This document shows, one piece after another, positions 1 to 64,000 of a DNA stretch of 64,000 bases. The position numbers were made by a program, and so were the translations under genes. The notes under the pieces were generated by a model. That model was not told where the DNA came from, did no database searches, and saw only the letters and a program-made list of their open reading frames with translations. How positions within the stretch are numbered: position 1 is the stretch's first letter; every line of letters starts with the position of its first letter. The stretch is taken from positions 1 through 64,000 of the forward strand of contig JALGZR010000052.1 in NCBI GenBank assembly GCA_025774805.1, in the 5' to 3' direction. Origin of the DNA: a bacterium (GTDB lineage: Bacteria > ARS69).

Positions 1-1517
1 TCCACACGTTCGGGGACGACGAGATGAGCAACATCATCGAGTCGTCCGGATCGGGGTGCGCCTTCTTCGACTATGACGGCGACGGCTGGCTCGATCTCTA
101 CGTGGTCAACTGCGGATATCTGCCGGTCCTCAACGAGGAGTCGCCGGGCGAGGAGCACGTCGGCGCCACGAACCGCCTCTACCGGAACGAGAAGGGTCTG
201 CGCTTCTCCGACGTGACCGAGGCGGCCGGCTGCGGGGATCCCGGTTTCGGAATGGCCTGCGCGGCGGGGGACATCGACAACGACGGAGACAGCGACCTCT
301 TCGTGACGAACTTCGGACGCAACACCCTCTACCTGAACGACGGCAAGGGCCGCTTCGAGGATATCACGATGGCGGCCGGGGTCGGAGACACGCTGGCCGG
401 CATCGGGTGCACTTTCCTGGACTACGACCGGGACGGACTCCTCGATCTCTTCGTCGGCAACTACCTCGAGTTCGACCCGGAGTACCGTCTGTACTACGCG
501 GCGGACGAGTTCCCCGGGCCGCTGGCGTACCTGGGGCAGGCGGACATCCTCTACCGGAACAACGGGGACCTCACGTTCACCGACGTCACGGCGGCGGCGG
601 GCATCCTCGACGACGGGCGGGCCATGGGGGTGAGCGCGGCCGATTACGACGATGACGGATGGGTGGACATCTTCGTCGCGAACGACGCGATGGAGAACCA
701 CCTCTACCGCAACAACGGGGACGGCACGTTCACCGAGACCGCGCTCGACTGCCACGTCGCCTACTCGGCCAACGGCGACGCCAGCTCCTCGATGGGAGCG
801 GACTTCGGGGACTATGACAACGACGGAGACCTGGATCTCTTCGTGCCGGACATGTCCTTCAACAACCTCTACATGAATCTGGGCGAAGGGTTCTTCGACG
901 ACGTCACGAATCTGACCGGGGTGGCCGTCGCGAGCGGTCAGTACGTGAGCTGGAGCGGAGACTTCGGGGACTACGACAACGACGGCGACCTCGACCTGCT
1001 TCTCAGCAACGGCGACGCCCACCGTCTCGACACGATGGAGACCCTCCTGTTGACGAACGTCCCCGGACCGGCGGGAGTCCGCGTGTTCCGCGATCTCACC
1101 GAGCAGCACGGCCCCTGGTTCCGCCAGAAGTCGGTGGGACGCGGGATGGCCGTCGCCGACTACGACAACGACGGCGACCTCGACTTCTTCCTCCTGAATC
1201 TCGACCGTGCCTCCCAGCTCGTGCGGAACGACGGGGGCAACTGCAATCACTGGCTGCTCGTGGACCTCGTCGGCACCACGGGGAACCGCGACGGCTACGG
1301 CGCCCGGGTGACGGTCCGGGCCGGTGACCTCCTCTGCGTCGAGGAGAAACGCTCCGCCACCGGCTACCTCTCCCAGAACGATTCCCGCCTCCACTTCGGC
1401 CTGGGGGCGCAGGAGGTCGTCGACGAGATCGAGGTGCGTTGGCCGGGCGGCGCGATCGACCGGCTCGTCGACGTTCCCGCCGGTCAGGTGCTGACGATCA
1501 CGGAATCGACCCGCTGA
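1..1517 (+). CDS. FG-GAP/VCBS repeat protein with C-terminal ASPIC/UnbV domain (5' end outside window)
   Basis: The frame is already open at the left edge and seven sensible residues precede the first Met, so the true start lies upstream. At least seven FG-GAP-type blades are visible, each with an Asp-rich calcium-loop-like core such as DYDGDGWLDLYV, DIDNDGDSDLFV and DYDNDGDLDLFV, as expected of an integrin-like propeller. The last 70 or so residues match the ASPIC/UnbV domain (RSATGYLSQND, then VRWPGGAID). These CRTAC1-like proteins are exported, but their biochemical role is mostly unknown. The stop codon overlaps the start of the next gene (TGATG), so it is translationally coupled to a run of cytochrome and propeller genes. 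Family assignment is firm; function is not. Confidence 0.88.
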   Translation, partial: HTFGDDEMSNIIESSGSGCAFFDYDGDGWLDLYVVNCGYLPVLNEESPGEEHVGATNRLYRNEKGLRFSDVTEAAGCGDPGFGMACAAGDIDNDGDSDLFVTNFGRNTLYLNDGKGRFEDITMAAGVGDTLAGIGCTFLDYDRDGLLDLFVGNYLEFDPEYRLYYAADEFPGPLAYLGQADILYRNNGDLTFTDVTAAAGILDDGRAMGVSAADYDDDGWVDIFVANDAMENHLYRNNGDGTFTETALDCHVAYSANGDASSSMGADFGDYDNDGDLDLFVPDMSFNNLYMNLGEGFFDDVTNLTGVAVASGQYVSWSGDFGDYDNDGDLDLLLSNGDAHRLDTMETLLLTNVPGPAGVRVFRDLTEQHGPWFRQKSVGRGMAVADYDNDGDLDFFLLNLDRASQLVRNDGGNCNHWLLVDLVGTTGNRDGYGARVTVRAGDLLCVEEKRSATGYLSQNDSRLHFGLGAQEVVDEIEVRWPGGAIDRLVDVPAGQVLTITESTR

Positions 1518-3169
1518 TGGATGCCATGCTCACGCGGGTCGCCTCCGCCGGATCCCCCGCAGGCAAGTCGATGCTGTCCGGCACGCTCCTCCGGGGTGGC
1601 CTTCCCGCGTTCCTCACGGTCCTCGGGGGGATGACGCTCGGAGCGGGGGAGGCACGAGCCCTCGACCCCCCCCTCGTCTTCGTTCAGGAGCAATTCGGCG
1701 GGGGAGACGGCGCCGCGGCGCCCGGCGAGCCGAGCAGCCGGATCGTGGTCCGCCGTCCCGACGGGTCGCTCCGGGTTCTCACGCCCGAATTCGCGGCCGC
1801 GGCGGATCCGTGCGTGTCGTTCGACGCCACCCGGATCCTCTTCGCCGGGAAGCTCGAGCCGACGTCCCCCTGGGACATCTGGGAGATGGACCCGGACGGG
1901 TCGAGGATGATCCGAATCACTCGGGATCTGGGGGACTGTCGCGAGCCGATCTACCTGCCACGGGCCGCCGTCGACTCTCCGAGCTTCGAAGAGAAGGTCC
2001 GCTGGATCACGTTCACGAGCACCGCCCCGGGTGTGCTGGACGACCAGGGCCGCGCCGCCCTGACGTCGCTCTACGCGATGAACATCGAGGAGGTTCCGGG
2101 CCGGGGCACGGTGCTCTGGCGCACGACGCAGAACCTGGGAGGAGACATCTCTCCCACGCTTCTCTCGGACGGGCGCGTCCTCTTCTCGGCCGGTCAGAGA
2201 GGAGCTCACGCGCTCATGGCGATCAGCTGGGCGGGGGAGAACCTGAACCCGTTCTACGGGAGTCACGACGGATTCGTCTCCCAGGTCGCGGCTCAGGAGC
2301 TCCCCGATCGGAGCGTCGTGTTCGTGGAGCACGACGCGAGCTCCGACGGGAGCGGTGGGCGCCTCGCCCGGGTCTCGCTGCGACGCCCGCTGCACAGCCA
2401 CGAGGTTCTGAGCCCGGAGGGCGAGCTCTACCGCACGCCCCATCCGCTTCCCGGCGGCTCGATCGTCGTCTCGTACTCCGACGGCGTCGGGTCCTACGGT
2501 CTCTACGGCTTCGATCTCGAGACGAAGGGGCGTCGCGGGCAATCGATCCACGACGATCCCGCGTGGAACGACGTCGACGCGATCCCGATCGTGCCGCGCG
2601 AGGAGCCGCCCGGCCGGATTCCCACGGTGGAGTTCGCCTCCGTGCTCGACGTTGGGGCCCTGAGAACGGTGGGGCAGCTCCAGTGCCTGAACGTCTACGA
2701 CTCCGATCGGCCCGAGGCCGAGGGGATCGAGGAGGGACAGGTCCGATCGGTACGGTTCGTGCAAGGCGTTCCGGTCCCGCTCTCCGAAAGCGACGGGGAC
2801 GATCTCCCGCTCGGCTCGTCTCCCTCCGCGGGAGCCGAGCCCGACTCGACCTGGCCCCCGCCGGGAGTTCGGACCCGGATTCTGGGAGAGGCTCCCGTGG
2901 AGGACGACGGTTCGTTCTACGTGAACGTGGCGGGCGACATTCCGTTCTACCTGGAGACGCTTGACGAGGAAGGTGGGGTCCTTCAGACGATGCGCGCGTG
3001 GATGTGGGTCCGAGCGGGAGACCAGCGCGGGTGCATCGGATGTCACGAGAACAAGGAGCTGGCCCCGGTGAATCGGGCCACTCGAGCGCTGATCCGCGCG
3101 CGTCCGTTGACGCTCCTGCCTCCATCGGACCCGGGGGCCGCCGTCGGCATGCAGCGAGGCTCGAAGTGA
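1517..3169 (+). CDS. HzsA-like/TolB-like exported protein with one C-terminal heme c motif
   Basis: About 550 residues. The ATG overlapping the previous stop was chosen because it yields a signal peptide (hydrophobic FLTVLGGMTLGAGEARA around residues 30-50). The body has TolB-like beta-propeller features (DIWEMDPDGSRM, LLSDGRVLFS). Near residue 505 there is a single heme attachment motif, RGCIGCHENKE. This layout resembles proteins annotated as hydrazine-synthase-alpha-related. The relation is to a broad family and does not imply anammox, since no other hydrazine gene is present. It probably binds one c-type heme in the periplasm or at the surface and is co-transcribed with the cytochromes that follow. 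Confidence 0.75.
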   Translation: MDAMLTRVASAGSPAGKSMLSGTLLRGGLPAFLTVLGGMTLGAGEARALDPPLVFVQEQFGGGDGAAAPGEPSSRIVVRRPDGSLRVLTPEFAAAADPCVSFDATRILFAGKLEPTSPWDIWEMDPDGSRMIRITRDLGDCREPIYLPRAAVDSPSFEEKVRWITFTSTAPGVLDDQGRAALTSLYAMNIEEVPGRGTVLWRTTQNLGGDISPTLLSDGRVLFSAGQRGAHALMAISWAGENLNPFYGSHDGFVSQVAAQELPDRSVVFVEHDASSDGSGGRLARVSLRRPLHSHEVLSPEGELYRTPHPLPGGSIVVSYSDGVGSYGLYGFDLETKGRRGQSIHDDPAWNDVDAIPIVPREEPPGRIPTVEFASVLDVGALRTVGQLQCLNVYDSDRPEAEGIEEGQVRSVRFVQGVPVPLSESDGDDLPLGSSPSAGAEPDSTWPPPGVRTRILGEAPVEDDGSFYVNVAGDIPFYLETLDEEGGVLQTMRAWMWVRAGDQRGCIGCHENKELAPVNRATRALIRARPLTLLPPSDPGAAVGMQRGSK

Positions 3170-3182
3170 GAGGATGGAACCG

Positions 3183-5144
3183 ATGACCGCGCACCTCTCC
3201 CGTTCAGGGGGACCGGCCGTTCTCGCGTTCGTCGCCCTTCTCGGCCTGTCGGTCGCCGGGCCCCGACCGGGGAAGGCCGCCGACGTGTTCGGACCCAGAC
3301 CCGACGGGAGTCGCTACGACCGCTACTCCGTTCCCGAGGACGACCTGTACAAGTCCCCCATTCAGCTCCTGCTTTCGGAGGACGGTCGTCGGCTCTACGT
3401 CGCCTGTGAGGGAACGAACGAGATCCTGATCGTCGACACCGGCGCCGGAAGCGTCGTGGGGAGCGTCTCGGTCGGGAAACTTCCGTTCGGAATGGCACTC
3501 GGATCAGGGAAGAAGATCCTCTACGTCTCCAATCGGTGGGACAACACGGTGTCGGTCGTGGACCTGGAGACCCTCCGGGAGGTCCGCCGTTTCCCCGTGG
3601 GGGATGACCCCCACGCCCTGTTCCTCGATCGGAGCGGAGCCCGTCTCTACGTGACGAACCTGGGCACGGACGATCTCTCGATCGTGGATACCGAAAGCGG
3701 CTCCGAAGTGAAGCGTCTGACGATGGGAAAAGCCCCTTTCGATCTCGCTCCGTCTCCCGACGGGCGGACGCTCTACGCGTCGAACCAGTACACGAACCCC
3801 GTGCCGTTCCGGACCCCGTCGATCCTGGAGCTGACCGTGGTGGACGCGGAGTTGCAGCTCGTGCGCGAGAGGAAGGAGCTGTTCTCCACCATCATCGGTC
3901 AGGGCATCGCCGTCTCGCCCGACGGTCGGTTCGTGGCCACGGCGCTCGAGATCACGAAGAACTTGATTCCGCAGACCCAGATCTACCAGGGCTGGATGGT
4001 CACGTACGGCTTCGCGCTCACGGAGACCCGGGCGAGGGGACGGATCGCCTACCTCCTGATCGACGAGCCGAACCGGTACTACGCGGATCCCTACGGAATC
4101 GGGTTCTCGCCGGACGGCCGCCGGCTGTACGTCGTCTCGAGCGGGGCCAACGCCCTGACCGTCGTGGACATGGATCGGGTCTACGAGCTGCTGGAGGTCC
4201 GGGAGGGGGAAATCGGCGTTTCCGACGAGACGATTCACCGGTACGCCCGCCACCTGGGCATCAGCAGCGAGTACGTTCTCGCCCGGATCCCCACGGGCTC
4301 CAACCCGAAAGATCTCGTCGTCAGTCCTGACGGGAGGACCGTCTACGTGGCCGACCGTCTCGCCGACCAGATCACCGTGATCGACACCGAGTCCCTCCAG
4401 GCCCGGGATCCGATCGACCTGGGAGGGCCGGGGGTCGTCACGACGCTGCGCCGGGGCGCCCGGCTCTTCAACTTCGCCTCCATCAGCTTCCATCGACAGC
4501 TGAGCTGCGCCACCTGCCATCCGGAGGAGCACGTCGACGGACTCGTGTACGACATCGCGGCGGACGGGGGAATGGGACGTAACCTGGTGGACAACCGCTC
4601 CCTTCGGGGAATCGCCGAGACGGCACCGTTCAAGTGGTCCGGAAAGAACCCGACCCTCGCCCGGCAGGAGGGACCGCGCGCCGCCCAGCTCTTCTTTCGC
4701 ACGCATGGATTCGAGGGGAACGAGAGAGAGGCCGTCGTCCAGTTCCTCGAGTCGATCCCTCTTCGGCCCAATCGTTTCCGTGAAGAGGGGAAGCGGTTGA
4801 ACGAATTCCAGAGACTCGGCAAGAGACTGTACGAGAGGGCGTACGACAACCAGGGGCGTTACATTCCGGTGGCCAATCGGTGTGTGACGTGTCATCCGCC
4901 GCCCCACGGCACGGATGGGAGGAAGCACGATGTGGGGTCGAAAGGCGGGCACGACTGGAGCGGGCGCTTCGACAGCTGCGGTCTGACGAACATCCACACT
5001 GAGCCTCCCTTCATGCACGACGGTCGCTGCTACAGCCTGGAAGAGATCTGGACGGTGTTCAATCCGGACGAAACGCACGGTGTGACGAACGACATGACGA
5101 AGGACCAGCTCAACGCGTTGATCGAGTACGTCAAGACCCTCTAG
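3183..5144 (+). CDS. YVTN beta-propeller protein fused to diheme cytochrome c domain
   Basis: About 653 residues. The second ATG is preferred because GAGAGG lies 9 bases upstream of it, whereas the ATG 9 bases earlier abuts that same motif. A signal peptide (VLAFVALLGLSVAGP) is followed by YVTN-type repeats over about residues 45-410 (LYVACEGTNEILIVD, LYVSNRWDNTVSVVD, VYVADRLADQITVID). The C-terminal third has two CxxCH heme motifs, CATCH near residue 442 and CVTCH near 566, in a setting resembling cytochrome c peroxidase/MauG-type modules (NRSLRGIAETAPFKWSG, EPPFMHDGRC). It probably moves electrons to or from a periplasmic partner. It sits between a monoheme and a tetraheme protein in the same operon. 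Confidence 0.85.
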   Translation: MTAHLSRSGGPAVLAFVALLGLSVAGPRPGKAADVFGPRPDGSRYDRYSVPEDDLYKSPIQLLLSEDGRRLYVACEGTNEILIVDTGAGSVVGSVSVGKLPFGMALGSGKKILYVSNRWDNTVSVVDLETLREVRRFPVGDDPHALFLDRSGARLYVTNLGTDDLSIVDTESGSEVKRLTMGKAPFDLAPSPDGRTLYASNQYTNPVPFRTPSILELTVVDAELQLVRERKELFSTIIGQGIAVSPDGRFVATALEITKNLIPQTQIYQGWMVTYGFALTETRARGRIAYLLIDEPNRYYADPYGIGFSPDGRRLYVVSSGANALTVVDMDRVYELLEVREGEIGVSDETIHRYARHLGISSEYVLARIPTGSNPKDLVVSPDGRTVYVADRLADQITVIDTESLQARDPIDLGGPGVVTTLRRGARLFNFASISFHRQLSCATCHPEEHVDGLVYDIAADGGMGRNLVDNRSLRGIAETAPFKWSGKNPTLARQEGPRAAQLFFRTHGFEGNEREAVVQFLESIPLRPNRFREEGKRLNEFQRLGKRLYERAYDNQGRYIPVANRCVTCHPPPHGTDGRKHDVGSKGGHDWSGRFDSCGLTNIHTEPPFMHDGRCYSLEEIWTVFNPDETHGVTNDMTKDQLNALIEYVKTL

Positions 5145-5175
5145 AGGCGCGGCCGAGGCCTGCCGGAGAAACGCG

Positions 5176-5784
5176 ATGGATGTCTGTCGGTGGAAGGCGA
5201 TCGGGGGTCGCGCGCTCCTCGCCTTCGTGGCGACCGCGATTCCGGCCGCGGGACAGATTCACGAGGACCGAATGGAACCGGCGGAGCTCGGAATCGGGGA
5301 CCTCGACTCTCTCTCCGTGCCCCATTGCCGGTACGTCGGAAACGATGTCTGCCGAAAGTGTCACGAAGGGGCCTACCGGAAGTGGCTGGGGACGAAGCAC
5401 GCGCGGACCTTCGTTTGGATGAACTCCGAGAGAGCGAAGATGATGGGGAAGGAGGTCGGGATCGAGGCGGAGTCACCCTCGAGGAGCGGGTTCTGTCTCG
5501 GGTGTCATGCCACCGCCTGTGACGTTCCGGCCGAGTGGAGGGCGTCCGGTTTCCGCATGGGAGAGGGCGTTGCGTGCGAGAAGTGCCACGGACCGGGGGA
5601 GGCCCACGCTCGGGCAATGGAGGAGGGAATCGAGGAGACCGTTCCCCTTCGAATCCCCACGGAAGAGTTCTGCCTGGGATGTCACGAATACAAGCCCTCC
5701 CATACGATGATCCCGACGAACGGCAAGTTTTCCTTCGAGAAGTACTGGAAGGAGATCGCGCATCCGGAGAACCGCAGCGAGTAA
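5176..5784 (+). CDS. tetraheme cytochrome c (cytochrome c554-like)
   Basis: 202 residues with an N-terminal signal (ALLAFVATAIPAAG). Four CxxCH motifs are visible, VCRKCH, FCLGCH, CEKCH and a second FCLGCH, with a later His-rich segment that may give distal ligands. The pattern and the GVACEKCHGPGEAH segment resemble cytochrome c554/multiheme families that shuttle electrons in the periplasm. It lies 31 bases after the diheme propeller gene and 16 bases before the next gene, consistent with one operon. No catalytic signature was seen, so electron carrier is the cautious role. Confidence 0.85.
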   Translation: MDVCRWKAIGGRALLAFVATAIPAAGQIHEDRMEPAELGIGDLDSLSVPHCRYVGNDVCRKCHEGAYRKWLGTKHARTFVWMNSERAKMMGKEVGIEAESPSRSGFCLGCHATACDVPAEWRASGFRMGEGVACEKCHGPGEAHARAMEEGIEETVPLRIPTEEFCLGCHEYKPSHTMIPTNGKFSFEKYWKEIAHPENRSE

Positions 5785-5800
5785 CTTGGAGGAAGCGACC

Positions 5801-6931
5801 ATGAAGACCTTCGGATCGTTCGCGGCGGCCCTGGCCCTGCTCGTCCCGGCCGTCGCCGTAGCGGGGGATGATCCGCTGCCCGTCTATCATCACTGGGAAT
5901 CCTTCCACGTCGCCGACGGGATTCCCTCGGACAAGGCCTTCTGCGTGGCGGTCGATGGTGACCGGGTGTGGGCGGGGACCGATCGGGGCCTGGCCGTCTA
6001 TGAAGAGGGCGAATGGACCGCGTACACGACGGAGGATGGAATGACGCACGACGCGGTCCTCTGCGTGGCGGTGGATCCCGCGACGCGCGACGTCTGGGCC
6101 GGAACGATGGGTGGACTGACCTGGATTTCGGCCGGACGCTTCCGGGGTCTCAACCAGCTCAACAGCGGGCTTCCCAACGACGTCGTCTTCGGCGTGACCG
6201 TCGAGAATCAGAACGTCTGGGTCGCCACGACGGTGGGGGAGGGGCGCTACCGGGTGCGGGAGGACCGCTGGGACGTCTACACGCCCGAGAACGCGCCGCA
6301 GCACGAGCCCTGGGGCTACGCGATCGACTACCACGACGGCAAGGTCTGGGCCGCGTTGTGGGGAGGGGGCGCCCTCGAGTTCGACGTCGAGACCGAGAAG
6401 TGGAAGGACTACGTGGATCCCGACGGGGAGATGGAGATCGACCTGTTCCGGGACGACGGGATCATCCACGTCATCACGACCGCGGTCAGCTACCGGGATG
6501 ACATCCTCTGGGCGTCGACCTACTTCGGGATGTCGAGCTACGACGGCCACCGGTGGCGAGGGTACATGGATCACGACACGGGCCTCGCCAGCAACTTCGT
6601 CAACTTCATCAAGGCTCGCGATCGCGCGGCCTGGGCCTGCACCGACAAGGGCCTGAGCGCCGTCCACTACGACACCAACCGCTGGGTCACCTATGCGCCC
6701 CGGGAGGATCCCATGGACTACAAGGGGCCGTGGGTGGCGCGCGTCTATCAGGAGTCGAAGCTTCTCGAGACGGTTCCCCTGAAGGAGGGTCTCGCGAACA
6801 ACTTCGTCCTGGGGGTGGACTTCCAGGGTGACGACGTGTGGGTCGCCACTTCGAAGGGGATCAGCCACGGCTCGCTGACCCCGCTCGGCCCGGGGGCGGC
6901 GGAGCATCGCGACGCGGGGGGCACGAGATGA
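5801..6931 (+). CDS. two-component-regulator-propeller-like (Reg_prop) secreted protein
   Basis: 376 residues. The chosen ATG has TTGGAGGAA about 6 bases upstream and gives a clean signal peptide (AALALLVPAVAVAG). The rest is a repeat array with cores such as VWAGTDRGLAVYEEGEWTAY, VWAGTMGGLTW and VWVATSKGISHG, typical of the propeller found in the sensor part of hybrid two-component systems. Here no membrane segment, kinase or regulator domain follows, so it is a stand-alone periplasmic or surface propeller. Its stop overlaps the next start (ATGA). A ligand- or protein-binding scaffold for the neighbouring cytochromes or binding proteins is inference. Confidence 0.8.
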   Translation: MKTFGSFAAALALLVPAVAVAGDDPLPVYHHWESFHVADGIPSDKAFCVAVDGDRVWAGTDRGLAVYEEGEWTAYTTEDGMTHDAVLCVAVDPATRDVWAGTMGGLTWISAGRFRGLNQLNSGLPNDVVFGVTVENQNVWVATTVGEGRYRVREDRWDVYTPENAPQHEPWGYAIDYHDGKVWAALWGGGALEFDVETEKWKDYVDPDGEMEIDLFRDDGIIHVITTAVSYRDDILWASTYFGMSSYDGHRWRGYMDHDTGLASNFVNFIKARDRAAWACTDKGLSAVHYDTNRWVTYAPREDPMDYKGPWVARVYQESKLLETVPLKEGLANNFVLGVDFQGDDVWVATSKGISHGSLTPLGPGAAEHRDAGGTR

Positions 6932-8283
6932 CCGGCCATCGCGCGCTACTCGCGATCCTCGGACTTCTGATCACGGCGACGCCTCCGGGGTCGGCTCGGG
7001 GAGAGGAGGAGGGCGGGCAAATCGCCGAGCCGTCCACCTCGGCCGCGGCGGGAGTCGCGACACCGGAGAGCGAGCCGCCGGTGTACGGCAACACGCCGGA
7101 GGACCTGAGACCTTACGGCCGTTTCGTCCAGGAGCCCTACAAGCGGTTCTTCGTGGATCCCTTGGAGTTCACGGGCCCGGGCCGGGAGAAGCCCGAGCCG
7201 GACGTCGACTCCGTGGTCGTGGGCATGCTGGCCCCGCTCGAGCGATCCCACGAGGCCTACATCGGGCGCCCGATGCTGCGAGGCGTGGAGATGGCGTTCG
7301 ACGAGGCCAACGCCGAGGGCGGTTACAAGGGGAAGCCGTTCAAGCTGGTCGTGCGCAACGACACCGGTCTCTGGGGGGCATCCGCGAACGAGATCGTGAG
7401 GTTCTCCTACGAGGACCGTGCCTGGGCCGTCATCGGCACGGTGGACGGCGCGAACACGCACATCGCCATCCGGGTCGCCCTCAAGACCGAGATCCCCTTG
7501 GTGAACGTCGCCGACACCGATCCCACGTTGGTCGAGACGAAAATCCCCTGGATCTTCCGCAACATCGCCGACGATCGCCAGATGGCCTACACGATGGCCT
7601 ACCACATGTACAAGGAGCGCGGTTTCCAGAGCGTCGCCATCCTCCGGGCGGACAATCGTTACGGCCGGTTCGGGGTCGGGGAATTCCGCGCGAGCTCGGT
7701 GAGGCTGAAGAATCCACCTCCCGTGGAGATCAACTACGAGGTCGCCTACGGCGCCTTGAATCCCGATTTCACGATCCAGATGAAGCGTCTCAAGCGGGCG
7801 AAGCCGGATGCCGTGGCCCTCTGGGCGGATGCGGAGGCGGGCGGATATCTGGTCCGCCGCATGCGGGAGAGCGGCTTGGACATGCCCGTCTTCGCCTGCG
7901 ATCGGGTTCTCGATCCGAAGTTCTTGGAGGCGGCCGGAGAGCATGCGGAAGGCGTCGTGGCCGCGGTCCCGTTCGACCCCGACACCGACCGGGAGGCCTA
8001 CCGGGTATTCCTGGAGGCCTACCGGAATCGGTACGGAGAGCCGCCCACGGTCTACGCGGCGCATGCCTACGACGGTGCGAAGATGACCATCGATGCGATC
8101 CGGAAGGCCGGCCTCAACCGCTACCGCATTCGCGACGCGCTGGCGGAGATCGTCCACTACCGGGGCGTGACCGGCGAGATCGTCATGGATCGCGTCCATT
8201 CCGACCGGGGTCCGGTCACTCTGGCCACGGTCAAGAACGGACGCTGGGTCTACAACGAGCCGAAGGTGGCCCGGACGTTCTGA
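6928..8283 (+). CDS. periplasmic branched-chain-amino-acid-type binding protein (Peripla_BP_6), copy 1
   Basis: 451 residues, starting at the ATG that overlaps the previous stop. The N-terminus is a signal peptide (ALLAILGLLITATPPGSARG) followed by a roughly 70-residue linker. From VVVGMLAPLERS onward it matches the LivJ/AmiC fold: GVEMAFDEANAEGGYKGKPF, a clam-shell hinge, RADNRYGRFGVGEF and YAAHAYDGAKMTIDAI. Known relatives feed ABC importers or act as ligand sensors. No permease or ATPase gene is nearby, so a sensing or scaffold role beside the redox proteins is plausible. A related pairing of LivJ-like proteins with YVTN propellers is known in PQQ-alcohol dehydrogenase systems. The next gene is a paralog. 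Confidence 0.85.
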   Translation: MTGHRALLAILGLLITATPPGSARGEEEGGQIAEPSTSAAAGVATPESEPPVYGNTPEDLRPYGRFVQEPYKRFFVDPLEFTGPGREKPEPDVDSVVVGMLAPLERSHEAYIGRPMLRGVEMAFDEANAEGGYKGKPFKLVVRNDTGLWGASANEIVRFSYEDRAWAVIGTVDGANTHIAIRVALKTEIPLVNVADTDPTLVETKIPWIFRNIADDRQMAYTMAYHMYKERGFQSVAILRADNRYGRFGVGEFRASSVRLKNPPPVEINYEVAYGALNPDFTIQMKRLKRAKPDAVALWADAEAGGYLVRRMRESGLDMPVFACDRVLDPKFLEAAGEHAEGVVAAVPFDPDTDREAYRVFLEAYRNRYGEPPTVYAAHAYDGAKMTIDAIRKAGLNRYRIRDALAEIVHYRGVTGEIVMDRVHSDRGPVTLATVKNGRWVYNEPKVARTF

Positions 8284-9575
8284 TGCGCGGGCGAATGAGC
8301 GGGGCGCTCCGTCGCCGCATCGTGCCGCCGATCCTCGCGATGATGATCGGCGGCACGTTCGCGCGCGACGGGTACGCGGACGAAACCCTCTCGAATGACA
8401 CGGTGAAGGGCCGTACCGCCCCGCCCGGGGAGCCCCCGGCGTCCCCCGAGCCGCTCTCCCCCTATCACGACCTCTCCCGATCCGGCGCCGGTTTCCATGG
8501 TCCCGGCCGGGAGGATCCCCCCCCTCCCGGTCTGAAGTCCGTCCGGCTCGGTCTGATCGGGCCGGCGGGACGATCCGAGGGTGATCGCCTCCGCGCCGGT
8601 GTCGCCCTCGCCGTCTCCGAGGCCAACGAGCGGGGGGGCGCGGATGGCCTTCCGTTCGAGATCGTCTTTCGCGCCGACGACGGACCGTGGGGCATGGGAG
8701 CCAAGCAGGTCACGGCTCTCGCCTACGAGGACAGCACGTGGGTGATCCTCGGAGGTCTGGAAGGAGGCGACGCGCATCTCGCCGAGCTGATCGCGGCGAA
8801 GCTCTGGATTCCCGTCGTGACGATCACCGCCGGAGATCTTTCGATCGACTACGCGAACGTCCCCTGGGTCTTCCGTTGCTTCCCGAGCGACGTTCGCCAG
8901 GCGGAGCTCCTCCTCGGGTGGGCCCGGGATCGGAGTTGCCGTCGCGTCCTCGTCTTCTCCCAAGGGGACCGGGAGGGGCGGACCGGCTTTCGCCGGATCG
9001 AGGCGGCCGCCCGATCCCTCTCCCTCTCCCTGATCGGACCCCGGGAGTTCGCCGCACACGCCCCGGGCGACGCCGTGAGGCCCGAAGATCTGCGTGCGGC
9101 CGACGCGGTGACGATCTGGGGGCGCTCGGAGAGCGGGCTCGCGCTACTCGAAGCGGTGCGCGGTGCCGGTTTCGGCGGCCCGATCTTGCTCCCGGCGCAC
9201 CTGCTGTCCCCGGAGCTTCTGGCGCCGAACGGCGCGCTCGGGGAAGTGATCGTCGCGGCTCCCTACGAACTGAGTGGAGAGGACGCCGCGATGGCCGAGT
9301 TCCGCGAACGCTTCCTCGAAGAAACCGGTCAGCCGGCCGATCCGGTCGCCCTCTTCGCCTACGACGCCGCAGGACTGGTCATTGCGGCGATCGAGCGGGC
9401 CGGTCTGAACCGGGCGCGCATCCGGGACGCGCTGGCGGACTCGGATCACGACGGCGTCGCGGGGAGAATCCGATTCAATGCGCTGGGGGGTGCGGTGCGG
9501 GAGCCGGTGCTGATGAGGGCTCAGGAGGGAAGATGGGCTCCCGTCCGTGTCGAGCCGGAACACCTCGACCAATGA
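8283..9575 (+). CDS. periplasmic branched-chain-amino-acid-type binding protein (Peripla_BP_6), copy 2
   Basis: 430 residues, coupled to copy 1 by a TGATG overlap. It shares the linker signature with copy 1 (GPGRED versus GPGREK), the start of the fold (VRLGLIGPAGRSEG, GVALAVSEANERGGADGLPF) and the end (LNRARIRDALADSD versus LNRYRIRDALAEIV). It has clearly diverged, so the duplication is old. Signal-peptide quality is weaker: RRRIVPPILAMMIGGTFA is only a short hydrophobic stretch. It closes the operon. The ligand cannot be told from sequence. Confidence 0.82.
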   Translation: MRGRMSGALRRRIVPPILAMMIGGTFARDGYADETLSNDTVKGRTAPPGEPPASPEPLSPYHDLSRSGAGFHGPGREDPPPPGLKSVRLGLIGPAGRSEGDRLRAGVALAVSEANERGGADGLPFEIVFRADDGPWGMGAKQVTALAYEDSTWVILGGLEGGDAHLAELIAAKLWIPVVTITAGDLSIDYANVPWVFRCFPSDVRQAELLLGWARDRSCRRVLVFSQGDREGRTGFRRIEAAARSLSLSLIGPREFAAHAPGDAVRPEDLRAADAVTIWGRSESGLALLEAVRGAGFGGPILLPAHLLSPELLAPNGALGEVIVAAPYELSGEDAAMAEFRERFLEETGQPADPVALFAYDAAGLVIAAIERAGLNRARIRDALADSDHDGVAGRIRFNALGGAVREPVLMRAQEGRWAPVRVEPEHLDQ

Positions 9576-10102
9576 ATTTTCGATGAGAAAGGGATGCCTG
9601 AGGTGCCGACGTCCAACCTGTCGAGTGAATTGCAGGAGGTCCGCGGCGTCAAGGTCACGATCGTGAGCTGCGGCGTAGGCGTGATCCCCCAGGTAGTCCG
9701 GCAAGATCTTCCGCCCGAAGCGAAGCAGGCCGTCATTGCCGCCGGCCGGGATATCGCCGACCGCTTTGCCTTGCTCCCTGCCCGGTAGGAGGGATCTCGA
9801 GGGATCGTCCTTCGTCGCGTGGGTCTCCTGCGGACCCGGCAGGATACCCTTGAACGGCCGTACCTCCTGGGGTATGTGTACGAGTGCCCCAATCGGTGGC
9901 GTGACTATGGAGGAGCCCGAGGCCAGGCAGTGCGGTGCTCGGGCCGGACTCAGTATTTGATCTGCTCTGTAACCGATCGAACAACGTCTCGAATTGACGC
10001 GGGCCGCCCGGAACATGGTACGGCATGATCGATACACTCGCCTGACCGCAGAAGCCTCCTCTTCGCCCCCGACGGTTCTTTCACGAACGCGAAGGACATT
10101 GA
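9576..10102. other. intergenic stretch, no confident gene
   Basis: About 530 bases between the end of the redox operon and the methyltransferase gene. One short plus-strand frame is listed separately with low confidence. Antisense frames here are Arg/Pro-rich and look like composition artefacts. GAAGGAC just before the methyltransferase ATG is a good ribosome binding site. No hairpin followed by a T-run and no convincing promoter pair was found. Confidence 0.5.
9594..9788 (+). CDS. possible small protein, unrecognised
   Basis: 64 codons. The residues look less random than the other frames here (VKVTIVSCGVGVIPQVV, then EAKQAVIAAGRDIADRF), but there is no recognised domain. AAAGGG abuts the ATG; a GTG nine bases later would have better spacing. 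It may be a decayed fragment of a longer gene. Confidence 0.25.
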   Translation: MPEVPTSNLSSELQEVRGVKVTIVSCGVGVIPQVVRQDLPPEAKQAVIAAGRDIADRFALLPAR

Positions 10103-10771
10103 ATGATTCGGATACTCAGATCCATTCACCGGCGAATCCGGGAGCGCTTCATGGAGAAGCGCGAATGCTCCCAAGGCGAAATGATCGAGTGGTTGCTGGC
10201 TGATCGTTCAGAATGTCTAGGAGATCATCCCGTCTTCGTGGAGATCGGCTCCGGTGTATCGACCATTCATCTCAGTAGATGCGGAAGAAGACTCAAGGCA
10301 TCCGTCTACTCGCTCGACATCAATGCGGAAAAGATCGACGCCTTGCGATCGAAGGCCGGGGACCGGATCGCCAACGTGGAGTTCGTCGTCGGAAACAGCT
10401 TGGACATCCTCCCTGATGTCGTTGAGGGGAAGAGAATCGACTTCTTGTTCCTGGATTCCGCGGCCTCGGCCCTGCATACCCTCCACGAGTTCCTCATCTG
10501 CGAGCCCCACCTCCACCCGGGGGCTTGCGTACTTATCGACAACGCGGCAATGCCGGCGGAGAAGAGACCTCTGAGTCCGGCAAGGAAGGGTAAGATTCTG
10601 GTGCCGTATTTGCTGGCTTCATCACACTGGAAGGTTCGATCGCATCCCCGCGCCGGGGGTTCCATGGTCTCAGCAATCTACTGCGCAGATGCTGATTTCG
10701 CCGATCCCGATTACGAGAATCCTCGACATGTCGACCACTGGCAGGAGCATTTCGACATCGCTTTCCGGTAG
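10103..10771 (+). CDS. class I SAM-dependent methyltransferase-like protein
   Basis: 222 residues with ribosome binding site GAAGGAC before the ATG. It has the Rossmann-type motif I (VFVEIGSGVSTIHLS), an acidic end of strand 2 (VYSLDINAEKIDAL) and a motif IV-like segment (IDFLFLDSAASALHTLHEF), in the style of Methyltransf_24 proteins. No substrate clue is present. The gene looks less GC-rich than its neighbours and stands alone between unrelated genes, which suggests transfer. Confidence is good for the fold and low for activity. Confidence 0.7.
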   Translation: MIRILRSIHRRIRERFMEKRECSQGEMIEWLLADRSECLGDHPVFVEIGSGVSTIHLSRCGRRLKASVYSLDINAEKIDALRSKAGDRIANVEFVVGNSLDILPDVVEGKRIDFLFLDSAASALHTLHEFLICEPHLHPGACVLIDNAAMPAEKRPLSPARKGKILVPYLLASSHWKVRSHPRAGGSMVSAIYCADADFADPDYENPRHVDHWQEHFDIAFR

Positions 10772-10819
10772 ATGACCGGCCTTTCTCCGGCGTCCACCAG
10801 ATGCCTGTTCCTTCGCGGG

Positions 10820-12250
10820 TCAAGGCAGGAGTTCGTAAACGCCCACTGCGTAGAGAATCTCGTGGGCACCGCCGAACAGGATCATGGCAACCGTGCCCGC
10901 GCGCATCACACGACTCCGTTCCGACGCAGCGACGCCGAACAGAATCAGGACGGAGAGAGCGTAAGCGGGGAGAATGTGCCTCTCGTAGATCCGAAACATT
11001 CCGAACGACAGGGCCAGAAGGGCCCCCACGAAGAGGGCGCCCACGAGTCGCCGCCCGTCCCGCCCGGGTTCCGGACGCTGTAGCCACGACCAGGCGCTCG
11101 TGACGAGCACGGAGAACGAGAGAATCGAGATCCCCATGAGGAACATGCTCACTGCAAGGCCCAAGTGCACCCGAAGAAAAGTCAACGCGTGAAGGTACGT
11201 CCCGAACGTCGTGACGAGCTGCGGCCCCCGCACGAGATAGCACGAGAACGTGATCGTCGCGGCCACCAGTGCGAGCAGAATCCAGCGGTGCTTCGGGATA
11301 CGGCGAGCGAACGCGAGCGCGGCGGTGGCAGGAATCATGTAGTATCCGATGTTGGCGCTGACGCTCACGATCGCCAGCGAGTAGAGCCTCGCATCCGGGT
11401 GAAAGTCGTCCCGAGACGCAAACGCCGCGGGTAGGAGCCCTCCCCACAGCCAGTACTGGAAGGCGGTCCCGAGGAACGGAAGGACCAGCGGAGGCACCCA
11501 TCGCCACCGGGGACCATCCGATTTCCCGAGGTTGCCGAGCCGACTCCACTCACGGGCCAAGAGAAAGAGCAGAAACACCGCGGGCACGAAGATGAGGTTC
11601 TGCCGAATCAGACACGCCACCAGCCCCGACACCCCCGCCAGCCACAGAGCTCTCTCGCGCCCCGTCCGGAGGAACCAGAGCTGTGCGAACCAGGCCCCCG
11701 TGAGGGCGAGAAACGCCGGGTAATCGGTCATCACCACGAAATAGCACACGCCGAAATAGGGAAAGGCGGCGAGCGCCAGCACGGCGGCCCGCCAGTCGAT
11801 CTCTGAGATCTGTCTGGATGCCGCCGCGTAGATTCCGACGGCGAGCGCCCCGATGACCATCATCCACAGTCTGAGTTGCGGGAGGTCCGTGCCGGTCCAC
11901 CGCGCGAGTCGGCCCATGACGCCATGGAAGAGGGGTCCCATGGCGAGACCGGTGTCCCGCATCTCGGCCACGGTCGGGAAGTGGTCGACAAAGTTCAGGA
12001 TGTTCGGGACGTGATATCCGCCCTCGTCCATCTTGGGGGGAAATTGAAGCCCGGTGAGCACGGGCACCCAGAGGAGCAGGGCCACCAGAACGGCGAACCA
12101 CGCGAGGCTGCGCGCATTGGAGAAGCGCAGGCCGGCACGCCGGAGGGGCTGGGACAGGAGAGTCACCGTCGGGATGGCCAGGGATCGAGGAGCTCCGATT
12201 CTAGCCTCGATCCGACAGAAAATCTCGGCGAAAAGCGCTGGCGCTCGCAC
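10820..12250 (-). CDS. polytopic membrane glycosyltransferase, GT-C type, ALG10-like
   Basis: 476 residues with about ten hydrophobic segments. After the first membrane helix comes PKMDEGGYHVPNILNFVDHF, then GPLFHGVMGRLARWTG. This resembles the first luminal loop of the DIE2/ALG10 glucosyltransferases, where an Asp-Glu pair precedes a His and Pro. Such enzymes use a lipid-linked sugar donor on the outer face of the inner membrane. The start appears to be GTG with no clear ribosome binding site, so the exact N-terminus is uncertain. It is convergent with the methyltransferase gene. Family assignment is moderate. Confidence 0.6.
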   Translation of the reverse strand: MRAPALFAEIFCRIEARIGAPRSLAIPTVTLLSQPLRRAGLRFSNARSLAWFAVLVALLLWVPVLTGLQFPPKMDEGGYHVPNILNFVDHFPTVAEMRDTGLAMGPLFHGVMGRLARWTGTDLPQLRLWMMVIGALAVGIYAAASRQISEIDWRAAVLALAAFPYFGVCYFVVMTDYPAFLALTGAWFAQLWFLRTGRERALWLAGVSGLVACLIRQNLIFVPAVFLLFLLAREWSRLGNLGKSDGPRWRWVPPLVLPFLGTAFQYWLWGGLLPAAFASRDDFHPDARLYSLAIVSVSANIGYYMIPATAALAFARRIPKHRWILLALVAATITFSCYLVRGPQLVTTFGTYLHALTFLRVHLGLAVSMFLMGISILSFSVLVTSAWSWLQRPEPGRDGRRLVGALFVGALLALSFGMFRIYERHILPAYALSVLILFGVAASERSRVMRAGTVAMILFGGAHEILYAVGVYELLP

Positions 12251-12340
12251 GATAGCATGCCATCCGCGGCCGTGCTCGCCCTCGCCTTCTCGAGTCGCGT
12301 CGCATCCCGAGTCGGGCCGGGGAGGTCGACGGTCCCCGAG

Positions 12341-13510
12341 TCATCGGAAGAGCGTGGCGATCCCCGACCAGAAGGTCTCGGCGCCTGTTCCCACCCGATC
12401 GACCTCGTGCGGCAGCGCCGGCACCACCACCTCGGCCCCGCCGCCACGCCCCGCGCTCCGTGCGGCCGCCGTCCACGCACGAGCCCGCTCCGTCAGCAGG
12501 TCCCACCGGGCGCGGGCGGCCTCGTTACGACCCAGATCACCGTGCAATGCGGCCGCGCGGGAGAGGTACTCGGGAGTGGCGGGATCCAACCGATAGGCGG
12601 CCTCGCTCAGGACGAGCGGAACGACACGCCAACCGTCGCGCTGGAATCTCGTCCCCGCGGAGTGGAGCTGCTCGGCGACGACGACCGGCCGGAAGCCGAC
12701 TCCGAAGAGCACGAGGGCAACGAGCAGGCCGGCGCTCACGAGCCCCGAGAGCGTCGATGACGGTGCCGGGGTGACGCGTCGGATTCCGTCCAAGGCCTGA
12801 ACGATCCAGGCGAAGAGAATTACGGCGGTGCATCCGGTGGCCGCGAGAAAGACGGTCTCCAGATCGGGTCTCGAGATGCCCGACATCGAGGCGGGGGAGG
12901 GGAGGGTCCAGAGCCGGGGCGCATGCGCCAGCACGAGCGCACACGCGGCCAAAGGAGCCAGAAGGCCAAACATCCAGGCGCCGAGGCGCGGACGCCCCGA
13001 CAGCAGAAGTCCGAGACCCGGGACGATCAATCCGGCTGCGCCGACCACGACCGGGCGGCGGACCCAGCGCACCCCGTCCGGGAATCGAGCCGCCCGGCTC
13101 GACATCACGAGTCCGATCGCCCGCGCCCACGCCGTCGCGAGCGCGAAGCCGAGTGCGGGAACGATGAGAAGCCACTTCAGAACGCCTTTCGACGATTCCA
13201 GGGTTCCGGCCAAAAGGGGCCAACCCGTGCTGGTGAGCGTCACGATCATGGCCAGACAGGCCGCGGAGATCGCGAGCCAGCGACCCCGGGCCCGTGGAGT
13301 CGGGAGCCACCAGACGGCGGCGATCGGTCCCAGAACGATTGCGGAGGCGAGCCGGATCCATGGACGGGGGGGCGTCGACCCGGGCGTCTTCGGCGCCGGG
13401 ATCCGATCGCCGCTCGGGACCCTCCTCTGATTCGCGCCGGGGACTGGGGTCGGAGTCCGGCTCTTCCGGGGGGCATCGATGACGTAGATCTTCTCGGACG
13501 AGGAGGACAT
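12341..13510 (-). CDS. multi-pass membrane protein of unknown function with helical C-terminal tail
   Basis: 389 residues. GAGGGAAGTC precedes the ATG at good spacing. The first 50 or so residues are Pro/Arg/Ser-rich and probably cytoplasmic. Seven or eight hydrophobic segments follow (for example IRLASAIVLGPIAAVWWLPT and VVVGAAGLIVPGLGLLLSG). After the last one comes a soluble, Ala-rich region with a TPR-like pair (AAYRLDPATPEYLSRAAALH). Not recognised. It is followed on the same strand by the ALG10-like gene after about 90 bases, so they may be co-transcribed. Confidence 0.6.
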   Translation of the reverse strand: MSSSSEKIYVIDAPRKSRTPTPVPGANQRRVPSGDRIPAPKTPGSTPPRPWIRLASAIVLGPIAAVWWLPTPRARGRWLAISAACLAMIVTLTSTGWPLLAGTLESSKGVLKWLLIVPALGFALATAWARAIGLVMSSRAARFPDGVRWVRRPVVVGAAGLIVPGLGLLLSGRPRLGAWMFGLLAPLAACALVLAHAPRLWTLPSPASMSGISRPDLETVFLAATGCTAVILFAWIVQALDGIRRVTPAPSSTLSGLVSAGLLVALVLFGVGFRPVVVAEQLHSAGTRFQRDGWRVVPLVLSEAAYRLDPATPEYLSRAAALHGDLGRNEAARARWDLLTERARAWTAAARSAGRGGGAEVVVPALPHEVDRVGTGAETFWSGIATLFR

Positions 13511-13553
13511 GGACTTCCCTCGAGGTCGGGGCCGAGTTGTGGTCGTCGACTCT

Positions 13554-15186
13554 TCAGAGCCCGCAGTTCTCGGAAGGTGTCTCGTTCACAGCGGCGGCCA
13601 GCTGCTTCGCCTCTCTACACGCGGCTCCTTCTCCGGAGGCGAGGAGCGGCTCGACCACGGCGATCACCGCACCCATCGTCGAATCGACCTCGCCGTCCCC
13701 GTCCGTGTCGACGGGGAGATCCGGATGGGCGCCGTTGTAGGCCCAGTTCAGGAGAGCGGTGAACCAGTGGCGGTGCGCTTGGGCACAACGGGCGCCGAAC
13801 TGTTTACCGAGAACGAAGAGCGCGTCCTCGGGATCCAGGCTTCCGTCTCCCATCGTCCAATCGATTACCGTCTCGCTCTCCACGGACGCCAGCAGGGCCA
13901 CGAGATCGTCCGGATCGAGCCTCAAACGGCCCCGGCCGGCGCCCACCAGGCAGGCGTACTGGTGCTTCCAGAAACCGGGCCCGCGGAAGCAGACGTCTTC
14001 CGGCGGCGGCGCCGACGGGGCCCATCCGAACGCGAGGTCGGCCACGACGGCGTTGTCCGCGGCGAGGTTCACGAGCTCCGGACTGCAGTCCCCCCCGGCG
14101 CAGGTCGTGGGCTCCCAACCGGCGGGAAGGGTCGACTCGTGGACCAGGACCAGGTATTCGCCGGCGCAAAGGCCGACGAACGAGAATGCCCCGTCTCCAT
14201 CCGTGCTCGTCACCGCAGGTCCGGCCGCCCCGCCCTGGAGCTCCACCGTGATCCAGGCGAGTCCCGGCTCGTGGGAATCCTCGATCCCGTTTCCGTCCTC
14301 GTCGTGCCAGACGCGCCCCGAGACAGATGCGACACAGGTCGTCGGCTCGCCGTCGATGCAGAGCGCGCCGAGTATGTGCACGATGCGGTCACCCGATCCG
14401 TCGGCCGGGCTCTCGAGCTGGTAGGCGAAGTGCGCGGCGTCCGATGGAATCGTGACGTCCTCGATGATGACATCCATCCAGGCGCCGGCGGCGGCGGTGA
14501 GACGATCTTCGAGCACGTTCGGAGCGGACCCGACCAGCGAGGCGGCGGCCGGGCCGGGGCCGGCGCTCCACCAGATCCTGTCGGTCGAACCGGCCTCACA
14601 GTCGCCGGCGGCTATCACGAACCGTCCCTGGCGGGCTTCGTGCGAGTAGCCCGCGGGGAACTCCCAAACCGACCCCGCCCCGTCGTGAACGAACTCCTGC
14701 GGATCGACGAAGTGAATCGCGGTCCACGGGGAGTCCGGATCGTAGTAGGTCACGATCGCGGTGAGACCGTCGAGCCGCATCGGTTCTCCGAGATCGAACC
14801 CGCTCACGAAGAGCGTGTTGTTCCCGTGGCGGAGGAGCGACGACGCGTCGTATTCGTACACGAACGCCGCCGACTTGCTGACGCGCGATCTGCGTCGCGG
14901 CCCGCTGGTGGCCATTGACCAGGATGTACGGGTCACCGGCGGGATTCGTTCCCCGACCGGCCCAACGAAGGCGGGCACTCGTGATGTCGGCGCCGGATGC
15001 CGCCGGAACGTGGAGGTCGAGTCGGGCGGGCTGCGAATCGAGACCGACGGCGGCGACGACCAGGTTCTGCGGCGGATCGTAGCGCGGGAGGCTGCCGGCA
15101 GGATCCGGTTCGAAGAGGCCCTCTCTCAGACAACCTGCGACGAATGTCGAGCACGCCAGAAGAGCGAGAGCATAGCGGACGTTCAT
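13554..15186 (-). pseudogene. lipoprotein with SdrD_B-like domain, split by a frameshift
   Basis: The start is the ATG preceded by GGGGGAAGTGTC. The N-terminus is a lipoprotein signal (LALLACSTFVAGC) followed by a beta-rich region (SARLRWAGRGTNPAGDPY). Around 14885-14900 the frame is lost in a GCGCG-rich tract and coding sense resumes one frame over with RVSKSAAFVYEYDASSLL. The second part holds an SdrD_B-type repeat (SVSGRVWHDEDGNGIEDSHE) and a C-terminal GPGFWKHQ domain with paired cysteines. Both halves make good protein, so a single-base indel, either a real recent mutation or a sequencing error, is the simplest reading. It is probably a cell-surface adhesin-like lipoprotein. Nothing else in the neighbourhood suggests a partner. 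Confidence 0.7.
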
Positions 15187-15944
15187 GACACTTCCCCCGA
15201 TCCTGAGATGAGTGCGAACACGCGCGTGGCGCTCGCGACCACTGATGATGTCGGTGGGGGCACGGCCCGAACCCAAAGTGGGGGCTCGGGCCGGGTACGC
15301 GTCGCCGACTGCTCCGCGGACGGAGATTTCCCTTTGAGATATCGGAATCGCCCCCGGTCGGCTTGAGGGTGCGCTCCCCGAGCGGGAGATCGGATCCGCG
15401 CGATCCGGGTCAAAGTCCCCCAAGGAAGTCCGAGATCGCGAGGAATCGGTCAAAGAGACCGACGCTGGGGAGCCGCGTCCGCAACCGGTCGACCGGGGAC
15501 GCGTCCCCCGGCCCGTCTCCGGGCGCGTCGTGAACGCCGTGCGGGAACCGTTTCTGATTAACCCGGACTATTCATGAACGACCTGCTGCGATCGCGGATC
15601 CGCACCACCGGACGGGCGTCCTCGCGTCTCGCACCCTGCGACGTATCGTTCAGATACGACTCGGGTTCAATAGTCCGGGTTAACGCAGGGGAGGGGGATG
15701 GGCTCCCCCGGGAAGCGCGCGAGGTCTCGATGAGAGGGGCCCCCGGAAGAGCCGCGGATCCCTGCGCCTCCATCGGCGAGACAATTGCCCGCGATTCGGT
15801 GTAGGATGAGCGCTCGGCATTCCCGAGCATCGACGGACCGCCAGCGGGGACCCGTTCGATGCGGACAGGGCGAAGCCGGGCCCGCTGCCTCGGTCCGCTC
15901 TTCACGGGAAGGTCGAGTCGCTGCGGCGAAAGGGGCACCCGACG
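15187..15944. other. long intergenic stretch holding a MITE-like element
   Basis: About 760 bases between the lipoprotein start and the SpoIIAA-like gene. Apart from the inverted-repeat element annotated separately, no frame looks coding on either strand. The part next to the lipoprotein presumably holds its promoter, but no convincing pair of hexamers was found. Confidence 0.5.
15558..15683. mobile_element. 126-bp MITE-like element bounded by perfect 15-bp inverted repeats
   Basis: TTAACCCGGACTATT at the left end is matched exactly by its reverse complement AATAGTCCGGGTTAA at the right end. The 96 bases between carry no gene. Non-autonomous insertion elements have this form. No clear target-site duplication is visible outside the repeats, so transposition is inferred, not shown. 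Confidence 0.5.
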
Positions 15945-16406
15945 ATGGCCTTCCCTATCTTCGTCGAAGGCGACCTGGTGACCGTTTACAGTTCGGACGG
16001 GACCGTCGAGCACCGTGACGTCGTCGATACCCTGAAGCTCCTCTCCGAAAGTGCCCGGGAGTATTCGGGGAAATCCCTCGTCATCGTGGATCCCGGATCG
16101 AAGTACAGCCCCTCGGATGACGACTTGCGGCAGTTCGCCCGCATGATCGCGCACCTGCTGAGTGACGTCTTCTGGAGGATCGCGCTCGTGGCGCCGAGCG
16201 ATCTCCACTTCGGTCTCGGTCGAATGGCCGCGGGCCTCGCCGAGGTGAGCACCCCCGAGAGGAAGCACGGAGAGTTCCGGGTGTTTCGGGAGAAGCGGGA
16301 AGCCATCGATTGGGCTACCGCGGTGCCGAACTCGGGCGAGGGCGGGGAGCCACCGCACTCTGACGCGGGAACCGACCCGGGGAAGCTCTCGAAGCGCTCC
16401 CCCTGA
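15945..16406 (+). CDS. small SpoIIAA-like (STAS-related) protein
   Basis: 153 residues. The first 115 form an alternating alpha/beta pattern (PIFVEGDLVTVYSSDG, KSLVIVDPGSKYSPS, VFWRIALVAPSDLHFGLGRM) like the SpoIIAA-like/DUF3478 group of STAS-related proteins. The last 35 residues are charged and probably disordered. Related proteins are found alone and have no settled function. It faces the BNR gene tail to tail. Assignment is tentative. Confidence 0.5.
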   Translation: MAFPIFVEGDLVTVYSSDGTVEHRDVVDTLKLLSESAREYSGKSLVIVDPGSKYSPSDDDLRQFARMIAHLLSDVFWRIALVAPSDLHFGLGRMAAGLAEVSTPERKHGEFRVFREKREAIDWATAVPNSGEGGEPPHSDAGTDPGKLSKRSP

Positions 16407-16427
16407 GATCTCGCGAAGACGGCTCTT

Positions 16428-18989
16428 CTATCGCGTGACGACGATCTTTCGCGCTTGATCCTCCTTCCCGGCGGTCAAGACGGCGAAGTAGATTCCGCTG
16501 GGCACGTCCTCCGTGACCCAGGGAACCGCGCGGATGACCCCGTCGCCCCCGGAGTGCACGGCGAGGTGACTCACGAGCCGGCCCCGAACGTCGTAGACGT
16601 CCAGCGTCACGCGACCCGCGTGTCTCGCTGCGTACCGTAGCCAGGTCCGATCGGCGACCGGGTTCGGGAACGGCGGGTCGAGCATGAGATTCAGGGAAGG
16701 AGCCGCGGCGACTTCACCGACACGGTTGCTGTTCGGCGGCGGGAGAGCGACTTCCCACGCTCCCCGCCCGTGCGTTCCGGCGACGAGCTTCCGAGCCGAT
16801 CTCTGAATCTCCAGGTCGTACACGACGGCGTTGGGGAGCCCGGCCTCGAAGGGAAACCAGTTCACACCGCCGTTCGTGCTCACCCACACGCCGACGTCGG
16901 TTCCGATGTACCAGTAATCCGTATCCAGCGGGTCGACCACGATCGCGTTGACCGGCTGGGTCGGAAAGTCGCCGGTGACGTCCTGCCAGGTGGCCCCCTG
17001 ATCGATCGTGATCGCGATGTGGGCGACCGAGGTGTCGTAGGCTCCGAAGGTGACGAACGCCGCGTCGACATCGGTCGGGTGCGCGAGGATCTTCGTCACC
17101 GGTCCGGTGGCGAAGCCGTAGGGGGAGGCCGCCGACCAGGATTCTCCGTCGTCGACGGTGACGAGGACCCCGGTCGAGTCGTGCACCGTCCAGACCACGT
17201 TCCCGTCGACGGGGCTGATGGAGATCCAGGTCGCGGTGTGGGACGCGACGTTCACCCACGGGCTTCCGCCGTCCGTCGTCCGGTAGATGGAGCCTCCGGA
17301 AGTCGTGTAGAGGTGGTTCGGTACGTTCTGGTCCTCGTCGACCGGCGTCACCCAAGTGCCGTATCCGGAGATTCCGTCCATGATGTCGAACCAGGACTGA
17401 CCCCCGTTGCGGCTCTTCACGTGCCATCCGAACTGGGCCTCCGCGTAGATGACGTGCGCCCTCGTGGGGTTGATGTTGCAGACCATGCCGTCGGCGATGA
17501 GATTCGAGACGAACCAAGTGTTCTCCCCGTCCCGGCCGGGAACGCCGTTGTCCTGCGTCCCTCCCATGACGAAGATCGGATCCGACTGGGCAACGCAGAT
17601 GTCGTAGAACTGATACGTCGCCATGCCGTCCCGGCGCGACATCCAGTGGCGCCCGTCATCCGTGGACCTCCAGACGCCGCCGTCGGTGGCCACCCAGACG
17701 TTCGAGGTCGAGCCCGGTTCGTAGATGATCGCGTGGTGATCGACGTGGGGGCAGTCGTCATTCCCCAACAGAGGGCACTTGTCCTGCCGGAGCCAGGTCC
17801 AGCCCCCGTCGTTGGAGACCCACATGGGGACGCCCCCCGCGAGCAGACGATCGGTGTCATCGGGATCCACGGCGAGGGTGACGTTGTACCACCCCTGATA
17901 GCCCACCATGTTGGTGTCGGTGTTGAGCGCCTCCCAGGTGGCCCCGTTGTCCGTGCTGCGATAGACGCCCAACGTCCGCCATGTCTGAGAGTTCGTGTAG
18001 TTCGCCCAGATCCAGTCCGGCTCGGCGGGCGAGACGGCGATCTTCGTCTTCCCGATCTGATAGCCGAGGGGTTGTCCCGTCCCCGCCTTGGCCCACGTGA
18101 GACCATCGTCGGTGGACACCTTCACGTTGTTTCCGCCGTCGTCCTCTCCTTTGACGGTGTAGACCCGGCTCGCGTCTCCGGGCTTCCACTTCACGTCGTA
18201 GTAGTCACCCCCCGTCCGGACCGCGGTCCAGGTCATCCCTTCATCGGTGGAGCGCCAGAGACCGTCGGTCGCTCCGGCGAGGATCGTGCCCGTCGCGGGG
18301 TTCGACTCCATCACGTGGAACCCGTGCCCGTACAGGCCCGCCACGGGATAGGACAGGTCCGTGGGACCCCAGGTGTTCCCACCGTCCGTCGACCGCAGAA
18401 CGCCGACCCCGCCCACGCGACCGATGTTCATGGTGGCCTCGCCCGTTCCGATGAGAACGATGTCGGAGTTCCAGGGCAGCACCTCCACCGCCCCGACGCC
18501 GAGGGTGGGGAGCTCCGCGGTGGACGTCGTCCACGTGTCCCCGCCGTCCGTCGACTTCCACAGCCCGCCGGAGGCCGAACCGGCGTAGACGATGTCCGGG
18601 TCGGTCGGGTGGAAGTCGATGTCGAGAATCCGTCCGGACAGGTTGACCGGACCGATCTCGAACCAGCCGGACCGGGGAGTCACCGATCCGTCGCGCTCGC
18701 GTTTGACAAGCCAGGCCTCCCAGCGGGCGCCCGGCGCGGGCAGTCTCCCGTTCCGCATTCTCCGCTCGGTGGCCCACTTGACCCGGTTGTACGGCTTCCA
18801 GCCGCTGCCTCTCTCGTGCCTGAGGTCGGGCCGGTCGAGGAGCGCGGATTCTCTGGATGCGGTTTCGGAGGTGATCGTCTCGTCGGCCGGAGCCTCGGGC
18901 GGTGAGAACGGAACGCCGGTGAGGAAGACCCCCGAAAGAGCGAGGGTCAACGCACCGCAGGCGGTGCGGGAGCGAATGCACGACATCAT
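16428..18989 (-). CDS. secreted BNR/sortilin-type propeller protein with FlgD-like C-terminal sorting domain (copy A)
   Basis: 853 residues. AGGGGAA lies 7 bases before the ATG. A signal peptide (ALTLALSGVFLTG) precedes many BNR-type blades with Asp-box-like cores (GGLWKSTDGGDTW, GVLRSTDGGNTW, GVWRSTDDGRHW), as in sortilin/exo-sialidase-like propellers. The final 85 residues are a FlgD-like/type IX-like sorting domain (NPVADRTWLRYA, LDVYDVRGRLVS, VPSGIYFAVL, ending KIVVTR). In the FCB group such tails direct proteins across the outer membrane through the type IX system. A close paralog of almost equal length lies at 47473-50043. No catalytic residues were assigned. Confidence 0.85.
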   Translation of the reverse strand: MMSCIRSRTACGALTLALSGVFLTGVPFSPPEAPADETITSETASRESALLDRPDLRHERGSGWKPYNRVKWATERRMRNGRLPAPGARWEAWLVKRERDGSVTPRSGWFEIGPVNLSGRILDIDFHPTDPDIVYAGSASGGLWKSTDGGDTWTTSTAELPTLGVGAVEVLPWNSDIVLIGTGEATMNIGRVGGVGVLRSTDGGNTWGPTDLSYPVAGLYGHGFHVMESNPATGTILAGATDGLWRSTDEGMTWTAVRTGGDYYDVKWKPGDASRVYTVKGEDDGGNNVKVSTDDGLTWAKAGTGQPLGYQIGKTKIAVSPAEPDWIWANYTNSQTWRTLGVYRSTDNGATWEALNTDTNMVGYQGWYNVTLAVDPDDTDRLLAGGVPMWVSNDGGWTWLRQDKCPLLGNDDCPHVDHHAIIYEPGSTSNVWVATDGGVWRSTDDGRHWMSRRDGMATYQFYDICVAQSDPIFVMGGTQDNGVPGRDGENTWFVSNLIADGMVCNINPTRAHVIYAEAQFGWHVKSRNGGQSWFDIMDGISGYGTWVTPVDEDQNVPNHLYTTSGGSIYRTTDGGSPWVNVASHTATWISISPVDGNVVWTVHDSTGVLVTVDDGESWSAASPYGFATGPVTKILAHPTDVDAAFVTFGAYDTSVAHIAITIDQGATWQDVTGDFPTQPVNAIVVDPLDTDYWYIGTDVGVWVSTNGGVNWFPFEAGLPNAVVYDLEIQRSARKLVAGTHGRGAWEVALPPPNSNRVGEVAAAPSLNLMLDPPFPNPVADRTWLRYAARHAGRVTLDVYDVRGRLVSHLAVHSGGDGVIRAVPWVTEDVPSGIYFAVLTAGKEDQARKIVVTR

Positions 18990-19093
18990 GATCGATTCCC
19001 CTGCGCGGAAATGGTCTGGAGCGGAGTGGGAGAGATCGGAGGGAGGGCTCCGCTCGGTCGCGTCAGGGCTCGGGGAGGGACGGACGCGTAGCT

Positions 19094-19103
19094 ACTATAC
19101 CAA
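19094..19103 (-). promoter_or_regulatory. possible extended -10 promoter for BNR copy A
   Basis: On the minus strand the sequence reads TTGGTATAGT, a TGnTATAGT extended -10 box about 105 bases before the BNR start. No good -35 hexamer is present, as is common for extended -10 promoters. Judged by eye only. Confidence 0.3.
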
Positions 19104-19199
19104 GGCGGAGAGGCCGGCTCCAGGCCACTCCCCAACATCCCGGGCCGGAGCCGACCCGGGATGATCTTCGCGGGGGACCGCTCTCTCTCCGCCTGGGCT

Positions 19200-19223
19200 C
19201 CGCACGGGCGTGTGCCCGTGCGG
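19200..19223 (-). terminator. perfect 10-bp hairpin after the beta-helix gene
   Basis: CCGCACGGGC, a GTGT loop and GCCCGTGCGG form a perfect stem 7 bases past the beta-helix stop codon. No T-run follows on the minus strand, so this may be a processing or pause hairpin instead of a classical intrinsic terminator. Confidence 0.5.
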
Positions 19224-19230
19224 GCAATCC

Positions 19231-21423
19231 CTATCGGATCAACAACAACTTCGTACTCTGAATGCCGTCGGAGGACTCCAGGGTCACATAGTACACACCC
19301 GTTGCGAGCGGATGTCGGGCGGCGGCAAGTCCTCCCCAGTCGATCCGATGGCGCCCCGCCCCGAAGTCGCCTTCCGCGATCGGGGCGACGACCCGTCCGG
19401 CGGAGTCGACCAATCTCAGGCGGACGTGGTCGCGCCGGCCGAGCTCGAAGACGATCGTCGTGCGGGACCGAAACGGGTTCGGCCGGGCGGGGAGGATGCG
19501 GGCGTACCCGACGACCGGAACGATCTCCGGAGTTCCCGGAGCCGCACTGGACGGCACGAATTCGTAGGCCCCGATGTCGGGGCCTGCCCCCTGGGGAACC
19601 ACCGTGCCGAGGATGTCCGGGCTGATCCCGACATCGAGGGCCCGGCTGATGCACGGAGAGCTCACGATCGGATAGGGATTCTCCGCCGACACGAACGGGG
19701 ACTCCGTCAGAATGACCGTCGAGTCGGGGGTGACGCCGGCGCAGCTGAACTCTCCGTCCTCATAGGCGCAGTGCGAGACCTCGCTGAAGCCGGAGGGATC
19801 CGAGGTGATCTGATTGGTGTTGCCGTTCGTCCCGTAGAACACGCAGTTGACGAGCACGCACATCTGAAGGCTGTCGGTGAACGCGCTCCCCTCGCTCGTG
19901 TGATCGATCGCGTCTCCCCTCGGAAACGTACCGCCGGACCGGTTGTTCGAGAAGCTGCAGTGGATGAACTCCGCGCGCGGGCTCAACCGTGTCCGGAAGG
20001 CGCCGCCGCGTCCGTTGATCGTCCCCAAGTCCCCGTTGTCATCGTATCCGGCCTGGTTTCCGATGAACTGGCAATACTCGAACCGGCCCGTCTCGCCGAG
20101 GTTGTCCGCGAACGCGCCCCCCTTGTAGGCCGCGCCCCCGGAACCGAAGGACGTGTTGTTCCGGAACGTACAACGGGAGATGAGACCGGTCGCGTACCTT
20201 CCCAGATAGAACCCAGCTCCCTGCCCGTTGTAGTTCTCCTCGAAGAGGGATCCGGTGCAGGTGACCGCCACCATCCGGCCGACGTCCCGCCCCTTCACCA
20301 ATACGCCGCCGCCGTCGGCGGCAGTGGCTCCCAAGGTGAGGTTTCCCTTGTTGCCGATGAACCTCGAATCGGAGATGTCGAGCTGGATCGCCTCGGTATG
20401 CGATGCCGAGGTGCGGGACATGAACAGCCCGGCGCCGGCCGTCCAGGGATCCTGCCCGCTGAACGCGCTTCGATTCCCGATGAGGTCGCAATCGTGCAAT
20501 GTCGTGCTGCCGTCCTCGACGGAGATGCCTCCGCCGGCCCCCACCGCGCGATTGCTGTCAACGTGGCAATGGGCCAGGTCCAGGGAGCTCGCGGTCCTCA
20601 ACGAGAAAACGGAGATCGCTCCCCCTCGCCCGATCTGGGGCGGATTGTTCTGGCTCTCGTTGTTCGTGAACTCGCAGTCCTCCGCGACGAAGTGGTAGTC
20701 GTCCTGGAGAAAGACGGCTCCCCCGGGGCCCGCGGTCGTGTTGTCGCGGAGCACGGATCGCCTCAGGACGATCTGCATTCCCTGCCCGTCGCCCCGGGCA
20801 TGGATGCAGCTTCCTCCGTAGGGGTACGAGGATCCCTGGTGCCCGGTGAACGCGCAGTCCTCGATCAGAACGCTCTGAAGAGTCTGAGTCGGATTCTCGG
20901 GGTAGAGAACGGGCGCCGAACTGGCCGGCGTGGAGCCGACGAACGAGACGCCCTGGATCGAGGCGGAGGTCAAGGTGGAGTCGAAGCGAAACGCGGCAGT
21001 CGTCTCCATCAGCACTCGGCACGTCGCGTAGTCGCCGTCGAAGTTCTTGTTGGCCAGATGGGTGATCAGATCGAGCGGTCGATCGACGACGTGGTCCTCC
21101 GGATAGAGGACGATGGTGTCGGCGGGGGTCGCCTGCTGCAGGGCGAGGTGGATCGAAGGGTAGCAGTTCCACAGAGCCCACGTGTCGGGGAGGCTCGGCA
21201 TGACCGAGCGAGACCCGCCGGTGCGAACGTGGTACCGATCGGCCCGAGCCTCGTTCGGAGCGAGCCCGATTCCGAGGGCGAGGAGAATGAAGCCGGCTCC
21301 GGCGAGGAGAGCCGCTCGGGCCCTCGGGCGGAGTCGGGGACGCTCGTATCCGGGCTCCCGCCGGGGGCGGACGCGAAAAACCATCCGGCAAACATCTCCG
21401 GGTCGGGGAATGTCGCGAGGCAT
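19231..21423 (-). CDS. secreted right-handed parallel beta-helix protein with C-terminal sorting domain
   Basis: About 730 residues from the ATG preceded by AAGGA at 7 bases; an ATG 39 bases further in is possible. The hydrophobic stretch AALLAGAGFILLALGIGLA fits a signal peptide. Repeats with polymorphic-outer-membrane-protein flavour run through the body (GGAISVFSLRTASSLDLAHC, GGAFRTRLSPRAEFIHCSFS, FENNTS-like turns), the pattern of pectin-lyase-fold proteins. VVPQGAGPDIGAYEF matches the choice-of-anchor Q end. The last 85 residues are a type IX-like tail (RPNPFRSRTTIVFEL, ATGVYYVTLESSDG, ending KLLLIR). It is likely a surface or released protein. No enzyme active site was recognised. Confidence 0.85.
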   Translation of the reverse strand: MPRDIPRPGDVCRMVFRVRPRREPGYERPRLRPRARAALLAGAGFILLALGIGLAPNEARADRYHVRTGGSRSVMPSLPDTWALWNCYPSIHLALQQATPADTIVLYPEDHVVDRPLDLITHLANKNFDGDYATCRVLMETTAAFRFDSTLTSASIQGVSFVGSTPASSAPVLYPENPTQTLQSVLIEDCAFTGHQGSSYPYGGSCIHARGDGQGMQIVLRRSVLRDNTTAGPGGAVFLQDDYHFVAEDCEFTNNESQNNPPQIGRGGAISVFSLRTASSLDLAHCHVDSNRAVGAGGGISVEDGSTTLHDCDLIGNRSAFSGQDPWTAGAGLFMSRTSASHTEAIQLDISDSRFIGNKGNLTLGATAADGGGVLVKGRDVGRMVAVTCTGSLFEENYNGQGAGFYLGRYATGLISRCTFRNNTSFGSGGAAYKGGAFADNLGETGRFEYCQFIGNQAGYDDNGDLGTINGRGGAFRTRLSPRAEFIHCSFSNNRSGGTFPRGDAIDHTSEGSAFTDSLQMCVLVNCVFYGTNGNTNQITSDPSGFSEVSHCAYEDGEFSCAGVTPDSTVILTESPFVSAENPYPIVSSPCISRALDVGISPDILGTVVPQGAGPDIGAYEFVPSSAAPGTPEIVPVVGYARILPARPNPFRSRTTIVFELGRRDHVRLRLVDSAGRVVAPIAEGDFGAGRHRIDWGGLAAARHPLATGVYYVTLESSDGIQSTKLLLIR

Positions 21424-21725
21424 GTCCGTCCTTGCGAACGGTTCAAGGGGCGAGAAATCGCGTAGTCGGGGGGAGCGCCGGGTGCCATCCGGGGCAGCCA
21501 CTCCAACATTTTTACCGCATTTCGGCGGGAGATTTCAAGTGGGTCCCGGGCCGACCGTCAGGCATGACCACGCATCCGCGACCATTGTGCAGGCAGGACA
21601 ACCAATGGCGAGATCCGCGACGGGACCGGATCATCCCGCCCTGCCGCGAGACGGTCGCCGGCCCGCCGCTCCGGGCGCGCCGTCGGCCCACCGCCGCCCC
21701 CCCCGGCGGACGGGGGTGGTTTGGT
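21424..21725. other. intergenic stretch between usher-like and beta-helix genes
   Basis: About 300 bases. It holds the promoter candidate described separately; the rest is GC-rich with no convincing frame or hairpin. Confidence 0.5.
21509..21538 (-). promoter_or_regulatory. sigma70-like promoter candidate for the beta-helix gene
   Basis: Read on the minus strand, TTGAAA is followed after 18 bases by TAAAAA in an otherwise GC-rich stretch. The -35 box matches the consensus at five of six positions, and the start codon lies about 85 bases downstream. Judged by eye only. Confidence 0.42.
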
Positions 21726-24635
21726 TTACCGGCGACTCACCGTCCGCAGTCCGATCTCGATCCCATTCCGGATCTCGGGACCGCGATCGAGCTCGACGCG
21801 AAAGGGCCTGGGAAGGACCCAGTCCGGTCTTCTCCCCGAATCGAGCAGGGTGATCTCGACCCGGCCGGGCGGCAGTCCCTTCAAGACGAACCGTCCCTGG
21901 AGATCCACGACCGCCAGCCTCGAGCCGGCCCGCAGAGCCGCGCCACCCGCCGGCGGCTCGTCCCGGTCCCAGCGACCGTTGCCGTTTCGGTCCACGTAGA
22001 CGTGGCCGCGCACCGAGCGCAGCGCACGGAGAGGCAGCTCCCACCGCACCGTCTCGCCGGCCGTCGCCGTGACGGTGAGATCCTCCCAGCGCCCCAGGGG
22101 GGAGTAGTCCGTCGGCAGCGAGCTCCGCCGCCAGTCACAGGTCACCGTTCGCCCCAGAGGCAGCATCTGGCGGGTCGCTCCCGCCGTGGTCGTGCGGACC
22201 TGCACGTCGACCCCCGTGAGGTACAGACGAAGGTCCGACACCAGGGGCTCCCCTTCGTCCAGCTGTCCGTTCTCGTCCAGATCGCTGAATGCGAGCAGCT
22301 CGAGCGTGGCGGGGGCCGGGCCGAGGCCGAAGTCCGCCCCGGGACGGTCGACCGCGGCCAGGGCCACCCTTCGAACGACCGGTGTCGTCGCGACGAGCTT
22401 CGTCACTTCCGGATCGGGGACGACCCGCACGTGAACACGATCGGCGCGAACTCCGCCGAAACGATAGAACCCGTCCGAGCCGGTGACCGCCTCGCGACCG
22501 TCGTCCAACCGGACCTTCACTCCGGGCACCCCGAACTCCAGCGGGTCTCTCCGTCCGTTCGCGTTCCGATCGTGGAAAACCAACCCTCGCACGGTCCTCC
22601 GGGGGTAACGGCGACCCCGTTCCACCGCCGGCCGCCCCGCCCCGAATCCATGGGTGAGACCGATCTGAATCGCCCCGTTCTCCAGGTCCATGTCCGGATC
22701 CTGATCCCAGGCGGCCACCATGTCCGCCCGGAAGCCGTGCCAGGGCCGCGTGCCGAGTTCGACCCGCGCGGTGTAGCGCCGTCCCGAGTTGAACTTCCGG
22801 TCGAGGAGGCTCAGGTATTCCCACTCCTGGTAGCCGAGCGTGAATCTCCCGTCCCCCATCGGACCGAAGCGAGGTGCGCGACCGACGACCTGGGTGCGCC
22901 AGACGAAGTCACTCGGTTCGTCCGTCACGTCGTCCCCGAAGAAGCGACGCTCCAACCGGGCCTCGACGCTCAGCCACTCCGAGAAACCCAGCTCCGGCTC
23001 GAGATACACGGACCGTCGCGTGAAGTCGTCCCTGTCGCCGTCCGTGATCCGCTCGTTCGTGTTCTCTCCGCCGATCCTGAGTCCGACCCACGCGCCGTGC
23101 CGCTCGAGCCCCCCGTTGCTCCGGAAACCGACCTCTCCGCCTCCGCGCCACCTCCGCCAGTGATCCTCGCGGATGTCGTTGTCGCCACGCTTCAGCCATC
23201 CCCTCAGCAGGACAGCCTCCGTCAGTTCGTAGTCCGCTCCCAGGGAGTGGTATCGATTGTCCAGCCACGCGTCGATCGCGGAGGGGGTGACCGCGGCGGA
23301 GAGCGCGGCCGGCCCCACTCGCAACGGTCCCGACCCCGGTGGAGGCGTGACGGTGAGCTCTGACTCGGGAGGAGGAATCACGGTAAAGGTGCTCGTCTCC
23401 GTCTGCTCCCACCGTCGCCACGAGGTGGTTGCGTTCAGGCGCAGACGGTCTCCGACGTCCCGGCGGGCGCCCAGGCGGAGGTAGCGCGATCCCGGGAGCC
23501 CCCGACCTCCGCGGAGGGTCCTGAAGGGACCGTTGAAGAAGTTCGCACTCGCGGACAGAGCCGTGCCCCGCCGGGCCCACCGGATCCCCCCATCGCCGGC
23601 CAGGTGGTCTCCGTCGACCGCCAGGAGCCCCTCCCAGTCGACGTGGGCCTCGCGTCCCCTCGTCCCGATCGACCCGACTCCCCGCGTCTCGTCTCCCGGA
23701 CCCCACCGGGTGCCGAGCTCCGCGTGGGCGAACACGTCCGAGGAAGGACGCCACTGCAGGCGGGCCCCGCCGAGTCGATCCCGCGTCGGGGCGTAGAGAC
23801 GGGTGCGACTTCCCGGGACCACGACGTCGGGGACGTCCTCCCCGTAACAGACTTCGAGGAGAAGACGCTGTCGCCCGCCGACGAGACGCGGGGTGCCGAG
23901 CTCCAGCCGTCCCCCCTCGAAGCGGTCCCGGAAGAACGTGAATCGACTCCAGGCGACGTCGACCATGCCGAGATGGAGTCGTGGTTGGTGGAAGGGACCG
24001 AGCTGGGGACGTTCGAGGAGCACGTCGTACTGCAGCACGTCGACCTCCCCTTCGCGCTCCTCCAGCGTGAGTCGGCCCTGCCCGTGGAGGTCGCCCCGGT
24101 TCAGGCGCGCCTCGCCCGTGTGGGTCCGGACGCTGCTGCTCGTGCTTCTCGGGCCCTCGGTTCGGTAGCCGTAGTAGCGGGTGCCGTACGTGATCGAGAG
24201 GGGTCGACCGTTCCTCACCCGCGGGTCCTGCGAGGGGTCGAGGATCGGCCGGTGACCGAGCACCATGGCCCGAAGAACAATGGGGCGGCCCTCGCTCCAC
24301 ACCCGGATGGTCGCCATGCCGTACTTCAGGCCCCGGAGAACGATGCGCCCGGGGTCGGGCGCGTTCACCGCGACCAGCTCCGGATCGAGATTGAGCAACC
24401 GATCGACGGGCTCGACGCTCACCTCCAAGCTGTCGCCGATGTACAGCTCGAACTGCCGCACGTCGGATTCGGTGGTCTGAGCCCGCAGGGGAATCGCCCC
24501 CAGCGCACCTGCGAGCAAGAGGGCGAACACGACTCGGGCCGGCGCTCCGATCGATGGGGCGGGCCGGCATCTCTCACCCGGCGCAGCGAGCCGCTGCCGG
24601 AGCCGAGGCTGTTGAGAGACGCAGGCCGGGTTCAA
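21726..24635 (-). CDS. usher-like outer-membrane protein: secretin-type N-domain, beta-barrel, SdrD_B-like domains
   Basis: 969 residues from a TTG start with AGAGGA 6 bases upstream; no ATG or GTG fits. A signal peptide (VVFALLLAGALGAIPLRA) is followed at about residues 60-135 by a domain like the N-domain of pilus secretins (DRLLNLDPELVAVNAPDPGR, then GLKYGMATIRVWSEG). Residues about 150-670 are beta-rich with alternating aromatic strands (ARVELGTRPWHGFRADMVAA, GAIQIGLTHGFGAG), as in an outer-membrane barrel. Three Ca-loop/Ig-like repeats close the protein (VFHDRNANGRRDPLEFGV, FSDLDENGQLDEGEPL, VYVDRNGNGRWDRDEPP). It is preceded in the operon by a chaperone-like gene and a subunit-like gene. 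Domain order recalls ushers, but homology to known ushers is unproven. Confidence 0.65.
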   Translation of the reverse strand: MNPACVSQQPRLRQRLAAPGERCRPAPSIGAPARVVFALLLAGALGAIPLRAQTTESDVRQFELYIGDSLEVSVEPVDRLLNLDPELVAVNAPDPGRIVLRGLKYGMATIRVWSEGRPIVLRAMVLGHRPILDPSQDPRVRNGRPLSITYGTRYYGYRTEGPRSTSSSVRTHTGEARLNRGDLHGQGRLTLEEREGEVDVLQYDVLLERPQLGPFHQPRLHLGMVDVAWSRFTFFRDRFEGGRLELGTPRLVGGRQRLLLEVCYGEDVPDVVVPGSRTRLYAPTRDRLGGARLQWRPSSDVFAHAELGTRWGPGDETRGVGSIGTRGREAHVDWEGLLAVDGDHLAGDGGIRWARRGTALSASANFFNGPFRTLRGGRGLPGSRYLRLGARRDVGDRLRLNATTSWRRWEQTETSTFTVIPPPESELTVTPPPGSGPLRVGPAALSAAVTPSAIDAWLDNRYHSLGADYELTEAVLLRGWLKRGDNDIREDHWRRWRGGGEVGFRSNGGLERHGAWVGLRIGGENTNERITDGDRDDFTRRSVYLEPELGFSEWLSVEARLERRFFGDDVTDEPSDFVWRTQVVGRAPRFGPMGDGRFTLGYQEWEYLSLLDRKFNSGRRYTARVELGTRPWHGFRADMVAAWDQDPDMDLENGAIQIGLTHGFGAGRPAVERGRRYPRRTVRGLVFHDRNANGRRDPLEFGVPGVKVRLDDGREAVTGSDGFYRFGGVRADRVHVRVVPDPEVTKLVATTPVVRRVALAAVDRPGADFGLGPAPATLELLAFSDLDENGQLDEGEPLVSDLRLYLTGVDVQVRTTTAGATRQMLPLGRTVTCDWRRSSLPTDYSPLGRWEDLTVTATAGETVRWELPLRALRSVRGHVYVDRNGNGRWDRDEPPAGGAALRAGSRLAVVDLQGRFVLKGLPPGRVEITLLDSGRRPDWVLPRPFRVELDRGPEIRNGIEIGLRTVSRR

Positions 24636-24677
24636 AATCGTTCCTCTACCGCTCCGGAGTCGAGGGCCTCGGTGCGA

Positions 24678-25796
24678 TTACCGGATTCGGAAATGTCTCG
24701 AGCTCGCGAGGCTGTGGTCTTCGTTCTCGAGAAGCACCGTGAGCTCGTACTCGCCCGGAGGCAGGGAGCCGAGGGGCACCGTCTGCCCGGATGCCTCCCC
24801 GGGCAGGATGGTGAGGTCAGGGGCATCGGGAGATTCGACGGTCGCTCCCCGCGTGTCATTCACCCGGATCGTGCTCCTGAGGACGGCCGTGATGTTGCCC
24901 CGGTTCTCGACGCGCACGATGGCGTCCGCGCGACCCTCACGCTGCACGACCTCCGCGAGCATCAGCTCGAGGTGATCCACGACCTCGAACTCCATCTCCG
25001 GGGTGAGGAACCGTCCTCCTCCGAGCTCGATCGTTCCGATGATCTGATACTTGCCGGGAGCGAGCGGACCGTCCCACTGCTCGGCGACCCGAATGTCTCC
25101 GCCCGGCTGGGCGAAGTACGTCTTCATCTCCACCTTGCCCATCAGCAGGCCGCTCGCATCCACGATCGCAAAGGACCCTCCCGGCCTCAGCCCCGCGTTG
25201 CCGCGATTGCGAATGACCGCATGAATCTCCAGACCCCGCGTGTCGTCCGGCCGCGAGACCCTAAGACCCTCCAGCTCCGCGTGCCAGTTCGTATTGCCCT
25301 CGGTGTCCACGGTGATCAGGTGCCCGAGATTGACCCGCGTGGCGACGGTGAGGGCGCTCGGAGAGGCCTGGGCCACCGGATCGATGTCGACGATGAAGGC
25401 ACTGAAGTAGCTACCGATGGCGTTTTCGGGAAGCGTGACCGAGAGGGAGATCTCCTGCAGACCGCCCGCCGGTATCTCGAACTCGGTCGGCCAGACCTGA
25501 AGCCACTCGGTGCAGGATCGCTTCTGCGTGTTCGACGGGTGATAGCGCAGTCTCTCGGCCAGGCCGTCCTCGATCGTCCAGTCGTGAAGCCGGAGACGAC
25601 AGGAGATCGGCCCGTCCGTCATGTTGCCGATCGTGACCGTCTGACCGCCATGGCTGCCCGGAGCCACGGTCATCCGGGTCGACGACGGGGTCATGCTCAC
25701 CTTGGCGGCGGTCGTCGACGACGACGCGACCGTCATCGCGATCGCGAGAGACGCGACAATCAGATACCACCCAGGTACCCGTAGGGATCGATCCAC
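24678..25796 (-). CDS. PapD/DUF916-like periplasmic chaperone-type protein
   Basis: 372 residues from a GTG two bases after the upstream stop, giving a good signal peptide (GWYLIVASLAIAMTVASS). No earlier ATG fits. The first Ig-like domain has the marks of pilus chaperones and DUF916: MTVAPGSHGGQTVTIGNM, a Trp-containing strand, then WLQVWPTEFEIPAGG and SVTLPENAIGSYFSAF. Two more Ig-like domains follow (FRIR is the C-terminus), so it is longer than classical PapD proteins of about 230 residues. Tight spacing on both sides implies co-translation with the subunit and usher-like genes. A chaperone role is inference from fold and context. Confidence 0.6.
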   Translation of the reverse strand: MDRSLRVPGWYLIVASLAIAMTVASSSTTAAKVSMTPSSTRMTVAPGSHGGQTVTIGNMTDGPISCRLRLHDWTIEDGLAERLRYHPSNTQKRSCTEWLQVWPTEFEIPAGGLQEISLSVTLPENAIGSYFSAFIVDIDPVAQASPSALTVATRVNLGHLITVDTEGNTNWHAELEGLRVSRPDDTRGLEIHAVIRNRGNAGLRPGGSFAIVDASGLLMGKVEMKTYFAQPGGDIRVAEQWDGPLAPGKYQIIGTIELGGGRFLTPEMEFEVVDHLELMLAEVVQREGRADAIVRVENRGNITAVLRSTIRVNDTRGATVESPDAPDLTILPGEASGQTVPLGSLPPGEYELTVLLENEDHSLASSRHFRIR

Positions 25797-25798
25797 GG

Positions 25799-26284
25799 CT
25801 AGATCGCAGTCACCGTCAGGTTGATCTGGAACTGATAGCTCGTCGTGTTCTGCTGCGCTCCCACGTTGAACTGGGCCGCGACGTTCTTGTTGAAGTTCTC
25901 GGATACCCCTCCGATGGGGGCGGTGAACTGGCGAGACGTGCCGAAGTCGGCCTGCAGCCAGGTCAGGGTCTCCGAGCCGTCGTTGAGGGTGACGCTCAGA
26001 TCCCAGTCGGGTCCGCCGGGCTTCGTCACAATGGACGAGAGGTTGAACGTCTGGGCGGGGCCCAGGTTGTGGGTCACGGTCAGAATCAGGTTGTCCGTGG
26101 GCGAACTGCCGGGAGTCGTCGTGCCGAAGTTCTGCGAGGTGGTGCCGCTCGTCTGCCACTGAACCGTGACCCCGATGTCCGTGGATACCGCCAAGGTCGC
26201 GAAAGCATCGGCTTGCGCCCCACACACCCCCGTCCACAACCCGACCAGACCGATCGCGAGAATGGGCAGGAGAGTCGCTCTCAT
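25799..26284 (-). CDS. secreted fibre/pilin-subunit-like protein
   Basis: 161 residues with an excellent ribosome binding site (GAGGAGG) before the ATG. A signal peptide (LPILAIGLVGLWTGVCGAQA) is followed by a Thr/Asn/Gln-rich all-beta domain (AVSTDIGVTVQWQTSG, NLILTVTHNLGPAQTFNLS, ending YQFQINLTVTAI). The size, lack of cysteines in the mature part, and the alternating pattern at the C-terminus are those of a pilus or spore-coat-U-type subunit, where the last strand is donated. It is the first gene of a three-gene unit with the chaperone-like and usher-like genes. No named family was recognised. Confidence 0.6.
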   Translation of the reverse strand: MRATLLPILAIGLVGLWTGVCGAQADAFATLAVSTDIGVTVQWQTSGTTSQNFGTTTPGSSPTDNLILTVTHNLGPAQTFNLSSIVTKPGGPDWDLSVTLNDGSETLTWLQADFGTSRQFTAPIGGVSENFNKNVAAQFNVGAQQNTTSYQFQINLTVTAI

Positions 26285-26682
26285 GGTGCCTCCTCGTTGA
26301 ATCCGTCGTTTCCGGCTCCTGCCGGTCCGCCCCACGAACACCTGGCATGGGCCCGACGGAGAACGGGCGAGGCCCCTCCATCCAGTCGACGAGGGAACGG
26401 TCCAGCAGGTCCCTGATAACATTGTGACACGAGTCGACCCGCGCTCACAACCGGGGAGGACCCGGGCTCCCCGGTCCCATCGCGGGTCGGACGGCCGCCC
26501 CGGGGGAGAGCGGTGCGCGTATTGGGCTATGTGCGCCTTTATTATCCGATTTTGACATGAATTGAGGCCTCCGCCGCGCTCGCCGTCCATCCGGAGGATC
26601 GGGAGCGCAAGCGACGCCTGCCCTCGTGGGGGGTGCTCGGTCGGGGATGATCCCAGACGCCCGTCCGCCGTCGGGACGTCGG
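26285..26682. other. upstream region of the subunit-chaperone-usher-like operon
   Basis: About 400 bases between the LVIVD gene end and the subunit gene start. It contains two AT-richer patches (around 26415-26430 and 26530-26565) that stand out in this GC-rich window and are the likely promoter area. I could not settle on a -35/-10 pair. No coding frame is convincing. Confidence 0.5.
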
Positions 26683-29096
26683 CTACCGCACGAGCATCAG
26701 TTTTCGCACGGCCCGGAACTCACCCGACTCCATGGTCAGGTAATACACGCCCGGAGATACGAACGTTCGCTCCTCTCGTGAGCCCGACCAGAGCGTTCGG
26801 TGCCGGCCGGTCGGCAGGACCCCGTCGATCAGCGTGCTCACGAGCCGTCCCCGCACGTCGTAGATCCGGAGCCGGGTGTGTCGAGGCTCCCCGAGGCGGA
26901 ACGAGATCGAGGTCGATCGCCGGAACGGGTTCGGCGCTCCCTCCTCCAGCGCGAACGACATCGGCTCGTCCGGTCCCGAGGCCGGGACCCCGGCCTCGAG
27001 CCAGTCGATCTGGAGCCAGGAAACCGAGGGGCCTCCGGGCGCGGTCCACGAGAGCGTCGCGCGCCACCGCAGATCGTGCCCGGGATGGGTGAAAACGTTC
27101 CAGTTCCCGTCGGGAAGCACCGCCTGCCAGTGGGCTCCCCCGTCGGCGCTCAGCCCCCAGGCGATGCTCTCGGTCGAGGATGCCGTCAGACGGGCTTCGA
27201 GGACGACCGCGCTCGAGCCGTCGACGTCGAGCGACTGGGCGACGTTCGCGCTCCCGTCGACCTCCCGCTGCCGCACCTGGACCGCTTGGAGAAGCACCGA
27301 GGAGTCCGCCAGGTAGGCGACGTCTCCGGACACCGCCACCCCGCGGACCGAGCTGGAGGTGTCGTAGTACCCCAGGAGCGAGGGCTCCGCCGGGTTCGAG
27401 ATGTCGACGATCCGAATCCCCGAGAGCCGGTCGGCGACGTAGGCGACGTCTCCCTGCACGACGACGTCGTCGGCCTCGCCCGGCGTGTCGTAGGTGCCGA
27501 GCAGGCCCGGTGCGGAGGGGCTCGAGACGTCGATGAGGTGGAGCCCGGAGAGTCCGTCCGCGACGCAGACGAGATCCCCTGCGACCGCGACGGCGGACGC
27601 CTCCCCCGGCGTGTCGTACACGCCGAGGAAGAGGGGCGTGGTGGGATTCGAGACGTCGATCAACCGGAGTCCGGAAGGCCCGTCCGCCACGTAGGCGACG
27701 TCTCCCGCCACCGCGACGCGCTCGGCGTAGCCGGGCGTGTCGTGGTCGCCGAGCAGCGCGGGGAAAGCGGGCTCGGAGACATCGATCGCGAGCAGCCCCG
27801 AGCCGGCCGCCGCGACCCAGGCGACGAGGCGACGTCCCCGCAGACCGCGACCCCGGTGGCGAAGTTCGGGGTGTCATGGATCCCGAGGGGGGTCAGGTTC
27901 CCCGGAACGGAGATGTCGATCGCCTGCAGACCGACGGTCCCGTACGCGACGTACGCCACGTCCCCCGACACCGCGACGCGGATCGAGTTGCCGATCGTGT
28001 CGTACCGGTGGAGATAGACGGGCGGCACGGGAGAGGAGATCTCGAGCAATCGAATTCCGGAGAGCCGATCCGCGACGAGAGCGACGCCCCCGGCCACCGC
28101 GATCCCGTGGGCGTGGCCGGGCGTGTCGTGGCTGCCGAGCGAGACCGGTTGGGAGGGATCGGAGACGTCGACGACCTGAACTCCGAACGCGTCGTCGGCG
28201 ACGTACGCGGCGTCACCGCTCACCGCGACGGCTCGCGCCAGACCGGGGGTGTCGAGGCTCCCGAGGGAGGTGGGCGCGGCGGGATTCGTGATGTCGATCG
28301 CGCGAAGGCCGGACGCGCCGTCCGCCACGTAGGCGACGTCCCCGGCGAGGGCAAGGCCGCGGGCCTGACCCGGCGTGTCGTAGCGACCAAGAGGAGAGGG
28401 AGCCGACGGGTTCGAGACATCGATGAGACAGAGTCCGGAGTCTCCGTCGGCGACGCAGGCGAGATCTCCGGCCACGGCGACGGCGAGCGCGGATCCGGGA
28501 GTGTCGGAAAGACCGAGGAGCGTCGGAGCCCCCGGGTTCGAGATGTCGAGGAGGCAGAGCCCGGAGTCCCCGACGGCGACGCACGCGACGTCTCCGGCCA
28601 CGGCGACCCCGTTCGCGGGGGCGGGGGTGTCGTGGCTCCCGAGAGCGGAGGGAGCGGCGGGGTTCGAGAGGTCGACGGCGCACAGTCCGGAGTCCCCGTC
28701 GGCGACCCACGCGATGTCCCCGGCCAGAGCGACACCGAGTGCCGACCCCGGGGTGTCGAGGTGCCCGAGCGCGGAGGGGGCCGTGGGGTCGGAGACGTCG
28801 ACGACGCGCAGACCGGAGTCTCCGTCGGCGACGCAAGCGACGTCTCCGGCGACGACGACCTCGAGCGCGGATCCGGGAGTGTCGAGGCTGCCGATTCCGA
28901 TCGGCTCGAAGGGGGGGAGCCGGAGCTCCTCGACGACCGTGTTCCAGTCGGCCGTCGTGTTCGCCGCGTCCCGGTAGGTCGTCGTGCTGAAGTCCTCGAC
29001 GTACGTGTTCTCGGCGGCCACGGACGGGACCACCCCGGGCGCGGAAAGAAGGAGAAAGAGAAGCGGTGCGACGAGACGTCGAGGCGGACGATGCAT
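26683..29096 (-). pseudogene. LVIVD-repeat secreted protein with sorting domain, frameshifted by an 8-bp duplication
   Basis: The ATG has GAGGAGG 9 bases upstream and a signal peptide (VAPLLFLLLSAPGVVPSVAA). About fifteen LVIVD repeats follow, each near GSLDTPG-x-A-GVAVAGDVAYVADG-x-SGL-x-IDVSNP. At 27819-27834 two copies of an 8-base unit shift the frame after VAVCGDVA; removing one copy restores GDVAWVAAAGSGLLAIDV. Past the break the repeats continue to a C-terminal type IX-like domain (APNPFRRSTSISFRLGE, ISPGVYYL-type turn, ending KLMLVR). With one unit removed the protein would be about 801 residues. It is annotated as broken, but the repeat may make it switchable. Confidence 0.8.
27819..27834. 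repeat. tandem duplication of an 8-mer that breaks the LVIVD gene
   Basis: AGGCGACG occurs twice in direct succession inside the coding region. Eight is not a multiple of three, so one extra copy changes the frame, and a single copy would rejoin the two coding parts exactly. Confidence 0.85.
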
Positions 29097-29337
29097 GTGC
29101 GCGCCTCCTCGTGCCCGGAGTCTCGGCGAGCCCCGGTCGGCGAGGAGTCCCCTCCCGAAGACGGCGAACGGGTCGTTCCCGGAAGCGGCGGAGGCGCCCG
29201 TCCTTCGATGCGGTTCCGACTTCCTCCATCCTACGACAGGAGCGATCCGGAGTTCGAGACCGTCGCCGGGCGCCATCCTCCCGGACGCCTGAGCGACTCG
29301 CTTGAACTCCTTGGGGGCGCGGGAGTTGCGAGAGTTC

Positions 29338-30045
29338 TCAGGATCCCGTCGGCATCCCGGGGAAGTTCCTTTTCGGTGCGGTCCCTCCGGACGGCACGGC
29401 CCCTCTCCGCTCGACCAGGCGATCCGCGACGGACGTGAAGGCGTCGGTCGGGGCCGGAGGGGCCTCGGTCTCCAGGGCCCGCGGGACGAGTCCGTCCCGA
29501 CCGGGTCCCGGTCGCGGGCTCCACAGCGGGAAGGAGACCCCCGAGAGCCGGTGGATCACGTACGCCTGCGCGGTCAGCAGGACGATGGCCGCCATCAGGG
29601 CGAGGAGGACCGGGCCGCCGGTCATCAGGCCGAGGGAGACCATCAGCGCGGTCGACGCCGCGGGCGGATGCGCCAGGTTCGTCGCGACCATCAGGACGTT
29701 CGTCAGCGAGAGGGCGATCGTCACGGCCGTGATTCGACCGCCGGGGATCCCTTCCTGGAAAAGCGCGAAGGCCATCCATCCGATAAGAATGGCACCCCCG
29801 TGGGCCAGGATCGCGTTGCGGGGAGAGCTCGAGGGAGCCAGAGGCCGATAGAAGAAGAGGAAGGCGCTGGGTCCCAGGGACGGGAACAGCAACGGCTGGT
29901 CCGTGTAGGCCGCGGCCGCCGCCAGAATGGCGATCGAGATCCCCGAGTTCACGAGGATGAACGCGGACCGCGTCAGCCGATTCGGGAAGCGCGTGAGCAC
30001 GTACCAGGGCTGAATGCGGGCCAGTCGCCAGAACCATCTCTTCAC
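29338..30045 (-). CDS. HPP-family integral membrane protein
   Basis: 235 residues from a GTG with GGGAGG upstream. It carries the family signatures PSLGPSAFLFFY and NLAHPPAASTALMV, within four or five membrane segments (SISIAILAAAAA-type helix 1, LLALMAAIVLLTAQAY last). The Pro-rich tail of about 50 residues is probably cytoplasmic. HPP proteins include cyanobacterial and plastid nitrite transport-related members; a function in this organism cannot be assigned. It is divergent from the HDOD gene across about 45 bases. Confidence 0.8.
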   Translation of the reverse strand: MKRWFWRLARIQPWYVLTRFPNRLTRSAFILVNSGISIAILAAAAAYTDQPLLFPSLGPSAFLFFYRPLAPSSSPRNAILAHGGAILIGWMAFALFQEGIPGGRITAVTIALSLTNVLMVATNLAHPPAASTALMVSLGLMTGGPVLLALMAAIVLLTAQAYVIHRLSGVSFPLWSPRPGPGRDGLVPRALETEAPPAPTDAFTSVADRLVERRGAVPSGGTAPKRNFPGMPTGS

Positions 30046-30089
30046 GACGCTCGCCTCCCGGGTGCGCGTCTCGAAACCAGGTATCGGCG

Positions 30090-30986
30090 ATGATCTTTCG
30101 CAAGCTGAGCGAACAGGCCGCGATCGCCACCGGCGACTTCGGCCGCATGTTCCGTGAGCTGGAGATCCCGTCCCTGCCGCAGGCGGCGACCGCGTGTCTC
30201 GAAATGGCCGGGGACGAGGACGCCGACGTCGGCAAGATCGCCGGCGCGATCAGCAGCGATCCCGGGATCTCCGCGCGGGTCCTGCGGATGGTGAACTCCG
30301 CGCACTTCGGGATCCCCAACCGGATCGGAAACGTCCGCCAGGCCGTGGCGATGCTCGGCCTCGGTCGCATCCGCTCTCTGGTGCTCGGGTGCGGGGCGAT
30401 CGAGGCTCTTCCGAGACGGGGAGAGGGCTTCGACCCCGAGGCCTTCTGGCGGACTTCTCTCCAGCGTTCGGTGTTCGCCGAGGTCTTGGCCCGGGAGATC
30501 TGCCGTGGATCCGAAGGAGAGGCGTTCACCGGGGCCCTGCTGCAGGACATGGCGCTTCCCATCCTGCTCTGCAAATGGGGCAAGCACTATCGCCCGGTGT
30601 ACGAGTCCGCGGTGTCCTCCGGCCGGGACCTCGTCCTCGTGGAGCGGGAGGAGCTCTCCTGGACCCACGCCGAGGCCGGGGCGTGGATGGCGCGCAACTG
30701 GGGGTTTCCCGACGTTCTGGTCTGCTGCGTCGGACTTCACCACGCGACGCTCGACGAGATCGCGGCCCTCGATCTCGGGGGCTCTCCGGTCGCGGCGGTC
30801 AGTGTCTCCTCGCGCGTTCCCGACGCGGCGACGGTCTGCCGAGGCGAGTTGGGGTTCTCCGAGGAGAAGTACCGCGGCGTCTGCGAGGAGGTCGACCGGG
30901 CGTGCGAGGAGCTCGCCGGCGTCTTCGAGATCCCGAGACCGGCGCCGCTGGCGGAGTCGCCCGTCTCCGACCCGGGGTCGGCCTGA
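30090..30986 (+). CDS. HDOD domain protein
   Basis: 298 residues spanning one HDOD domain: LPSLPQAATACLEM-like entry, ISSDPGISARVLRMVNSAHF and VRQAVAMLGLGRIRSLVL, followed by a helical C-terminus with LQDMALPILLCKWG and a conserved VGLHHATL. HDOD is a non-catalytic relative of HD phosphohydrolases and usually acts in signalling. No receiver or GGDEF domain is attached. It is 180 bases upstream of the transketolase gene on the same strand, and its link to that enzyme is unclear. Confidence 0.85.
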   Translation: MIFRKLSEQAAIATGDFGRMFRELEIPSLPQAATACLEMAGDEDADVGKIAGAISSDPGISARVLRMVNSAHFGIPNRIGNVRQAVAMLGLGRIRSLVLGCGAIEALPRRGEGFDPEAFWRTSLQRSVFAEVLAREICRGSEGEAFTGALLQDMALPILLCKWGKHYRPVYESAVSSGRDLVLVEREELSWTHAEAGAWMARNWGFPDVLVCCVGLHHATLDEIAALDLGGSPVAAVSVSSRVPDAATVCRGELGFSEEKYRGVCEEVDRACEELAGVFEIPRPAPLAESPVSDPGSA

Positions 30987-31168
30987 GGGCGAGTGGGATC
31001 TCCGGCCCGACGTCCTCCGGGCGACCGGCCGTCGTCTTGACCCGGGTCGCGCGTCTGCTTCCTGATCTGTTATTCTGTTCGGCCACCCACCCGCGGAGCG
31101 CCGGCTCACCCGCGAGCCCGCCGCTGCCCGGTCCCTTCCCCCACCCGACTGGCAAGGACCTGTTCGAG

Positions 31169-33739
31169 ATGGCTTTACACGTCACGTCGCGACCCACGGT
31201 CGTCACGGTCAACGCCGTGGAGACGGAAGAGAGGCGGACGCCCCACTCCATCGAGCTCCCCGCGTACGAGCGCGAGCGGTTCGAAGACGTGGCGTTCATG
31301 ACCGCGATGACGCTGGTGCTCCTGGGCAACTACTCGCAGACCGGCCACTACGGGGGGCCCCTGGCCTACACCCCCTACAACGTCGCCATCCATCTGGGCG
31401 GACCGGAGGTGGGCGGGTTGCGCTACGACCTCCGCGACCCCAAGCACCCCTTCGCCGACAAGTTCATGCTGACCGGCGGCCACTCCATCCCGACCTGCTA
31501 TGCGCTCTGGATGATCCTGTGCGAGGCGATGCGTCGTCAGCGCGAGGCCACCGGCAAGGACGATTACGCGATCGATCCGAACGTAGCCATTCTGTCCGTC
31601 GACGCGCTCGGGTTCCGGCGCAGCCCCGGCGCGGTTCGGAATCTCCTCTCGGAGAACGGGCTGAGCGACGATCCGCGGTTCGCGCAGGCCAAGCTGCGCG
31701 GCATTCGATCGCTGGCCGGACACTCGGAGACGACCGATCTGACGAACGACGTCAACGGGGGACCGTCCGGGATCGGGATCGCCACCGCCGCGGGGAAGGC
31801 GCTCTTCTGGGACGCGATCGGCGCTCCACCCACCCTCAAGCTGATCGCCTTCGAGGGCGAGTTCGCCTTGACCGCCGGCCACGCCCAGGAGGTCAAGACC
31901 GCCGCCCTCGCGCAGCAGGTCGGGAAGCGGCTCCGGGTGCTCCTCTCCTACAACAACGCGGGCATCGACGATCAGCTCGTGGGCAGCGTCGTGAAGCCGC
32001 AGTACCAGGGCTACGACATCGCCCAGCAGTGGACGTCCTACGGCTGGAACGTCCTCTCCATCGAGGACGGCAACCGGTTTGACGACGTCTTCGGCGCGCT
32101 CAAGGCCATGGAGGACTGGCCGGTCGACGACCGGCGACCGATGATCGTCATCGGCCCCACCCTCAAGGGCTGGTGGCCGGGCGCGATCGAACGGCGCATT
32201 CCCGGCTACGACGGCGAGATGCTCGTCGGCGCTCCCAGCCATCCGTACGCCCTTGCGATGAACGGCGACTACTTCGTGGCCCTCGCCGAGACGTTCGAGA
32301 AGCGCTACGGGGTGACGTTCGAGGGGATTCGCGACGGCGCCCCGAAGTCCGAGCCGGAGCGCCTTACCCAATTCATGACCAACGTGCAGATCGCCATGTC
32401 GGTGATGGACGAGAGGCCCGGGCTCCGGGAGTGGATCGCGGACCGGGTCGTGGACATCGCCGGCAAGCTCGACCGCAGCTTCCCGGTCAAAATCGCCACC
32501 GACCGGGATCCCTTCCGCGACGAGCGCCTGAAGGTCGAGAACCTCCCGACCGAACCCGTCGAGGCGGTTCTGAAAAACCCGCACACCGGTGAGGAGGCCA
32601 AGCGGACGATCGCCCTCTTCCTGCCGCCGGGGGAGAAGAGGGGAACCCGACGGGCCCTGAGCGAGATCGGGAAGTGGATGAACTACGTGACCGGCAACCG
32701 GTTCTACACCGCGGCGGCGGATCTCTCCGACTCGATCAACGTGGAGAAGTGCCACTTCTTCGGTCACTACGATCCGGTGACGAACCCGGCCGGGACCCGC
32801 CTCAAGGCGCCGATCCAGGAGGCGGTGAACGCGTCGACCATCATCGGGCTCATCAATCAAACGGCCTCGTCGGATCCCGAGATCCACGCCGGCATGGGAG
32901 GGCTGTCCGGAACCTACGGCTCGTTCACGCCGCTGATGTACACGCCGGCCCGCGTCTACAGCCAGCAGAACCAGGACAGTCCCTTCGCCCTCGGCGTGCT
33001 CACCATTCTCGCCGGGCACTCCGGACCCGAGACGGCGGCGGACGCCCGCACGCACTTCGGGATCTTCGCGCCCCAGGTGTGGACGCTCTTCCCCCGGAAC
33101 CAGATCATCAATCTCTACTTCTGGGACTACAACGACGTGGCGGCCGGTTACTTCGCCGCGCTCCAGGAGGCCACGGCGCGGAAGGAGGTCGGGATCATCA
33201 CGATCCACGTGGCCCGGCCGGACTTCTACGTCAGCGACCGGAGCGGCTTCGCCGACCCCGATCTGAAGGCCGCCGCGAAGGGGATGTATCTCATCCGCGA
33301 CTACGCCCCGGACCGGCCCCCGATGGGAACGGTTCTGGCGCAGGGCTCGAGCTCGACCATGAACCTGGTCGGGATCCTCCCGCGGCTGGAGAAGGAGGGC
33401 GTGAACGTGCGGGTGGCCGCGGTGATCAGCCCCGAGCTCTTTGACTGGCAGCCGGCGGCGCATCGCGAGAAGGTCTTCCCCGACTCGGCCCGCTACGACT
33501 GCATGGTCGTCAGCACCATGACGAAGCGCGTGCCGCCGCTCGCGAATCTCGGTCCGCTCACCGAGGAGTACTCGCTGTACGCCGACTTCGACGATCGGTG
33601 GAGAACGGGCGGAACCGAGCCCGACGTGATCGCCGAGGCCCGTCTCGATCCCGATTCGATCTTCGACGGCGTGGTGCGCTTCGCCCGCGCTCGGGAGGAA
33701 CGGCTTGCCCGGCAACGGGAGGCGCTCGGGGGGCTGTAG
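31169..33739 (+). CDS. divergent transketolase-family enzyme (thiamine diphosphate dependent)
   Basis: 856 residues from the ATG of MALHVTSRP. The N-terminal cofactor half is clear (LTGGHSIPTCYALW, GHSETTDLTNDVNGGPSGIG, AFEGEFALTAGHAQE, LSYNNAGIDDQ). The pyrimidine-binding and C-terminal halves follow (MGGLSGTYGSFTPLMYT, VLTILAGHSGPETAAD, DYAPDRPPMGTVLAQGSSST). Typical transketolases are about 660 residues, so this is a long form. The metal-binding GDG is replaced by GEF, an Asp to Glu change, while the NN of the motif is kept. It should shift two-carbon ketol units in the pentose phosphate pathway or a related reaction; the exact substrates are uncertain. A terminator follows. Confidence 0.75.
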   Translation: MALHVTSRPTVVTVNAVETEERRTPHSIELPAYERERFEDVAFMTAMTLVLLGNYSQTGHYGGPLAYTPYNVAIHLGGPEVGGLRYDLRDPKHPFADKFMLTGGHSIPTCYALWMILCEAMRRQREATGKDDYAIDPNVAILSVDALGFRRSPGAVRNLLSENGLSDDPRFAQAKLRGIRSLAGHSETTDLTNDVNGGPSGIGIATAAGKALFWDAIGAPPTLKLIAFEGEFALTAGHAQEVKTAALAQQVGKRLRVLLSYNNAGIDDQLVGSVVKPQYQGYDIAQQWTSYGWNVLSIEDGNRFDDVFGALKAMEDWPVDDRRPMIVIGPTLKGWWPGAIERRIPGYDGEMLVGAPSHPYALAMNGDYFVALAETFEKRYGVTFEGIRDGAPKSEPERLTQFMTNVQIAMSVMDERPGLREWIADRVVDIAGKLDRSFPVKIATDRDPFRDERLKVENLPTEPVEAVLKNPHTGEEAKRTIALFLPPGEKRGTRRALSEIGKWMNYVTGNRFYTAAADLSDSINVEKCHFFGHYDPVTNPAGTRLKAPIQEAVNASTIIGLINQTASSDPEIHAGMGGLSGTYGSFTPLMYTPARVYSQQNQDSPFALGVLTILAGHSGPETAADARTHFGIFAPQVWTLFPRNQIINLYFWDYNDVAAGYFAALQEATARKEVGIITIHVARPDFYVSDRSGFADPDLKAAAKGMYLIRDYAPDRPPMGTVLAQGSSSTMNLVGILPRLEKEGVNVRVAAVISPELFDWQPAAHREKVFPDSARYDCMVVSTMTKRVPPLANLGPLTEEYSLYADFDDRWRTGGTEPDVIAEARLDPDSIFDGVVRFARAREERLARQREALGGL

Positions 33740-33788
33740 TCGGGAGAACTCACCGGGCCCTGAGGATTTGCGATTCGGGGGCCGGGAA

Positions 33789-33835
33789 GGCGAGGGGAGG
33801 AGGGGTCGGCGAACGCCCTCTCGCCTCGCCTTTTT
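33789..33835 (+). terminator. intrinsic terminator after the transketolase gene
   Basis: GGCGAGG pairs with CCTCGCC at the base of a long imperfect GC stem, with one mismatch and one bulge above, and TTTTT follows directly. It begins about 50 bases past the stop codon. Confidence 0.75.
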
Positions 33836-33860
33836 CCATGGATGATTCCAGGATGCCGGC

Positions 33861-33891
33861 GGACGCGGGTTCGATTCCCGCCGCCTCACCA
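33861..33891 (+). other. tmRNA/tRNA 3'-end-like remnant (possible old attachment site)
   Basis: GGACGCGGGTTCGATTCCCG and the following CCGCCTCACCA form a perfect T-arm (GCGGG/CCCGC) plus an acceptor 3' strand ending in CCA. The same words end most bacterial tmRNAs, and AGGATG just upstream also fits. No 5' acceptor strand, D-arm or anticodon arm exists nearby, and the acceptor is one base short. It is therefore a fragment, such as integrases leave when they use ssrA as target. No integrase lies in the window. Confidence 0.5.
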
Positions 33892-33968
33892 GCCCGCTTG
33901 TTGCCGCCAGCGGCCGGGCGTCCCCTTCCGGTCGAACGGACGAGTCCGCGCATGCAGCCCCGCCCGGT

Positions 33969-34256
33969 TCAGGGTGTGGGCTCGATGCGGAACGGATAGC
34001 GCAAGGTCTGGAGAACCTCGCGCCCCTGGCCGTCCTTCTCGTGAAGAAGGATGAGGTACCGGCCGGGGGAGAGCTCGCGAGCCTCGAGGAGCAGGACACA
34101 GGAGTGGCCTCTCCCCCTGAACCGCCCCGCGTTCTCGGGGAGACCCGGCTGCCTGATTCCGGCCTTCCCCGCCGGGGGCCACCGAGTATCTCGAGATACG
34201 GAGTCGGGCGAACACCGCGATGCCGTGCCGTCCGGCGTCGCGATCCGCAAGGGCAC
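33969..34256 (-). pseudogene. possible truncated coding fragment, beta-rich C-terminus
   Basis: The last 45 residues read like real protein (CVLLLEARELSPGRYLILLH, then GQGREVLQTLRYPFRIEPTP), and sense-like residues continue upstream of the listed start (RVTLYLPGTDVPLRIATPDG) until they run antisense into the B-box gene. This looks like the tail of a longer Ig-like secreted protein that has lost its front. The alternative is chance. Confidence 0.3.
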
Positions 34257-34306
34257 ATCGGTGCCCGGCAGGTAAAGCGTTACCCTGGAAGTGCCGATGC
34301 CCCGGC

Positions 34307-34714
34307 ATGGAGTGCTTCCAACACGAAGGTCGTCCGGCGGTCGGTGCTTGCCGGTCCTGCCTGAAGGGCCTCTGCCGAGAGTGCGCCACGGAACTGGACG
34401 GCGGCCTGGCGTGCTCGCCGAAGTGTGAGCGGATGGTCGGGATCATCGTGTCCTCTCTCGAGCAGGGAGCTCGTTATCAACACGTGTCCGCCGGGATCCT
34501 CCGTTCGACACCCGGCCTCTGGTCCGGCCTGGCGGTCGTGGCCCTTTTCGTCGGCATCGTAGTGGCCGCACTCGGACTGAGCTTTTCCGCGTACCGCAGC
34601 ATCGCTCTCCTCGCGCTCCCATTCCTCGCGCTCGCATTCCTGTCGGGCCGCCTGGCCCGGAGCACCGCCGGCGGGCCCTCGCCCGCCGATGCCGCCCGGG
34701 AACCCGTCTCTTAG
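34307..34714 (+). CDS. B-box-type zinc-finger membrane protein
   Basis: 135 residues. The first 45 hold a Cys/His pattern (CFQHEGRPAVGACRSC, LCRECATEL, CSPKCE) like the B-box zinc domains found at the N-terminus of small bacterial membrane proteins. Two hydrophobic helices follow (LWSGLAVVALFVGIVVAALG and IALLALPFLALAFLSG). No ribosome binding site stands out before the chosen ATG. Function unknown; related proteins are thought to be membrane-bound zinc proteins. Confidence 0.65.
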   Translation: MECFQHEGRPAVGACRSCLKGLCRECATELDGGLACSPKCERMVGIIVSSLEQGARYQHVSAGILRSTPGLWSGLAVVALFVGIVVAALGLSFSAYRSIALLALPFLALAFLSGRLARSTAGGPSPADAAREPVS

Positions 34715-34924
34715 CGGTCGGCCCTGAACATTCCATGTCGAGTAATCGGGTTGCCCCGATTGAGCCCGCTTGACATTTCGTTGGGCTCTTGCGGGATTCG
34801 TCCGGTTGCTCGACTGCGGCCTCCCGGATTCCGCCGCAACCCCTCCTTCGTACCCCCGAGATGATCTCGCGTCTGATACACTTGAACCTTCTTCAGACGC
34901 GCCCCGGAAGAGCGACGCGTCCAC

Positions 34925-36745
34925 ATGAGACGAGTCCTTCGCCTTCTCCCCCTCCACAGATTTCGCCTCGGCCGCCGAGCCCGGGTCGTGATCGTGCTGC
35001 TCACCGGCTGCGTGGTGCTGCCGTGCCGGAACCCGGATATGGCCCGGAAGCCGTTTGCCGCGCCGAGGCGGACGCCGGTCACCAAGAGCGCCCCGGAAGG
35101 CCCCGGTCTGACCGTCCTGGTACGGCCTTACACTGCCGGTGGCGCGGAGACCCTGATCGACCGGGAGATCGCCCGCGGCGTCGCCGAGCTCCTCGGAGCG
35201 GAGGCGCGGCTCGTCTTCGAAGACGACGAGGGAAGGATGGTCGATCGTCTGCTCTCGGGCGAGGTCGACCTGATCGCCGCCCTACTGCCGGTCACTCCGG
35301 AGCGCGAGAGGGAGATCGCGTTCTCCCTTCCTTACGGCGTGGCGGCAAATGGCCCCGCCGCCGTCGCCGTCCGCCCCGACGATCGAGAGTTACGGCTCCG
35401 CGTCAACGAGTTCCTCATCTCCCACGCTCTGATCAGCCGGCGGGATGCGACCCACACGGACGACTTCAGCGACATCAAGGCTCGGGGCCGGCTCCGCATC
35501 CTCACCGAGAGCGGTCCGGCCTCGTTCTACGTTCACCGGGGCGAGCCCCGGGGGTTCGAGTACGAGCTGCTGAAGCGGTTCGCCGATTGCCACGGTCTGG
35601 CGCTGGAGGTCGTCGTCCCGCCGACGCGCGCGGACCTCGTCCCCTGGCTCCTCGCCGGCAAGGGAGACGTCGTGGCCGCCGGGCTTCCCGTCCGGTCGGA
35701 GCTCGCCGACGAGGTCGCGTTCACACGCCCGTACCAAAACCTGCAAGAGGTGATCGCGGTGCGTGAACGCGATCGGGTACGAGATCTCGAGGACCTCCGC
35801 GGTCGCCGCGTATTCGTGCGTGCGGGCAGCCCGCACTATGAAACGCTGCGGGAGCTCCGTCAGTATGACGACGACTTCGAGATCGCGGTCGTCCCGGAGA
35901 CCTTCGATCTCGAAGATATCCTCGACCGTGTCGAGGACGGCACCTGGGACGTCACCGTCTCCGACTCGCACATTCTGAAGATGGAGCGCGCAACCGGACG
36001 CCGCCTCCGGGCGGGTTTCGCCATCAAGGTCGCCCGCCACGCCTGGGCGGTTCGTCCGCAGAACCCGGAACTCCGGCAGGCGCTCGACGCCTTCCTCCGG
36101 CAGGAGTATCGCGGCCTGCACTTCAATCTCATTCGCGCGCGCTACTTCGGCAACGCCCGGGACATCGCTCACGTGCGCGACGAATTCCGCTCCGACGCGA
36201 GCAGCCGCATTTCCCCGTACGACGACCTCATCCGCTCGCGCGCCGGGCAATACGGTCTCGACTGGCGTCTCATCGCGGCGCAGATGTACCAGGAATCGCG
36301 GTTTGACGGCTCCCAGGTCAGCCTCGCCGGGGCGGCCGGTCTCATGCAGCTCATGCCGCGGACCGCCGCCGAATTCGGTGTCCGGGAGCGAGAGGATCCG
36401 GAGAGCTCGATCAGGGCGGGAACGAAGTATCTGCGGAGCCTCATCGACCGCTTCGACCCCGAGCTGCCGCTCGCCACCCGCATTCGCTTCGCGCTGGCGA
36501 GCTACAACGCCGGCAAGGGCCACGTGGACGATGCCCGTCGCCTCGCCGCCGAGCTCGGATTGTCGGCGGACCGCTGGTACGACAACGTCGAGAATGCTCT
36601 GCTCCTCCTCGAGCAACCGGAACACTACCCGAAGACCCGCTTCGGATACTGCCGCGGAAGCGAGACCGTCCGCTACGTGCGGGAGATCGACCGCCACTAC
36701 CGTACCTACGTCGAGTACGTTCCGATCGAACTCGCGTCGCGGTGA
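34925..36745 (+). CDS. mltF: MltF-like lytic transglycosylase with tandem binding-protein-type domains
   Basis: 606 residues. A lipobox-like LLTGC near residue 29 predicts a lipoprotein. Two SBP_bac_3-like regions follow: an N-terminal half-domain (about 60-170) and a full one (about 185-430, GRLRILTESGPASFYVHRGE, DLEDLRGRRVFVRAGS). The C-terminal SLT domain has the catalytic Glu in MYQESRFDGSQVS, then GLMQLMPRTAAEFG and LASYNAGKGHV. This is the MltF architecture, in which the binding domain regulates a murein-cleaving enzyme at the outer membrane. The extra N-terminal half-domain is unusual. It stands alone on its strand. Confidence 0.85.
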   Translation: MRRVLRLLPLHRFRLGRRARVVIVLLTGCVVLPCRNPDMARKPFAAPRRTPVTKSAPEGPGLTVLVRPYTAGGAETLIDREIARGVAELLGAEARLVFEDDEGRMVDRLLSGEVDLIAALLPVTPEREREIAFSLPYGVAANGPAAVAVRPDDRELRLRVNEFLISHALISRRDATHTDDFSDIKARGRLRILTESGPASFYVHRGEPRGFEYELLKRFADCHGLALEVVVPPTRADLVPWLLAGKGDVVAAGLPVRSELADEVAFTRPYQNLQEVIAVRERDRVRDLEDLRGRRVFVRAGSPHYETLRELRQYDDDFEIAVVPETFDLEDILDRVEDGTWDVTVSDSHILKMERATGRRLRAGFAIKVARHAWAVRPQNPELRQALDAFLRQEYRGLHFNLIRARYFGNARDIAHVRDEFRSDASSRISPYDDLIRSRAGQYGLDWRLIAAQMYQESRFDGSQVSLAGAAGLMQLMPRTAAEFGVREREDPESSIRAGTKYLRSLIDRFDPELPLATRIRFALASYNAGKGHVDDARRLAAELGLSADRWYDNVENALLLLEQPEHYPKTRFGYCRGSETVRYVREIDRHYRTYVEYVPIELASR

Positions 36746-36982
36746 GCCGGATGGGAGCCGCGGGCCCTTCGGGCGGCTATTCGGGGAGGAGCAGGGCGTC
36801 GTCGGCGATCCGGTGACCGGCCTCACCGTCCGCCCACTTCGAGGACTCCGCGCCGATGGCGAGCAAGTCCCCGTTCTCCAGGAGCCAGGCTCCATAGGGT
36901 GATCGATGAGTGACTGCAACCACAAAGACCCGGTTGCGGCAGCGCAGAGGCCTCGTACGCACGGGCCACGCACGTGCTCGGG
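36746..36982. other. intergenic stretch with a copied fragment
   Basis: About 240 bases after the transglycosylase. Most of its centre is the duplicated ASST-like piece described separately. GAGCCGCGGGCCCTTCGGGC just after the stop codon can fold into a short imperfect hairpin but has no T-run. Confidence 0.4.
36794..36884 (-). pseudogene. 91-bp duplicated fragment of the downstream ASST-like gene
   Basis: This piece matches 41144-41234 with three mismatches in 91 bases and encodes LLENGDLLAIGAE followed by ADGEAGHRIADD in the minus frame, the same peptide as the intact gene. It has no start or remainder. It marks a recent duplication or recombination next to the arylsulfotransferase-like locus. 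Confidence 0.75.
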
Positions 36983-38347
36983 CTAATCCGTCTCTCGATC
37001 ACTCGATGTGGGTAGCCAGTCAAGCGGAAACTCGGGGTCCAGCCGGATCATCTCGAAGAGTGTCGCGATCAGCTCGTTCCGCCGGCCAGCGCGATACGGG
37101 TTGAGAAACTCCCAGACGATCGTGCCATCCATCAGCACCTCGATCGCCCGCCCCGCATCCGATTCTGTGATCAGGGTGTTGCCGTTGGGGAGTCGATCGC
37201 ACGATCCGCAAGTGTGAGAGTAGAGTGGACGATCGAGCGACCCACTGTACTGCCATATGACCTCGGCCGTGAGCGGATCGAACTCCATCACGCGACTCGT
37301 CCCGCGATTGCCCTGGTTGTCGAAGATGAGCATGTGGAGGTTGTCGAGCACGGTGGATTGGTGTTGCTGGTACCAGAGTGAATTCATGGCCCATACCACC
37401 TCACGGGCCTTCACATCGAGCACGCAGACTGTATCCAAGTGCAGGATTGAGAGGAGTACATTGCCGGCCGCGAAACACGGGGCAAGGTGTGCCAGACGGC
37501 CGTTCAAGCGCTCGATCGTATTCGTATGCAGGATGTCCCCACCCCACTCGACACGCTGAAGGATGGAGAGATAACTGGAGTTCTCGAGGCTCTCGAGGAC
37601 CGAGACGCGTTCGAGTTCGCGACCGTCCGGGTCGAGAACACAGACGAAGTCTTCGAGAATCGGTTCCTGTTGACTGTAATTTGAATCAAAGCGAGCCTTC
37701 CGGGTCAGCGTGTAGATCCGACCGTCGGGCTGCACCTCGAGATCGTGGTGGGTCCGGCCCTCATAGGACCAGAGGAGGTTCGAGTCTCGGTCGAGCTTGA
37801 CCAGCCCGATGCCTTCGAAGATAGCGAGGATGTCTCCGTTCTCGAACACATGGGCCCGTCGCCAGAATCGATGGTTCTGCACGTTTTCTTGGGCTTCAAA
37901 GTCCCGATCAGGCCACACGCGTTCTGCCGCGCAATTCCACGCCCAAAGCTCATGGCCCTCCATGTCCATCAGAATGGCCGTGGGAGCGTGTCCAGATGTG
38001 TAGAGGTTGAGCGCGTTGTAGGCGGCTTCCCGGTCGTACTCAGTCACACCCTTCGACTCCGGGACTGCACGCGAACCAGAGAGATATCCGACGGACTCGA
38101 GCCGGTCGATCTCGCGCCGCCGTTCATCGGTGAGAAATTGGGCCCCAGGGTGATCTGGGATGGCGCGCCAGCGCCCCTGGGGACCTTTCGAAAAGACGCG
38201 GACCAACGCATTCGTTGCCCGGCTGAGCGCCTCGCGCGGTGGGACGGGCCACAAGGTGCAGATCAGGAGGAATGCATTGAGCAGGAGAGAACCCACTATG
38301 CCCGCGACCGCAAGCCCTCTCAGCCAGGAGCGGCGAGGTTGCGTCAC
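36983..38347 (-). CDS. arylsulfotransferase (ASST)-like membrane-anchored propeller protein
   Basis: 454 residues from a GTG with GAGGAGA upstream. A single N-terminal anchor (GLAVAGIVGSLLLNAFLLIC) precedes a six-bladed-type propeller with ASST family motifs: ENGDILAIFEGIGLVKLD, HHDLEVQPDGRIYTL, DILHTNTIE, RLPNGNTLITESDAGRAIEV. PF14269-type members are found widely and many are not proven sulfotransferases. It is a diverged paralog of the gene at 40299-41561. A role in modifying surface glycans made by the neighbouring GT-C enzyme is inference. Confidence 0.75.
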   Translation of the reverse strand: MTQPRRSWLRGLAVAGIVGSLLLNAFLLICTLWPVPPREALSRATNALVRVFSKGPQGRWRAIPDHPGAQFLTDERRREIDRLESVGYLSGSRAVPESKGVTEYDREAAYNALNLYTSGHAPTAILMDMEGHELWAWNCAAERVWPDRDFEAQENVQNHRFWRRAHVFENGDILAIFEGIGLVKLDRDSNLLWSYEGRTHHDLEVQPDGRIYTLTRKARFDSNYSQQEPILEDFVCVLDPDGRELERVSVLESLENSSYLSILQRVEWGGDILHTNTIERLNGRLAHLAPCFAAGNVLLSILHLDTVCVLDVKAREVVWAMNSLWYQQHQSTVLDNLHMLIFDNQGNRGTSRVMEFDPLTAEVIWQYSGSLDRPLYSHTCGSCDRLPNGNTLITESDAGRAIEVLMDGTIVWEFLNPYRAGRRNELIATLFEMIRLDPEFPLDWLPTSSDRETD

Positions 38348-38422
38348 TGTCTCTCCTCGTACCGAAGGCCCACCCGGGCTGCAACCGTCACGCGGAACTC
38401 ATGGGTGCCGGATTCCTGCCTC

Positions 38423-38570
38423 AGGTGGACGAAGGGAAAAACCACTCAAACGCACCTCTGAGTCGACACACCTCATCGGGATCGATCTCCGGGTCGGACC
38501 CATGGTAGAGACGTGCCGTGACCGTGATTCCCGCTGCGATCGCGTAGGCGTCGTGGCGCACCGTCGACTC
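38423..38570 (-). pseudogene. internally deleted remnant of the GT-C glycosyltransferase gene
   Basis: The minus frame reads TVRHDAYAIAAGITVTARLY, matching MVRYDAYVIATGIVVTALLY from the middle of the adjacent gene, then jumps to IDPDEVCRLRGAFEWFF, matching IDPSEAVRLRSALEQFS at its end. A mid-part is joined to an end-part with everything between removed. It overlaps the extreme 3' end of the intact gene's frame. Confidence 0.6.
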
Positions 38571-40284
38571 TTCCTCCATTCCTCCCGGCATCTGTGCCCT
38601 TGCGCCAGACCTGCGAGCGCTGGATGACTCCAGCGGGCAGAGTGGGAGAGAACTGTTCGAGCGCACTCCTCAGTCGGACGGCTTCCGACGGATCGATCGC
38701 GAAGAAGGACACGATCGGCGCGCAGTAGACGCAGTCCGCGATTTCCCATTCCGCCACCTTGACCCACTCCGTCGGGAATCCTCCTTGCTCGCGGAAGAAT
38801 TCCTCGTTGACAACCGCGATCCTGGAACCGTGCTCGCGCGCGAGGCGGGCAATGGCCGTCGTGTCGTACTTCCCGAGGAGAGTCAGTCGGACCACCTCGG
38901 GGCTACCGAGACCGAACGGATCGAAGAGTCGAAGTTCCGCGATCAGACACACGGCTCCGACGTCGTTCACGACGACCGATTCCCCTTCATAGAACTCTGC
39001 GAGGAACAGACCGATCTGGACGTGCTGTCGTTGGATGCTACCGACGTTGACGGGTATCCGGGTAATGGACCGGAGGCGGTTCTTCAAGTCGTTGGCGACC
39101 GGATTGAGTATGTAGAGGAACAGAACGAGCATCACCGCATGGGGGAGCCGGAATCTCACCGATCTCGCGTTCCGTACGATCCCCGGAATCAATTCGTGAT
39201 AGAGAAGGGCCGTGACCACGATTCCCGTTGCGATGACATACGCGTCGTAGCGCACCATCCACCCGAAGATCCCGAACGTCATGTGAGCAAGGGCCTGAAC
39301 GGCGAAGAGCGTCCCGAGAACGCCCCGCCGATCCCAGCCCGACCCCGGGCGCCGAAACCGGACGTACGCGCTGCCGAGGGCGAGGAGCGCGAAGACGAAG
39401 GGCAGAGAGACCCTTAGGGCGCCCAGGACGAAGCGGTAGTAGAACGCGGCCGGAGAGGTAAGGGAGACCAGCCCGGGGGACTTCACCAGGATGGAGGAAG
39501 GGAGCCAATAGTGACCGTGCGCGACCGATACCCAGCCCACGGCCCCCGGCAGGATGAGGGAAACGCCCAGGAGAAGGAGGCCGAAGCCGACGCGCCGCCT
39601 CAGCGCATAGAGACACGCGGCCGTGAGGATCGCCGCGAAACTCTCGTAGCGCACAACGGGCAACAGGAAGGCGAGAAGCAGGACCCAACGTCCGAGCGAA
39701 GGAAGGGGCTTCTCCGTGGGGCTCTTCGCAGCGATGTGCTCTGAGACCGCCAGGAGGAAGCCGAGCATGAGGACGGCATGGAGGGAGTGCTCGAGGCCGT
39801 TGAAGACCAGCGTAGGCAGCGGCGTGACCAGGAGCAGCAGGACGAGCGTGGTCGAACGCCCCGTCGTCGCGATCCGGTCGCGGCGCATGGATCGGTTCGC
39901 CAGCGCGAGAAGCATGGCCGCCGCGACGAGATTCAGTATCCACGGAACGAACAGGAATCGGCCCGTGATCCACCCGATGACAGCGAGCAATGCGGTCCAC
40001 AGCGGCGAGGAGGAGGCCGAGGAGAACTCGAAAGGGGTGAGCCCCCAGACTCCGTGTTCCACGAAGTTGCGTGCGATCACCATGTGGATGTACGCATCGT
40101 CCGCGGAATAGACAAATCTGGGGGGGGCCTCGCGAGGATTGAATACGAGGAATCCGAGGCAGACGAGTACGAGAAGGCCGAGCACGGCCAAGAATGGTCG
40201 ATCGAGATCCAGGAGCTTGCGGCCATCCTGAGCGGTGTTCAGCGCCCAAACCTCCTGAGGGAGGTGACCTGATCTGGGAGCCAT
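38473..40284 (-). CDS. polytopic GT-C membrane glycosyltransferase
   Basis: About 603 residues with some ten membrane helices (LAVLGLLVLVCLGFLVFNP first). The first outside loop has the Asp-Asp and aromatic signature of GT-C enzymes (YSADDAYIHMVIARNF, then FSSASSSPLWTALLA), similar in style to arabinofuranosyl/mannosyltransferases using polyprenyl-phosphate sugars. A soluble C-terminal domain follows. The start is uncertain: the ATG used lacks a Shine-Dalgarno site, while AGGAGG lies 8 bases before an in-frame CTG about 45 bases further in. The last 40 or so residues after GVIQRSQVW look non-native because they cross a decayed duplicate. It follows the ASST-like gene by 14 bases. Confidence 0.7.
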   Translation of the reverse strand: MAPRSGHLPQEVWALNTAQDGRKLLDLDRPFLAVLGLLVLVCLGFLVFNPREAPPRFVYSADDAYIHMVIARNFVEHGVWGLTPFEFSSASSSPLWTALLAVIGWITGRFLFVPWILNLVAAAMLLALANRSMRRDRIATTGRSTTLVLLLLVTPLPTLVFNGLEHSLHAVLMLGFLLAVSEHIAAKSPTEKPLPSLGRWVLLLAFLLPVVRYESFAAILTAACLYALRRRVGFGLLLLGVSLILPGAVGWVSVAHGHYWLPSSILVKSPGLVSLTSPAAFYYRFVLGALRVSLPFVFALLALGSAYVRFRRPGSGWDRRGVLGTLFAVQALAHMTFGIFGWMVRYDAYVIATGIVVTALLYHELIPGIVRNARSVRFRLPHAVMLVLFLYILNPVANDLKNRLRSITRIPVNVGSIQRQHVQIGLFLAEFYEGESVVVNDVGAVCLIAELRLFDPFGLGSPEVVRLTLLGKYDTTAIARLAREHGSRIAVVNEEFFREQGGFPTEWVKVAEWEIADCVYCAPIVSFFAIDPSEAVRLRSALEQFSPTLPAGVIQRSQVWRKGTDAGRNGGRVDGAPRRLRDRSGNHGHGTSLPWVRPGDRSR

Positions 40285-40298
40285 TTGCACGCACGTTC

Positions 40299-41561
40299 TC
40301 ATCCGCGGTGTGCAAGAGTCACTAAATACCACGAAATCGGGGCTACGGGGACCGATGTCGAGAACGAATCGTCTCCACCGCCTTCCGGTCGATCCACCGG
40401 ATTCGCACAATCGTCGCAGACGATCTCGCCGTCGGGAGCGACCTCGATCGCGCGGCTCGAGTCCGACTCCGCCATCAGGGTGTTCCCGTTGGGGAGCCGC
40501 TGCACCGATCCCTTGGTCGGCGTATAGAACGACTCGGGAGGGTCGTCACGCCACTCCCAGACGATCTCGTCCGTTCGGGGATCCACTTCCAGCCCCCGGG
40601 ACCACCCCCGTCCCAGCCCGTTGTCGAAGAGAAGCACGTTTCCGTCGGGGAGGAGCTGGGCGTCGTGCGGACCGAGGGTCTCCTCGTCGCCCCAGGCCCA
40701 GACGAACCGTTTGTCCGTCGTATCGAGGATCGCGACGCGGTTCTGGTGGCGGAAGCAGAGGAGCACGTGATGGGCCGCGTAGAACGGATGGGTCCCGAAG
40801 AGCGCCTCCTCCCGCATCCACTCGAGCGAGTTGGAGTGGAAGAGGTCGACCCAGGGGGTGCCGCCCAGATCGTTCGGCTCGGGGTAGAGCAGGGGAAAGA
40901 CGGCGCGGCTCCGGAGAGCCGGGAAGAGCATCCCCTGGGCGTGGAGCTCGGTTCCGTCTTCGGGATCGAGGATCGTGATGCGATCGTCCCGGGTGTCGAT
41001 CTCCGGGTGAATCGTGGGCACCTGCCGGCGCTTGAATGTCAGCGCGGCGAGCATTCCGTCCGGCCGGACCTCCACGTCGTGATGCGCGGTCAGCTTCCGC
41101 TTCCAGAGGAGCCGGCCGTCCCAGTCGAGACGCAGGAGGTACCGGGCGTCGTCGGCGATCCGGTGACCGGCCTCACCGTCCGCCCACTGCGAGGGCTCCG
41201 CGCCGATGGCGAGCAGGTCCCCGTTCTCCAGGAGCTCCGCCCGCTCCCACCGGTCGCTCGGGGGGTGGGTCCAGGAGCGAAGGGTGCGACCGTCCTCGTC
41301 GATCAGGTCGGCGCGGCTGAGCTTCTGGCTCGTGTAGAGGCGGTATCCCGGGCAGGTCCGCTCGGGGTCGTGAAGGAGCACGCCGCCCGCCCCATCGCCC
41401 GCGTCGACGCTGCCGGCGTAGGGGAGGGCCCGCAGCGCCTCGATGTCGGCCTCGCGTTCCCCTCCGTCCGCGCAGCCCGGTCCGATCCCGGCCGCGGCGA
41501 GCAGGATCGCGGTGAGCAGTACCGCCGCGGCGCCCGTCCCGGTTCGGAAAGACCGCTTCAC
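40299..41561 (-). CDS. arylsulfotransferase (ASST)-like lipoprotein
   Basis: 420 residues from a GTG that gives a lipoprotein signal (LLTAILLAAAGIGPGC). Propeller motifs match the family: ENGDLLAIGAEPSQWADGEA, HHDVEVRPDGMLAALTF, DLFHSNSLEW, AAHHVLLCFRHQNRVAILD and RLPNGNTLMAESDSSRAIEV. After GEIV the sequence becomes CDDCANPVDRPEGG and ends within 40 residues, unlike its paralog (WEFLNPYRAGRR), so the C-terminus may have been rearranged. It sits directly upstream of the GT-C gene. Enzymatic activity is unproven. Confidence 0.72.
   Translation of the reverse strand: MKRSFRTGTGAAAVLLTAILLAAAGIGPGCADGGEREADIEALRALPYAGSVDAGDGAGGVLLHDPERTCPGYRLYTSQKLSRADLIDEDGRTLRSWTHPPSDRWERAELLENGDLLAIGAEPSQWADGEAGHRIADDARYLLRLDWDGRLLWKRKLTAHHDVEVRPDGMLAALTFKRRQVPTIHPEIDTRDDRITILDPEDGTELHAQGMLFPALRSRAVFPLLYPEPNDLGGTPWVDLFHSNSLEWMREEALFGTHPFYAAHHVLLCFRHQNRVAILDTTDKRFVWAWGDEETLGPHDAQLLPDGNVLLFDNGLGRGWSRGLEVDPRTDEIVWEWRDDPPESFYTPTKGSVQRLPNGNTLMAESDSSRAIEVAPDGEIVCDDCANPVDRPEGGGDDSFSTSVPVAPISWYLVTLAHRG
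41144..41234 (-). repeat. parent copy of the 91-bp duplicated ASST-like segment
   Basis: This lies inside the intact ASST-like lipoprotein gene and corresponds to the isolated copy at 36794-36884. Confidence 0.75.
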
Positions 41562-41580
41562 GCGAGCGCCGGGGGGCGCA

Positions 41581-43530
41581 TCACGGCGCGCCCGCCGTTC
41601 CGGCACCGGCCACCGGGTCGCCGGCCGCCGCTTCCTCGCCCTCCGCCACGGGGGAGCCGTCGCCCGTCTCCTCCGGGCACGCGACGACGATTCCCTCCTC
41701 CAGCCAGCCGTAGCGATCCTCCAGCACCCGGCGGGCGACGGCTCGATCGGCGCGATCCGTGTTGTGCCGCACGCCGCGGAACGCGTCCCCGATCCTCTGC
41801 CGGGCGCACCGGCAGAAGTGATCGGCGAGCTCGACGGGACCGTTGCCGGCGATTCCCCCTCCTCGTCCCGTCGCCGCGTTGGAGATCGTGGCGGACATCG
41901 CGAGAAGATCCGCACCGACGTCGACGAAGCGGCCGAGGAGCTTCTGCCGTCGCTCGAGAGCGGGGCCCACCCGGATCATGGCGTGGAAGAGGCCGCGGGC
42001 GAGCCGCCGGGACGCGCGGCGCACGAACCGGACATGACCCCCGAGCTCCGAGGGAACTCCGGCGGGGGCGGCCTCCTGAAGACCGAACCAGAGCGACGCG
42101 TACCATCCCGGGTAGAATCGCAGGGCCGAGCCGAGCGATCTCGACTTCTCCTTCCACGAGGAGCGCGGATTGACGAGCGCCCCCGCCTTCTTCAGGTGCG
42201 GGTCGAGGGCCTCGCGCGCGATGAAGAGGCGCATGATCTCCGAGGTGCCCTCGACGAGGGTGTTGATGCGGGCGTCCCGGTAGATGCGCTCGATCGGGTA
42301 CGGCGTCTCGCCCCGGCGCGCGAGCGACTCTTCCCGCTCGTATCCCCTCCCGGCGCGGATCTGCATCGCGTCTTCCGCGATTCGCAGCGCCGTCTCCGAG
42401 CTGAACAGCTTCGCGAACGCCGCCTCGAGGCGGATGTCGGCCCCCCCTCGGGAGGCGAGTCCCGAAGCGTAGTCCGAGAGCGCCTGCATCGCGAACGTGT
42501 GGGAGGCCATTCTCGCCAGCTTCGCCGCCACCGCCTCGTGCTTCCCGATGGGTGCGCCCCACTGAACCCGCTCGCCCGCCCACCGCCGCGAGATCTGAAG
42601 GCACTGACGCGCCATGCCGACGCCGGCGGCGGGCAGGGTGAGACGGCCGGTGTTCAGGGTCTCCAGGGCGATCTTCAGCCCGCGGCCCTCGCCTCCGAGC
42701 ACGTTCTCCGCCGGAACGCGCACGTCCCGGAAGCGGATCAGCCCGTTGGAGATCGCGCGGATCCCGAGGAAGAGGCACCGATCCACCCGTTCGAAGCCGG
42801 GGGAGTCCGTCTCCACGATGAACGCGGTGACCTGCTTCCGCTCGCGGCCGCGCACGACCTTCGAAGGCGTGCGCGCCATCACGACGAGGAGCTCGGCGAC
42901 GAGGCCGTTCGTGCACCAGAGCTTCTCCCCGTTGAGGATCCACTCGCGACCGTCCTCGCTGGGGACGGCCGTGGTCGCCATCGCCGCCGGATCGCTTCCC
43001 ACCTCGGGCTCCGTGAGCGCGAACCCCGAGATCGCTCCGCGCGCGAGACGGGGCAGGAACTTCTTCTTCTGCTCCTCGGTGCCGAAGAGGCGGATCGGCT
43101 GCGGAACGCCGATCGACTGGTGGGCCGAGAGCCAGACCGCGGTGGACGCGCAGTGGCTCGCGACGAGCGCCACCGCCCGGTTGTAGTTGAGCTGGGAGAG
43201 ACCCAGCCCTCCGTACTCCCGCGGGATCTTCATCCCGAAGGCCCCCATGTCGATCAGTCCGCGCAGGACGTCGTCGGGGACCTCTTCGTCCCGATCGATG
43301 GCGACCGGGTCGACGCGCTCCCTGAGGAACGCCCCGAGCTCGGCCAGGAACGCGTCCCCCTCGGCTCGATCCGCGGGGTCCTGCTCGGGAAACGGATGCA
43401 CGAGCTCGGGACGGAACCGTCCCATGAAGAGCTCGGCCGCGAAGCTCGGAGCCGCCCACTCCGTCTGGCGGGAGGCCTCGGCCATCTCCCGCGACTCGTC
43501 GGGATCGAGGTGCGTCCGATTCTCGCTCAT
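41581..43530 (-). CDS. acyl-CoA dehydrogenase, VLCAD/ACAD9-like with C-terminal extension
   Basis: 649 residues; GGGAGG lies upstream of the ATG. Family motifs are in order: [64 protein letters not shown] and [20 protein letters not shown], where the Glu of VEGT is the catalytic base position. After residue 450 a helical extension of about 200 residues appears, as in membrane-associated very-long-chain enzymes. It should oxidise fatty acyl-CoA with FAD. It is followed closely by the ASST-like gene, but a functional tie is doubtful. No electron-transfer flavoprotein genes are nearby. Confidence 0.88.
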
Positions 43531-43711
43531 GGTCTCATCCTCCCTGAACCCCGAGGGCGCGCGGGGGCATTTCCACCATCGGCCATCGTCGCGTGATTCT
43601 CAACCCCATCCGAATCGACCCCGCTCCGCGGAGGGCGGTGGGCCGAGGCGGCCCCCTGATCGGACGTCTCGAACGATTGCCCTCCGGTTCGTCCCCGCGG
43701 TAGCCTGGGAG

Positions 43712-44881
43712 ATGGCCGATCGTCTCCGTTCGCGCGCTGACCGGGTTCCGGGAGGGGCGACCACCTTGATCAATACCGCCGTCGATCAACGCCTCCGCGG
43801 GCTGAAGTGCCTGGTGGGCAACACCCCCCTGCTGGTCATCGATTTCGAGTATCGACAGCGGCCGCGCACGCTCTACGCCAAGGCCGAATACCTCAACATG
43901 ACCGGGAGCATCAAGGACCGGATGGCTCTCCACATCGTCTCCCGGGGCTACGAGCGGGGCCTTCTGTCTCCCGGCGACCGGATCATCGAGGCCACCAGCG
44001 GGAACACCGGGATCGCGGTGGCGGGCGTGGGGCGCGCGCTCGGCCACCCGGTGACGATCTTCATGCCCGACTGGATGAGCCAGGAACGGATCGATCTGAT
44101 CCGGAGCCTCGGTACCGACATCCATCTCGTCTCCCGCGAGGAGGGAGGGTTTCTCGGCAGCATCCGCCTGGCCGAGGAGCTCGCGGGCTCGACCGAGGGC
44201 TCGTTCCTGCCTCGACAGTTCTCCAACGAGGACAACGTCGATGCCCACTACGAGACCACCGCCCGGGAGATCTGGTGGCAGCTCCGGTTCCACGGGATCC
44301 GGCCCGACGTGTTCGTGGCGGGTGTCGGCACCGGGGGGACCATCATGGGCGTGGGGCGGTTCCTGCGGGAGAGGAACCCCTCCGTGACCGTTCATCCGAT
44401 GGAGCCGGCGAATTCCCCCACCCTGCGTGCCGGCTGCCGGGTCGGGAAGCACCGCATCCAGGGGATATCGGACGAGTTCATTCCCTCGATCGTGGACCTC
44501 GAGGCCCTCGACGAGATCGTGGACGTGGACGACGGCGACGCCATCCTGATGGCGCAGAAGCTCGCGAGCGAGCTCGGGCTGGGGGTGGGGATCTCGTCGG
44601 GGGCGAACTTCCTGGCCGCGCTGAAGATCCAGAACGAGCGGGGTCCCGATGCCGCCGTGGTCACCGTCCTGCCCGATGACAACAAGAAGTACCTGAGTAC
44701 CGACCTTCTCCACGACGAGCCGGTGAAAGAGGGATTCCTCACCCCCGACGTCCGGCTCCTGCGGTTTCGGGGGATCAAGCGGGTCTGCCGGACGTGCTGC
44801 GATCCGCTCGAGTGCGCCGGGGACCGTCCGCTCGACATCGCGGAGCGGGCCGCGCTGCCTCCCTGTCCCCGCCGGGACTGA
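43712..44881 (+). CDS. cysteine synthase/cystathionine beta-synthase-family PLP enzyme
   Basis: 389 residues as listed; a TTG 54 bases further in has a better Shine-Dalgarno site (GGGAGGGG) and would give 371 residues starting [10 protein letters not shown]. Fold-type II PLP signatures are present: [21 protein letters not shown] with the PLP lysine, [13 protein letters not shown] and [14 protein letters not shown]. These define the O-acetylserine sulfhydrylase/CBS group that makes cysteine or cystathionine. The last 40 residues are unusual, with [10 protein letters not shown] and another Cys close by. It is divergent from the acyl-CoA dehydrogenase gene. The precise substrate is open. Confidence 0.82.
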
Positions 44882-44898
44882 GGCAGGGCTCCCGCCCG

Positions 44899-45360
44899 CT
44901 ATTCCGGCGATTGCCGCGACAGGATCTCGGTCACGATTCGCTTCACCAGGGCGCCGTCGACCTCTCCCCGGTGTGCCTTCATGAGGGCTCCCATGACGCG
45001 TCCGACGTCGCTGGGACCCGCCGCCCCGGTCTCGGAGATCGCCTCGGTCACCCAGCGCCGGGTCACGTCCTCGCCGGCGAGCGACGGGAGGAACTCCCGG
45101 ATCACTTCCATCTCCGCCCGTTCCTCCTCCGCCCGGTCCTCCCGGCCTCCCTTCTCGAAGGCCTCGATGCTCTCCCGGCGCTGCTTCTCGAGACGACGGA
45201 GGAGCCCCACGCACGTCTCGTCGTCGAGCGAGTCGGAGTTGTCCTTCTTCATCTCGGTGAGAAAGGCCGCGCGGATGTTCCGGAGGGCGGCCAGCCGGGT
45301 CGTGTCCTTGGCCCGCAGTGCGTCCTTCATCTGGGCACTGATCGTCTCGTAGATCGACAT
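44899..45360 (-). CDS. GatB/YqeY domain protein
   Basis: 153 residues covering the whole family: MSIYETISAQMKDALRAKDT, LAALRNIRAAFLTEMKK, RRESIEAFEKGGREDRAEEE, GRVMGALMKAHRGEVDGALV. The length is normal for stand-alone YqeY proteins, which share the tail domain of the Asp-tRNA/Glu-tRNA amidotransferase B subunit. Function is not well defined. A GAGGATGAC ribosome binding site precedes the ATG. It faces the cysteine-synthase-like gene tail to tail. Confidence 0.88.
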   Translation of the reverse strand: MSIYETISAQMKDALRAKDTTRLAALRNIRAAFLTEMKKDNSDSLDDETCVGLLRRLEKQRRESIEAFEKGGREDRAEEERAEMEVIREFLPSLAGEDVTRRWVTEAISETGAAGPSDVGRVMGALMKAHRGEVDGALVKRIVTEILSRQSPE

Positions 45361-45478
45361 GTCATCCTCGTCCCGTCGGGGGAATCGGCCGCGTCCACTC
45401 TACCTCGAACGCAGGTCGAGCGAAACCGGACCTCCGCCCCTCGACGCACCGAACCCCATTCCCCTCGCGAGGTGCGTC

Positions 45479-45506
45479 TTGTCCCTTTTCCGAATCCCCG
45501 TTATCC
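45479..45506 (+). promoter_or_regulatory. possible sigma70-like promoter for the sugar-nucleotide genes
   Basis: TTGTCC and TTATCC are separated by 16 bases, about 50 bases before the first epimerase start, in the gap shared with the divergent YqeY gene. Judged by eye only. Confidence 0.35.
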
Positions 45507-45558
45507 TCGGGTTCGACCGGGCCCATTGGCCGTCCGGGACTCCTCGGAAGGGGAATGA

Positions 45559-46491
45559 ATGCGCGTACTCGTCACGGGCGCCGCCGGGTTCCTGGGCTCC
45601 CACCTGACCGACCGCCTCCTGAAGGAGGGGCACGAGGTCGTCGGGCTCGACAATCTGATCACCGGAAACATAAGGAACATCGAGCACCTCTCGGGCAATC
45701 CGAAGTTCCAGTTCATCAAGCACGACGTCACCGAGTACATCTTCCTCTCCGGTGCGCTGGACGCCCTTCTCCACTTCGCGTCACCCGCGTCCCCGATCGA
45801 CTATCTCGAGCTCCCGATCCAGACCCTGAAGGTGGGGGCGCTCGGAACCCACAAGGCCCTGGGTCTCGCTCTCGGCAAGGGGGCGCGCTTCCTGATCGCG
45901 TCCTCGTCCGAAGTCTACGGCGATCCCCTGACCCACCCCCAGCAGGAGACCTACTGGGGCAACGTGAACCCGATCGGGCCCCGCGGCGTCTACGACGAGG
46001 CGAAGCGCTTCGGTGAGGCCATCACGATGGCCTATCACCGCTCTCACGGCCTCGACACGAAGATCGTCCGCATCTTCAACACGTACGGCCCCCGGATGCG
46101 CGCCCGGGACGGCCGCGTCGTCCCCGCGTTCATCACGCAGGCTCTCTCCGGAAAGCCGCTGACCGTGTTCGGCGACGGCACGCAGACACGGTCCTTCTGC
46201 TTCGTCTCCGACCTGATCGACGGGGTCTATCGCCTCCTCCTCTCCGACCTCAACGAGCCCTGCAATCTCGGAAACCCGACCGAGATGACCATTCTCCAGT
46301 TCGCCGAGGTCGTTCGGCGCCTGACCGGCTCGAAATCCGAGATCACGTTCGAGCCCCTGCCCACCGATGATCCCCGGGTCCGCCAGCCGGACATCACCCT
46401 GGCCAGGACGGAGCTGGGGTGGGAGCCGGCCGTGTCCTTCGAGGAGGGGCTCCGGGAGACGATCCGCTACTTCCAGGAAGTGGGATACTGA
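45559..46491 (+). CDS. UDP-glucuronate decarboxylase-like SDR sugar-nucleotide enzyme
   Basis: 310 residues; AAGGGGAATGA precedes the ATG. Extended SDR motifs are clear: [15 protein letters not shown] for NAD binding, [27 protein letters not shown] and the catalytic [24 protein letters not shown] and [14 protein letters not shown] are hallmarks of UDP-xylose synthase/UDP-glucuronate decarboxylase, which yields UDP-xylose for glycans. It overlaps the next epimerase gene by one base (TGATG), so the two probably work in one pathway for surface polysaccharide. Confidence 0.85.
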
Positions 46492-47462
46492 TGCGCTTTC
46501 TGCTGACGGGCGGCGCGGGCTTCATCGGATCGCATCTCGCGGACCACCTGCTCGACCGGGGGGATCGGGTCACCATCCTCGACGACCTCTCCACCGGCCG
46601 GAAGGAGAACCTCGAGCATCGGGAGGGCGACTCCCGATTCCGGGCCGTCTACGACACGGTGTTGAACGCCGACGTCGTACGGCGGCTGGTCGCGGAGGCG
46701 GACTGTGTTCTCCACCTGGCGGCCGCGGTCGGCGTGAAGTACATCATCGAGAATCCGCTGCACTCGATGCGGGTGAACATCCGCGGCACCGAGAACGTGC
46801 TCGAGGCCGCCGACCGCCGCGGGACGAAGGTCGTTCTCTTCTCCAGCTCCGAGATCTACGGGAAGTCCGCGGACACTCCGTTTCGCGAAGACGCGGATCG
46901 GCTGCTCGGCCCCCCGACGGTGCATCGCTGGAGCTACTCCACCGCGAAGGCGGTCGACGAGGTCCTGGGCCTCGCCTACCGGCAGGAGCGGAACCTGCCG
47001 GTCATCATCGTCCGCTGCTTCAACACCTGCGGTCCCCGGCAGCGCGGACGGTACGGCATGGTGATGCCCCGTTTCGTCGAGCAGGCGCTCCGGGGCGATC
47101 CGATCACCGTCTACGGCGACGGCACTCAGACGAGGTGCTTCGCATCGGTCTTCGACGTCGTGGAGGGAATCGTCTCTCTCCTCGACGAGGATCGCGCGGT
47201 CGGAGAGATCTTCAACATCGGGACGAACGAGGAGTACAGCGTCCTCGCGCTCGCGCGGAGAGTCCGCGAGATCACGGGCAGCGATTCCGAGATCCGCCTG
47301 ATCCCGTACGCGGAAGCCTACGAAGAGGGGTTCGAGGACATGCTGCGGCGCGTTCCCGATCTCGGGAAGATCCGGAGGCTGATCGGTTATCGGCCGAAGC
47401 GCACGCTGGACGACGTCCTGCGTTCCGTGATCGAGTACCGGCGGACGATTCCGACTACGTAG
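46491..47462 (+). CDS. NAD-dependent epimerase/dehydratase (GalE-like)
   Basis: 323 residues from the ATG overlapping the previous stop. It has GGAGFIGSHLADHLL, LHLAAAVGVKYIIENP, SSSEIYGKS and catalytic YSTAKAVDE, plus CGPRQRGRYGMVMPRF. These fit extended SDR sugar-nucleotide epimerases. The exact substrate cannot be named; a UDP-hexose or UDP-pentose epimerase fits its partner. A 10-base gap separates it from the convergent BNR gene. Confidence 0.82.
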   Translation: MRFLLTGGAGFIGSHLADHLLDRGDRVTILDDLSTGRKENLEHREGDSRFRAVYDTVLNADVVRRLVAEADCVLHLAAAVGVKYIIENPLHSMRVNIRGTENVLEAADRRGTKVVLFSSSEIYGKSADTPFREDADRLLGPPTVHRWSYSTAKAVDEVLGLAYRQERNLPVIIVRCFNTCGPRQRGRYGMVMPRFVEQALRGDPITVYGDGTQTRCFASVFDVVEGIVSLLDEDRAVGEIFNIGTNEEYSVLALARRVREITGSDSEIRLIPYAEAYEEGFEDMLRRVPDLGKIRRLIGYRPKRTLDDVLRSVIEYRRTIPTT

Positions 47463-47472
47463 CCCGCATTTC

Positions 47473-50043
47473 TCACCGGGCGACGATCACCTTCCGCGAC
47501 GTCCGAGCCTCCCCAGCGCGGAGAACGGCGAAGTAGACGCCGTCCGGAAGGTCCTCCGTCCACCAGCGACCGTTGCGAACGATGCCGTCTCCCCGGGAGA
47601 GTCGGGCGACCTCGCTCACGAGCCGGCCCCGGACGTCGTAGATCTCGAGCACGACCTCGCCCGAGGAGTTCGCCGCGTAGCGGAACGTCGTCGCGTCCAC
47701 CACGGGATTCGGATAGGGCCGATCGAGCATGAGGCTCGGCGGTCCCGACGGGGGCCGTACATCCACGTCGGGCCCGTCCTCCGGCTCGAGGTCGAGCAGG
47801 GGGCCGAAGTCGAGCTCCCAAGCACCGCGACCGTGCGTGCCCGCGAAGAGCTTGTGGGTCGCCACCTGGATCTCGAGGTCGGCGATCACCGCGTTCGGGA
47901 GACCGTTCTCGCACGGGCTCCAGCTCGCTCCCCCGTCCGTGCAGTTCCACACGCCGATGTCCGTCCCCACGAACCAGAGGTTCGGACTGCCGGGGGCCAC
48001 GGCGATCGCATTCACCGGCTGATCGGGCAGATTCCCCGTGACGTCCTGCCAGGACCCGCCCCCGTCCGTGGTCAGCGCCACGTGGGCATCTCCGACCGCG
48101 TACCCCGAGAAGGTGACGAAGGCGGAGTTCACGTCGACCGGATGGGCGAGGATCTTCGTCACCGTGCCGTGCGAGAACATGAACGACGCCGCGGGGGACC
48201 AGGAGGCTCCGTCGTCCGTGGTGCGCCAGACGACCGCGCTCGCCGTCCAGACGACGTCACCGTCGACGGGGCTGATCGAGATCCAGAGGGCGGTATGGTC
48301 GGCCACCTTCGTCCAGGAGCTCCCTCCCGTGGTCGTGCGGAAGATCCCGTCGGAACTGGACGTGTAGAGGTGGTTGCCGGCGTTCTGGTCCTCGTCGACG
48401 GGTGTGACCCAGAGACCCTCCCCGGTGATCCCCGAGTTGATCGAGGTCCAGGGCCCCAGCCCGGAGGCCGTGTTCTTCCGGTGGTCCCCCTTCTGCATCT
48501 CCGCGTAGACCGTGCGACCGTTGAGCGGATTGATGTTGCAGACCATTCCGTCGCCGCCCAGACCCTCGCCCCAGGACGACGTTCCGCTCCACCTGTCGGT
48601 GCCCTGGTCCTGCGTACCGCCCATGATGAAGTCGGGGTCGGCGTCGTGGTTGTTCACGCAGATGTCGTAGAACTGATACGTCACCAGACCCGCGTTGCGA
48701 TCGGACCAGCTCAGGCCGTCGTCGGTGGACTCCCAGATTCCGCCGTCGGTCGCGACGAAGACGTTGTCACCGGCCCCCGGTCGGTAGACGGCGTCGTGAT
48801 GGTCGACGTGAACGCCGCCGCCGGTGCCGGTGAACGTGACGCCTCCGTCCGTCGAACGGTACAGCGCGACGCCGCCCGCGATCACGACGTCGGCGTCGTC
48901 CGGATCGGCGACGAGAGAAAGGTTGTACCAGCCCTGCCCGCCGGGGATGTTCGGGGTCGTCGCGCGGAGGATCCAGTTCGCCCCCCCGTCCGTGCTGCGA
49001 TAGACGCCGAGCAGGTGATAGGTCGAACGGTTGGAGTAGATCGCGTAGATCGTGTTCGGGTCCTGGGGGGACATCGCGATCTTCGTCTTGCCGATGTCGA
49101 GGGAGCCCGGCTGGCCGATGCCCGCCTTCGCCCACGTCAGGCCGTCGTCCGTCGAGACCTTCACGTTGTTACCGCTCGCGTCGCGGCCCTTGGCCACGAA
49201 GACGGAGTCCGCGCTCCCCGGCTTCCAGCGGCCGTCGTAGTAGTCGCCTCCCACCTTCATCTGGACCCACGTCTCTCCGGCGTCGCTCGATCGCCAGAGG
49301 CCGTTCGTCGCGCCCGCGAGCAGGGTCCCGTGGATCGGGTTCGCCTCCACGAAGTGGAATCCGTGACCGCTGCTCTCGCCGTACGAGAGACTGGTCGTGT
49401 TCCAGGTCGCACCCCCGTCGGTGGACCTCAGGATGCCGACCCCGCCGATCCGATCGACGTTGAACGTGGCCTCCCCCGTCCCGATCACGACCACGTCGGG
49501 ATCGGTGGGGACGACGGCCACCCCCCCGACCGCCAGGGTGGGCAGGTCGTCCGTCAGGGGGGACCAGGTCCCGCCGCCGTCCGTGCTCTTCCAGAGCCCC
49601 CCGCCCGCGGCCCCGGCATAGAGGGTGTCGGGGCTCGTCGGATGGAACTCGAGCGCGAGCATCCGTCCGGCGAGATTCGCGGGACCGAGCGCGAACCAGG
49701 TCGAGCGAAACGACCGGGCCCTCAGAGCTTGACGCTGCTGCCGCTGCTCCCAAGCCCTCCACCGGGCTCCGACCGGCGGCTCTACGCCGTCCACCATGCG
49801 CTGCTCGTGGAACCACCGGATCCGCTGGAACGGCTTCCACCCGTGCCCCGGGCGCTCGACGTAGTCGGGTCGGGTCCCGAAGAAGCGGTCCATTCCGGTG
49901 ATCCAGGCGGTCAGTCCGTCGTCGAGGCCCGGCTCGCTCGTGGAGGCGGAGGCCTCCGCCCCCGGAAGGAGCCCCGACGGCAGAAGCGAGAGGATCAGGG
50001 CGGGGAGGAGGGATCGAGACGGCAAGAGAAAACGGGGCACCAT
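47473..50043 (-). CDS. secreted BNR/sortilin-type propeller protein with FlgD-like C-terminal sorting domain (copy B)
   Basis: 856 residues from the ATG behind GAGAGGAGGGAAATC; open frame upstream of it has no coding character. Signal peptide (LLPALILSLLPSGLLPGA), then GHGWKPFQRIRWFHEQRM, which matches GSGWKPYNRVKWATERRM of copy A. Repeats include GGLWKSTDGGGTW, GILRSTDGGATW and GIWESTDDGLSW. The tail (YPNPVVDATTFRYA, LEIYDVRGRLVS, LPDGVYFAVLRAG, ending KVIVAR) is a type IX-like sorting domain. The two paralogs align over their full length, so this is a family of large surface or released propellers. Function unknown. Confidence 0.85.
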   Translation of the reverse strand: MVPRFLLPSRSLLPALILSLLPSGLLPGAEASASTSEPGLDDGLTAWITGMDRFFGTRPDYVERPGHGWKPFQRIRWFHEQRMVDGVEPPVGARWRAWEQRQQRQALRARSFRSTWFALGPANLAGRMLALEFHPTSPDTLYAGAAGGGLWKSTDGGGTWSPLTDDLPTLAVGGVAVVPTDPDVVVIGTGEATFNVDRIGGVGILRSTDGGATWNTTSLSYGESSGHGFHFVEANPIHGTLLAGATNGLWRSSDAGETWVQMKVGGDYYDGRWKPGSADSVFVAKGRDASGNNVKVSTDDGLTWAKAGIGQPGSLDIGKTKIAMSPQDPNTIYAIYSNRSTYHLLGVYRSTDGGANWILRATTPNIPGGQGWYNLSLVADPDDADVVIAGGVALYRSTDGGVTFTGTGGGVHVDHHDAVYRPGAGDNVFVATDGGIWESTDDGLSWSDRNAGLVTYQFYDICVNNHDADPDFIMGGTQDQGTDRWSGTSSWGEGLGGDGMVCNINPLNGRTVYAEMQKGDHRKNTASGLGPWTSINSGITGEGLWVTPVDEDQNAGNHLYTSSSDGIFRTTTGGSSWTKVADHTALWISISPVDGDVVWTASAVVWRTTDDGASWSPAASFMFSHGTVTKILAHPVDVNSAFVTFSGYAVGDAHVALTTDGGGSWQDVTGNLPDQPVNAIAVAPGSPNLWFVGTDIGVWNCTDGGASWSPCENGLPNAVIADLEIQVATHKLFAGTHGRGAWELDFGPLLDLEPEDGPDVDVRPPSGPPSLMLDRPYPNPVVDATTFRYAANSSGEVVLEIYDVRGRLVSEVARLSRGDGIVRNGRWWTEDLPDGVYFAVLRAGEARTSRKVIVAR

Positions 50044-50213
50044 GATTTCCCTCCTCTCGCGGGCGGACCCTTTCGGTGACCCTCGGGCCGGGGAGGGTGC
50101 ACCGCGAACCGCTCGGGACGCCACACGATCGATCGTGTGGTGGGCGACGACCGGGTCGCGAATCGACGCGATCGATGCCCGTCTCGTCCCTGAAATCGGC
50201 GGCTGTTCGTCCA

Positions 50214-50222
50214 TATTTAGCA
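50214..50222 (-). promoter_or_regulatory. possible extended -10 promoter for BNR copy B
   Basis: On the minus strand TGCTAAATA resembles TGnTATAAT in one of the few AT-rich patches here, about 170 bases before the start. BNR copy A has a similar extended -10 candidate. Judged by eye only. Confidence 0.28.
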
Positions 50223-50244
50223 AAAGCGGAGCCAATTCGCGCCG

Positions 50245-52293
50245 TTGACGCTCCCCCGACCCTCTCGTAGGCTTTGCCGCGACTCGGAGCCCAACTCTCG
50301 GCACCGGGACCCGACCCGTCTCGGGAGGTCCGTTCTGGTCTCGTTTCTCGTCACGTTCGTGACCGCGCTGGCCGTCGCGCTCCTGCTGACCCCTGTCTGC
50401 CGCCGGATCGCGATTCGAACCGGCTTCGTCGCGATCCCCTCCGCCAAGGGGATTCACCGCGAGCCGACCCCGGTCCTCGGAGGCGTGGCCATCTTCTTCG
50501 CGGTCTTCTTCGCCCTGTTCGTCGCCGGAGGGTTCTCGGGGGCGCTCCCGAAGATGCGCGCCCTCGGGTTCCTGGGCGGAGGCGCGCTCGTGTTCGTGAT
50601 GGGAGTCATCGACGACCGCGTGGATCTGAGCTGGTTTTCCAAGCTCCTCGGTCAGATCGTCGCCGCGATTCTCCTCCTCGCGAGCGACAACGCGAGCGGG
50701 GTGTTCTTGACGCCCGGTGGACTCGTGCTCTCCCTCCTCTGGCTCGTCGGCCTCGCCAACGCGATGAACTTCCTGGACAACATGGACGGCGTATGCTCCG
50801 GAATCACCGTCGTCGTCGCCGCGGTTCTCGGGGCGTTGGCCCTTCTCGCCGGCCAGCCCGAGACCGCCCTCCTGGCGGGCGCGGTCTGCGGGGCCTCTCT
50901 CGGGTTTCTCCGCTTCAATTTCTTTCCCGCGCGGATCTTCCTGGGAGACGGCGGCAGCCTCTTCCTCGGCTACTCCCTCGCCAGTCTCGGTCTCATGACC
51001 ACGCGGTCGATGGACTTCACGTTCGCGCTGCTCGTTCCGGTGATCGCGCTGGCGTATCCGATCTTCGATATCACGTTCGTCAGCGTGACCCGCGTGGCCC
51101 GGGGGCAGAGCCTCACCCAGGGAGGCCGCGACCACACCAGCCACCGCCTCGGTCGCCTGCTCGGGGACGCACGGCTCACCTCGGTCACCATCTACGCCAT
51201 CTGCGCCGCGCTCGGGGCGATCGCCGTCGGGCTGCACCAGATCGCGTTCCCCCCGGCGACCATCGTGACGTTCCTGGCCGTCGCGTTCGCGTTCTTCGGC
51301 TTCGGGATGCGGCTCAGCCGGTCCGCACCCGTTCCCAAGCCCCCGGGCACCGCCGCCGCCGGGGTTTCCCCGAGCTCCCCGCGACGGGCTCCCCCCATCG
51401 GAGGAGAGGACTTGAGCCAGAGCCGGACCGTACGGGTCGGATGCCGCGACAACGACTTCTGTCGGGCTCAGACCGGGTCGCTCCTCGAGAGGATCGCCGG
51501 GAGCCATCCGAAGATCACGTTCGAGGTCATCGATCTTCCCGGGAGCGGAGAGGGAGAGCACCCGATCCTCGAAGCGCTGGGCGCGGGCGTCTGCGACCTG
51601 CACCTCCGCGCGGTGCGGGAGCTGCCGATCGGGCTGCCCGAGGACGTCGTGCTCGCCGCCGTCACCCGGAGGAACGACCCGTTCGACGTGCTGATCGCCG
51701 GCGACGGCCAGCTCCTCGAAGACCTCCCGGAGGACGCGATCCTCGGCGTCGAGTCGTCCCGCGTCGCCGTCCAGTTGAAGTCGTTCCGAGAGGACATCCG
51801 GGTCCAGAAGATGAAGGGGACGATCGACCGTCTCATGCAGCACCTGAGCTCGGGAGAGATCGCCGCGTTCGTCACCGCGGCCGAGGACGTCGAGACTCTA
51901 GGCTGGGAGGAGTCCGTGGTGGAGTTCTTCCACCCGGACATGGTGCTTCCCGCGGCCGGACAGGGGTGCTTCGCCATTCTCGGTCGGGCGGGAGACGACG
52001 AGCTGATCGAGGAGTTCGCCACGCACGACCACCTCGTGTCCCGTCAGGTCGTGCTCGCGGAACGCGCCTTTCTCCGGGAGCTCAACGTGAAGCCGACCGA
52101 TCCGGTCGCGGTGCACGGTCGCTTCGAGGGGGAGACGCTCGTGCTGGAGGCCATGCTTGCCGACGAGATCTCCGGGGCGATTCTGCGTGACGATCTCGAC
52201 GGCGATCCCTCCGAGGAGGACGAGCTCGGCATCCGTCTCGCCAAGCTCTTCATCGCGGATGGCGCCCGGGACTACATCGCCAGTTACGGGTAG
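50245..52293 (+). CDS. MraY/WecA-type sugar-phosphate transferase fused to a degenerate HemC-like domain
   Basis: 682 residues from the TTG; a CTG at 50335 behind GGGAGG would start right at the first helix and may be the true start. Residues about 30-370 are a polytopic GlcNAc-1-P-transferase-like enzyme: GVIDDRVDLSWFSKLLGQ, ANAMNFLDNMDG, RIFLGDGGSLFLGYS and GRDHTSHRLGRL carry its Asp and His positions. After a Pro/Ser linker, residues about 390-682 align with porphobilinogen deaminase (VRVGCRDNDFCRAQTGSLLE, VLPAAGQGCFAI, ERAFLREL). The dipyrromethane-cofactor Cys is absent (NVKPTDPVAVHG in place of GGCQVPIG) and the active-site Asp is Glu. No stop separates the parts. The enzyme half probably primes a lipid-linked glycan; the second half is unexplained. 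Confidence 0.75.
   Translation: MTLPRPSRRLCRDSEPNSRHRDPTRLGRSVLVSFLVTFVTALAVALLLTPVCRRIAIRTGFVAIPSAKGIHREPTPVLGGVAIFFAVFFALFVAGGFSGALPKMRALGFLGGGALVFVMGVIDDRVDLSWFSKLLGQIVAAILLLASDNASGVFLTPGGLVLSLLWLVGLANAMNFLDNMDGVCSGITVVVAAVLGALALLAGQPETALLAGAVCGASLGFLRFNFFPARIFLGDGGSLFLGYSLASLGLMTTRSMDFTFALLVPVIALAYPIFDITFVSVTRVARGQSLTQGGRDHTSHRLGRLLGDARLTSVTIYAICAALGAIAVGLHQIAFPPATIVTFLAVAFAFFGFGMRLSRSAPVPKPPGTAAAGVSPSSPRRAPPIGGEDLSQSRTVRVGCRDNDFCRAQTGSLLERIAGSHPKITFEVIDLPGSGEGEHPILEALGAGVCDLHLRAVRELPIGLPEDVVLAAVTRRNDPFDVLIAGDGQLLEDLPEDAILGVESSRVAVQLKSFREDIRVQKMKGTIDRLMQHLSSGEIAAFVTAAEDVETLGWEESVVEFFHPDMVLPAAGQGCFAILGRAGDDELIEEFATHDHLVSRQVVLAERAFLRELNVKPTDPVAVHGRFEGETLVLEAMLADEISGAILRDDLDGDPSEEDELGIRLAKLFIADGARDYIASYG
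51400..51414 (+). promoter_or_regulatory. internal ribosome binding site and TTG start before the HemC-like domain
   Basis: GGAGG followed after 7 bases by an in-frame TTG (LSQSRTVRVGC) sits exactly in the linker. Translation from here would give a separate 293-residue HemC-like protein in addition to the fusion. Confidence 0.45.
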
Positions 52294-52299
52294 CGAGCC

Positions 52300-53565
52300 A
52301 TGGCCGGCCGATTCCGGTTCTCCGTCTCCCCCGGTCAAATCAGGAACTTCCTGTTCCTCGGCATGGTCGCGCTGGCTCTCGCCTCCTTTCTCTTCACGAG
52401 CCGGCTCGCGTCCCGACTGGAGAGGCAGACCGCGTCCTTCACGGACATCTTCGCCCGCTTCGCGGCGACGTCCACGATCCGCGCTGCGGAGGACGAGGAG
52501 GTCCAGCGCCTCTTCCGCAGCTTCATGGACCGCGTCACGTTTCCCATCATCGTGACCGACCATCGAGGGGTTCCCTGGACCTGCAAGGGAACCGGAGTCT
52601 CTCCGGATGCGATTCCCTACGAGGAGTTCCTCTACACCGACCCGAGCAATCCCAGTCCCGGCCCGGTGGCCGACCTCATCCGCCTCGCCTGGGAGATGGA
52701 CACGAAGCGGACTCCGATCCCGATGTACCGCCCCGACACGGGAGACCTCTTCGGTTACGTTCACTACGGGGAGTCCCCCCTCGTCGCCAGCCTCCGGCTG
52801 ATGCCGATCATCCAGATCGCGATCGGGGCGCTCCTCGTGGCGGTGGCCTACATCGGGATCCGCTCGGTCCGGCAGAGCGAAAAGCGATCGATCTGGGTGG
52901 GCATGGCGAAGGAGACCGCTCACCAGCTCGGAACGCCCATCTCCTCCATGATGGGGTGGGTCGACCTCCTGGAGGCGGAGACCGAGCCCGGCGACGACTC
53001 CCGGCGAAGCACCCTCAAGGAGATGAGGGCCGATCTCGAGAGACTGACCCAGATCGCCAGCCGGTTCGAGCGGGTCGGGTCCGTGCCCGCGTTCCGGCTT
53101 CTGGACGTGAACCCCGTCATCTCCCAGGTCGTTCTCTACCTGCGGCGGCGGCTCCCGTCACGGGGTCGGCGGGTGGAGATCATCGAGCAGCTCGAGGCCG
53201 AGATCCCCCGGATCCACTCCGACCCCGAGCTTCTCGCCTGGACCGTCGAGAACCTCCTCAAGAATGCGGCGGATGCCATCCTGAAGGGGAAGGGAGACGG
53301 GAGGATCTACGTCCGGTCCTCCCCCGGGAATCCGAACGGGGTGAGGATCGTCGTCGAGGACGACGGGCCGGGAATCCCCGAATCCGATCAGAACCGGGTC
53401 TTTGACCCGGGGTTCACTACGAAAGCGCGGGGCTGGGGTCTCGGACTCGCCCTGGCCCGCCGGATCGTCGAGGACTACCACCACGGGCGCATCCGGCTAT
53501 TGCGGAGCACACCCGGCGTCCGTACCGTATTCGCGGTGGACCTGCCCGAACGGTCCGCCCACTGA
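52300..53565 (+). CDS. membrane sensor histidine kinase (PorY-like candidate)
   Basis: 421 residues. Two membrane helices (IRNFLFLGMVALALASFLF and IIQIAIGALLVAVAYIGI) flank a periplasmic loop of about 130 residues. The kinase core has the phospho-accepting His in AKETAHQLGTPISSMMGW, then NLLKNAADAILKG, EDDGPGIPESD and GWGLGLALARRIVEDYH. It starts 6 bases after the fusion gene and is followed after 26 bases by the PorX-like regulator, so the two are the natural pair. Calling it PorY-like rests on that adjacency. Confidence 0.85.
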   Translation: MAGRFRFSVSPGQIRNFLFLGMVALALASFLFTSRLASRLERQTASFTDIFARFAATSTIRAAEDEEVQRLFRSFMDRVTFPIIVTDHRGVPWTCKGTGVSPDAIPYEEFLYTDPSNPSPGPVADLIRLAWEMDTKRTPIPMYRPDTGDLFGYVHYGESPLVASLRLMPIIQIAIGALLVAVAYIGIRSVRQSEKRSIWVGMAKETAHQLGTPISSMMGWVDLLEAETEPGDDSRRSTLKEMRADLERLTQIASRFERVGSVPAFRLLDVNPVISQVVLYLRRRLPSRGRRVEIIEQLEAEIPRIHSDPELLAWTVENLLKNAADAILKGKGDGRIYVRSSPGNPNGVRIVVEDDGPGIPESDQNRVFDPGFTTKARGWGLGLALARRIVEDYHHGRIRLLRSTPGVRTVFAVDLPERSAH

Positions 53566-53591
53566 TTCGACTCCCGGGAAGCGAGAAACCC

Positions 53592-55163
53592 ATGCCTGAG
53601 GACCGCAAGAGAATCCTCTGGGTCGACGACGAGGTCGACCATCTGCGGCCCCACATGAAGTTCCTGGAGGACCGCGGGTTCCAGGTCGAGGGCGTCACGA
53701 ACGGAGAGGACGCGATCGCCCTGATCTCCGAGTCCGAGGCGCGGATCGATCTCGTCATTCTGGACGAGATGATGCCGGGATTCTCCGGCCTCGAGACCCT
53801 CCAGCGGATCAAGGCCGCGGACCCGTACGTCCCGATCATCATGGTCACGAAGTCGGAGGACGAGGGGCTCGTCGACGCGGCCATCCGCCAGGACATCCAC
53901 AACTATTTGGTGAAGCCGGTGAACCCACTCCAGGTCTACACGGCCGCCAAGCAGCTCATCGAGGGCAACCGTCTCCGCGAATCGGGCGTGATGCGGGACT
54001 ACGTCGACCAGTTCACCCTGCTGCGGAACCTTCGCACGGACGAGGCCTCGGCGGAGACCTGGATCGAGGTCTACCGGCAGCTCGCCGAGTGGGACGTCCG
54101 GCTCGACAACCACCGGGACGCCGGTCTCCTCCAGACGCACGAGGACGCGAAGCTCGAGGCGAACATCGAGTTCTGCCGGTTCGTCTCGGATCACTACGAG
54201 GATTGGGTGGACGGCCCGAGCGACTCGCGCCCGACCCTCTCGGTCGACATCATCGCGAAGTACGTCGCCCCGCTCCTGTCCGAGGGGCGAAAGGTCTACT
54301 TCATTCTCATCGACTGTCTGCGGCTCGATCAGTGGCTGGCCATCGAGGCGTTGCTCGAGCCGTACTTCGACATCCGACGCGACTACTACTTCTCGGTGCT
54401 TCCGACCGCGACCTCCTTCTCCCGAAACTCCGTCTTCTCCGGCCTCTTCCCCCTGCAGATCGCCAAGCGGCATCCGGAGTTCTGGAGCATGCCCGGCGAC
54501 GACGACCACAGTCTGAACCGGTACGAACGGCAGCTTCTCGACCTCCAGCTCGAACGGCTCGGGGTCCAGGTGAACCCTTCGACGAAGTACATCAAGGTGT
54601 TCAACCAGGAGGAGGCCGGCGCCGTGAAGAAGGACATCGCGAGCCTCTACTCCCTGCCTCTGGTCGCGATGGTGTTCAACTTCATCGACATTCTCTCCCA
54701 CGGACGGAGCGAGTCGATGATCCTCCAGGAGATCGCACCCGACGAGGCGGCATTCCGGGCGCTCACCACGGCCTGGTTCAAGCACTCGTCGCTCTTCGAC
54801 ATCATGAAGGCGATCTCCCGGCAGGACGCGACGGTGATCCTCACCACCGATCACGGATCGGTGCTCGGACGGCGCTCCACGATCGCCTACGGAAACCGGG
54901 ACACGTCGACGAACCTCCGCTTCAAGATCGGGACGAACCTGGGGTGCGACGAGAAGCACGCGCTCCACCTCAAGGACCCGGAGCGCTTTCAACTCCCGTC
55001 CCCCGGACTGAACACCCACTACATCCTGGCCAAGGAGAACTTCTACTTCGTCTATCCGACGAAATACCACGAGTACGAGCGCCAGTACCGGGGCAGCTTC
55101 CAGCACGGCGGGATTTCGATGGAGGAGATGATCCTCCCGTGCGTCCTGATGAACCCCCGGTGA
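53592..55163 (+). CDS. porX: PorX-like response regulator with PglZ/alkaline-phosphatase-type output domain
   Basis: 523 residues. An N-terminal receiver (ILWVDDEVDHL, phospho-accepting Asp in LVILDEMMPG, Lys in YLVKPVNP) is joined by a helical linker to a C-terminal PglZ domain (FILIDCLRLDQWLAIEALL, VLPTATSFSRNS, LTTDHGSVLGRR), carrying the Thr, Asp and His of the alkaline-phosphatase fold. PorX proteins in Bacteroidota have this layout and control type IX secretion. Four proteins with type IX-like tails in the same window support that reading. Its stop overlaps the tsaE start. Confidence 0.82.
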   Translation: MPEDRKRILWVDDEVDHLRPHMKFLEDRGFQVEGVTNGEDAIALISESEARIDLVILDEMMPGFSGLETLQRIKAADPYVPIIMVTKSEDEGLVDAAIRQDIHNYLVKPVNPLQVYTAAKQLIEGNRLRESGVMRDYVDQFTLLRNLRTDEASAETWIEVYRQLAEWDVRLDNHRDAGLLQTHEDAKLEANIEFCRFVSDHYEDWVDGPSDSRPTLSVDIIAKYVAPLLSEGRKVYFILIDCLRLDQWLAIEALLEPYFDIRRDYYFSVLPTATSFSRNSVFSGLFPLQIAKRHPEFWSMPGDDDHSLNRYERQLLDLQLERLGVQVNPSTKYIKVFNQEEAGAVKKDIASLYSLPLVAMVFNFIDILSHGRSESMILQEIAPDEAAFRALTTAWFKHSSLFDIMKAISRQDATVILTTDHGSVLGRRSTIAYGNRDTSTNLRFKIGTNLGCDEKHALHLKDPERFQLPSPGLNTHYILAKENFYFVYPTKYHEYERQYRGSFQHGGISMEEMILPCVLMNPR

Positions 55164-55678
55164 TGTCCGGCGCCGGCCGATCTCTCGTCATTCGGACCTC
55201 CGCGGCGGAGGAGACCCGGGCCGTCGGGCTCGCGCTCGCCAAGAGCCTGACCGGCTCCGTCACGCTCTCCCTCGAGGGGCCGCTCGGCTCGGGCAAGACG
55301 GTGCTGGCGCGCGGCGTCTGTGAAGGTCTCGGAGTTCGGGAGCCGGTCACGAGCCCGACGTACACCCTCCAGAACGAATACGTCGGTCGGGAGGGGCGAC
55401 GGGTGATCCACCTGGACTGCTTTCGTCTGGAGGGCCCGGCCGATCTGGAGGACCTCGACGTGGAGGACCGGCTCGACGAGGACACCGTTCTGCTCGTCGA
55501 GTGGGGGGAGCGGGCGCTGGACGCCCTTCCGGGCGACGTGCTCCGGATCCGACTGGAGCCGGGGGAGGGGGACGAGCGACGGATCCTGATCCGCGTCCCG
55601 GAGGGGGTGGACCTGCCCGGGGCGCTCGGCAACGGCTCGGGGAGCCCCCGGCCCCTTCGGGAGGCGGATGCCGAATGA
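55163..55678 (+). CDS. tsaE: tRNA threonylcarbamoyladenosine biosynthesis ATPase TsaE
   Basis: 171 residues starting at the ATG that overlaps the PorX stop. It has Walker A GPLGSGKTVLARGVCEGLG, VTSPTYTLQNEY, HLDCFRLEGPADLEDL and LLVEWGERA. TsaE works with TsaB and TsaD to make the t6A base at position 37 of ANN-reading tRNAs in the cytoplasm. The final 30 residues are a low-complexity extension. It overlaps tsaB by four bases. Confidence 0.93.
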   Translation: MSGAGRSLVIRTSAAEETRAVGLALAKSLTGSVTLSLEGPLGSGKTVLARGVCEGLGVREPVTSPTYTLQNEYVGREGRRVIHLDCFRLEGPADLEDLDVEDRLDEDTVLLVEWGERALDALPGDVLRIRLEPGEGDERRILIRVPEGVDLPGALGNGSGSPRPLREADAE

Positions 55679-56400
55679 CTCTGCTGGCCCTCGAGACCGC
55701 GACCCGGGCCGGCAGCGTGGCGCTGCTCGACGGGGAGGATCTGACCGAGCTCCCCTTCGACCCGCGCGGCGAGGGAACCGTGGCCGCCGTGAACCGGATC
55801 CTCCACGACGCCGGAATCTCTCCGCGAGAGATCGGCGCCGTCGCCGTCTCCGTCGGTCCGGGGTCCTTCACCGGCTGCCGGATCGGGGTCTCCGCCGCCC
55901 AGGGCTTCTGCCTCGCCACCGGAGTGCCCGCCGTCCCGGTCGGCACGCTCGAGGGGCTCGCCTGGAGCGCCTCGACCGCCCCGGGAGCGGAATCCGGCAC
56001 TCTCCTCCTCCCCTCGGTAGACGCGCGGCGCGCCGAGGTTTACGCTGCCCTCTACCGGGTCGTCGCGGATTCGCCACCGGCCCTTCTCTGGGGGCCGGAA
56101 GCGATCTCGTGTGTCGCTCTGGCCCGTCGCTTCGCCGAGTCCCTCCCCGGAGGTTCCGAGGTGGCCGCGGGGATCCTGTCCGGGGACGGCGCGGCTCTCC
56201 TGACGCCGCTCTTCCCCGAGGAGGCGGGGTGGGCTCGACCCGCCGCGCTCTCCCGACCGGAGGCCGCCGGAATCGCCCGGGCGGGGAGACGCCGACTCGC
56301 GGACGGGGGCGCCGTGAGCCCCGATGAGCTGCAGCCGGTCTATCTCAGGAAGTCGGATGCCGAGATCCATCGAGAAGAGCGCCAGCGCCCGGAGGGTTGA
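55675..56400 (+). CDS. tsaB: TsaB, t6A biosynthesis scaffold subunit
   Basis: 241 residues. LLALETATRAGSVALLDG, VAVSVGPGSFTGCRIGVSAA, PAVPVGTLEGLAWS and SVDARRAEVYAALY are the family marks. TsaB dimerises with TsaD and recruits TsaE. It is coupled to tsaE by ATGA, and the rimI start lies inside its 3' end, as in many genomes where tsaB and rimI adjoin. The tsaD gene is not in the window. Confidence 0.92.
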   Translation: MTLLALETATRAGSVALLDGEDLTELPFDPRGEGTVAAVNRILHDAGISPREIGAVAVSVGPGSFTGCRIGVSAAQGFCLATGVPAVPVGTLEGLAWSASTAPGAESGTLLLPSVDARRAEVYAALYRVVADSPPALLWGPEAISCVALARRFAESLPGGSEVAAGILSGDGAALLTPLFPEEAGWARPAALSRPEAAGIARAGRRRLADGGAVSPDELQPVYLRKSDAEIHREERQRPEG

Positions 56401-56896
56401 TCCCCGCGGATCGTCCCCGTCCGCGATCCCGATCCCCACCCGAATGGAACTGGGAGACCTCGCCGAGGTCGCGGAGCTGGAGAGCGAGATCTTCCCCGAT
56501 CCGTGGTCGGCCGATTCGTTTCTCGCGGAGGTCGAGCGCAGCGAGGACGTCGGCTACCCGGTAGTCCTTCGAGACGGGACGGAGCTTGTCGCCTACGCCG
56601 TCGTCTGGTTCATCGTGGACGAGATCCACATCGGGAACATCGCCGTGCACCCGGACCGGCAGGGGAGGGGCGTCGGAACCGCCCTGTTCCGCCACCTGAT
56701 CGACGAGGGCCGCCGACGGAGGATGAAGTTCGCGACCCTCGAGGTCCGTCCCTCGAACACGCGGGCGGTCGAGCTCTACCGCCGGTTCGGCTTCCGCCAG
56801 ATCGCCCGCCGCAAGAACTACTACCGCACCGATCGGGAAGACGCCCTGGTTTTCGCCCTGGCGCTCGATCCCTCCGCGGAGGATCGCCTTGGTTGA
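56357..56896 (+). CDS. rimI: ribosomal protein S18-alanine N-acetyltransferase RimI
   Basis: 179 residues from the ATG behind AGGAAG. The GNAT fold is clear: ELESEIFPDPWSADSFLAEV, IGNIAVHPDRQGRGVGTALF with the acetyl-CoA loop, and EVRPSNTRAVELYRRFGFRQ. The first 30 residues are an Arg/Ser/Pro-rich extension and overlap the tsaB gene by 44 bases, so a shorter start is possible. It acetylates the N-terminus of S18. Confidence 0.9.
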   Translation: MPRSIEKSASARRVDPRGSSPSAIPIPTRMELGDLAEVAELESEIFPDPWSADSFLAEVERSEDVGYPVVLRDGTELVAYAVVWFIVDEIHIGNIAVHPDRQGRGVGTALFRHLIDEGRRRRMKFATLEVRPSNTRAVELYRRFGFRQIARRKNYYRTDREDALVFALALDPSAEDRLG

Positions 56897-57734
56897 CGCC
56901 GCCGGACTCCTGATCGATCCCGAGGCGGTCGAGTTCCTCGCCGAACGGGGCTTCGCCGGCCCCCGGGTCGGTTTCGTGCTCGGCTCGGGGTGGGGGCACT
57001 TCGTCGAGTCGACCGAGGTCCTCGCCGCCTGTCCCTACGAGGAGATCCCCGGCTTCGGGCGGAGCACCGTGGCCGGTCACGCCGGTCGTCTCGTCCGCGG
57101 ACGCGCCGGGGGCCGCGACTACCTGGCCCTGCAGGGCCGTCTCCACCACTACGAGGGGCACCCTCTCTCGAGAATCGGGGGAACCGTCGGCGCGCTCCAC
57201 GGCCTCGGAGTGACCGAGCTCATCGTCACCTGCGCCGCGGGCGGAGTGAATCCCGCCTTCCGGGTGGGAGACCTCGTTCTCGTGCACGACTTCATCAACT
57301 TCATGTTCGCGAGTCCGCTCCGGGGCGCCCCCGGGTCGCTGCGCTCGCCCGCGCGCGTCTCGGAGCGGCTCGTCCGGGCGACCGAGGAGGCCGCCGCGGG
57401 CGCCGGGATTCCCCTGCGCAAGGGGGTCCTGTTCTCGTCGAAGGGTCCGAGCTACGAGACCCCGGCGGAAGTGCGCATGACCCGAACGCTGGGAGGAGAC
57501 GTCGTGAGCATGTCCACGGCTCCCGAGCTCATCGCGGCGTCGGCCCTGGGTCTGGAAGCGGTTGCGCTCTCCTGCGTCACGAACCTGGCCCCGGGAGTCG
57601 TTCCCGGCGGCGAGGTGAATCACGAAGAGGTGATGGAGGTCATGACGGCGCGGAAGGAGCGTTTCTCGGAGCTGCTCGCGTGCGTGCTGGAGAAGCTCGA
57701 GTCCGACCGCGAAGCGACCGTCGGAGGAAAGTGA
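56889..57734 (+). CDS. punA: purine-nucleoside phosphorylase
   Basis: 281 residues from a TTG that overlaps the rimI end by 8 bases. The trimeric PNP signatures are in order: VGFVLGSGWGHFVES, AGHAGRLVRG, LQGRLHHYEGH, VTCAAGGVNPAFRVGDLV, GPSYETPAEVRM and VSMSTAPELIAA. It cleaves purine ribonucleosides with phosphate for salvage. TCAAGG replaces the more common TNAAGG near the phosphate/base site, a mild oddity. Confidence 0.92.
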   Translation: MVDAAGLLIDPEAVEFLAERGFAGPRVGFVLGSGWGHFVESTEVLAACPYEEIPGFGRSTVAGHAGRLVRGRAGGRDYLALQGRLHHYEGHPLSRIGGTVGALHGLGVTELIVTCAAGGVNPAFRVGDLVLVHDFINFMFASPLRGAPGSLRSPARVSERLVRATEEAAAGAGIPLRKGVLFSSKGPSYETPAEVRMTRTLGGDVVSMSTAPELIAASALGLEAVALSCVTNLAPGVVPGGEVNHEEVMEVMTARKERFSELLACVLEKLESDREATVGGK

Positions 57735-57736
57735 GC

Positions 57737-58612
57737 ATGGCCTGGTTCCGGCGCACCAAGAAGGGCATCAAGTCGCGAGGCGACAAGAAGGACATGCCCC
57801 AAGGCGTCTGGCTCAAGTGCGAGGCGTGCAGCGAGATCCTCTACCGGCCGGAGATGGACAAGAGCTTCTGGACCTGTCCGGAGTGCAACTACCACTTCCG
57901 GATCGGAAGCCGGAAGTACCTCGAGCTGCTCCTCGACGAGGGCTCCTTCCGCGAGGAGGACGCGAACCTCACGCCCGCGGATCCTCTCGAGTTCCGGGAC
58001 TCGAAGAAGTACTCGGATCGGGTCGAGACGGCGCGGAAGAAGACCGGCCTCAACGACGCGATCGTGGCCGGCCGGGGTTCGGTAAAGGGGATTCCGCTCT
58101 CGATTGCGGTACTCGACTTCGGATACATGGGCGGCAGCATGGGCTCGGTCGTGGGCGAGCGGGTCGCCCGCGTCACGCACCGCGCGGTCGAGGAGCGTCG
58201 CGCCCTCGTGACCCTGTCCAGCTCGGGCGGCGCCCGGATGCAGGAGGGCATCCTCTCACTCATGCAGATGGCGAAGACCTCCGCCGCCCTGGCGAAGCTC
58301 TCGGCCGAAGGCCTGCCCCACGTCTCGATCCTCACCCATCCGACCACGGGGGGAGTGACCGCCAGCTTCGCTTCGCTGGGGGACGTGATCCTCGCGGAGC
58401 CGAAGGCGCTGATCGGCTTCGCCGGCCCGCGCGTCATCCGGGAGACGATCAAGCAGGAGCTGCCGGAGGGCTTCCAGCGGTCCGAATTCCTTCTCGAGCA
58501 CGGGTTCGTGGACCGCGTGGTGCACCGGAAAGACCTCCGGGACGAGCTCGCGGCCATCCTCGCCTTCTTCGGCGACGCGCCCATGGTCCTCAACACCGCC
58601 GAGGACGACTGA
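57737..58612 (+). CDS. accD: acetyl-CoA carboxylase carboxyltransferase subunit beta
   Basis: 291 residues. The N-terminal zinc ribbon is complete (KCEACSEIL and WTCPECNYHF), followed by YSDRVETARKKTGLNDAI, GYMGGSMGSVVGE, LSSSGGARMQEGILSLMQMA and IGFAGPRVIRETI. AccD pairs with AccA to carboxylate acetyl-CoA for fatty-acid synthesis. accA is not in the window. It lies upstream of folC, a pairing seen in many bacteria. Confidence 0.95.
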   Translation: MAWFRRTKKGIKSRGDKKDMPQGVWLKCEACSEILYRPEMDKSFWTCPECNYHFRIGSRKYLELLLDEGSFREEDANLTPADPLEFRDSKKYSDRVETARKKTGLNDAIVAGRGSVKGIPLSIAVLDFGYMGGSMGSVVGERVARVTHRAVEERRALVTLSSSGGARMQEGILSLMQMAKTSAALAKLSAEGLPHVSILTHPTTGGVTASFASLGDVILAEPKALIGFAGPRVIRETIKQELPEGFQRSEFLLEHGFVDRVVHRKDLRDELAAILAFFGDAPMVLNTAEDD

Positions 58613-58617
58613 TCACC

Positions 58618-59943
58618 GTGGCGGACGGGGCGTCGGCCTTCGAGCGCCTCCAGGCTCTGCGCGGTCAGAGCGTGGAGCTCGGGCTCTTCCAGGTCACCCG
58701 GCTCCTCGACCGCCTCGATCACCCAGAGCGCGACTTTCCCGCGATCCACGTGGCGGGCACGAACGGCAAGGGCTCGGTCTGCGCGATGATCGCCGCGCAG
58801 CTTCAGCGGGCGGGGCACCGGGTCGGCCTCCTCACCTCGCCTCACCTCGTGGACTACTCCGAGCGGATCCGGGTCGACGGCGAGCCGATCTCCCTCGAGG
58901 ACGCGGAAGACGTGTCGAGGGACATGACACTTCCCGACGGGAGCTTCGACGGCTCCTTCTTCGAGGCGACGACCGCGCTGGCGTTCGAGCACTTCCGACG
59001 TCGCGGCGTCGACGTGGCGGTGCTGGAGGTCGGCCTGGGGGGGCGACTGGACGCGACGAACGTGTGCGTGCCCTGGACGACGGTGATCACGTCGATCGAT
59101 CTCGACCACACGAAGACGCTGGGCGCCGATCTCGCTTCCATCGCCGCGGAGAAGGCGGGCATCGTGAAGCCGGGCGTCCCGGTCGTGTGCGGCCCGGTGG
59201 TTCCCGAGGCGGGCGAGGTGCTGGAGCTCATCGCCGCCCGGCGGAGCGCTCCCCTCCACCGCGCCGCCGAGGAGACGGAAGTGCGCGTCCTCTCCTCCAC
59301 GTGGAGCGGCCTCGAAGTCTCGGTGCGTCTTCCCGGCGAACGCCACCAGGGGGCCCGCGTCCCCCTTCCCGGTCGTCACCAGGTCGACAACCTCGTCGTG
59401 GCGGCACTGGCCGCACGGCTGTTCGACCCGCGGGCGGAGAGCGGAGAGGCGCTGCTCGCGGGTCTCGAGGACACGTTCTGGCCCGGCCGGCTCCAACGGG
59501 TGGAAGGAAACCCGGTTCGGGTCTACGATGTGGCGCACAATCTCGCGGGTGTCGAAGCCCTGTCAAAGACCCTGGACGAGCTCGGAGTCCCGGAGGGATC
59601 GATCCTCGTCGTCGGGGTGCTCGGGGACAAGGATCTCACCGGCATGGCCCGGAGGCTCTCCCGTCACTTCCGTCGGGCGATCGCGACGACTCCCCCTCAT
59701 CCCCTCCGGGCCCGCCCGGCGGCCGAGACGGCCGAGGCCCTCCGGGCGGCCGGGGTCGAGGCCCGGGCGATCGACGAGACTGCCGACGCGGTGGCGGAGG
59801 CCGGACACCGGCTCGAGGGGGACGGTTGGATCTTCGTGACCGGGTCCCTCTTCACGGTGGGCGCGGCCATGCGGACGTTCGGCGATCGCGCGGACCGACG
59901 CCGACCCGGAGAGGCCGCGAACCTCGCCTCCCGAGAGGGGTAG
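58618..59943 (+). CDS. folC: bifunctional folylpolyglutamate/dihydrofolate synthase
   Basis: 441 residues from a GTG five bases after the accD stop. Mur-ligase-type motifs: VAGTNGKGSVCAMIAAQL, SPHLVDYSERIRVDGEPIS, EVGLGGRLDATNV, SIDLDHTKTLG, AAEKAGIVKPGVP and VYDVAHNLAGVEAL. It adds glutamate to folates with ATP in the cytoplasm. Length is normal for FolC. Confidence 0.93.
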   Translation: MADGASAFERLQALRGQSVELGLFQVTRLLDRLDHPERDFPAIHVAGTNGKGSVCAMIAAQLQRAGHRVGLLTSPHLVDYSERIRVDGEPISLEDAEDVSRDMTLPDGSFDGSFFEATTALAFEHFRRRGVDVAVLEVGLGGRLDATNVCVPWTTVITSIDLDHTKTLGADLASIAAEKAGIVKPGVPVVCGPVVPEAGEVLELIAARRSAPLHRAAEETEVRVLSSTWSGLEVSVRLPGERHQGARVPLPGRHQVDNLVVAALAARLFDPRAESGEALLAGLEDTFWPGRLQRVEGNPVRVYDVAHNLAGVEALSKTLDELGVPEGSILVVGVLGDKDLTGMARRLSRHFRRAIATTPPHPLRARPAAETAEALRAAGVEARAIDETADAVAEAGHRLEGDGWIFVTGSLFTVGAAMRTFGDRADRRRPGEAANLASREG

Positions 59944-59961
59944 ATCGAGAAAGAGGGCGTC

Positions 59962-61077
<1,116 letters not shown>

Positions 61078-61141
61078 GAAAGTGTCGGGGCGGATCGTGT
61101 TCCGCCGCCACCGAGCCCCGACCCCGAGCGGGAAGCTTCCC

Positions 61142-64000
61142 ATGGTGCGTTGCCTCGACCTCGGCTTCGGTCGCGCGGCCGTCTCCCGCGCCCGCTCTCT
61201 CCTTCTCGGTCTCGGCGGCGGCCTTCTCGCGGTCGCGATTCTCGGGCCGCCCGCGCACGGGGAGACGGGGGACGATCCGGAGGCTCCGGAGGAGCCCTGG
61301 ATGATCCGGTCGCGCACGGCCAATGCGATGAAGACGCCCACGGGAGACTGGATTCACTCCTACGTCGGGGCCGTCGTGATCACGCACGGCGACCTGACCG
61401 TCACCGCCGACGAGGCCCGCTACTTCGACCGCGCTAAGCGGGCGGTGCTCTCGGGTCACGTGGAGATGAGACAGGACTCGACGGTGGTCCGGGGTCCGGT
61501 GGTGAGCTACGACCGGATCCGCCGGATCGCCCATTTCCCCCGCGGAGTGTTGATCGAGCGTCCGACCGGAACGGCCCTGGCGGACCTCGGAACGTGGCGC
61601 CGGGACGAGAACGAGTTCGAGCTCCGTGGGGAGGCGGCGGCGGCGGACACGGCGGGCACGCTCGACGCGAACGCGATGACCTACGACGACGCCCGGAACG
61701 TCTTCTACGCCGTCGGCGACGCGCGCATGGTCGACCACGTCTCGGGCGTCCTCGTGGAGGGGCAGAATCTCCGCTGGGATCGGGCCGAGGGACTCGCGAC
61801 CGCGACCGGCGCGCCCGAGGCCACGTTCGAGGAGGAGGACGGAGTTCCGGTGCGGGTCTGGAGCGAGCGGATGACGTACGACCCCGCCGATCAGGTCGCC
61901 GTGGCGACGGGCGACGTCCGCATCGAGGGGGAGAGTATGGAGGGACACGCCGAGACCGCGACGTTCTATCGGGCGGTGAACCGGGCGGTGCTCACGGGCG
62001 ACCCCGAGATCGTGGACGGATCGACGGTCGTGAACGGAGATCGCATCGAGATGGACATGCCGGAGCCGGGACGGAGGATCGTCCGCGTGACCGGCTCGGC
62101 CCGCGTGGCGAACCGTTTCCTGGAGAGCCGGTCCCGTCCGGAGGCTCCGGAGGAGGCGCTCCCCGCGGGCGAGGGTGAACTCGAGGCCGCGCCGGACGTT
62201 GCGCCGGACGTTGCGCCGCCCGAAGGGGGCATGGCCGCGCCGGACGCCGCGCCGGAATCCGGACCCGAGGCCGCGCCGGCCGACACCTCCGGGCTCGCCG
62301 GCCGGATCGAACGGGCGCGAACGCGGGTGGAGGATGCGGCCGAACGGATTCGAACCGCCGAGCCCCCGTCCGACCCGGACGAAGCGGTGGCGATTCTCTC
62401 CGCCGAGGCCGACTCGCTGTCGGATCTCGCCGAGACCGCCCGCGAGGCGGTGGAGGCGGCGCTCGCGCCGTCCGCATCCTCCGAGAGGGGCGGGGAGGCG
62501 GAGGCCGGCGAGGACGAGGGGACCGAGGGGGAAGGCGACGACTCGGAGGAAGATGAGGAGTCCGAGGACGAGGGCCCGCCCCTGCCGCCGTGGCTCACGG
62601 TCCCCTCCGAGCAGCTCCCCACCGAGAATCTCCTCTTCGGCGACCGGATCACGATCCATTTCCTCGACGACGAGATCCGGCGGGTCGAGGTCGTCGGGTA
62701 CGGTCGGAGCAAGTTCTTCCCCAATGAGGAGCAGGGCGAGCTGACGGAGTGGAACGACGTCTCCGGAGACACGCTCTTCGTCTGGTTCGCGGAATCGGCG
62801 GTGGAGAGCGTCACCGTGCTGGGAAACGGTGAGGGCGAGTACCGCCTGCCCGCCGGAGAGGAGGCCGGGTCCCCGACCGAGGTGCTCGCGGAACGGGGAA
62901 AGCTCGTCCGCTACCGAGCGCCTCGAATCCGTTACAACCGAACGGCCGAGACGATGCACCTCGATCAGGGCGCCGAGGTCCGCTACAAGACGATGAACCT
63001 GAAGTCGGGGAGGATCGACTTCGAGGCGCAGAAGGAGATCATGACCGCGGGGGGTGACCCCGCGCCCATCCTCGTGGACGTCGAAAGCGAGATCCTCGGC
63101 GAGCAGATGAACTACCACCTCCCCACGCAGAAGGGCGAGATCACGTACGGAAAGACCAAGTTCGAGAACGCGTATTACCGGGGCGAGGACATCTGGAAGA
63201 TGGGCGAGGACGTCCTGGCCGTGCACGAAGCGGTGTACACGACGTGCGATCGGGAGCGGCCGCACTATCATTTCGCGAGCCGGAACATGAAGATCTATCT
63301 CGACGACAAGGTCGTGGCGAAACCGGTCGTTCTCAAGATCCACGAGATCCCGGTGTTCGCGCTTCCCTTCTACATGGCCTCGCTCAAGAAGTCGCGGCAC
63401 TCCGGTTTTCTGCTGCCGAATCTGGAGCTGGGCGTCGACGACAATCGCGGACGGTTCATCCGCAAGCTCGGCTACTTCTGGGCGCCCAACGACTACATGG
63501 ACCTCACGACCTCGTTCGATTTCTATCCCGCCCAGGACCGCATCGTCACCTACCTGAACGGGCGGTACAAGCTGCGCTACCGCTTCGAAGGCCGGGCCAC
63601 GATGAAGTACAACCGCGACGTGCCCAACAATCTCAAAGACACCGCCCTCGAGCTCGAGCACCGGCAGTCTCTCTCGGAGACGATGACCCTCAACGGCAGC
63701 GCGCGCTTCGTGTCCACGAGCTCGATCTACCGGGACATCGACGACGACCAGCGCCTCAACCGCGATCTTCGATCCCACGCCACCTTCACGAAGAACTTTC
63801 CGGGATCGAACCGCTCCCTGCGGGCGGAGGTCGAGCGACGCGAGAACCTCGACACCGGTCAGATCAACGAGACCCTGCCCCTGGTCGCCTTCAGCCAGCC
63901 GAGCCGTCCCCTCTCGGGCCGGGTGGGCCGATCGGGCGGTGGAGAGGGGGAGGAGCGTAAGGCGGGGTGGCTCGACGACATCTACTACAACCTCGACTCC
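61142..64000 (+). CDS. lptD: LptD-like outer-membrane assembly protein with repeated LptA/OstA modules (3' end outside window)
   Basis: The frame is open from the ATG (GGAAG upstream) to the right edge, 953 residues so far. A signal peptide (LLLGLGGGLLAVAILGPPAHG) is followed by OstA-type repeats (AVVITHGDLTVTADEARYFD, LSGHVEMRQDSTVVRG, DVRIEGESMEGHAETATFY). Around residues 350-480 comes an Ala/Pro-rich then Asp/Glu-rich low-complexity stretch. Further OstA-like strands follow, then LptD features (TCDRERPHYHFASRNMKIY, IHEIPVFALPFYMASLKKS). In the family this protein places LPS in the outer leaflet. The long disordered insert and extra OstA repeats are unusual, and the barrel itself lies mostly beyond the window. 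Confidence 0.85.
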   Translation, partial: MVRCLDLGFGRAAVSRARSLLLGLGGGLLAVAILGPPAHGETGDDPEAPEEPWMIRSRTANAMKTPTGDWIHSYVGAVVITHGDLTVTADEARYFDRAKRAVLSGHVEMRQDSTVVRGPVVSYDRIRRIAHFPRGVLIERPTGTALADLGTWRRDENEFELRGEAAAADTAGTLDANAMTYDDARNVFYAVGDARMVDHVSGVLVEGQNLRWDRAEGLATATGAPEATFEEEDGVPVRVWSERMTYDPADQVAVATGDVRIEGESMEGHAETATFYRAVNRAVLTGDPEIVDGSTVVNGDRIEMDMPEPGRRIVRVTGSARVANRFLESRSRPEAPEEALPAGEGELEAAPDVAPDVAPPEGGMAAPDAAPESGPEAAPADTSGLAGRIERARTRVEDAAERIRTAEPPSDPDEAVAILSAEADSLSDLAETAREAVEAALAPSASSERGGEAEAGEDEGTEGEGDDSEEDEESEDEGPPLPPWLTVPSEQLPTENLLFGDRITIHFLDDEIRRVEVVGYGRSKFFPNEEQGELTEWNDVSGDTLFVWFAESAVESVTVLGNGEGEYRLPAGEEAGSPTEVLAERGKLVRYRAPRIRYNRTAETMHLDQGAEVRYKTMNLKSGRIDFEAQKEIMTAGGDPAPILVDVESEILGEQMNYHLPTQKGEITYGKTKFENAYYRGEDIWKMGEDVLAVHEAVYTTCDRERPHYHFASRNMKIYLDDKVVAKPVVLKIHEIPVFALPFYMASLKKSRHSGFLLPNLELGVDDNRGRFIRKLGYFWAPNDYMDLTTSFDFYPAQDRIVTYLNGRYKLRYRFEGRATMKYNRDVPNNLKDTALELEHRQSLSETMTLNGSARFVSTSSIYRDIDDDQRLNRDLRSHATFTKNFPGSNRSLRAEVERRENLDTGQINETLPLVAFSQPSRPLSGRVGRSGGGEGEERKAGWLDDIYYNLDS

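Follow-up and report, generated by a model that had tools for sequence, protein, structure and literature searches.

Usher proteins are characterised by a 24-strand transmembrane barrel with a plug inserted in it, an NTD that binds chaperone-subunit complexes, and two C-terminal beta domains, CTD1 and CTD2. Chaperone-usher systems, those of the archaic type included, have been described from proteobacteria, Cyanobacteria and Deinococcus-Thermus, and in archaic and alternative chaperones a super-conserved arginine (Arg89), located on strand F of the first Ig-type domain (D1), anchors the C-terminus of the subunit (PMC4654587). A small secreted protein and a multi-Ig partner also occur together in the WxL clusters of Gram-positive bacteria, where a small WxL protein is paired with DUF916-DUF3324 proteins (PMC10599100).

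During the analysis of a 64,000-nucleotide stretch of bacterial DNA (the window), three genes were found that look like a cousin of the E. coli chaperone-usher pili, a remote one that occurs widely, is apparently not yet described and has a very divergent pore protein. We estimate at roughly two in three (0.68) the probability that they constitute a minimal, highly divergent chaperone-usher-type system making a surface fibre. In a literature search that left subscription journals and preprints mostly outside, no paper was found that treats DUF4402 together with a chaperone, proposes a new class of ushers, or deals with fimbriae of Margulisbacteria or with ushers carrying SdrD_B; since most journals lay outside the search, the absence of the module from the papers covered is weak evidence of novelty.

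With the archaic (sigma) pathway (e.g. Csu, represented here by reference locus L138), the locus shares the order subunit, chaperone, usher, a homologous Ig-type chaperone, and a large barrel, putative in the module, followed by two C-terminal beta domains, the last of which is weakly CarboxypepD_reg-like in both. It differs in having no Pfam Usher or PapD_N match, a replaced Arg89 and a subunit that is not SCPU and, as regards gene 3, a secretin-type N-domain, C-terminal domains of SdrD_B type and no plug seen in its branch. L138, whose three genes give matches above the cut-off to SCPU (subunit), PapD_N (chaperone) and Usher (usher), was entered as a reference because its chaperone matches the gene 2 profile and its usher matches PF00577. 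The likeness to the classical pathway (FimC/FimD) lies in the predicted barrel of a homologue, which by Foldseek is closest to FimD in the PDB, whereas the sequence similarity is very weak, the N-domain is a different one and no plug is seen. WxL clusters (PMC10599100) have in common with the module the small secreted protein beside a multi-Ig adaptor, as well as weak WxLIP matches; the module differs by the lack of a WxL domain and of DUF916/DUF3324 matches above the cut-off, and by its outer-membrane barrel-like partner. Finally, CpaC/RcpA-type secretins (T2SS-T3SS_pil_N) share their N-terminal domain with the gene 3 product, in which, however, no secretin channel domain was found by Pfam.

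Gene organisation and recurrence of the module

The three ORFs are all open on the minus strand, in the order given by the initial annotation (Table 1). Between the end of gene 1 (25799) and the GTG with which gene 2 begins (25796) there are two bases, as had been annotated, and 42 bases separate gene 2 from gene 3. An in-frame GTG further in is an alternative start for gene 3. A scan for sigma-70 promoters found none. The source genome, whose phylum is represented by five genomes in the genome set used, encodes one further module of this kind, at locus L057 of a different contig.

Table 1. Position of the three genes and of the domains assigned to their products (positions in the window).
Feature	Position	Strand	Basis
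Gene 1, putative fibre subunit, 161 aa	25799..26284	-	ORF and translation; role from position and C-terminal pattern
Gene 2, periplasmic chaperone-like protein, 372 aa, GTG start	24678..25796	-	profile family A1
Gene 2, chaperone core, two Ig-type domains (D1-D2)	24978..25760	-	profile A1 match, 5-262 of 274, E 3.9e-88 (the protein is itself a member of this profile)
Gene 2, extra C-terminal Ig-type domain, repeat of D2	24702..24953	-	second A1 match, positions 169-255, E 1.6e-7
Gene 3, usher-like outer-membrane protein, 969 aa, TTG start at 24635	21726..24635	-	ORF, Pfam, alternation, homologue model
Gene 3, secretin-type N-domain T2SS-T3SS_pil_N	24273..24458	-	29.4 bits, and 25.4 bits by Pfam at residues 60-119 (cut-off 23); pLDDT ~75
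Gene 3, barrel-like region, residues 130-670, plug insertion not recognisable	22626..24248	-	alternation z 4.5; homologue model
Gene 3, first SdrD_B-like domain, usher CTD1-like position	22413..22583	-	Pfam, custom profile; pLDDT ~75
Gene 3, second SdrD_B/CarboxypepD_reg-like domain, usher CTD2-like position	22086..22310 (approximate)	-	custom profile, AlphaFold
Gene 3, third SdrD_B-like domain	21801..21998 (approximate)	-	custom profile, E 1.3e-11

Homologues of gene 2 were found in 15 of 145 genomes sampled across Bacteria in a first search, and in 54 of 386 genomes, likewise sampled across Bacteria, with a 14-sequence profile. The surroundings of about 60 chaperone homologues were fetched and their genes were read. 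A large SdrD_B-tailed ORF lies downstream in the same direction in 35 of the 68 chaperone genes, window included, and is adjacent to the chaperone gene or overlaps it in 29 of these 35 cases; in two more of the 68 it is convergent with the chaperone gene. On the basis of family labels, the 35 modules are spread over 25 family-level lineages. The recurrent order is one or more small secreted proteins, then the chaperone-like protein, then an ORF of 770-1200 aa, which consists of a region of unknown type of about 400-600 aa and of two to three SdrD_B/CarboxypepD_reg domains at the end. Since it recurs in many genomes, this gene arrangement is far beyond chance, and the co-occurrence on which the initial annotation had made its proposal depend is indeed found for the chaperone gene and the large ORF. 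Named carriers in a scan of public genomes are Candidatus Margulisbacteria, Marinamargulisbacteria and Termititenax. By our count, about 12 of 193 sampled genomes carry the module, and Usher PF00577 exceeds the cut-off in 2 of the same 193. A search for related loci with the gene 3 product alone returned no relative, and the whole-family alignment A2 contained no stretch conserved enough for scanning.

The chaperone-like protein and the small protein encoded upstream

The description of the gene 2 product (P0002) as PapD/DUF916-like was right in kind, but every Pfam model remained under its cut-off for this protein; as for the extra Ig-like domains that had been annotated, one was found, a third domain that repeats the second. 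PapD_N did not match any of the 14 members of profile A1 at E 0.1. When compared by hhalign, profile A1 aligned with an archaic chaperone-usher chaperone over both Ig domains with an E-value of 1.6e-11, as compared to 0.18 for the control DegP, and with classical chaperones at E 1e-3. The hallmarks of these chaperones were scored on 68 homologues and on reference chaperones. The superfamily proline is present in P0002 and in 37 of the homologues, and P0002 therefore shows both features of the PapD-type superfamily, that is, homology across the two Ig domains and this proline. The Arg89 column on strand F of D1 contains Ser in P0002; among the 68 homologues it is Arg once, the usual residues being Ala, Gly or Ser. 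In 45 of the 68 a different Arg stands where the G1 strand begins, P0002 having an Arg two residues off. A proline that is kept, an Arg89 that is replaced and a homology at the level given above indicate that the gene 2 family is related to the archaic chaperones but does not belong to them.

The gene 1 product (P0001) is, as had been annotated, secreted and beta-rich; its translation shows a signal peptide, an alternating N-terminal segment (DAFATLAVSTDIGVTV) and the C-terminal strand YQFQINLTVTAI. It has no match in Pfam or among PDB sequences, and a subunit profile matched neither P0001 nor the SCPU subunit. A C-terminal strand like aGxYxxxvxfTLT was observed in 18 of 43 small proteins upstream of chaperones and in 13 of 269 other ORFs (Fisher p 5.5e-10, a value to be read considering that the pattern was picked after inspecting the sequences). 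The archaic subunit of the reference locus ends in a similar strand, SGNYSDVVVATITF, and the full motif is absent from P0001 itself. Because P0001 has neither a detectable homologue nor the full motif, its probable role as the subunit, which was part of the initial annotation, is assigned from its position and size, together with the signal peptide and the overall sequence pattern. The sequence pattern of P0001 is compatible with the incomplete Ig fold and the N-terminal donor strand of chaperone-usher subunits.

The same two proteins might instead belong to a Gram-negative counterpart of the WxL clusters, in which gene 2 would encode a WxL-interacting-type adaptor (DUF916-like), gene 1 a small bound surface protein and gene 3 an outer-membrane anchor, giving rise to a surface complex with no polymerised fibre. 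The pairing of small and multi-Ig proteins in those clusters speaks for this possibility, as do weak sub-threshold WxLIP_PGBD matches in 3 of the 14 chaperone homologues (best E 0.0016), a still weaker sub-threshold WxLIP_HBD match in P0002, and subunit C-termini that by eye look like WxL ends. All these matches are nonetheless under the cut-off, to be set against the E-value of 1.6e-11 obtained with the archaic chaperone; moreover, P0001 has no match to the WxL domain, and the barrel-like gene 3 product has usher-like relatives. We know of no WxL-cluster counterpart for such a barrel-like third gene, and on this evidence we consider that a WxL-type surface complex is unlikely.

The usher-like protein encoded by gene 3

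None of the PDB sequences is significantly similar to any of the three proteins, and the gene 3 product (P0003) has no match to Pfam Usher, nor does any of the ten recurrent large ORFs. At the position of the usher NTD, P0003 contains the T2SS-T3SS_pil_N domain, above the Pfam cut-off, in agreement with the secretin-like N-domain of the initial annotation. The three SdrD_B-like repeats that had been noticed were recovered with a custom family profile (E 4.8e-23, 0.025 and 1.3e-11), and the first of them also by Pfam SdrD_B (residues 685-740, 45.6 bits with a cut-off of 29.7). Together with the missing Usher match, this N-domain and this tail give an architecture that is unlike that of known ushers, as originally proposed.

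The middle portion of P0003, of about 540 residues, had been described as barrel-like. Its polarity alternation, a home-made measure, has a z of 4.5 with respect to shuffled sequences, with 21 peaks in 541 residues; the corresponding values are 2.2-3.5 for FimD-type ushers, 1.9-4.1 for other barrels and -2.2 to 0.4 for soluble controls, and since Ig sandwiches reach 2.0-2.3 the score by itself is no proof of a barrel. AlphaFold, run on P0003 with six sequences, gave folded models of the N-domain and of the first SdrD_B-like domain (pLDDT ~75 for each) and of the second one, and a pLDDT below 30 across most of residues 128-678. The barrel fold on which the initial annotation also depended is therefore not confidently predicted for P0003 itself; for a homologue, a large antiparallel barrel is predicted. 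For pore sealing, a proline-rich stretch of P0003 around residues 420-450 is at most a candidate.

This homologue (L168) is from Margulisbacteria, belongs to the branch of the window, and was modelled by AlphaFold from an alignment of five closer sequences (L168-L172). P0003 and L168 have domain order, N-domain and tail in common; the barrel sequence of P0003 gave no significant match with the homologous barrels, only the N-domain being aligned (E 0.016). The L168 model shows about 20 consecutive antiparallel strands between residues 205 and 570, mostly with a pLDDT of 70-85, and nothing resembling a plug is inserted between them; the model is not confident over residues 95-208. When this model was used as the query of Foldseek against the PDB, FimD occupied ranks 1 to 9 (best E 1.2e-8), the alignment spanning barrel and tail, ahead of LptD (E 3.6e-5), with TM-scores that are low (0.23) despite the good E-values. 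VIA-align gave a Z of 15.2 with FimD (5.0 A over 304 residues) and of 13.7 with LptD (5.3 A). Porins and TonB-dependent receptors had a similar or slightly higher Z, mostly at an rmsd of 9-12 A, and consequently Z alone does not single out FimD.

The large ORFs vary in their N-terminal domains (secretin-type pil_N, Cu_amine_oxidN1 or NEW3/Ig, among ten ORFs) and split into branches by barrel sequence, the branch of the window being the pil_N type (alignments A5, A11 and A12). Its sister, branch V (L046, L113, L115 and L130; alignment A6), aligned by hhalign with an archaic usher at E 1.7e-7 over 540 columns, which start ahead of the plug and reach the end, running through barrel, plug and C-terminal domains, and with five FimD-type ushers of E. 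coli K-12 at E 7.9e-6 across the start of the barrel and the plug; the controls FhuA and LptD gave 0.09 and 0.039, respectively. Judged from these alignments, branch V is recognisably usher-like, with a clear plug. The tandem C-terminal domains of the window's branch are shared with branch V (E 8.5e-17) and with branch I (E 7.5e-25), and such domains are in register with usher CTD1-CTD2 (E 2.3e-5 for a mixed set; 8e-4 and 1.3e-3 for the window's branch and for its Margulisbacteria part). As in ushers, therefore, C-terminal beta domains are present, three in the case of P0003. In the barrel itself, the sequence of the window's branch does not align with ushers, and in the branch alignment the motif GDQ...FPxQPLQG..Y...FYGxNNxGxWG runs through with no plug-sized insertion.

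These results bear on the possibility that gene 3 encodes an unrelated outer-membrane barrel (a porin, an LptD-like protein or a receptor) with SdrD_B tails, the gene 1 product being exported or displayed by another route and the likeness to ushers being due to convergence. Such a barrel would account for the fact that LptD, OprD-type porins and TonB-dependent receptors match the L168 model too, and for a resemblance in sequence between the window's branch and ushers that is confined to the C-terminal domains. On the other hand, ushers hold the first Foldseek ranks and are aligned over both barrel and C-terminal domains, FimD superposes at 5.0 A as compared to 9-12 A for most other barrels, the sister branch, in which gene order and C-terminal domains are the same, can be recognised as a plug-bearing relative of ushers, and the large ORF is in fixed adjacency to a PapD-type chaperone. 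We regard convergence of an unrelated barrel as improbable.

Proposed mechanism and relation to the known classes

The best reading of the locus is a distinct, apparently plugless, chaperone-usher-like fibre system. The chaperone-usher-like gene order and roles of the initial annotation are supported by the co-occurrence, by the homology of the chaperone, by the usher homology of a sister branch and by the predicted barrel of the homologue, and the fibre itself, like the subunit role, subunit binding, donor-strand exchange and secretion, is what we infer. According to this model, the gene 1 product would reach the periplasm via Sec and would be held there by the Ig-type chaperone through donor-strand complementation. 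The subunit-chaperone complex would then dock on the periplasmic domains of the gene 3 product, the secretin-type N-domain possibly recruiting it as the NTD does in ushers of known type, with tandem SdrD_B domains in the place of CTD1 and CTD2. Subunits would polymerise through donor-strand exchange and exit via the large beta-barrel. Since the locus has one subunit gene, the fibre would be expected to be a homopolymer, and as the barrel has no recognisable plug in the window's branch, another part would have to seal the pore.

The module most likely works in the chaperone-usher fashion and is best kept apart from all the classes described so far. That it is an ordinary archaic system drifted past Pfam detection is very hard to credit: its gene order, its clear homology to archaic chaperones and the range of archaic systems across several phyla (PMC4654587) would fit, but 67 of the 68 homologues lack the super-conserved archaic Arg, a secretin-type domain stands in for the usher N-domain, no plug can be recognised, and neither the genome of the window nor the rest of its family has a match to Usher PF00577. 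We give even odds to a fourth, widespread chaperone-usher class, present in at least 25 family-level lineages, of which the window's branch would have a plugless usher-like barrel, a secretin-type recruiting domain, C-terminal domains of SdrD_B type and a chaperone that anchors the subunit in another way. If the chaperone-usher-like reading of the locus is true, fibre secretion through usher-like pores is much more widespread than described, and a plugless usher would bear directly on the gating of the usher pore and on the evolution of the pathway. Some of the chaperone relatives have no large ORF, and some of these are found beside secretin-type ORFs, which suggests that this family of Ig-type chaperones may serve more than one export pore.

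A second module and a further SdrD_B ORF in the window's genome

The genome from which the window derives carries another, differently branched module (locus L057), whose parts are listed in the table. An SdrD_B domain (49 bits) was also observed in a further ORF of the window, beside which no chaperone homologue was found.

Location of additional modules, chaperones and SdrD_B-containing ORFs
Locus	Coordinates	Feature
L057 (G000:C12)	1110-6389	Two small secreted proteins, mutually related; chaperone with C-terminal SPOR-like domain; 887-aa SdrD_B-tailed ORF
Window	13557-15125 (-)	523-aa ORF with SdrD_B domain
L045	7647-8672	Chaperone with C-terminal dockerin domain
L043	7327-10842	Chaperone and usher-like ORF, both with weak TPR-like extensions
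L051	4682-13271	Ig-type chaperones, secretin-like ORFs
L118	5236-8117	Ig-type chaperones, secretin-like ORFs

Variation in gene order and partners

Module proteins carry an extra domain at L045 and weak domain-like extensions at L043. In three genomes of one branch (L047, L048 and L098), the chaperone and the usher-like ORF are arranged convergently, instead of the ORF lying downstream. At L051 and L118, the chaperones, some of which are in tandem, adjoin small secreted proteins, and the usher-like ORF is replaced by ORFs of secretin-like appearance, with an STN domain in L051. Possibly, the same chaperone family serves another export route at these two loci.

Surroundings in Margulisbacteria

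The neighbourhood of the Margulisbacteria module (L161-L165) has a similar order across several genomes: one flank is occupied by a secreted protein of about 225 aa without a Pfam family, and the other by genes that, judged by eye, appear to encode a UDP-glucose dehydrogenase and LptC/LptA-like proteins.

Follow-up and report, generated by a model that had tools for sequence, protein, structure and literature searches.

We describe a family of proteins that has the fold of the porphobilinogen deaminase HemC and appears to have lost its chemistry. On sequence grounds the family, HemC-fold pseudoenzymes that we call psHemC, is best read as an ancient HemC-derived paralogue that normally has a gene of its own. 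We give an about even chance to the explanation we prefer, that psHemC is an HMBS paralogue without capacity for the cofactor, recruited to a locus for lipid-linked surface glycan and type IX secretion (T9SS). Few enzymes of tetrapyrrole synthesis are as constrained as HemC. We know of no HemC pseudoenzyme family, and literature searches for one returned nothing fitting.

The window, a 64,000-nucleotide stretch of bacterial DNA, contains a single open frame (50245-52293, + strand, 682 aa) in which a WecA-type transferase is followed by a HemC-like protein (Table 1). The initial annotation had read this frame as a MraY/WecA-type enzyme with Asp and His motifs joined to a domain resembling porphobilinogen deaminase, and both identifications hold. 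The frame is uninterrupted, and its N-terminal half matches Pfam Glycos_transf_4 (PF00953, E 4.5e-31), has the conserved Asp and His motifs in translation and is 55-68% identical to the separate WecA proteins of four relatives. The C-terminal half matches the HemC domains Porphobil_deam (PF01379, E 1.8e-28) and Porphobil_deamC (PF03900, E 1.9e-6), and a sequence search of the PDB with the psHemC part found porphobilinogen deaminases only (best E 3e-31). Against the hemC equivalog TIGR00212 it scores 151 bits, under the cut-off of 164.

Table 1. Features of the window and of related loci. Locations in loci other than the window are preceded by the locus handle.
Feature	Location	Strand	Basis or remark
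NAD-dependent nucleotide-sugar epimerase/decarboxylase (UXS/GMD-like)	45559..46491	+	Pfam Epimerase and GDP_Man_Dehyd
Second NAD-dependent epimerase	46491..47462	+	Pfam; start inferred as the ATG before MRFLLTGG
Secreted repeat protein with T9SS type A sorting domain	47473..50043	-	TIGR04183, 35.2 bits (cut-off 23)
WecA/MraY-type polyprenyl-phosphate sugar-phosphate transferase	50245..51411	+	PF00953, E 4.5e-31; true start uncertain
Ribosome-binding-site-like GGAGGAGAGG	51400..51409	+	Two bases 5' of TTG 51412; read from sequence
psHemC, HemC-fold pseudoenzyme	51412..52293	+	TTG start, as in separate relatives
Membrane histidine kinase	52300..53565	+	HATPase_c and HisKA
PorX, receiver (Response_reg) and PglZ-type phosphodiesterase domain	53592..55163	+	NF052313, 631.7 bits (cut-off 300)
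psHemC passing TIGR00212 (G408)	L124 46-993	-	210 bits
psHemC passing TIGR00212	L162 8933-9853		166 bits
psHemC passing TIGR00212	L167 7499-8398		170 bits
SerS-like seryl-tRNA synthetase between psHemC and kinase (f263, f264)	L162 9886-11154; L163 3758-5026; L167 8438-9748
HemL-like glutamate-1-semialdehyde aminomutase (f99)	L258 4493-5794; L259 3985-5283		Recognised from sequence, no profile

An AlphaFold model of 51412-52290 (mean pLDDT 92.1, pTM 0.89) had porphobilinogen deaminases as its best PDB fold matches (TM 0.90-0.93). The next group in Foldseek, Thi5 and solute-binding proteins, lay at TM 0.3-0.4. The input alignment consisted of HemC homologues from viral contigs and could bias the model towards HemC; the alignment-independent sequence matches agree with it. 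By this model the HemC-like part of the window folds as HemC. Among viral contigs HemC homologues are frequent: 138 were confirmed out of 193 pattern matches (L172-L251). A first scan of viral contigs with a psHemC alignment gave no match.

Alignment to E. coli HemC, whose numbering we use, showed that the dipyrromethane-cofactor cysteine of the window psHemC is gone (Cys242 to Pro). Asp84 is replaced by Glu and Lys83 by Arg, and of the arginines Arg132 has become Val, Arg149 Lys, Arg155 Leu and Arg176 Thr, while Arg11 is kept. The lost cysteine, the Glu in place of the active-site Asp and the loss of several substrate arginines had all been noticed in the initial annotation. The mobile lid with Lys55 and Lys59 is also deleted, as it is throughout the window's clade and in family f264. 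All five psHemCs of the window's phylum have the two cysteines of a C-x5-C motif (window 51442-51462), which correspond to residues 10 and 16 of E. coli HemC.

The same losses run through the family. Fourteen key residues are invariant in 68 canonical HemCs (a set from which two rows, a degenerate duplicate from G308 and one partial, were set aside), and the 31 psHemCs, from two phyla, retain between one and seven of them. Cys242 is found in 68/68 canonical HemCs and in 0/30 readable psHemCs. Derived states are shared as well: Phe or Tyr at 105 in 31/31 psHemCs and 2/68 canonical HemCs, Glu185 in all 31 psHemCs and Glu175 in 30. As read from these alignments, the catalytic residues were lost long ago and across the whole family, and there is good support for the loss of HemC activity. 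It is, in our judgement rather than by computation, almost certain that psHemC has no HMBS activity. The G308 duplicate (L169 6842-7750, - strand; Cys242 to Asp, Asp84 to Tyr) is an independent degeneration, close to its canonical kin and outside any glycan locus.

Outside the window's phylum a degenerate HemC was first noticed in G029, and a search of that genome's phylum found the degenerate copy in families f26, f260, f263, f264 and f265. With a mixed-psHemC profile, only the window's phylum and G029 ranked above the level of canonical HemC among 386 genomes, a survey thin per phylum, in which families outside the two phyla had from one to a few genomes each. A scan of genome contigs turned up just a canonical HemC, and a profile search of 40 other PorX neighbourhoods found no psHemC. 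In a quick tree of 92 sequences the psHemCs formed one side of a branch (SH-aLRT 99), and in a careful tree of 46 their branch stood apart from canonical HemC (bootstrap/SH-aLRT 100/98). The long inner branches of these trees carry some risk of attraction, but a single origin fits both the shared Phe/Tyr105 and the gene order. Long acidic C-terminal tails are found on most psHemCs of f26 and f260 (L114-L131, 3' ends).

Five genomes represent the window's phylum in our collection (G000-G004, the window's being G000), and the HemC-like gene is present in 5/5. Between genera in this phylum psHemC is 54-64% identical, similar to WecA at 55-68%. A decaying pseudogene is unlikely, as no genome of the phylum has lost the gene (one copy is partly N-masked).

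In the window's phylum the gene order is nucleotide-sugar epimerases, WecA, psHemC, histidine kinase and PorX. The position of the UXS/GMD-like epimerase is matched in G001 and G002, the second epimerase keeps its location 5' of WecA in relatives, and the window kinase is 63-74% identical to those of four relatives. In the window genome the T9SS-sorted repeat protein is flanked by the epimerases and WecA. PorX had been placed directly downstream of the HemC-like domain in the initial annotation; psHemC does lie upstream of it, but the kinase intervenes.

The second phylum shows related orders. In G391 the block reads epimerases, UGDH, epimerase, WecB, Wzx, WecA, psHemC, SerS, kinase, PorX, and G410, G418, G423 and G431 match it as far as the parts of the block that were fetched; G428 has psHemC, SerS, kinase, PorX. 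Family f260 has epimerases, UGDH, Wzx, WecA, psHemC (Wzx checked in two of four loci), f26 has epimerase, UGDH, DegT, psHemC (14 loci compared), and G408 has epimerases, UGDH, WecB, psHemC. The adjacency of WecA and psHemC is thus seen again in this phylum. Within the stretches fetched from f26, f260 and G408 we found no homologue of the kinase-PorX pair, which suggests that a direct link to the kinase does not hold throughout the family.

This gene context points to a tie between psHemC and the glycan and T9SS genes. The T9SS translocon SprA was found in 15/15 genomes tested, with TIGR04189 (SprA/Sov) scoring 509.9 bits in G000 together with neighbouring pieces in frame. In Porphyromonas gingivalis the sugar SAGA, made by UgdA, WbpB, PorR, WbpD and the Vim proteins, anchors the cargo (PMC4031482, PMC13086638), and PorX bears a zinc-dependent phosphodiesterase domain (PMC11320123). 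The psHemC loci share gene kinds with this A-LPS/SAGA (Wbp-Vim) system, a likeness of single gene kinds only: a UgdA-like dehydrogenase, a PorR-like DegT aminotransferase, Wzx, T9SS cargo and PorX. They differ from it in gene order and in the use of WecA, and we found no psHemC described in the P. gingivalis pathway. By analogy the psHemC locus may make a cargo anchor. A role for psHemC in the glycan/T9SS programme seems to us, as a judgement and not a computed result, somewhat more probable than its absence.

The main rival to a recruited pseudoenzyme is an ancestral hem cluster at the locus. If hem genes once lay in the order WecA-hem-SerS-kinase-PorX, psHemC would be a relic by position, and its neighbourhood would reflect ancestry and not a glycan role. 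In G240 and G368 (family f99) an intact hemL fills the slot between WecA and SerS, ahead of the kinase and PorX, so hem genes may have lived in the block by history. The slot is empty in the WecA-SerS-kinase-PorX loci of G102 and G072, and SerS is itself a housekeeping gene (SerS and HemL were identified from their sequences, not by profile). The occurrence of SerS near psHemC and of a seryl group on P. gingivalis SAGA is perhaps coincidence. However, in the window's phylum psHemC is kept at full length with a divergence like that of WecA, and it persists in five genomes where no heme genes were detected. Its neighbours in f26, f260 and G408 are still UGDH, WecA, WecB or DegT, with no kinase-PorX pair seen near. 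We consider a relic unlikely but worth keeping in mind, and say the same of its detailed form, in which the local hemC became redundant and then changed function or is slowly decaying.

The state of the heme pathway argues against a role for psHemC in heme synthesis. The initial annotation had proposed looking for a separate, complete hemC in the window genome, and one is present (G000:C190). G002 and G004 carry one too, and we reject psHemC as a replacement of canonical HemC. In G408, G425, G428, G437 and G440 psHemC was the sole PF01379 match and neither HemA nor HemB was matched, in assemblies 92, 97, 97, 94 and 77% complete, respectively, although draft genomes may miss heme genes. These five genomes, with no detectable HemA, HemB or canonical HemC, retain psHemC in its locus, which speaks against a part in making heme or in sensing its intermediates. 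Several psHemCs of the other phylum exceed the TIGR00212 cut-off despite having no cofactor cysteine (examples in Table 1) and are likely misannotated as hemC. This is an annotation trap, as genomes without heme genes then appear to own a hemC.

The same genomes bear on the idea that psHemC senses tetrapyrrole precursors or heme status and couples heme supply to the kinase-PorX pair. Its HemC ancestry and its place ahead of the kinase in the window's phylum would fit, as would PorX/PorY of P. gingivalis, reported to govern heme accumulation genes (PMC8050853). Its retention without HemA, HemB and canonical HemC, and the loss of most substrate-binding arginines, make such a sensor quite improbable.

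The fused frame is a peculiarity of one genome. WecA and psHemC are separate, adjoining genes in 4/4 relatives (G001-G004), and we reject the fusion as a conserved trait. What lasts of the association first proposed is adjacency, which recurs across phyla, and not a covalent unit. The initial annotation had named two findings that would count against it, domains found only as separate genes in close relatives with a stop lost here by error, or the lack of a structural match to HemC; the domains are indeed separate neighbours, yet HemC is matched. The separate psHemC starts at TTG in three of the four relatives, the listed frame of G001 starting upstream and being partly N-masked. In the relatives the WecA stop TGA sits within TTGACC, followed after 15-17 bases by a GATA- or TGCTAG-like element, found by eye and pattern, and together these look like a promoter of the second gene.

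In the window about 40 bases of this spacer are absent, the WecA stop included, while TTG 51412 and its strong ribosome-binding site are retained. With the spacer shrunken, the window genome could make a WecA-psHemC fusion, and possibly also free psHemC from the internal TTG. An uninterrupted frame and a missing stop-bearing spacer are what a true bifunctional protein specific to this organism would need. The intact internal start, the separate genes of all four relatives and the fact that a one-base shift would bring the WecA frame onto a TGA overlapping the TTG make this hard to credit. The assembly is a draft of 284 contigs, and biology or an assembly slip would both fit the missing spacer. 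We reject an assembly or contamination chimera for the gene pair itself, as the pair recurs in other genomes. That psHemC is a new enzyme with another reaction of its own, perhaps one acting on a sugar nucleotide, is very improbable: an acid at 84 in 26/31 psHemCs and Arg131 in 30/31 would suit it, but other pocket positions differ by clade and no conserved new catalytic set was found.

The recruited pseudoenzyme is probably a ligand-binding or regulatory part, and the module of this kind suggested in the initial annotation is plausible. psHemC shares with HemC the three-domain fold, PF01379 and PF03900, and scaffold residues such as Arg101, Arg131, Gly199 and Glu231; it differs in having lost the cofactor cysteine along with most residues for catalysis and substrate binding, in its glycan-locus context and in occurring without a detectable heme pathway. 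Domains 1 and 2 of HemC have periplasmic-binding-protein topology (PMC3945110). Foldseek matches of psHemC to solute-binding proteins are weak (TM about 0.4), and it differs from periplasmic-binding-protein-like sensors in having the extra HemC domain 3 and no visible signal sequence. From what is known of the HemC family, psHemC is likely soluble and cytosolic, with a two-lobed cleft that could still accommodate a ligand.

The old porphobilinogen cleft would now bind another small, probably anionic metabolite, with a uronic-acid nucleotide sugar or similar compound as the candidate. Pocket residues vary from clade to clade, so a single common ligand is not assured. In its ligand-bound or free form, psHemC would adjust WecA, a neighbouring enzyme or the kinase-PorX pair. 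In its most specific form, a sensor of nucleotide-sugar or lipid-linked-sugar metabolites that sets WecA or kinase-PorX output, we judge the proposal doubtful.

The retention of psHemC in two phyla, beside surface-glycan and PorX genes and in genomes with no detectable heme pathway, suggests an unrecognised component of the type IX/glycan programme outside Bacteroidota. If psHemC is such a sensor, export of type IX cargo would be tuned to how much of its glycan anchor is available, and a heme enzyme would have given rise to a new class of cytosolic metabolite sensor.
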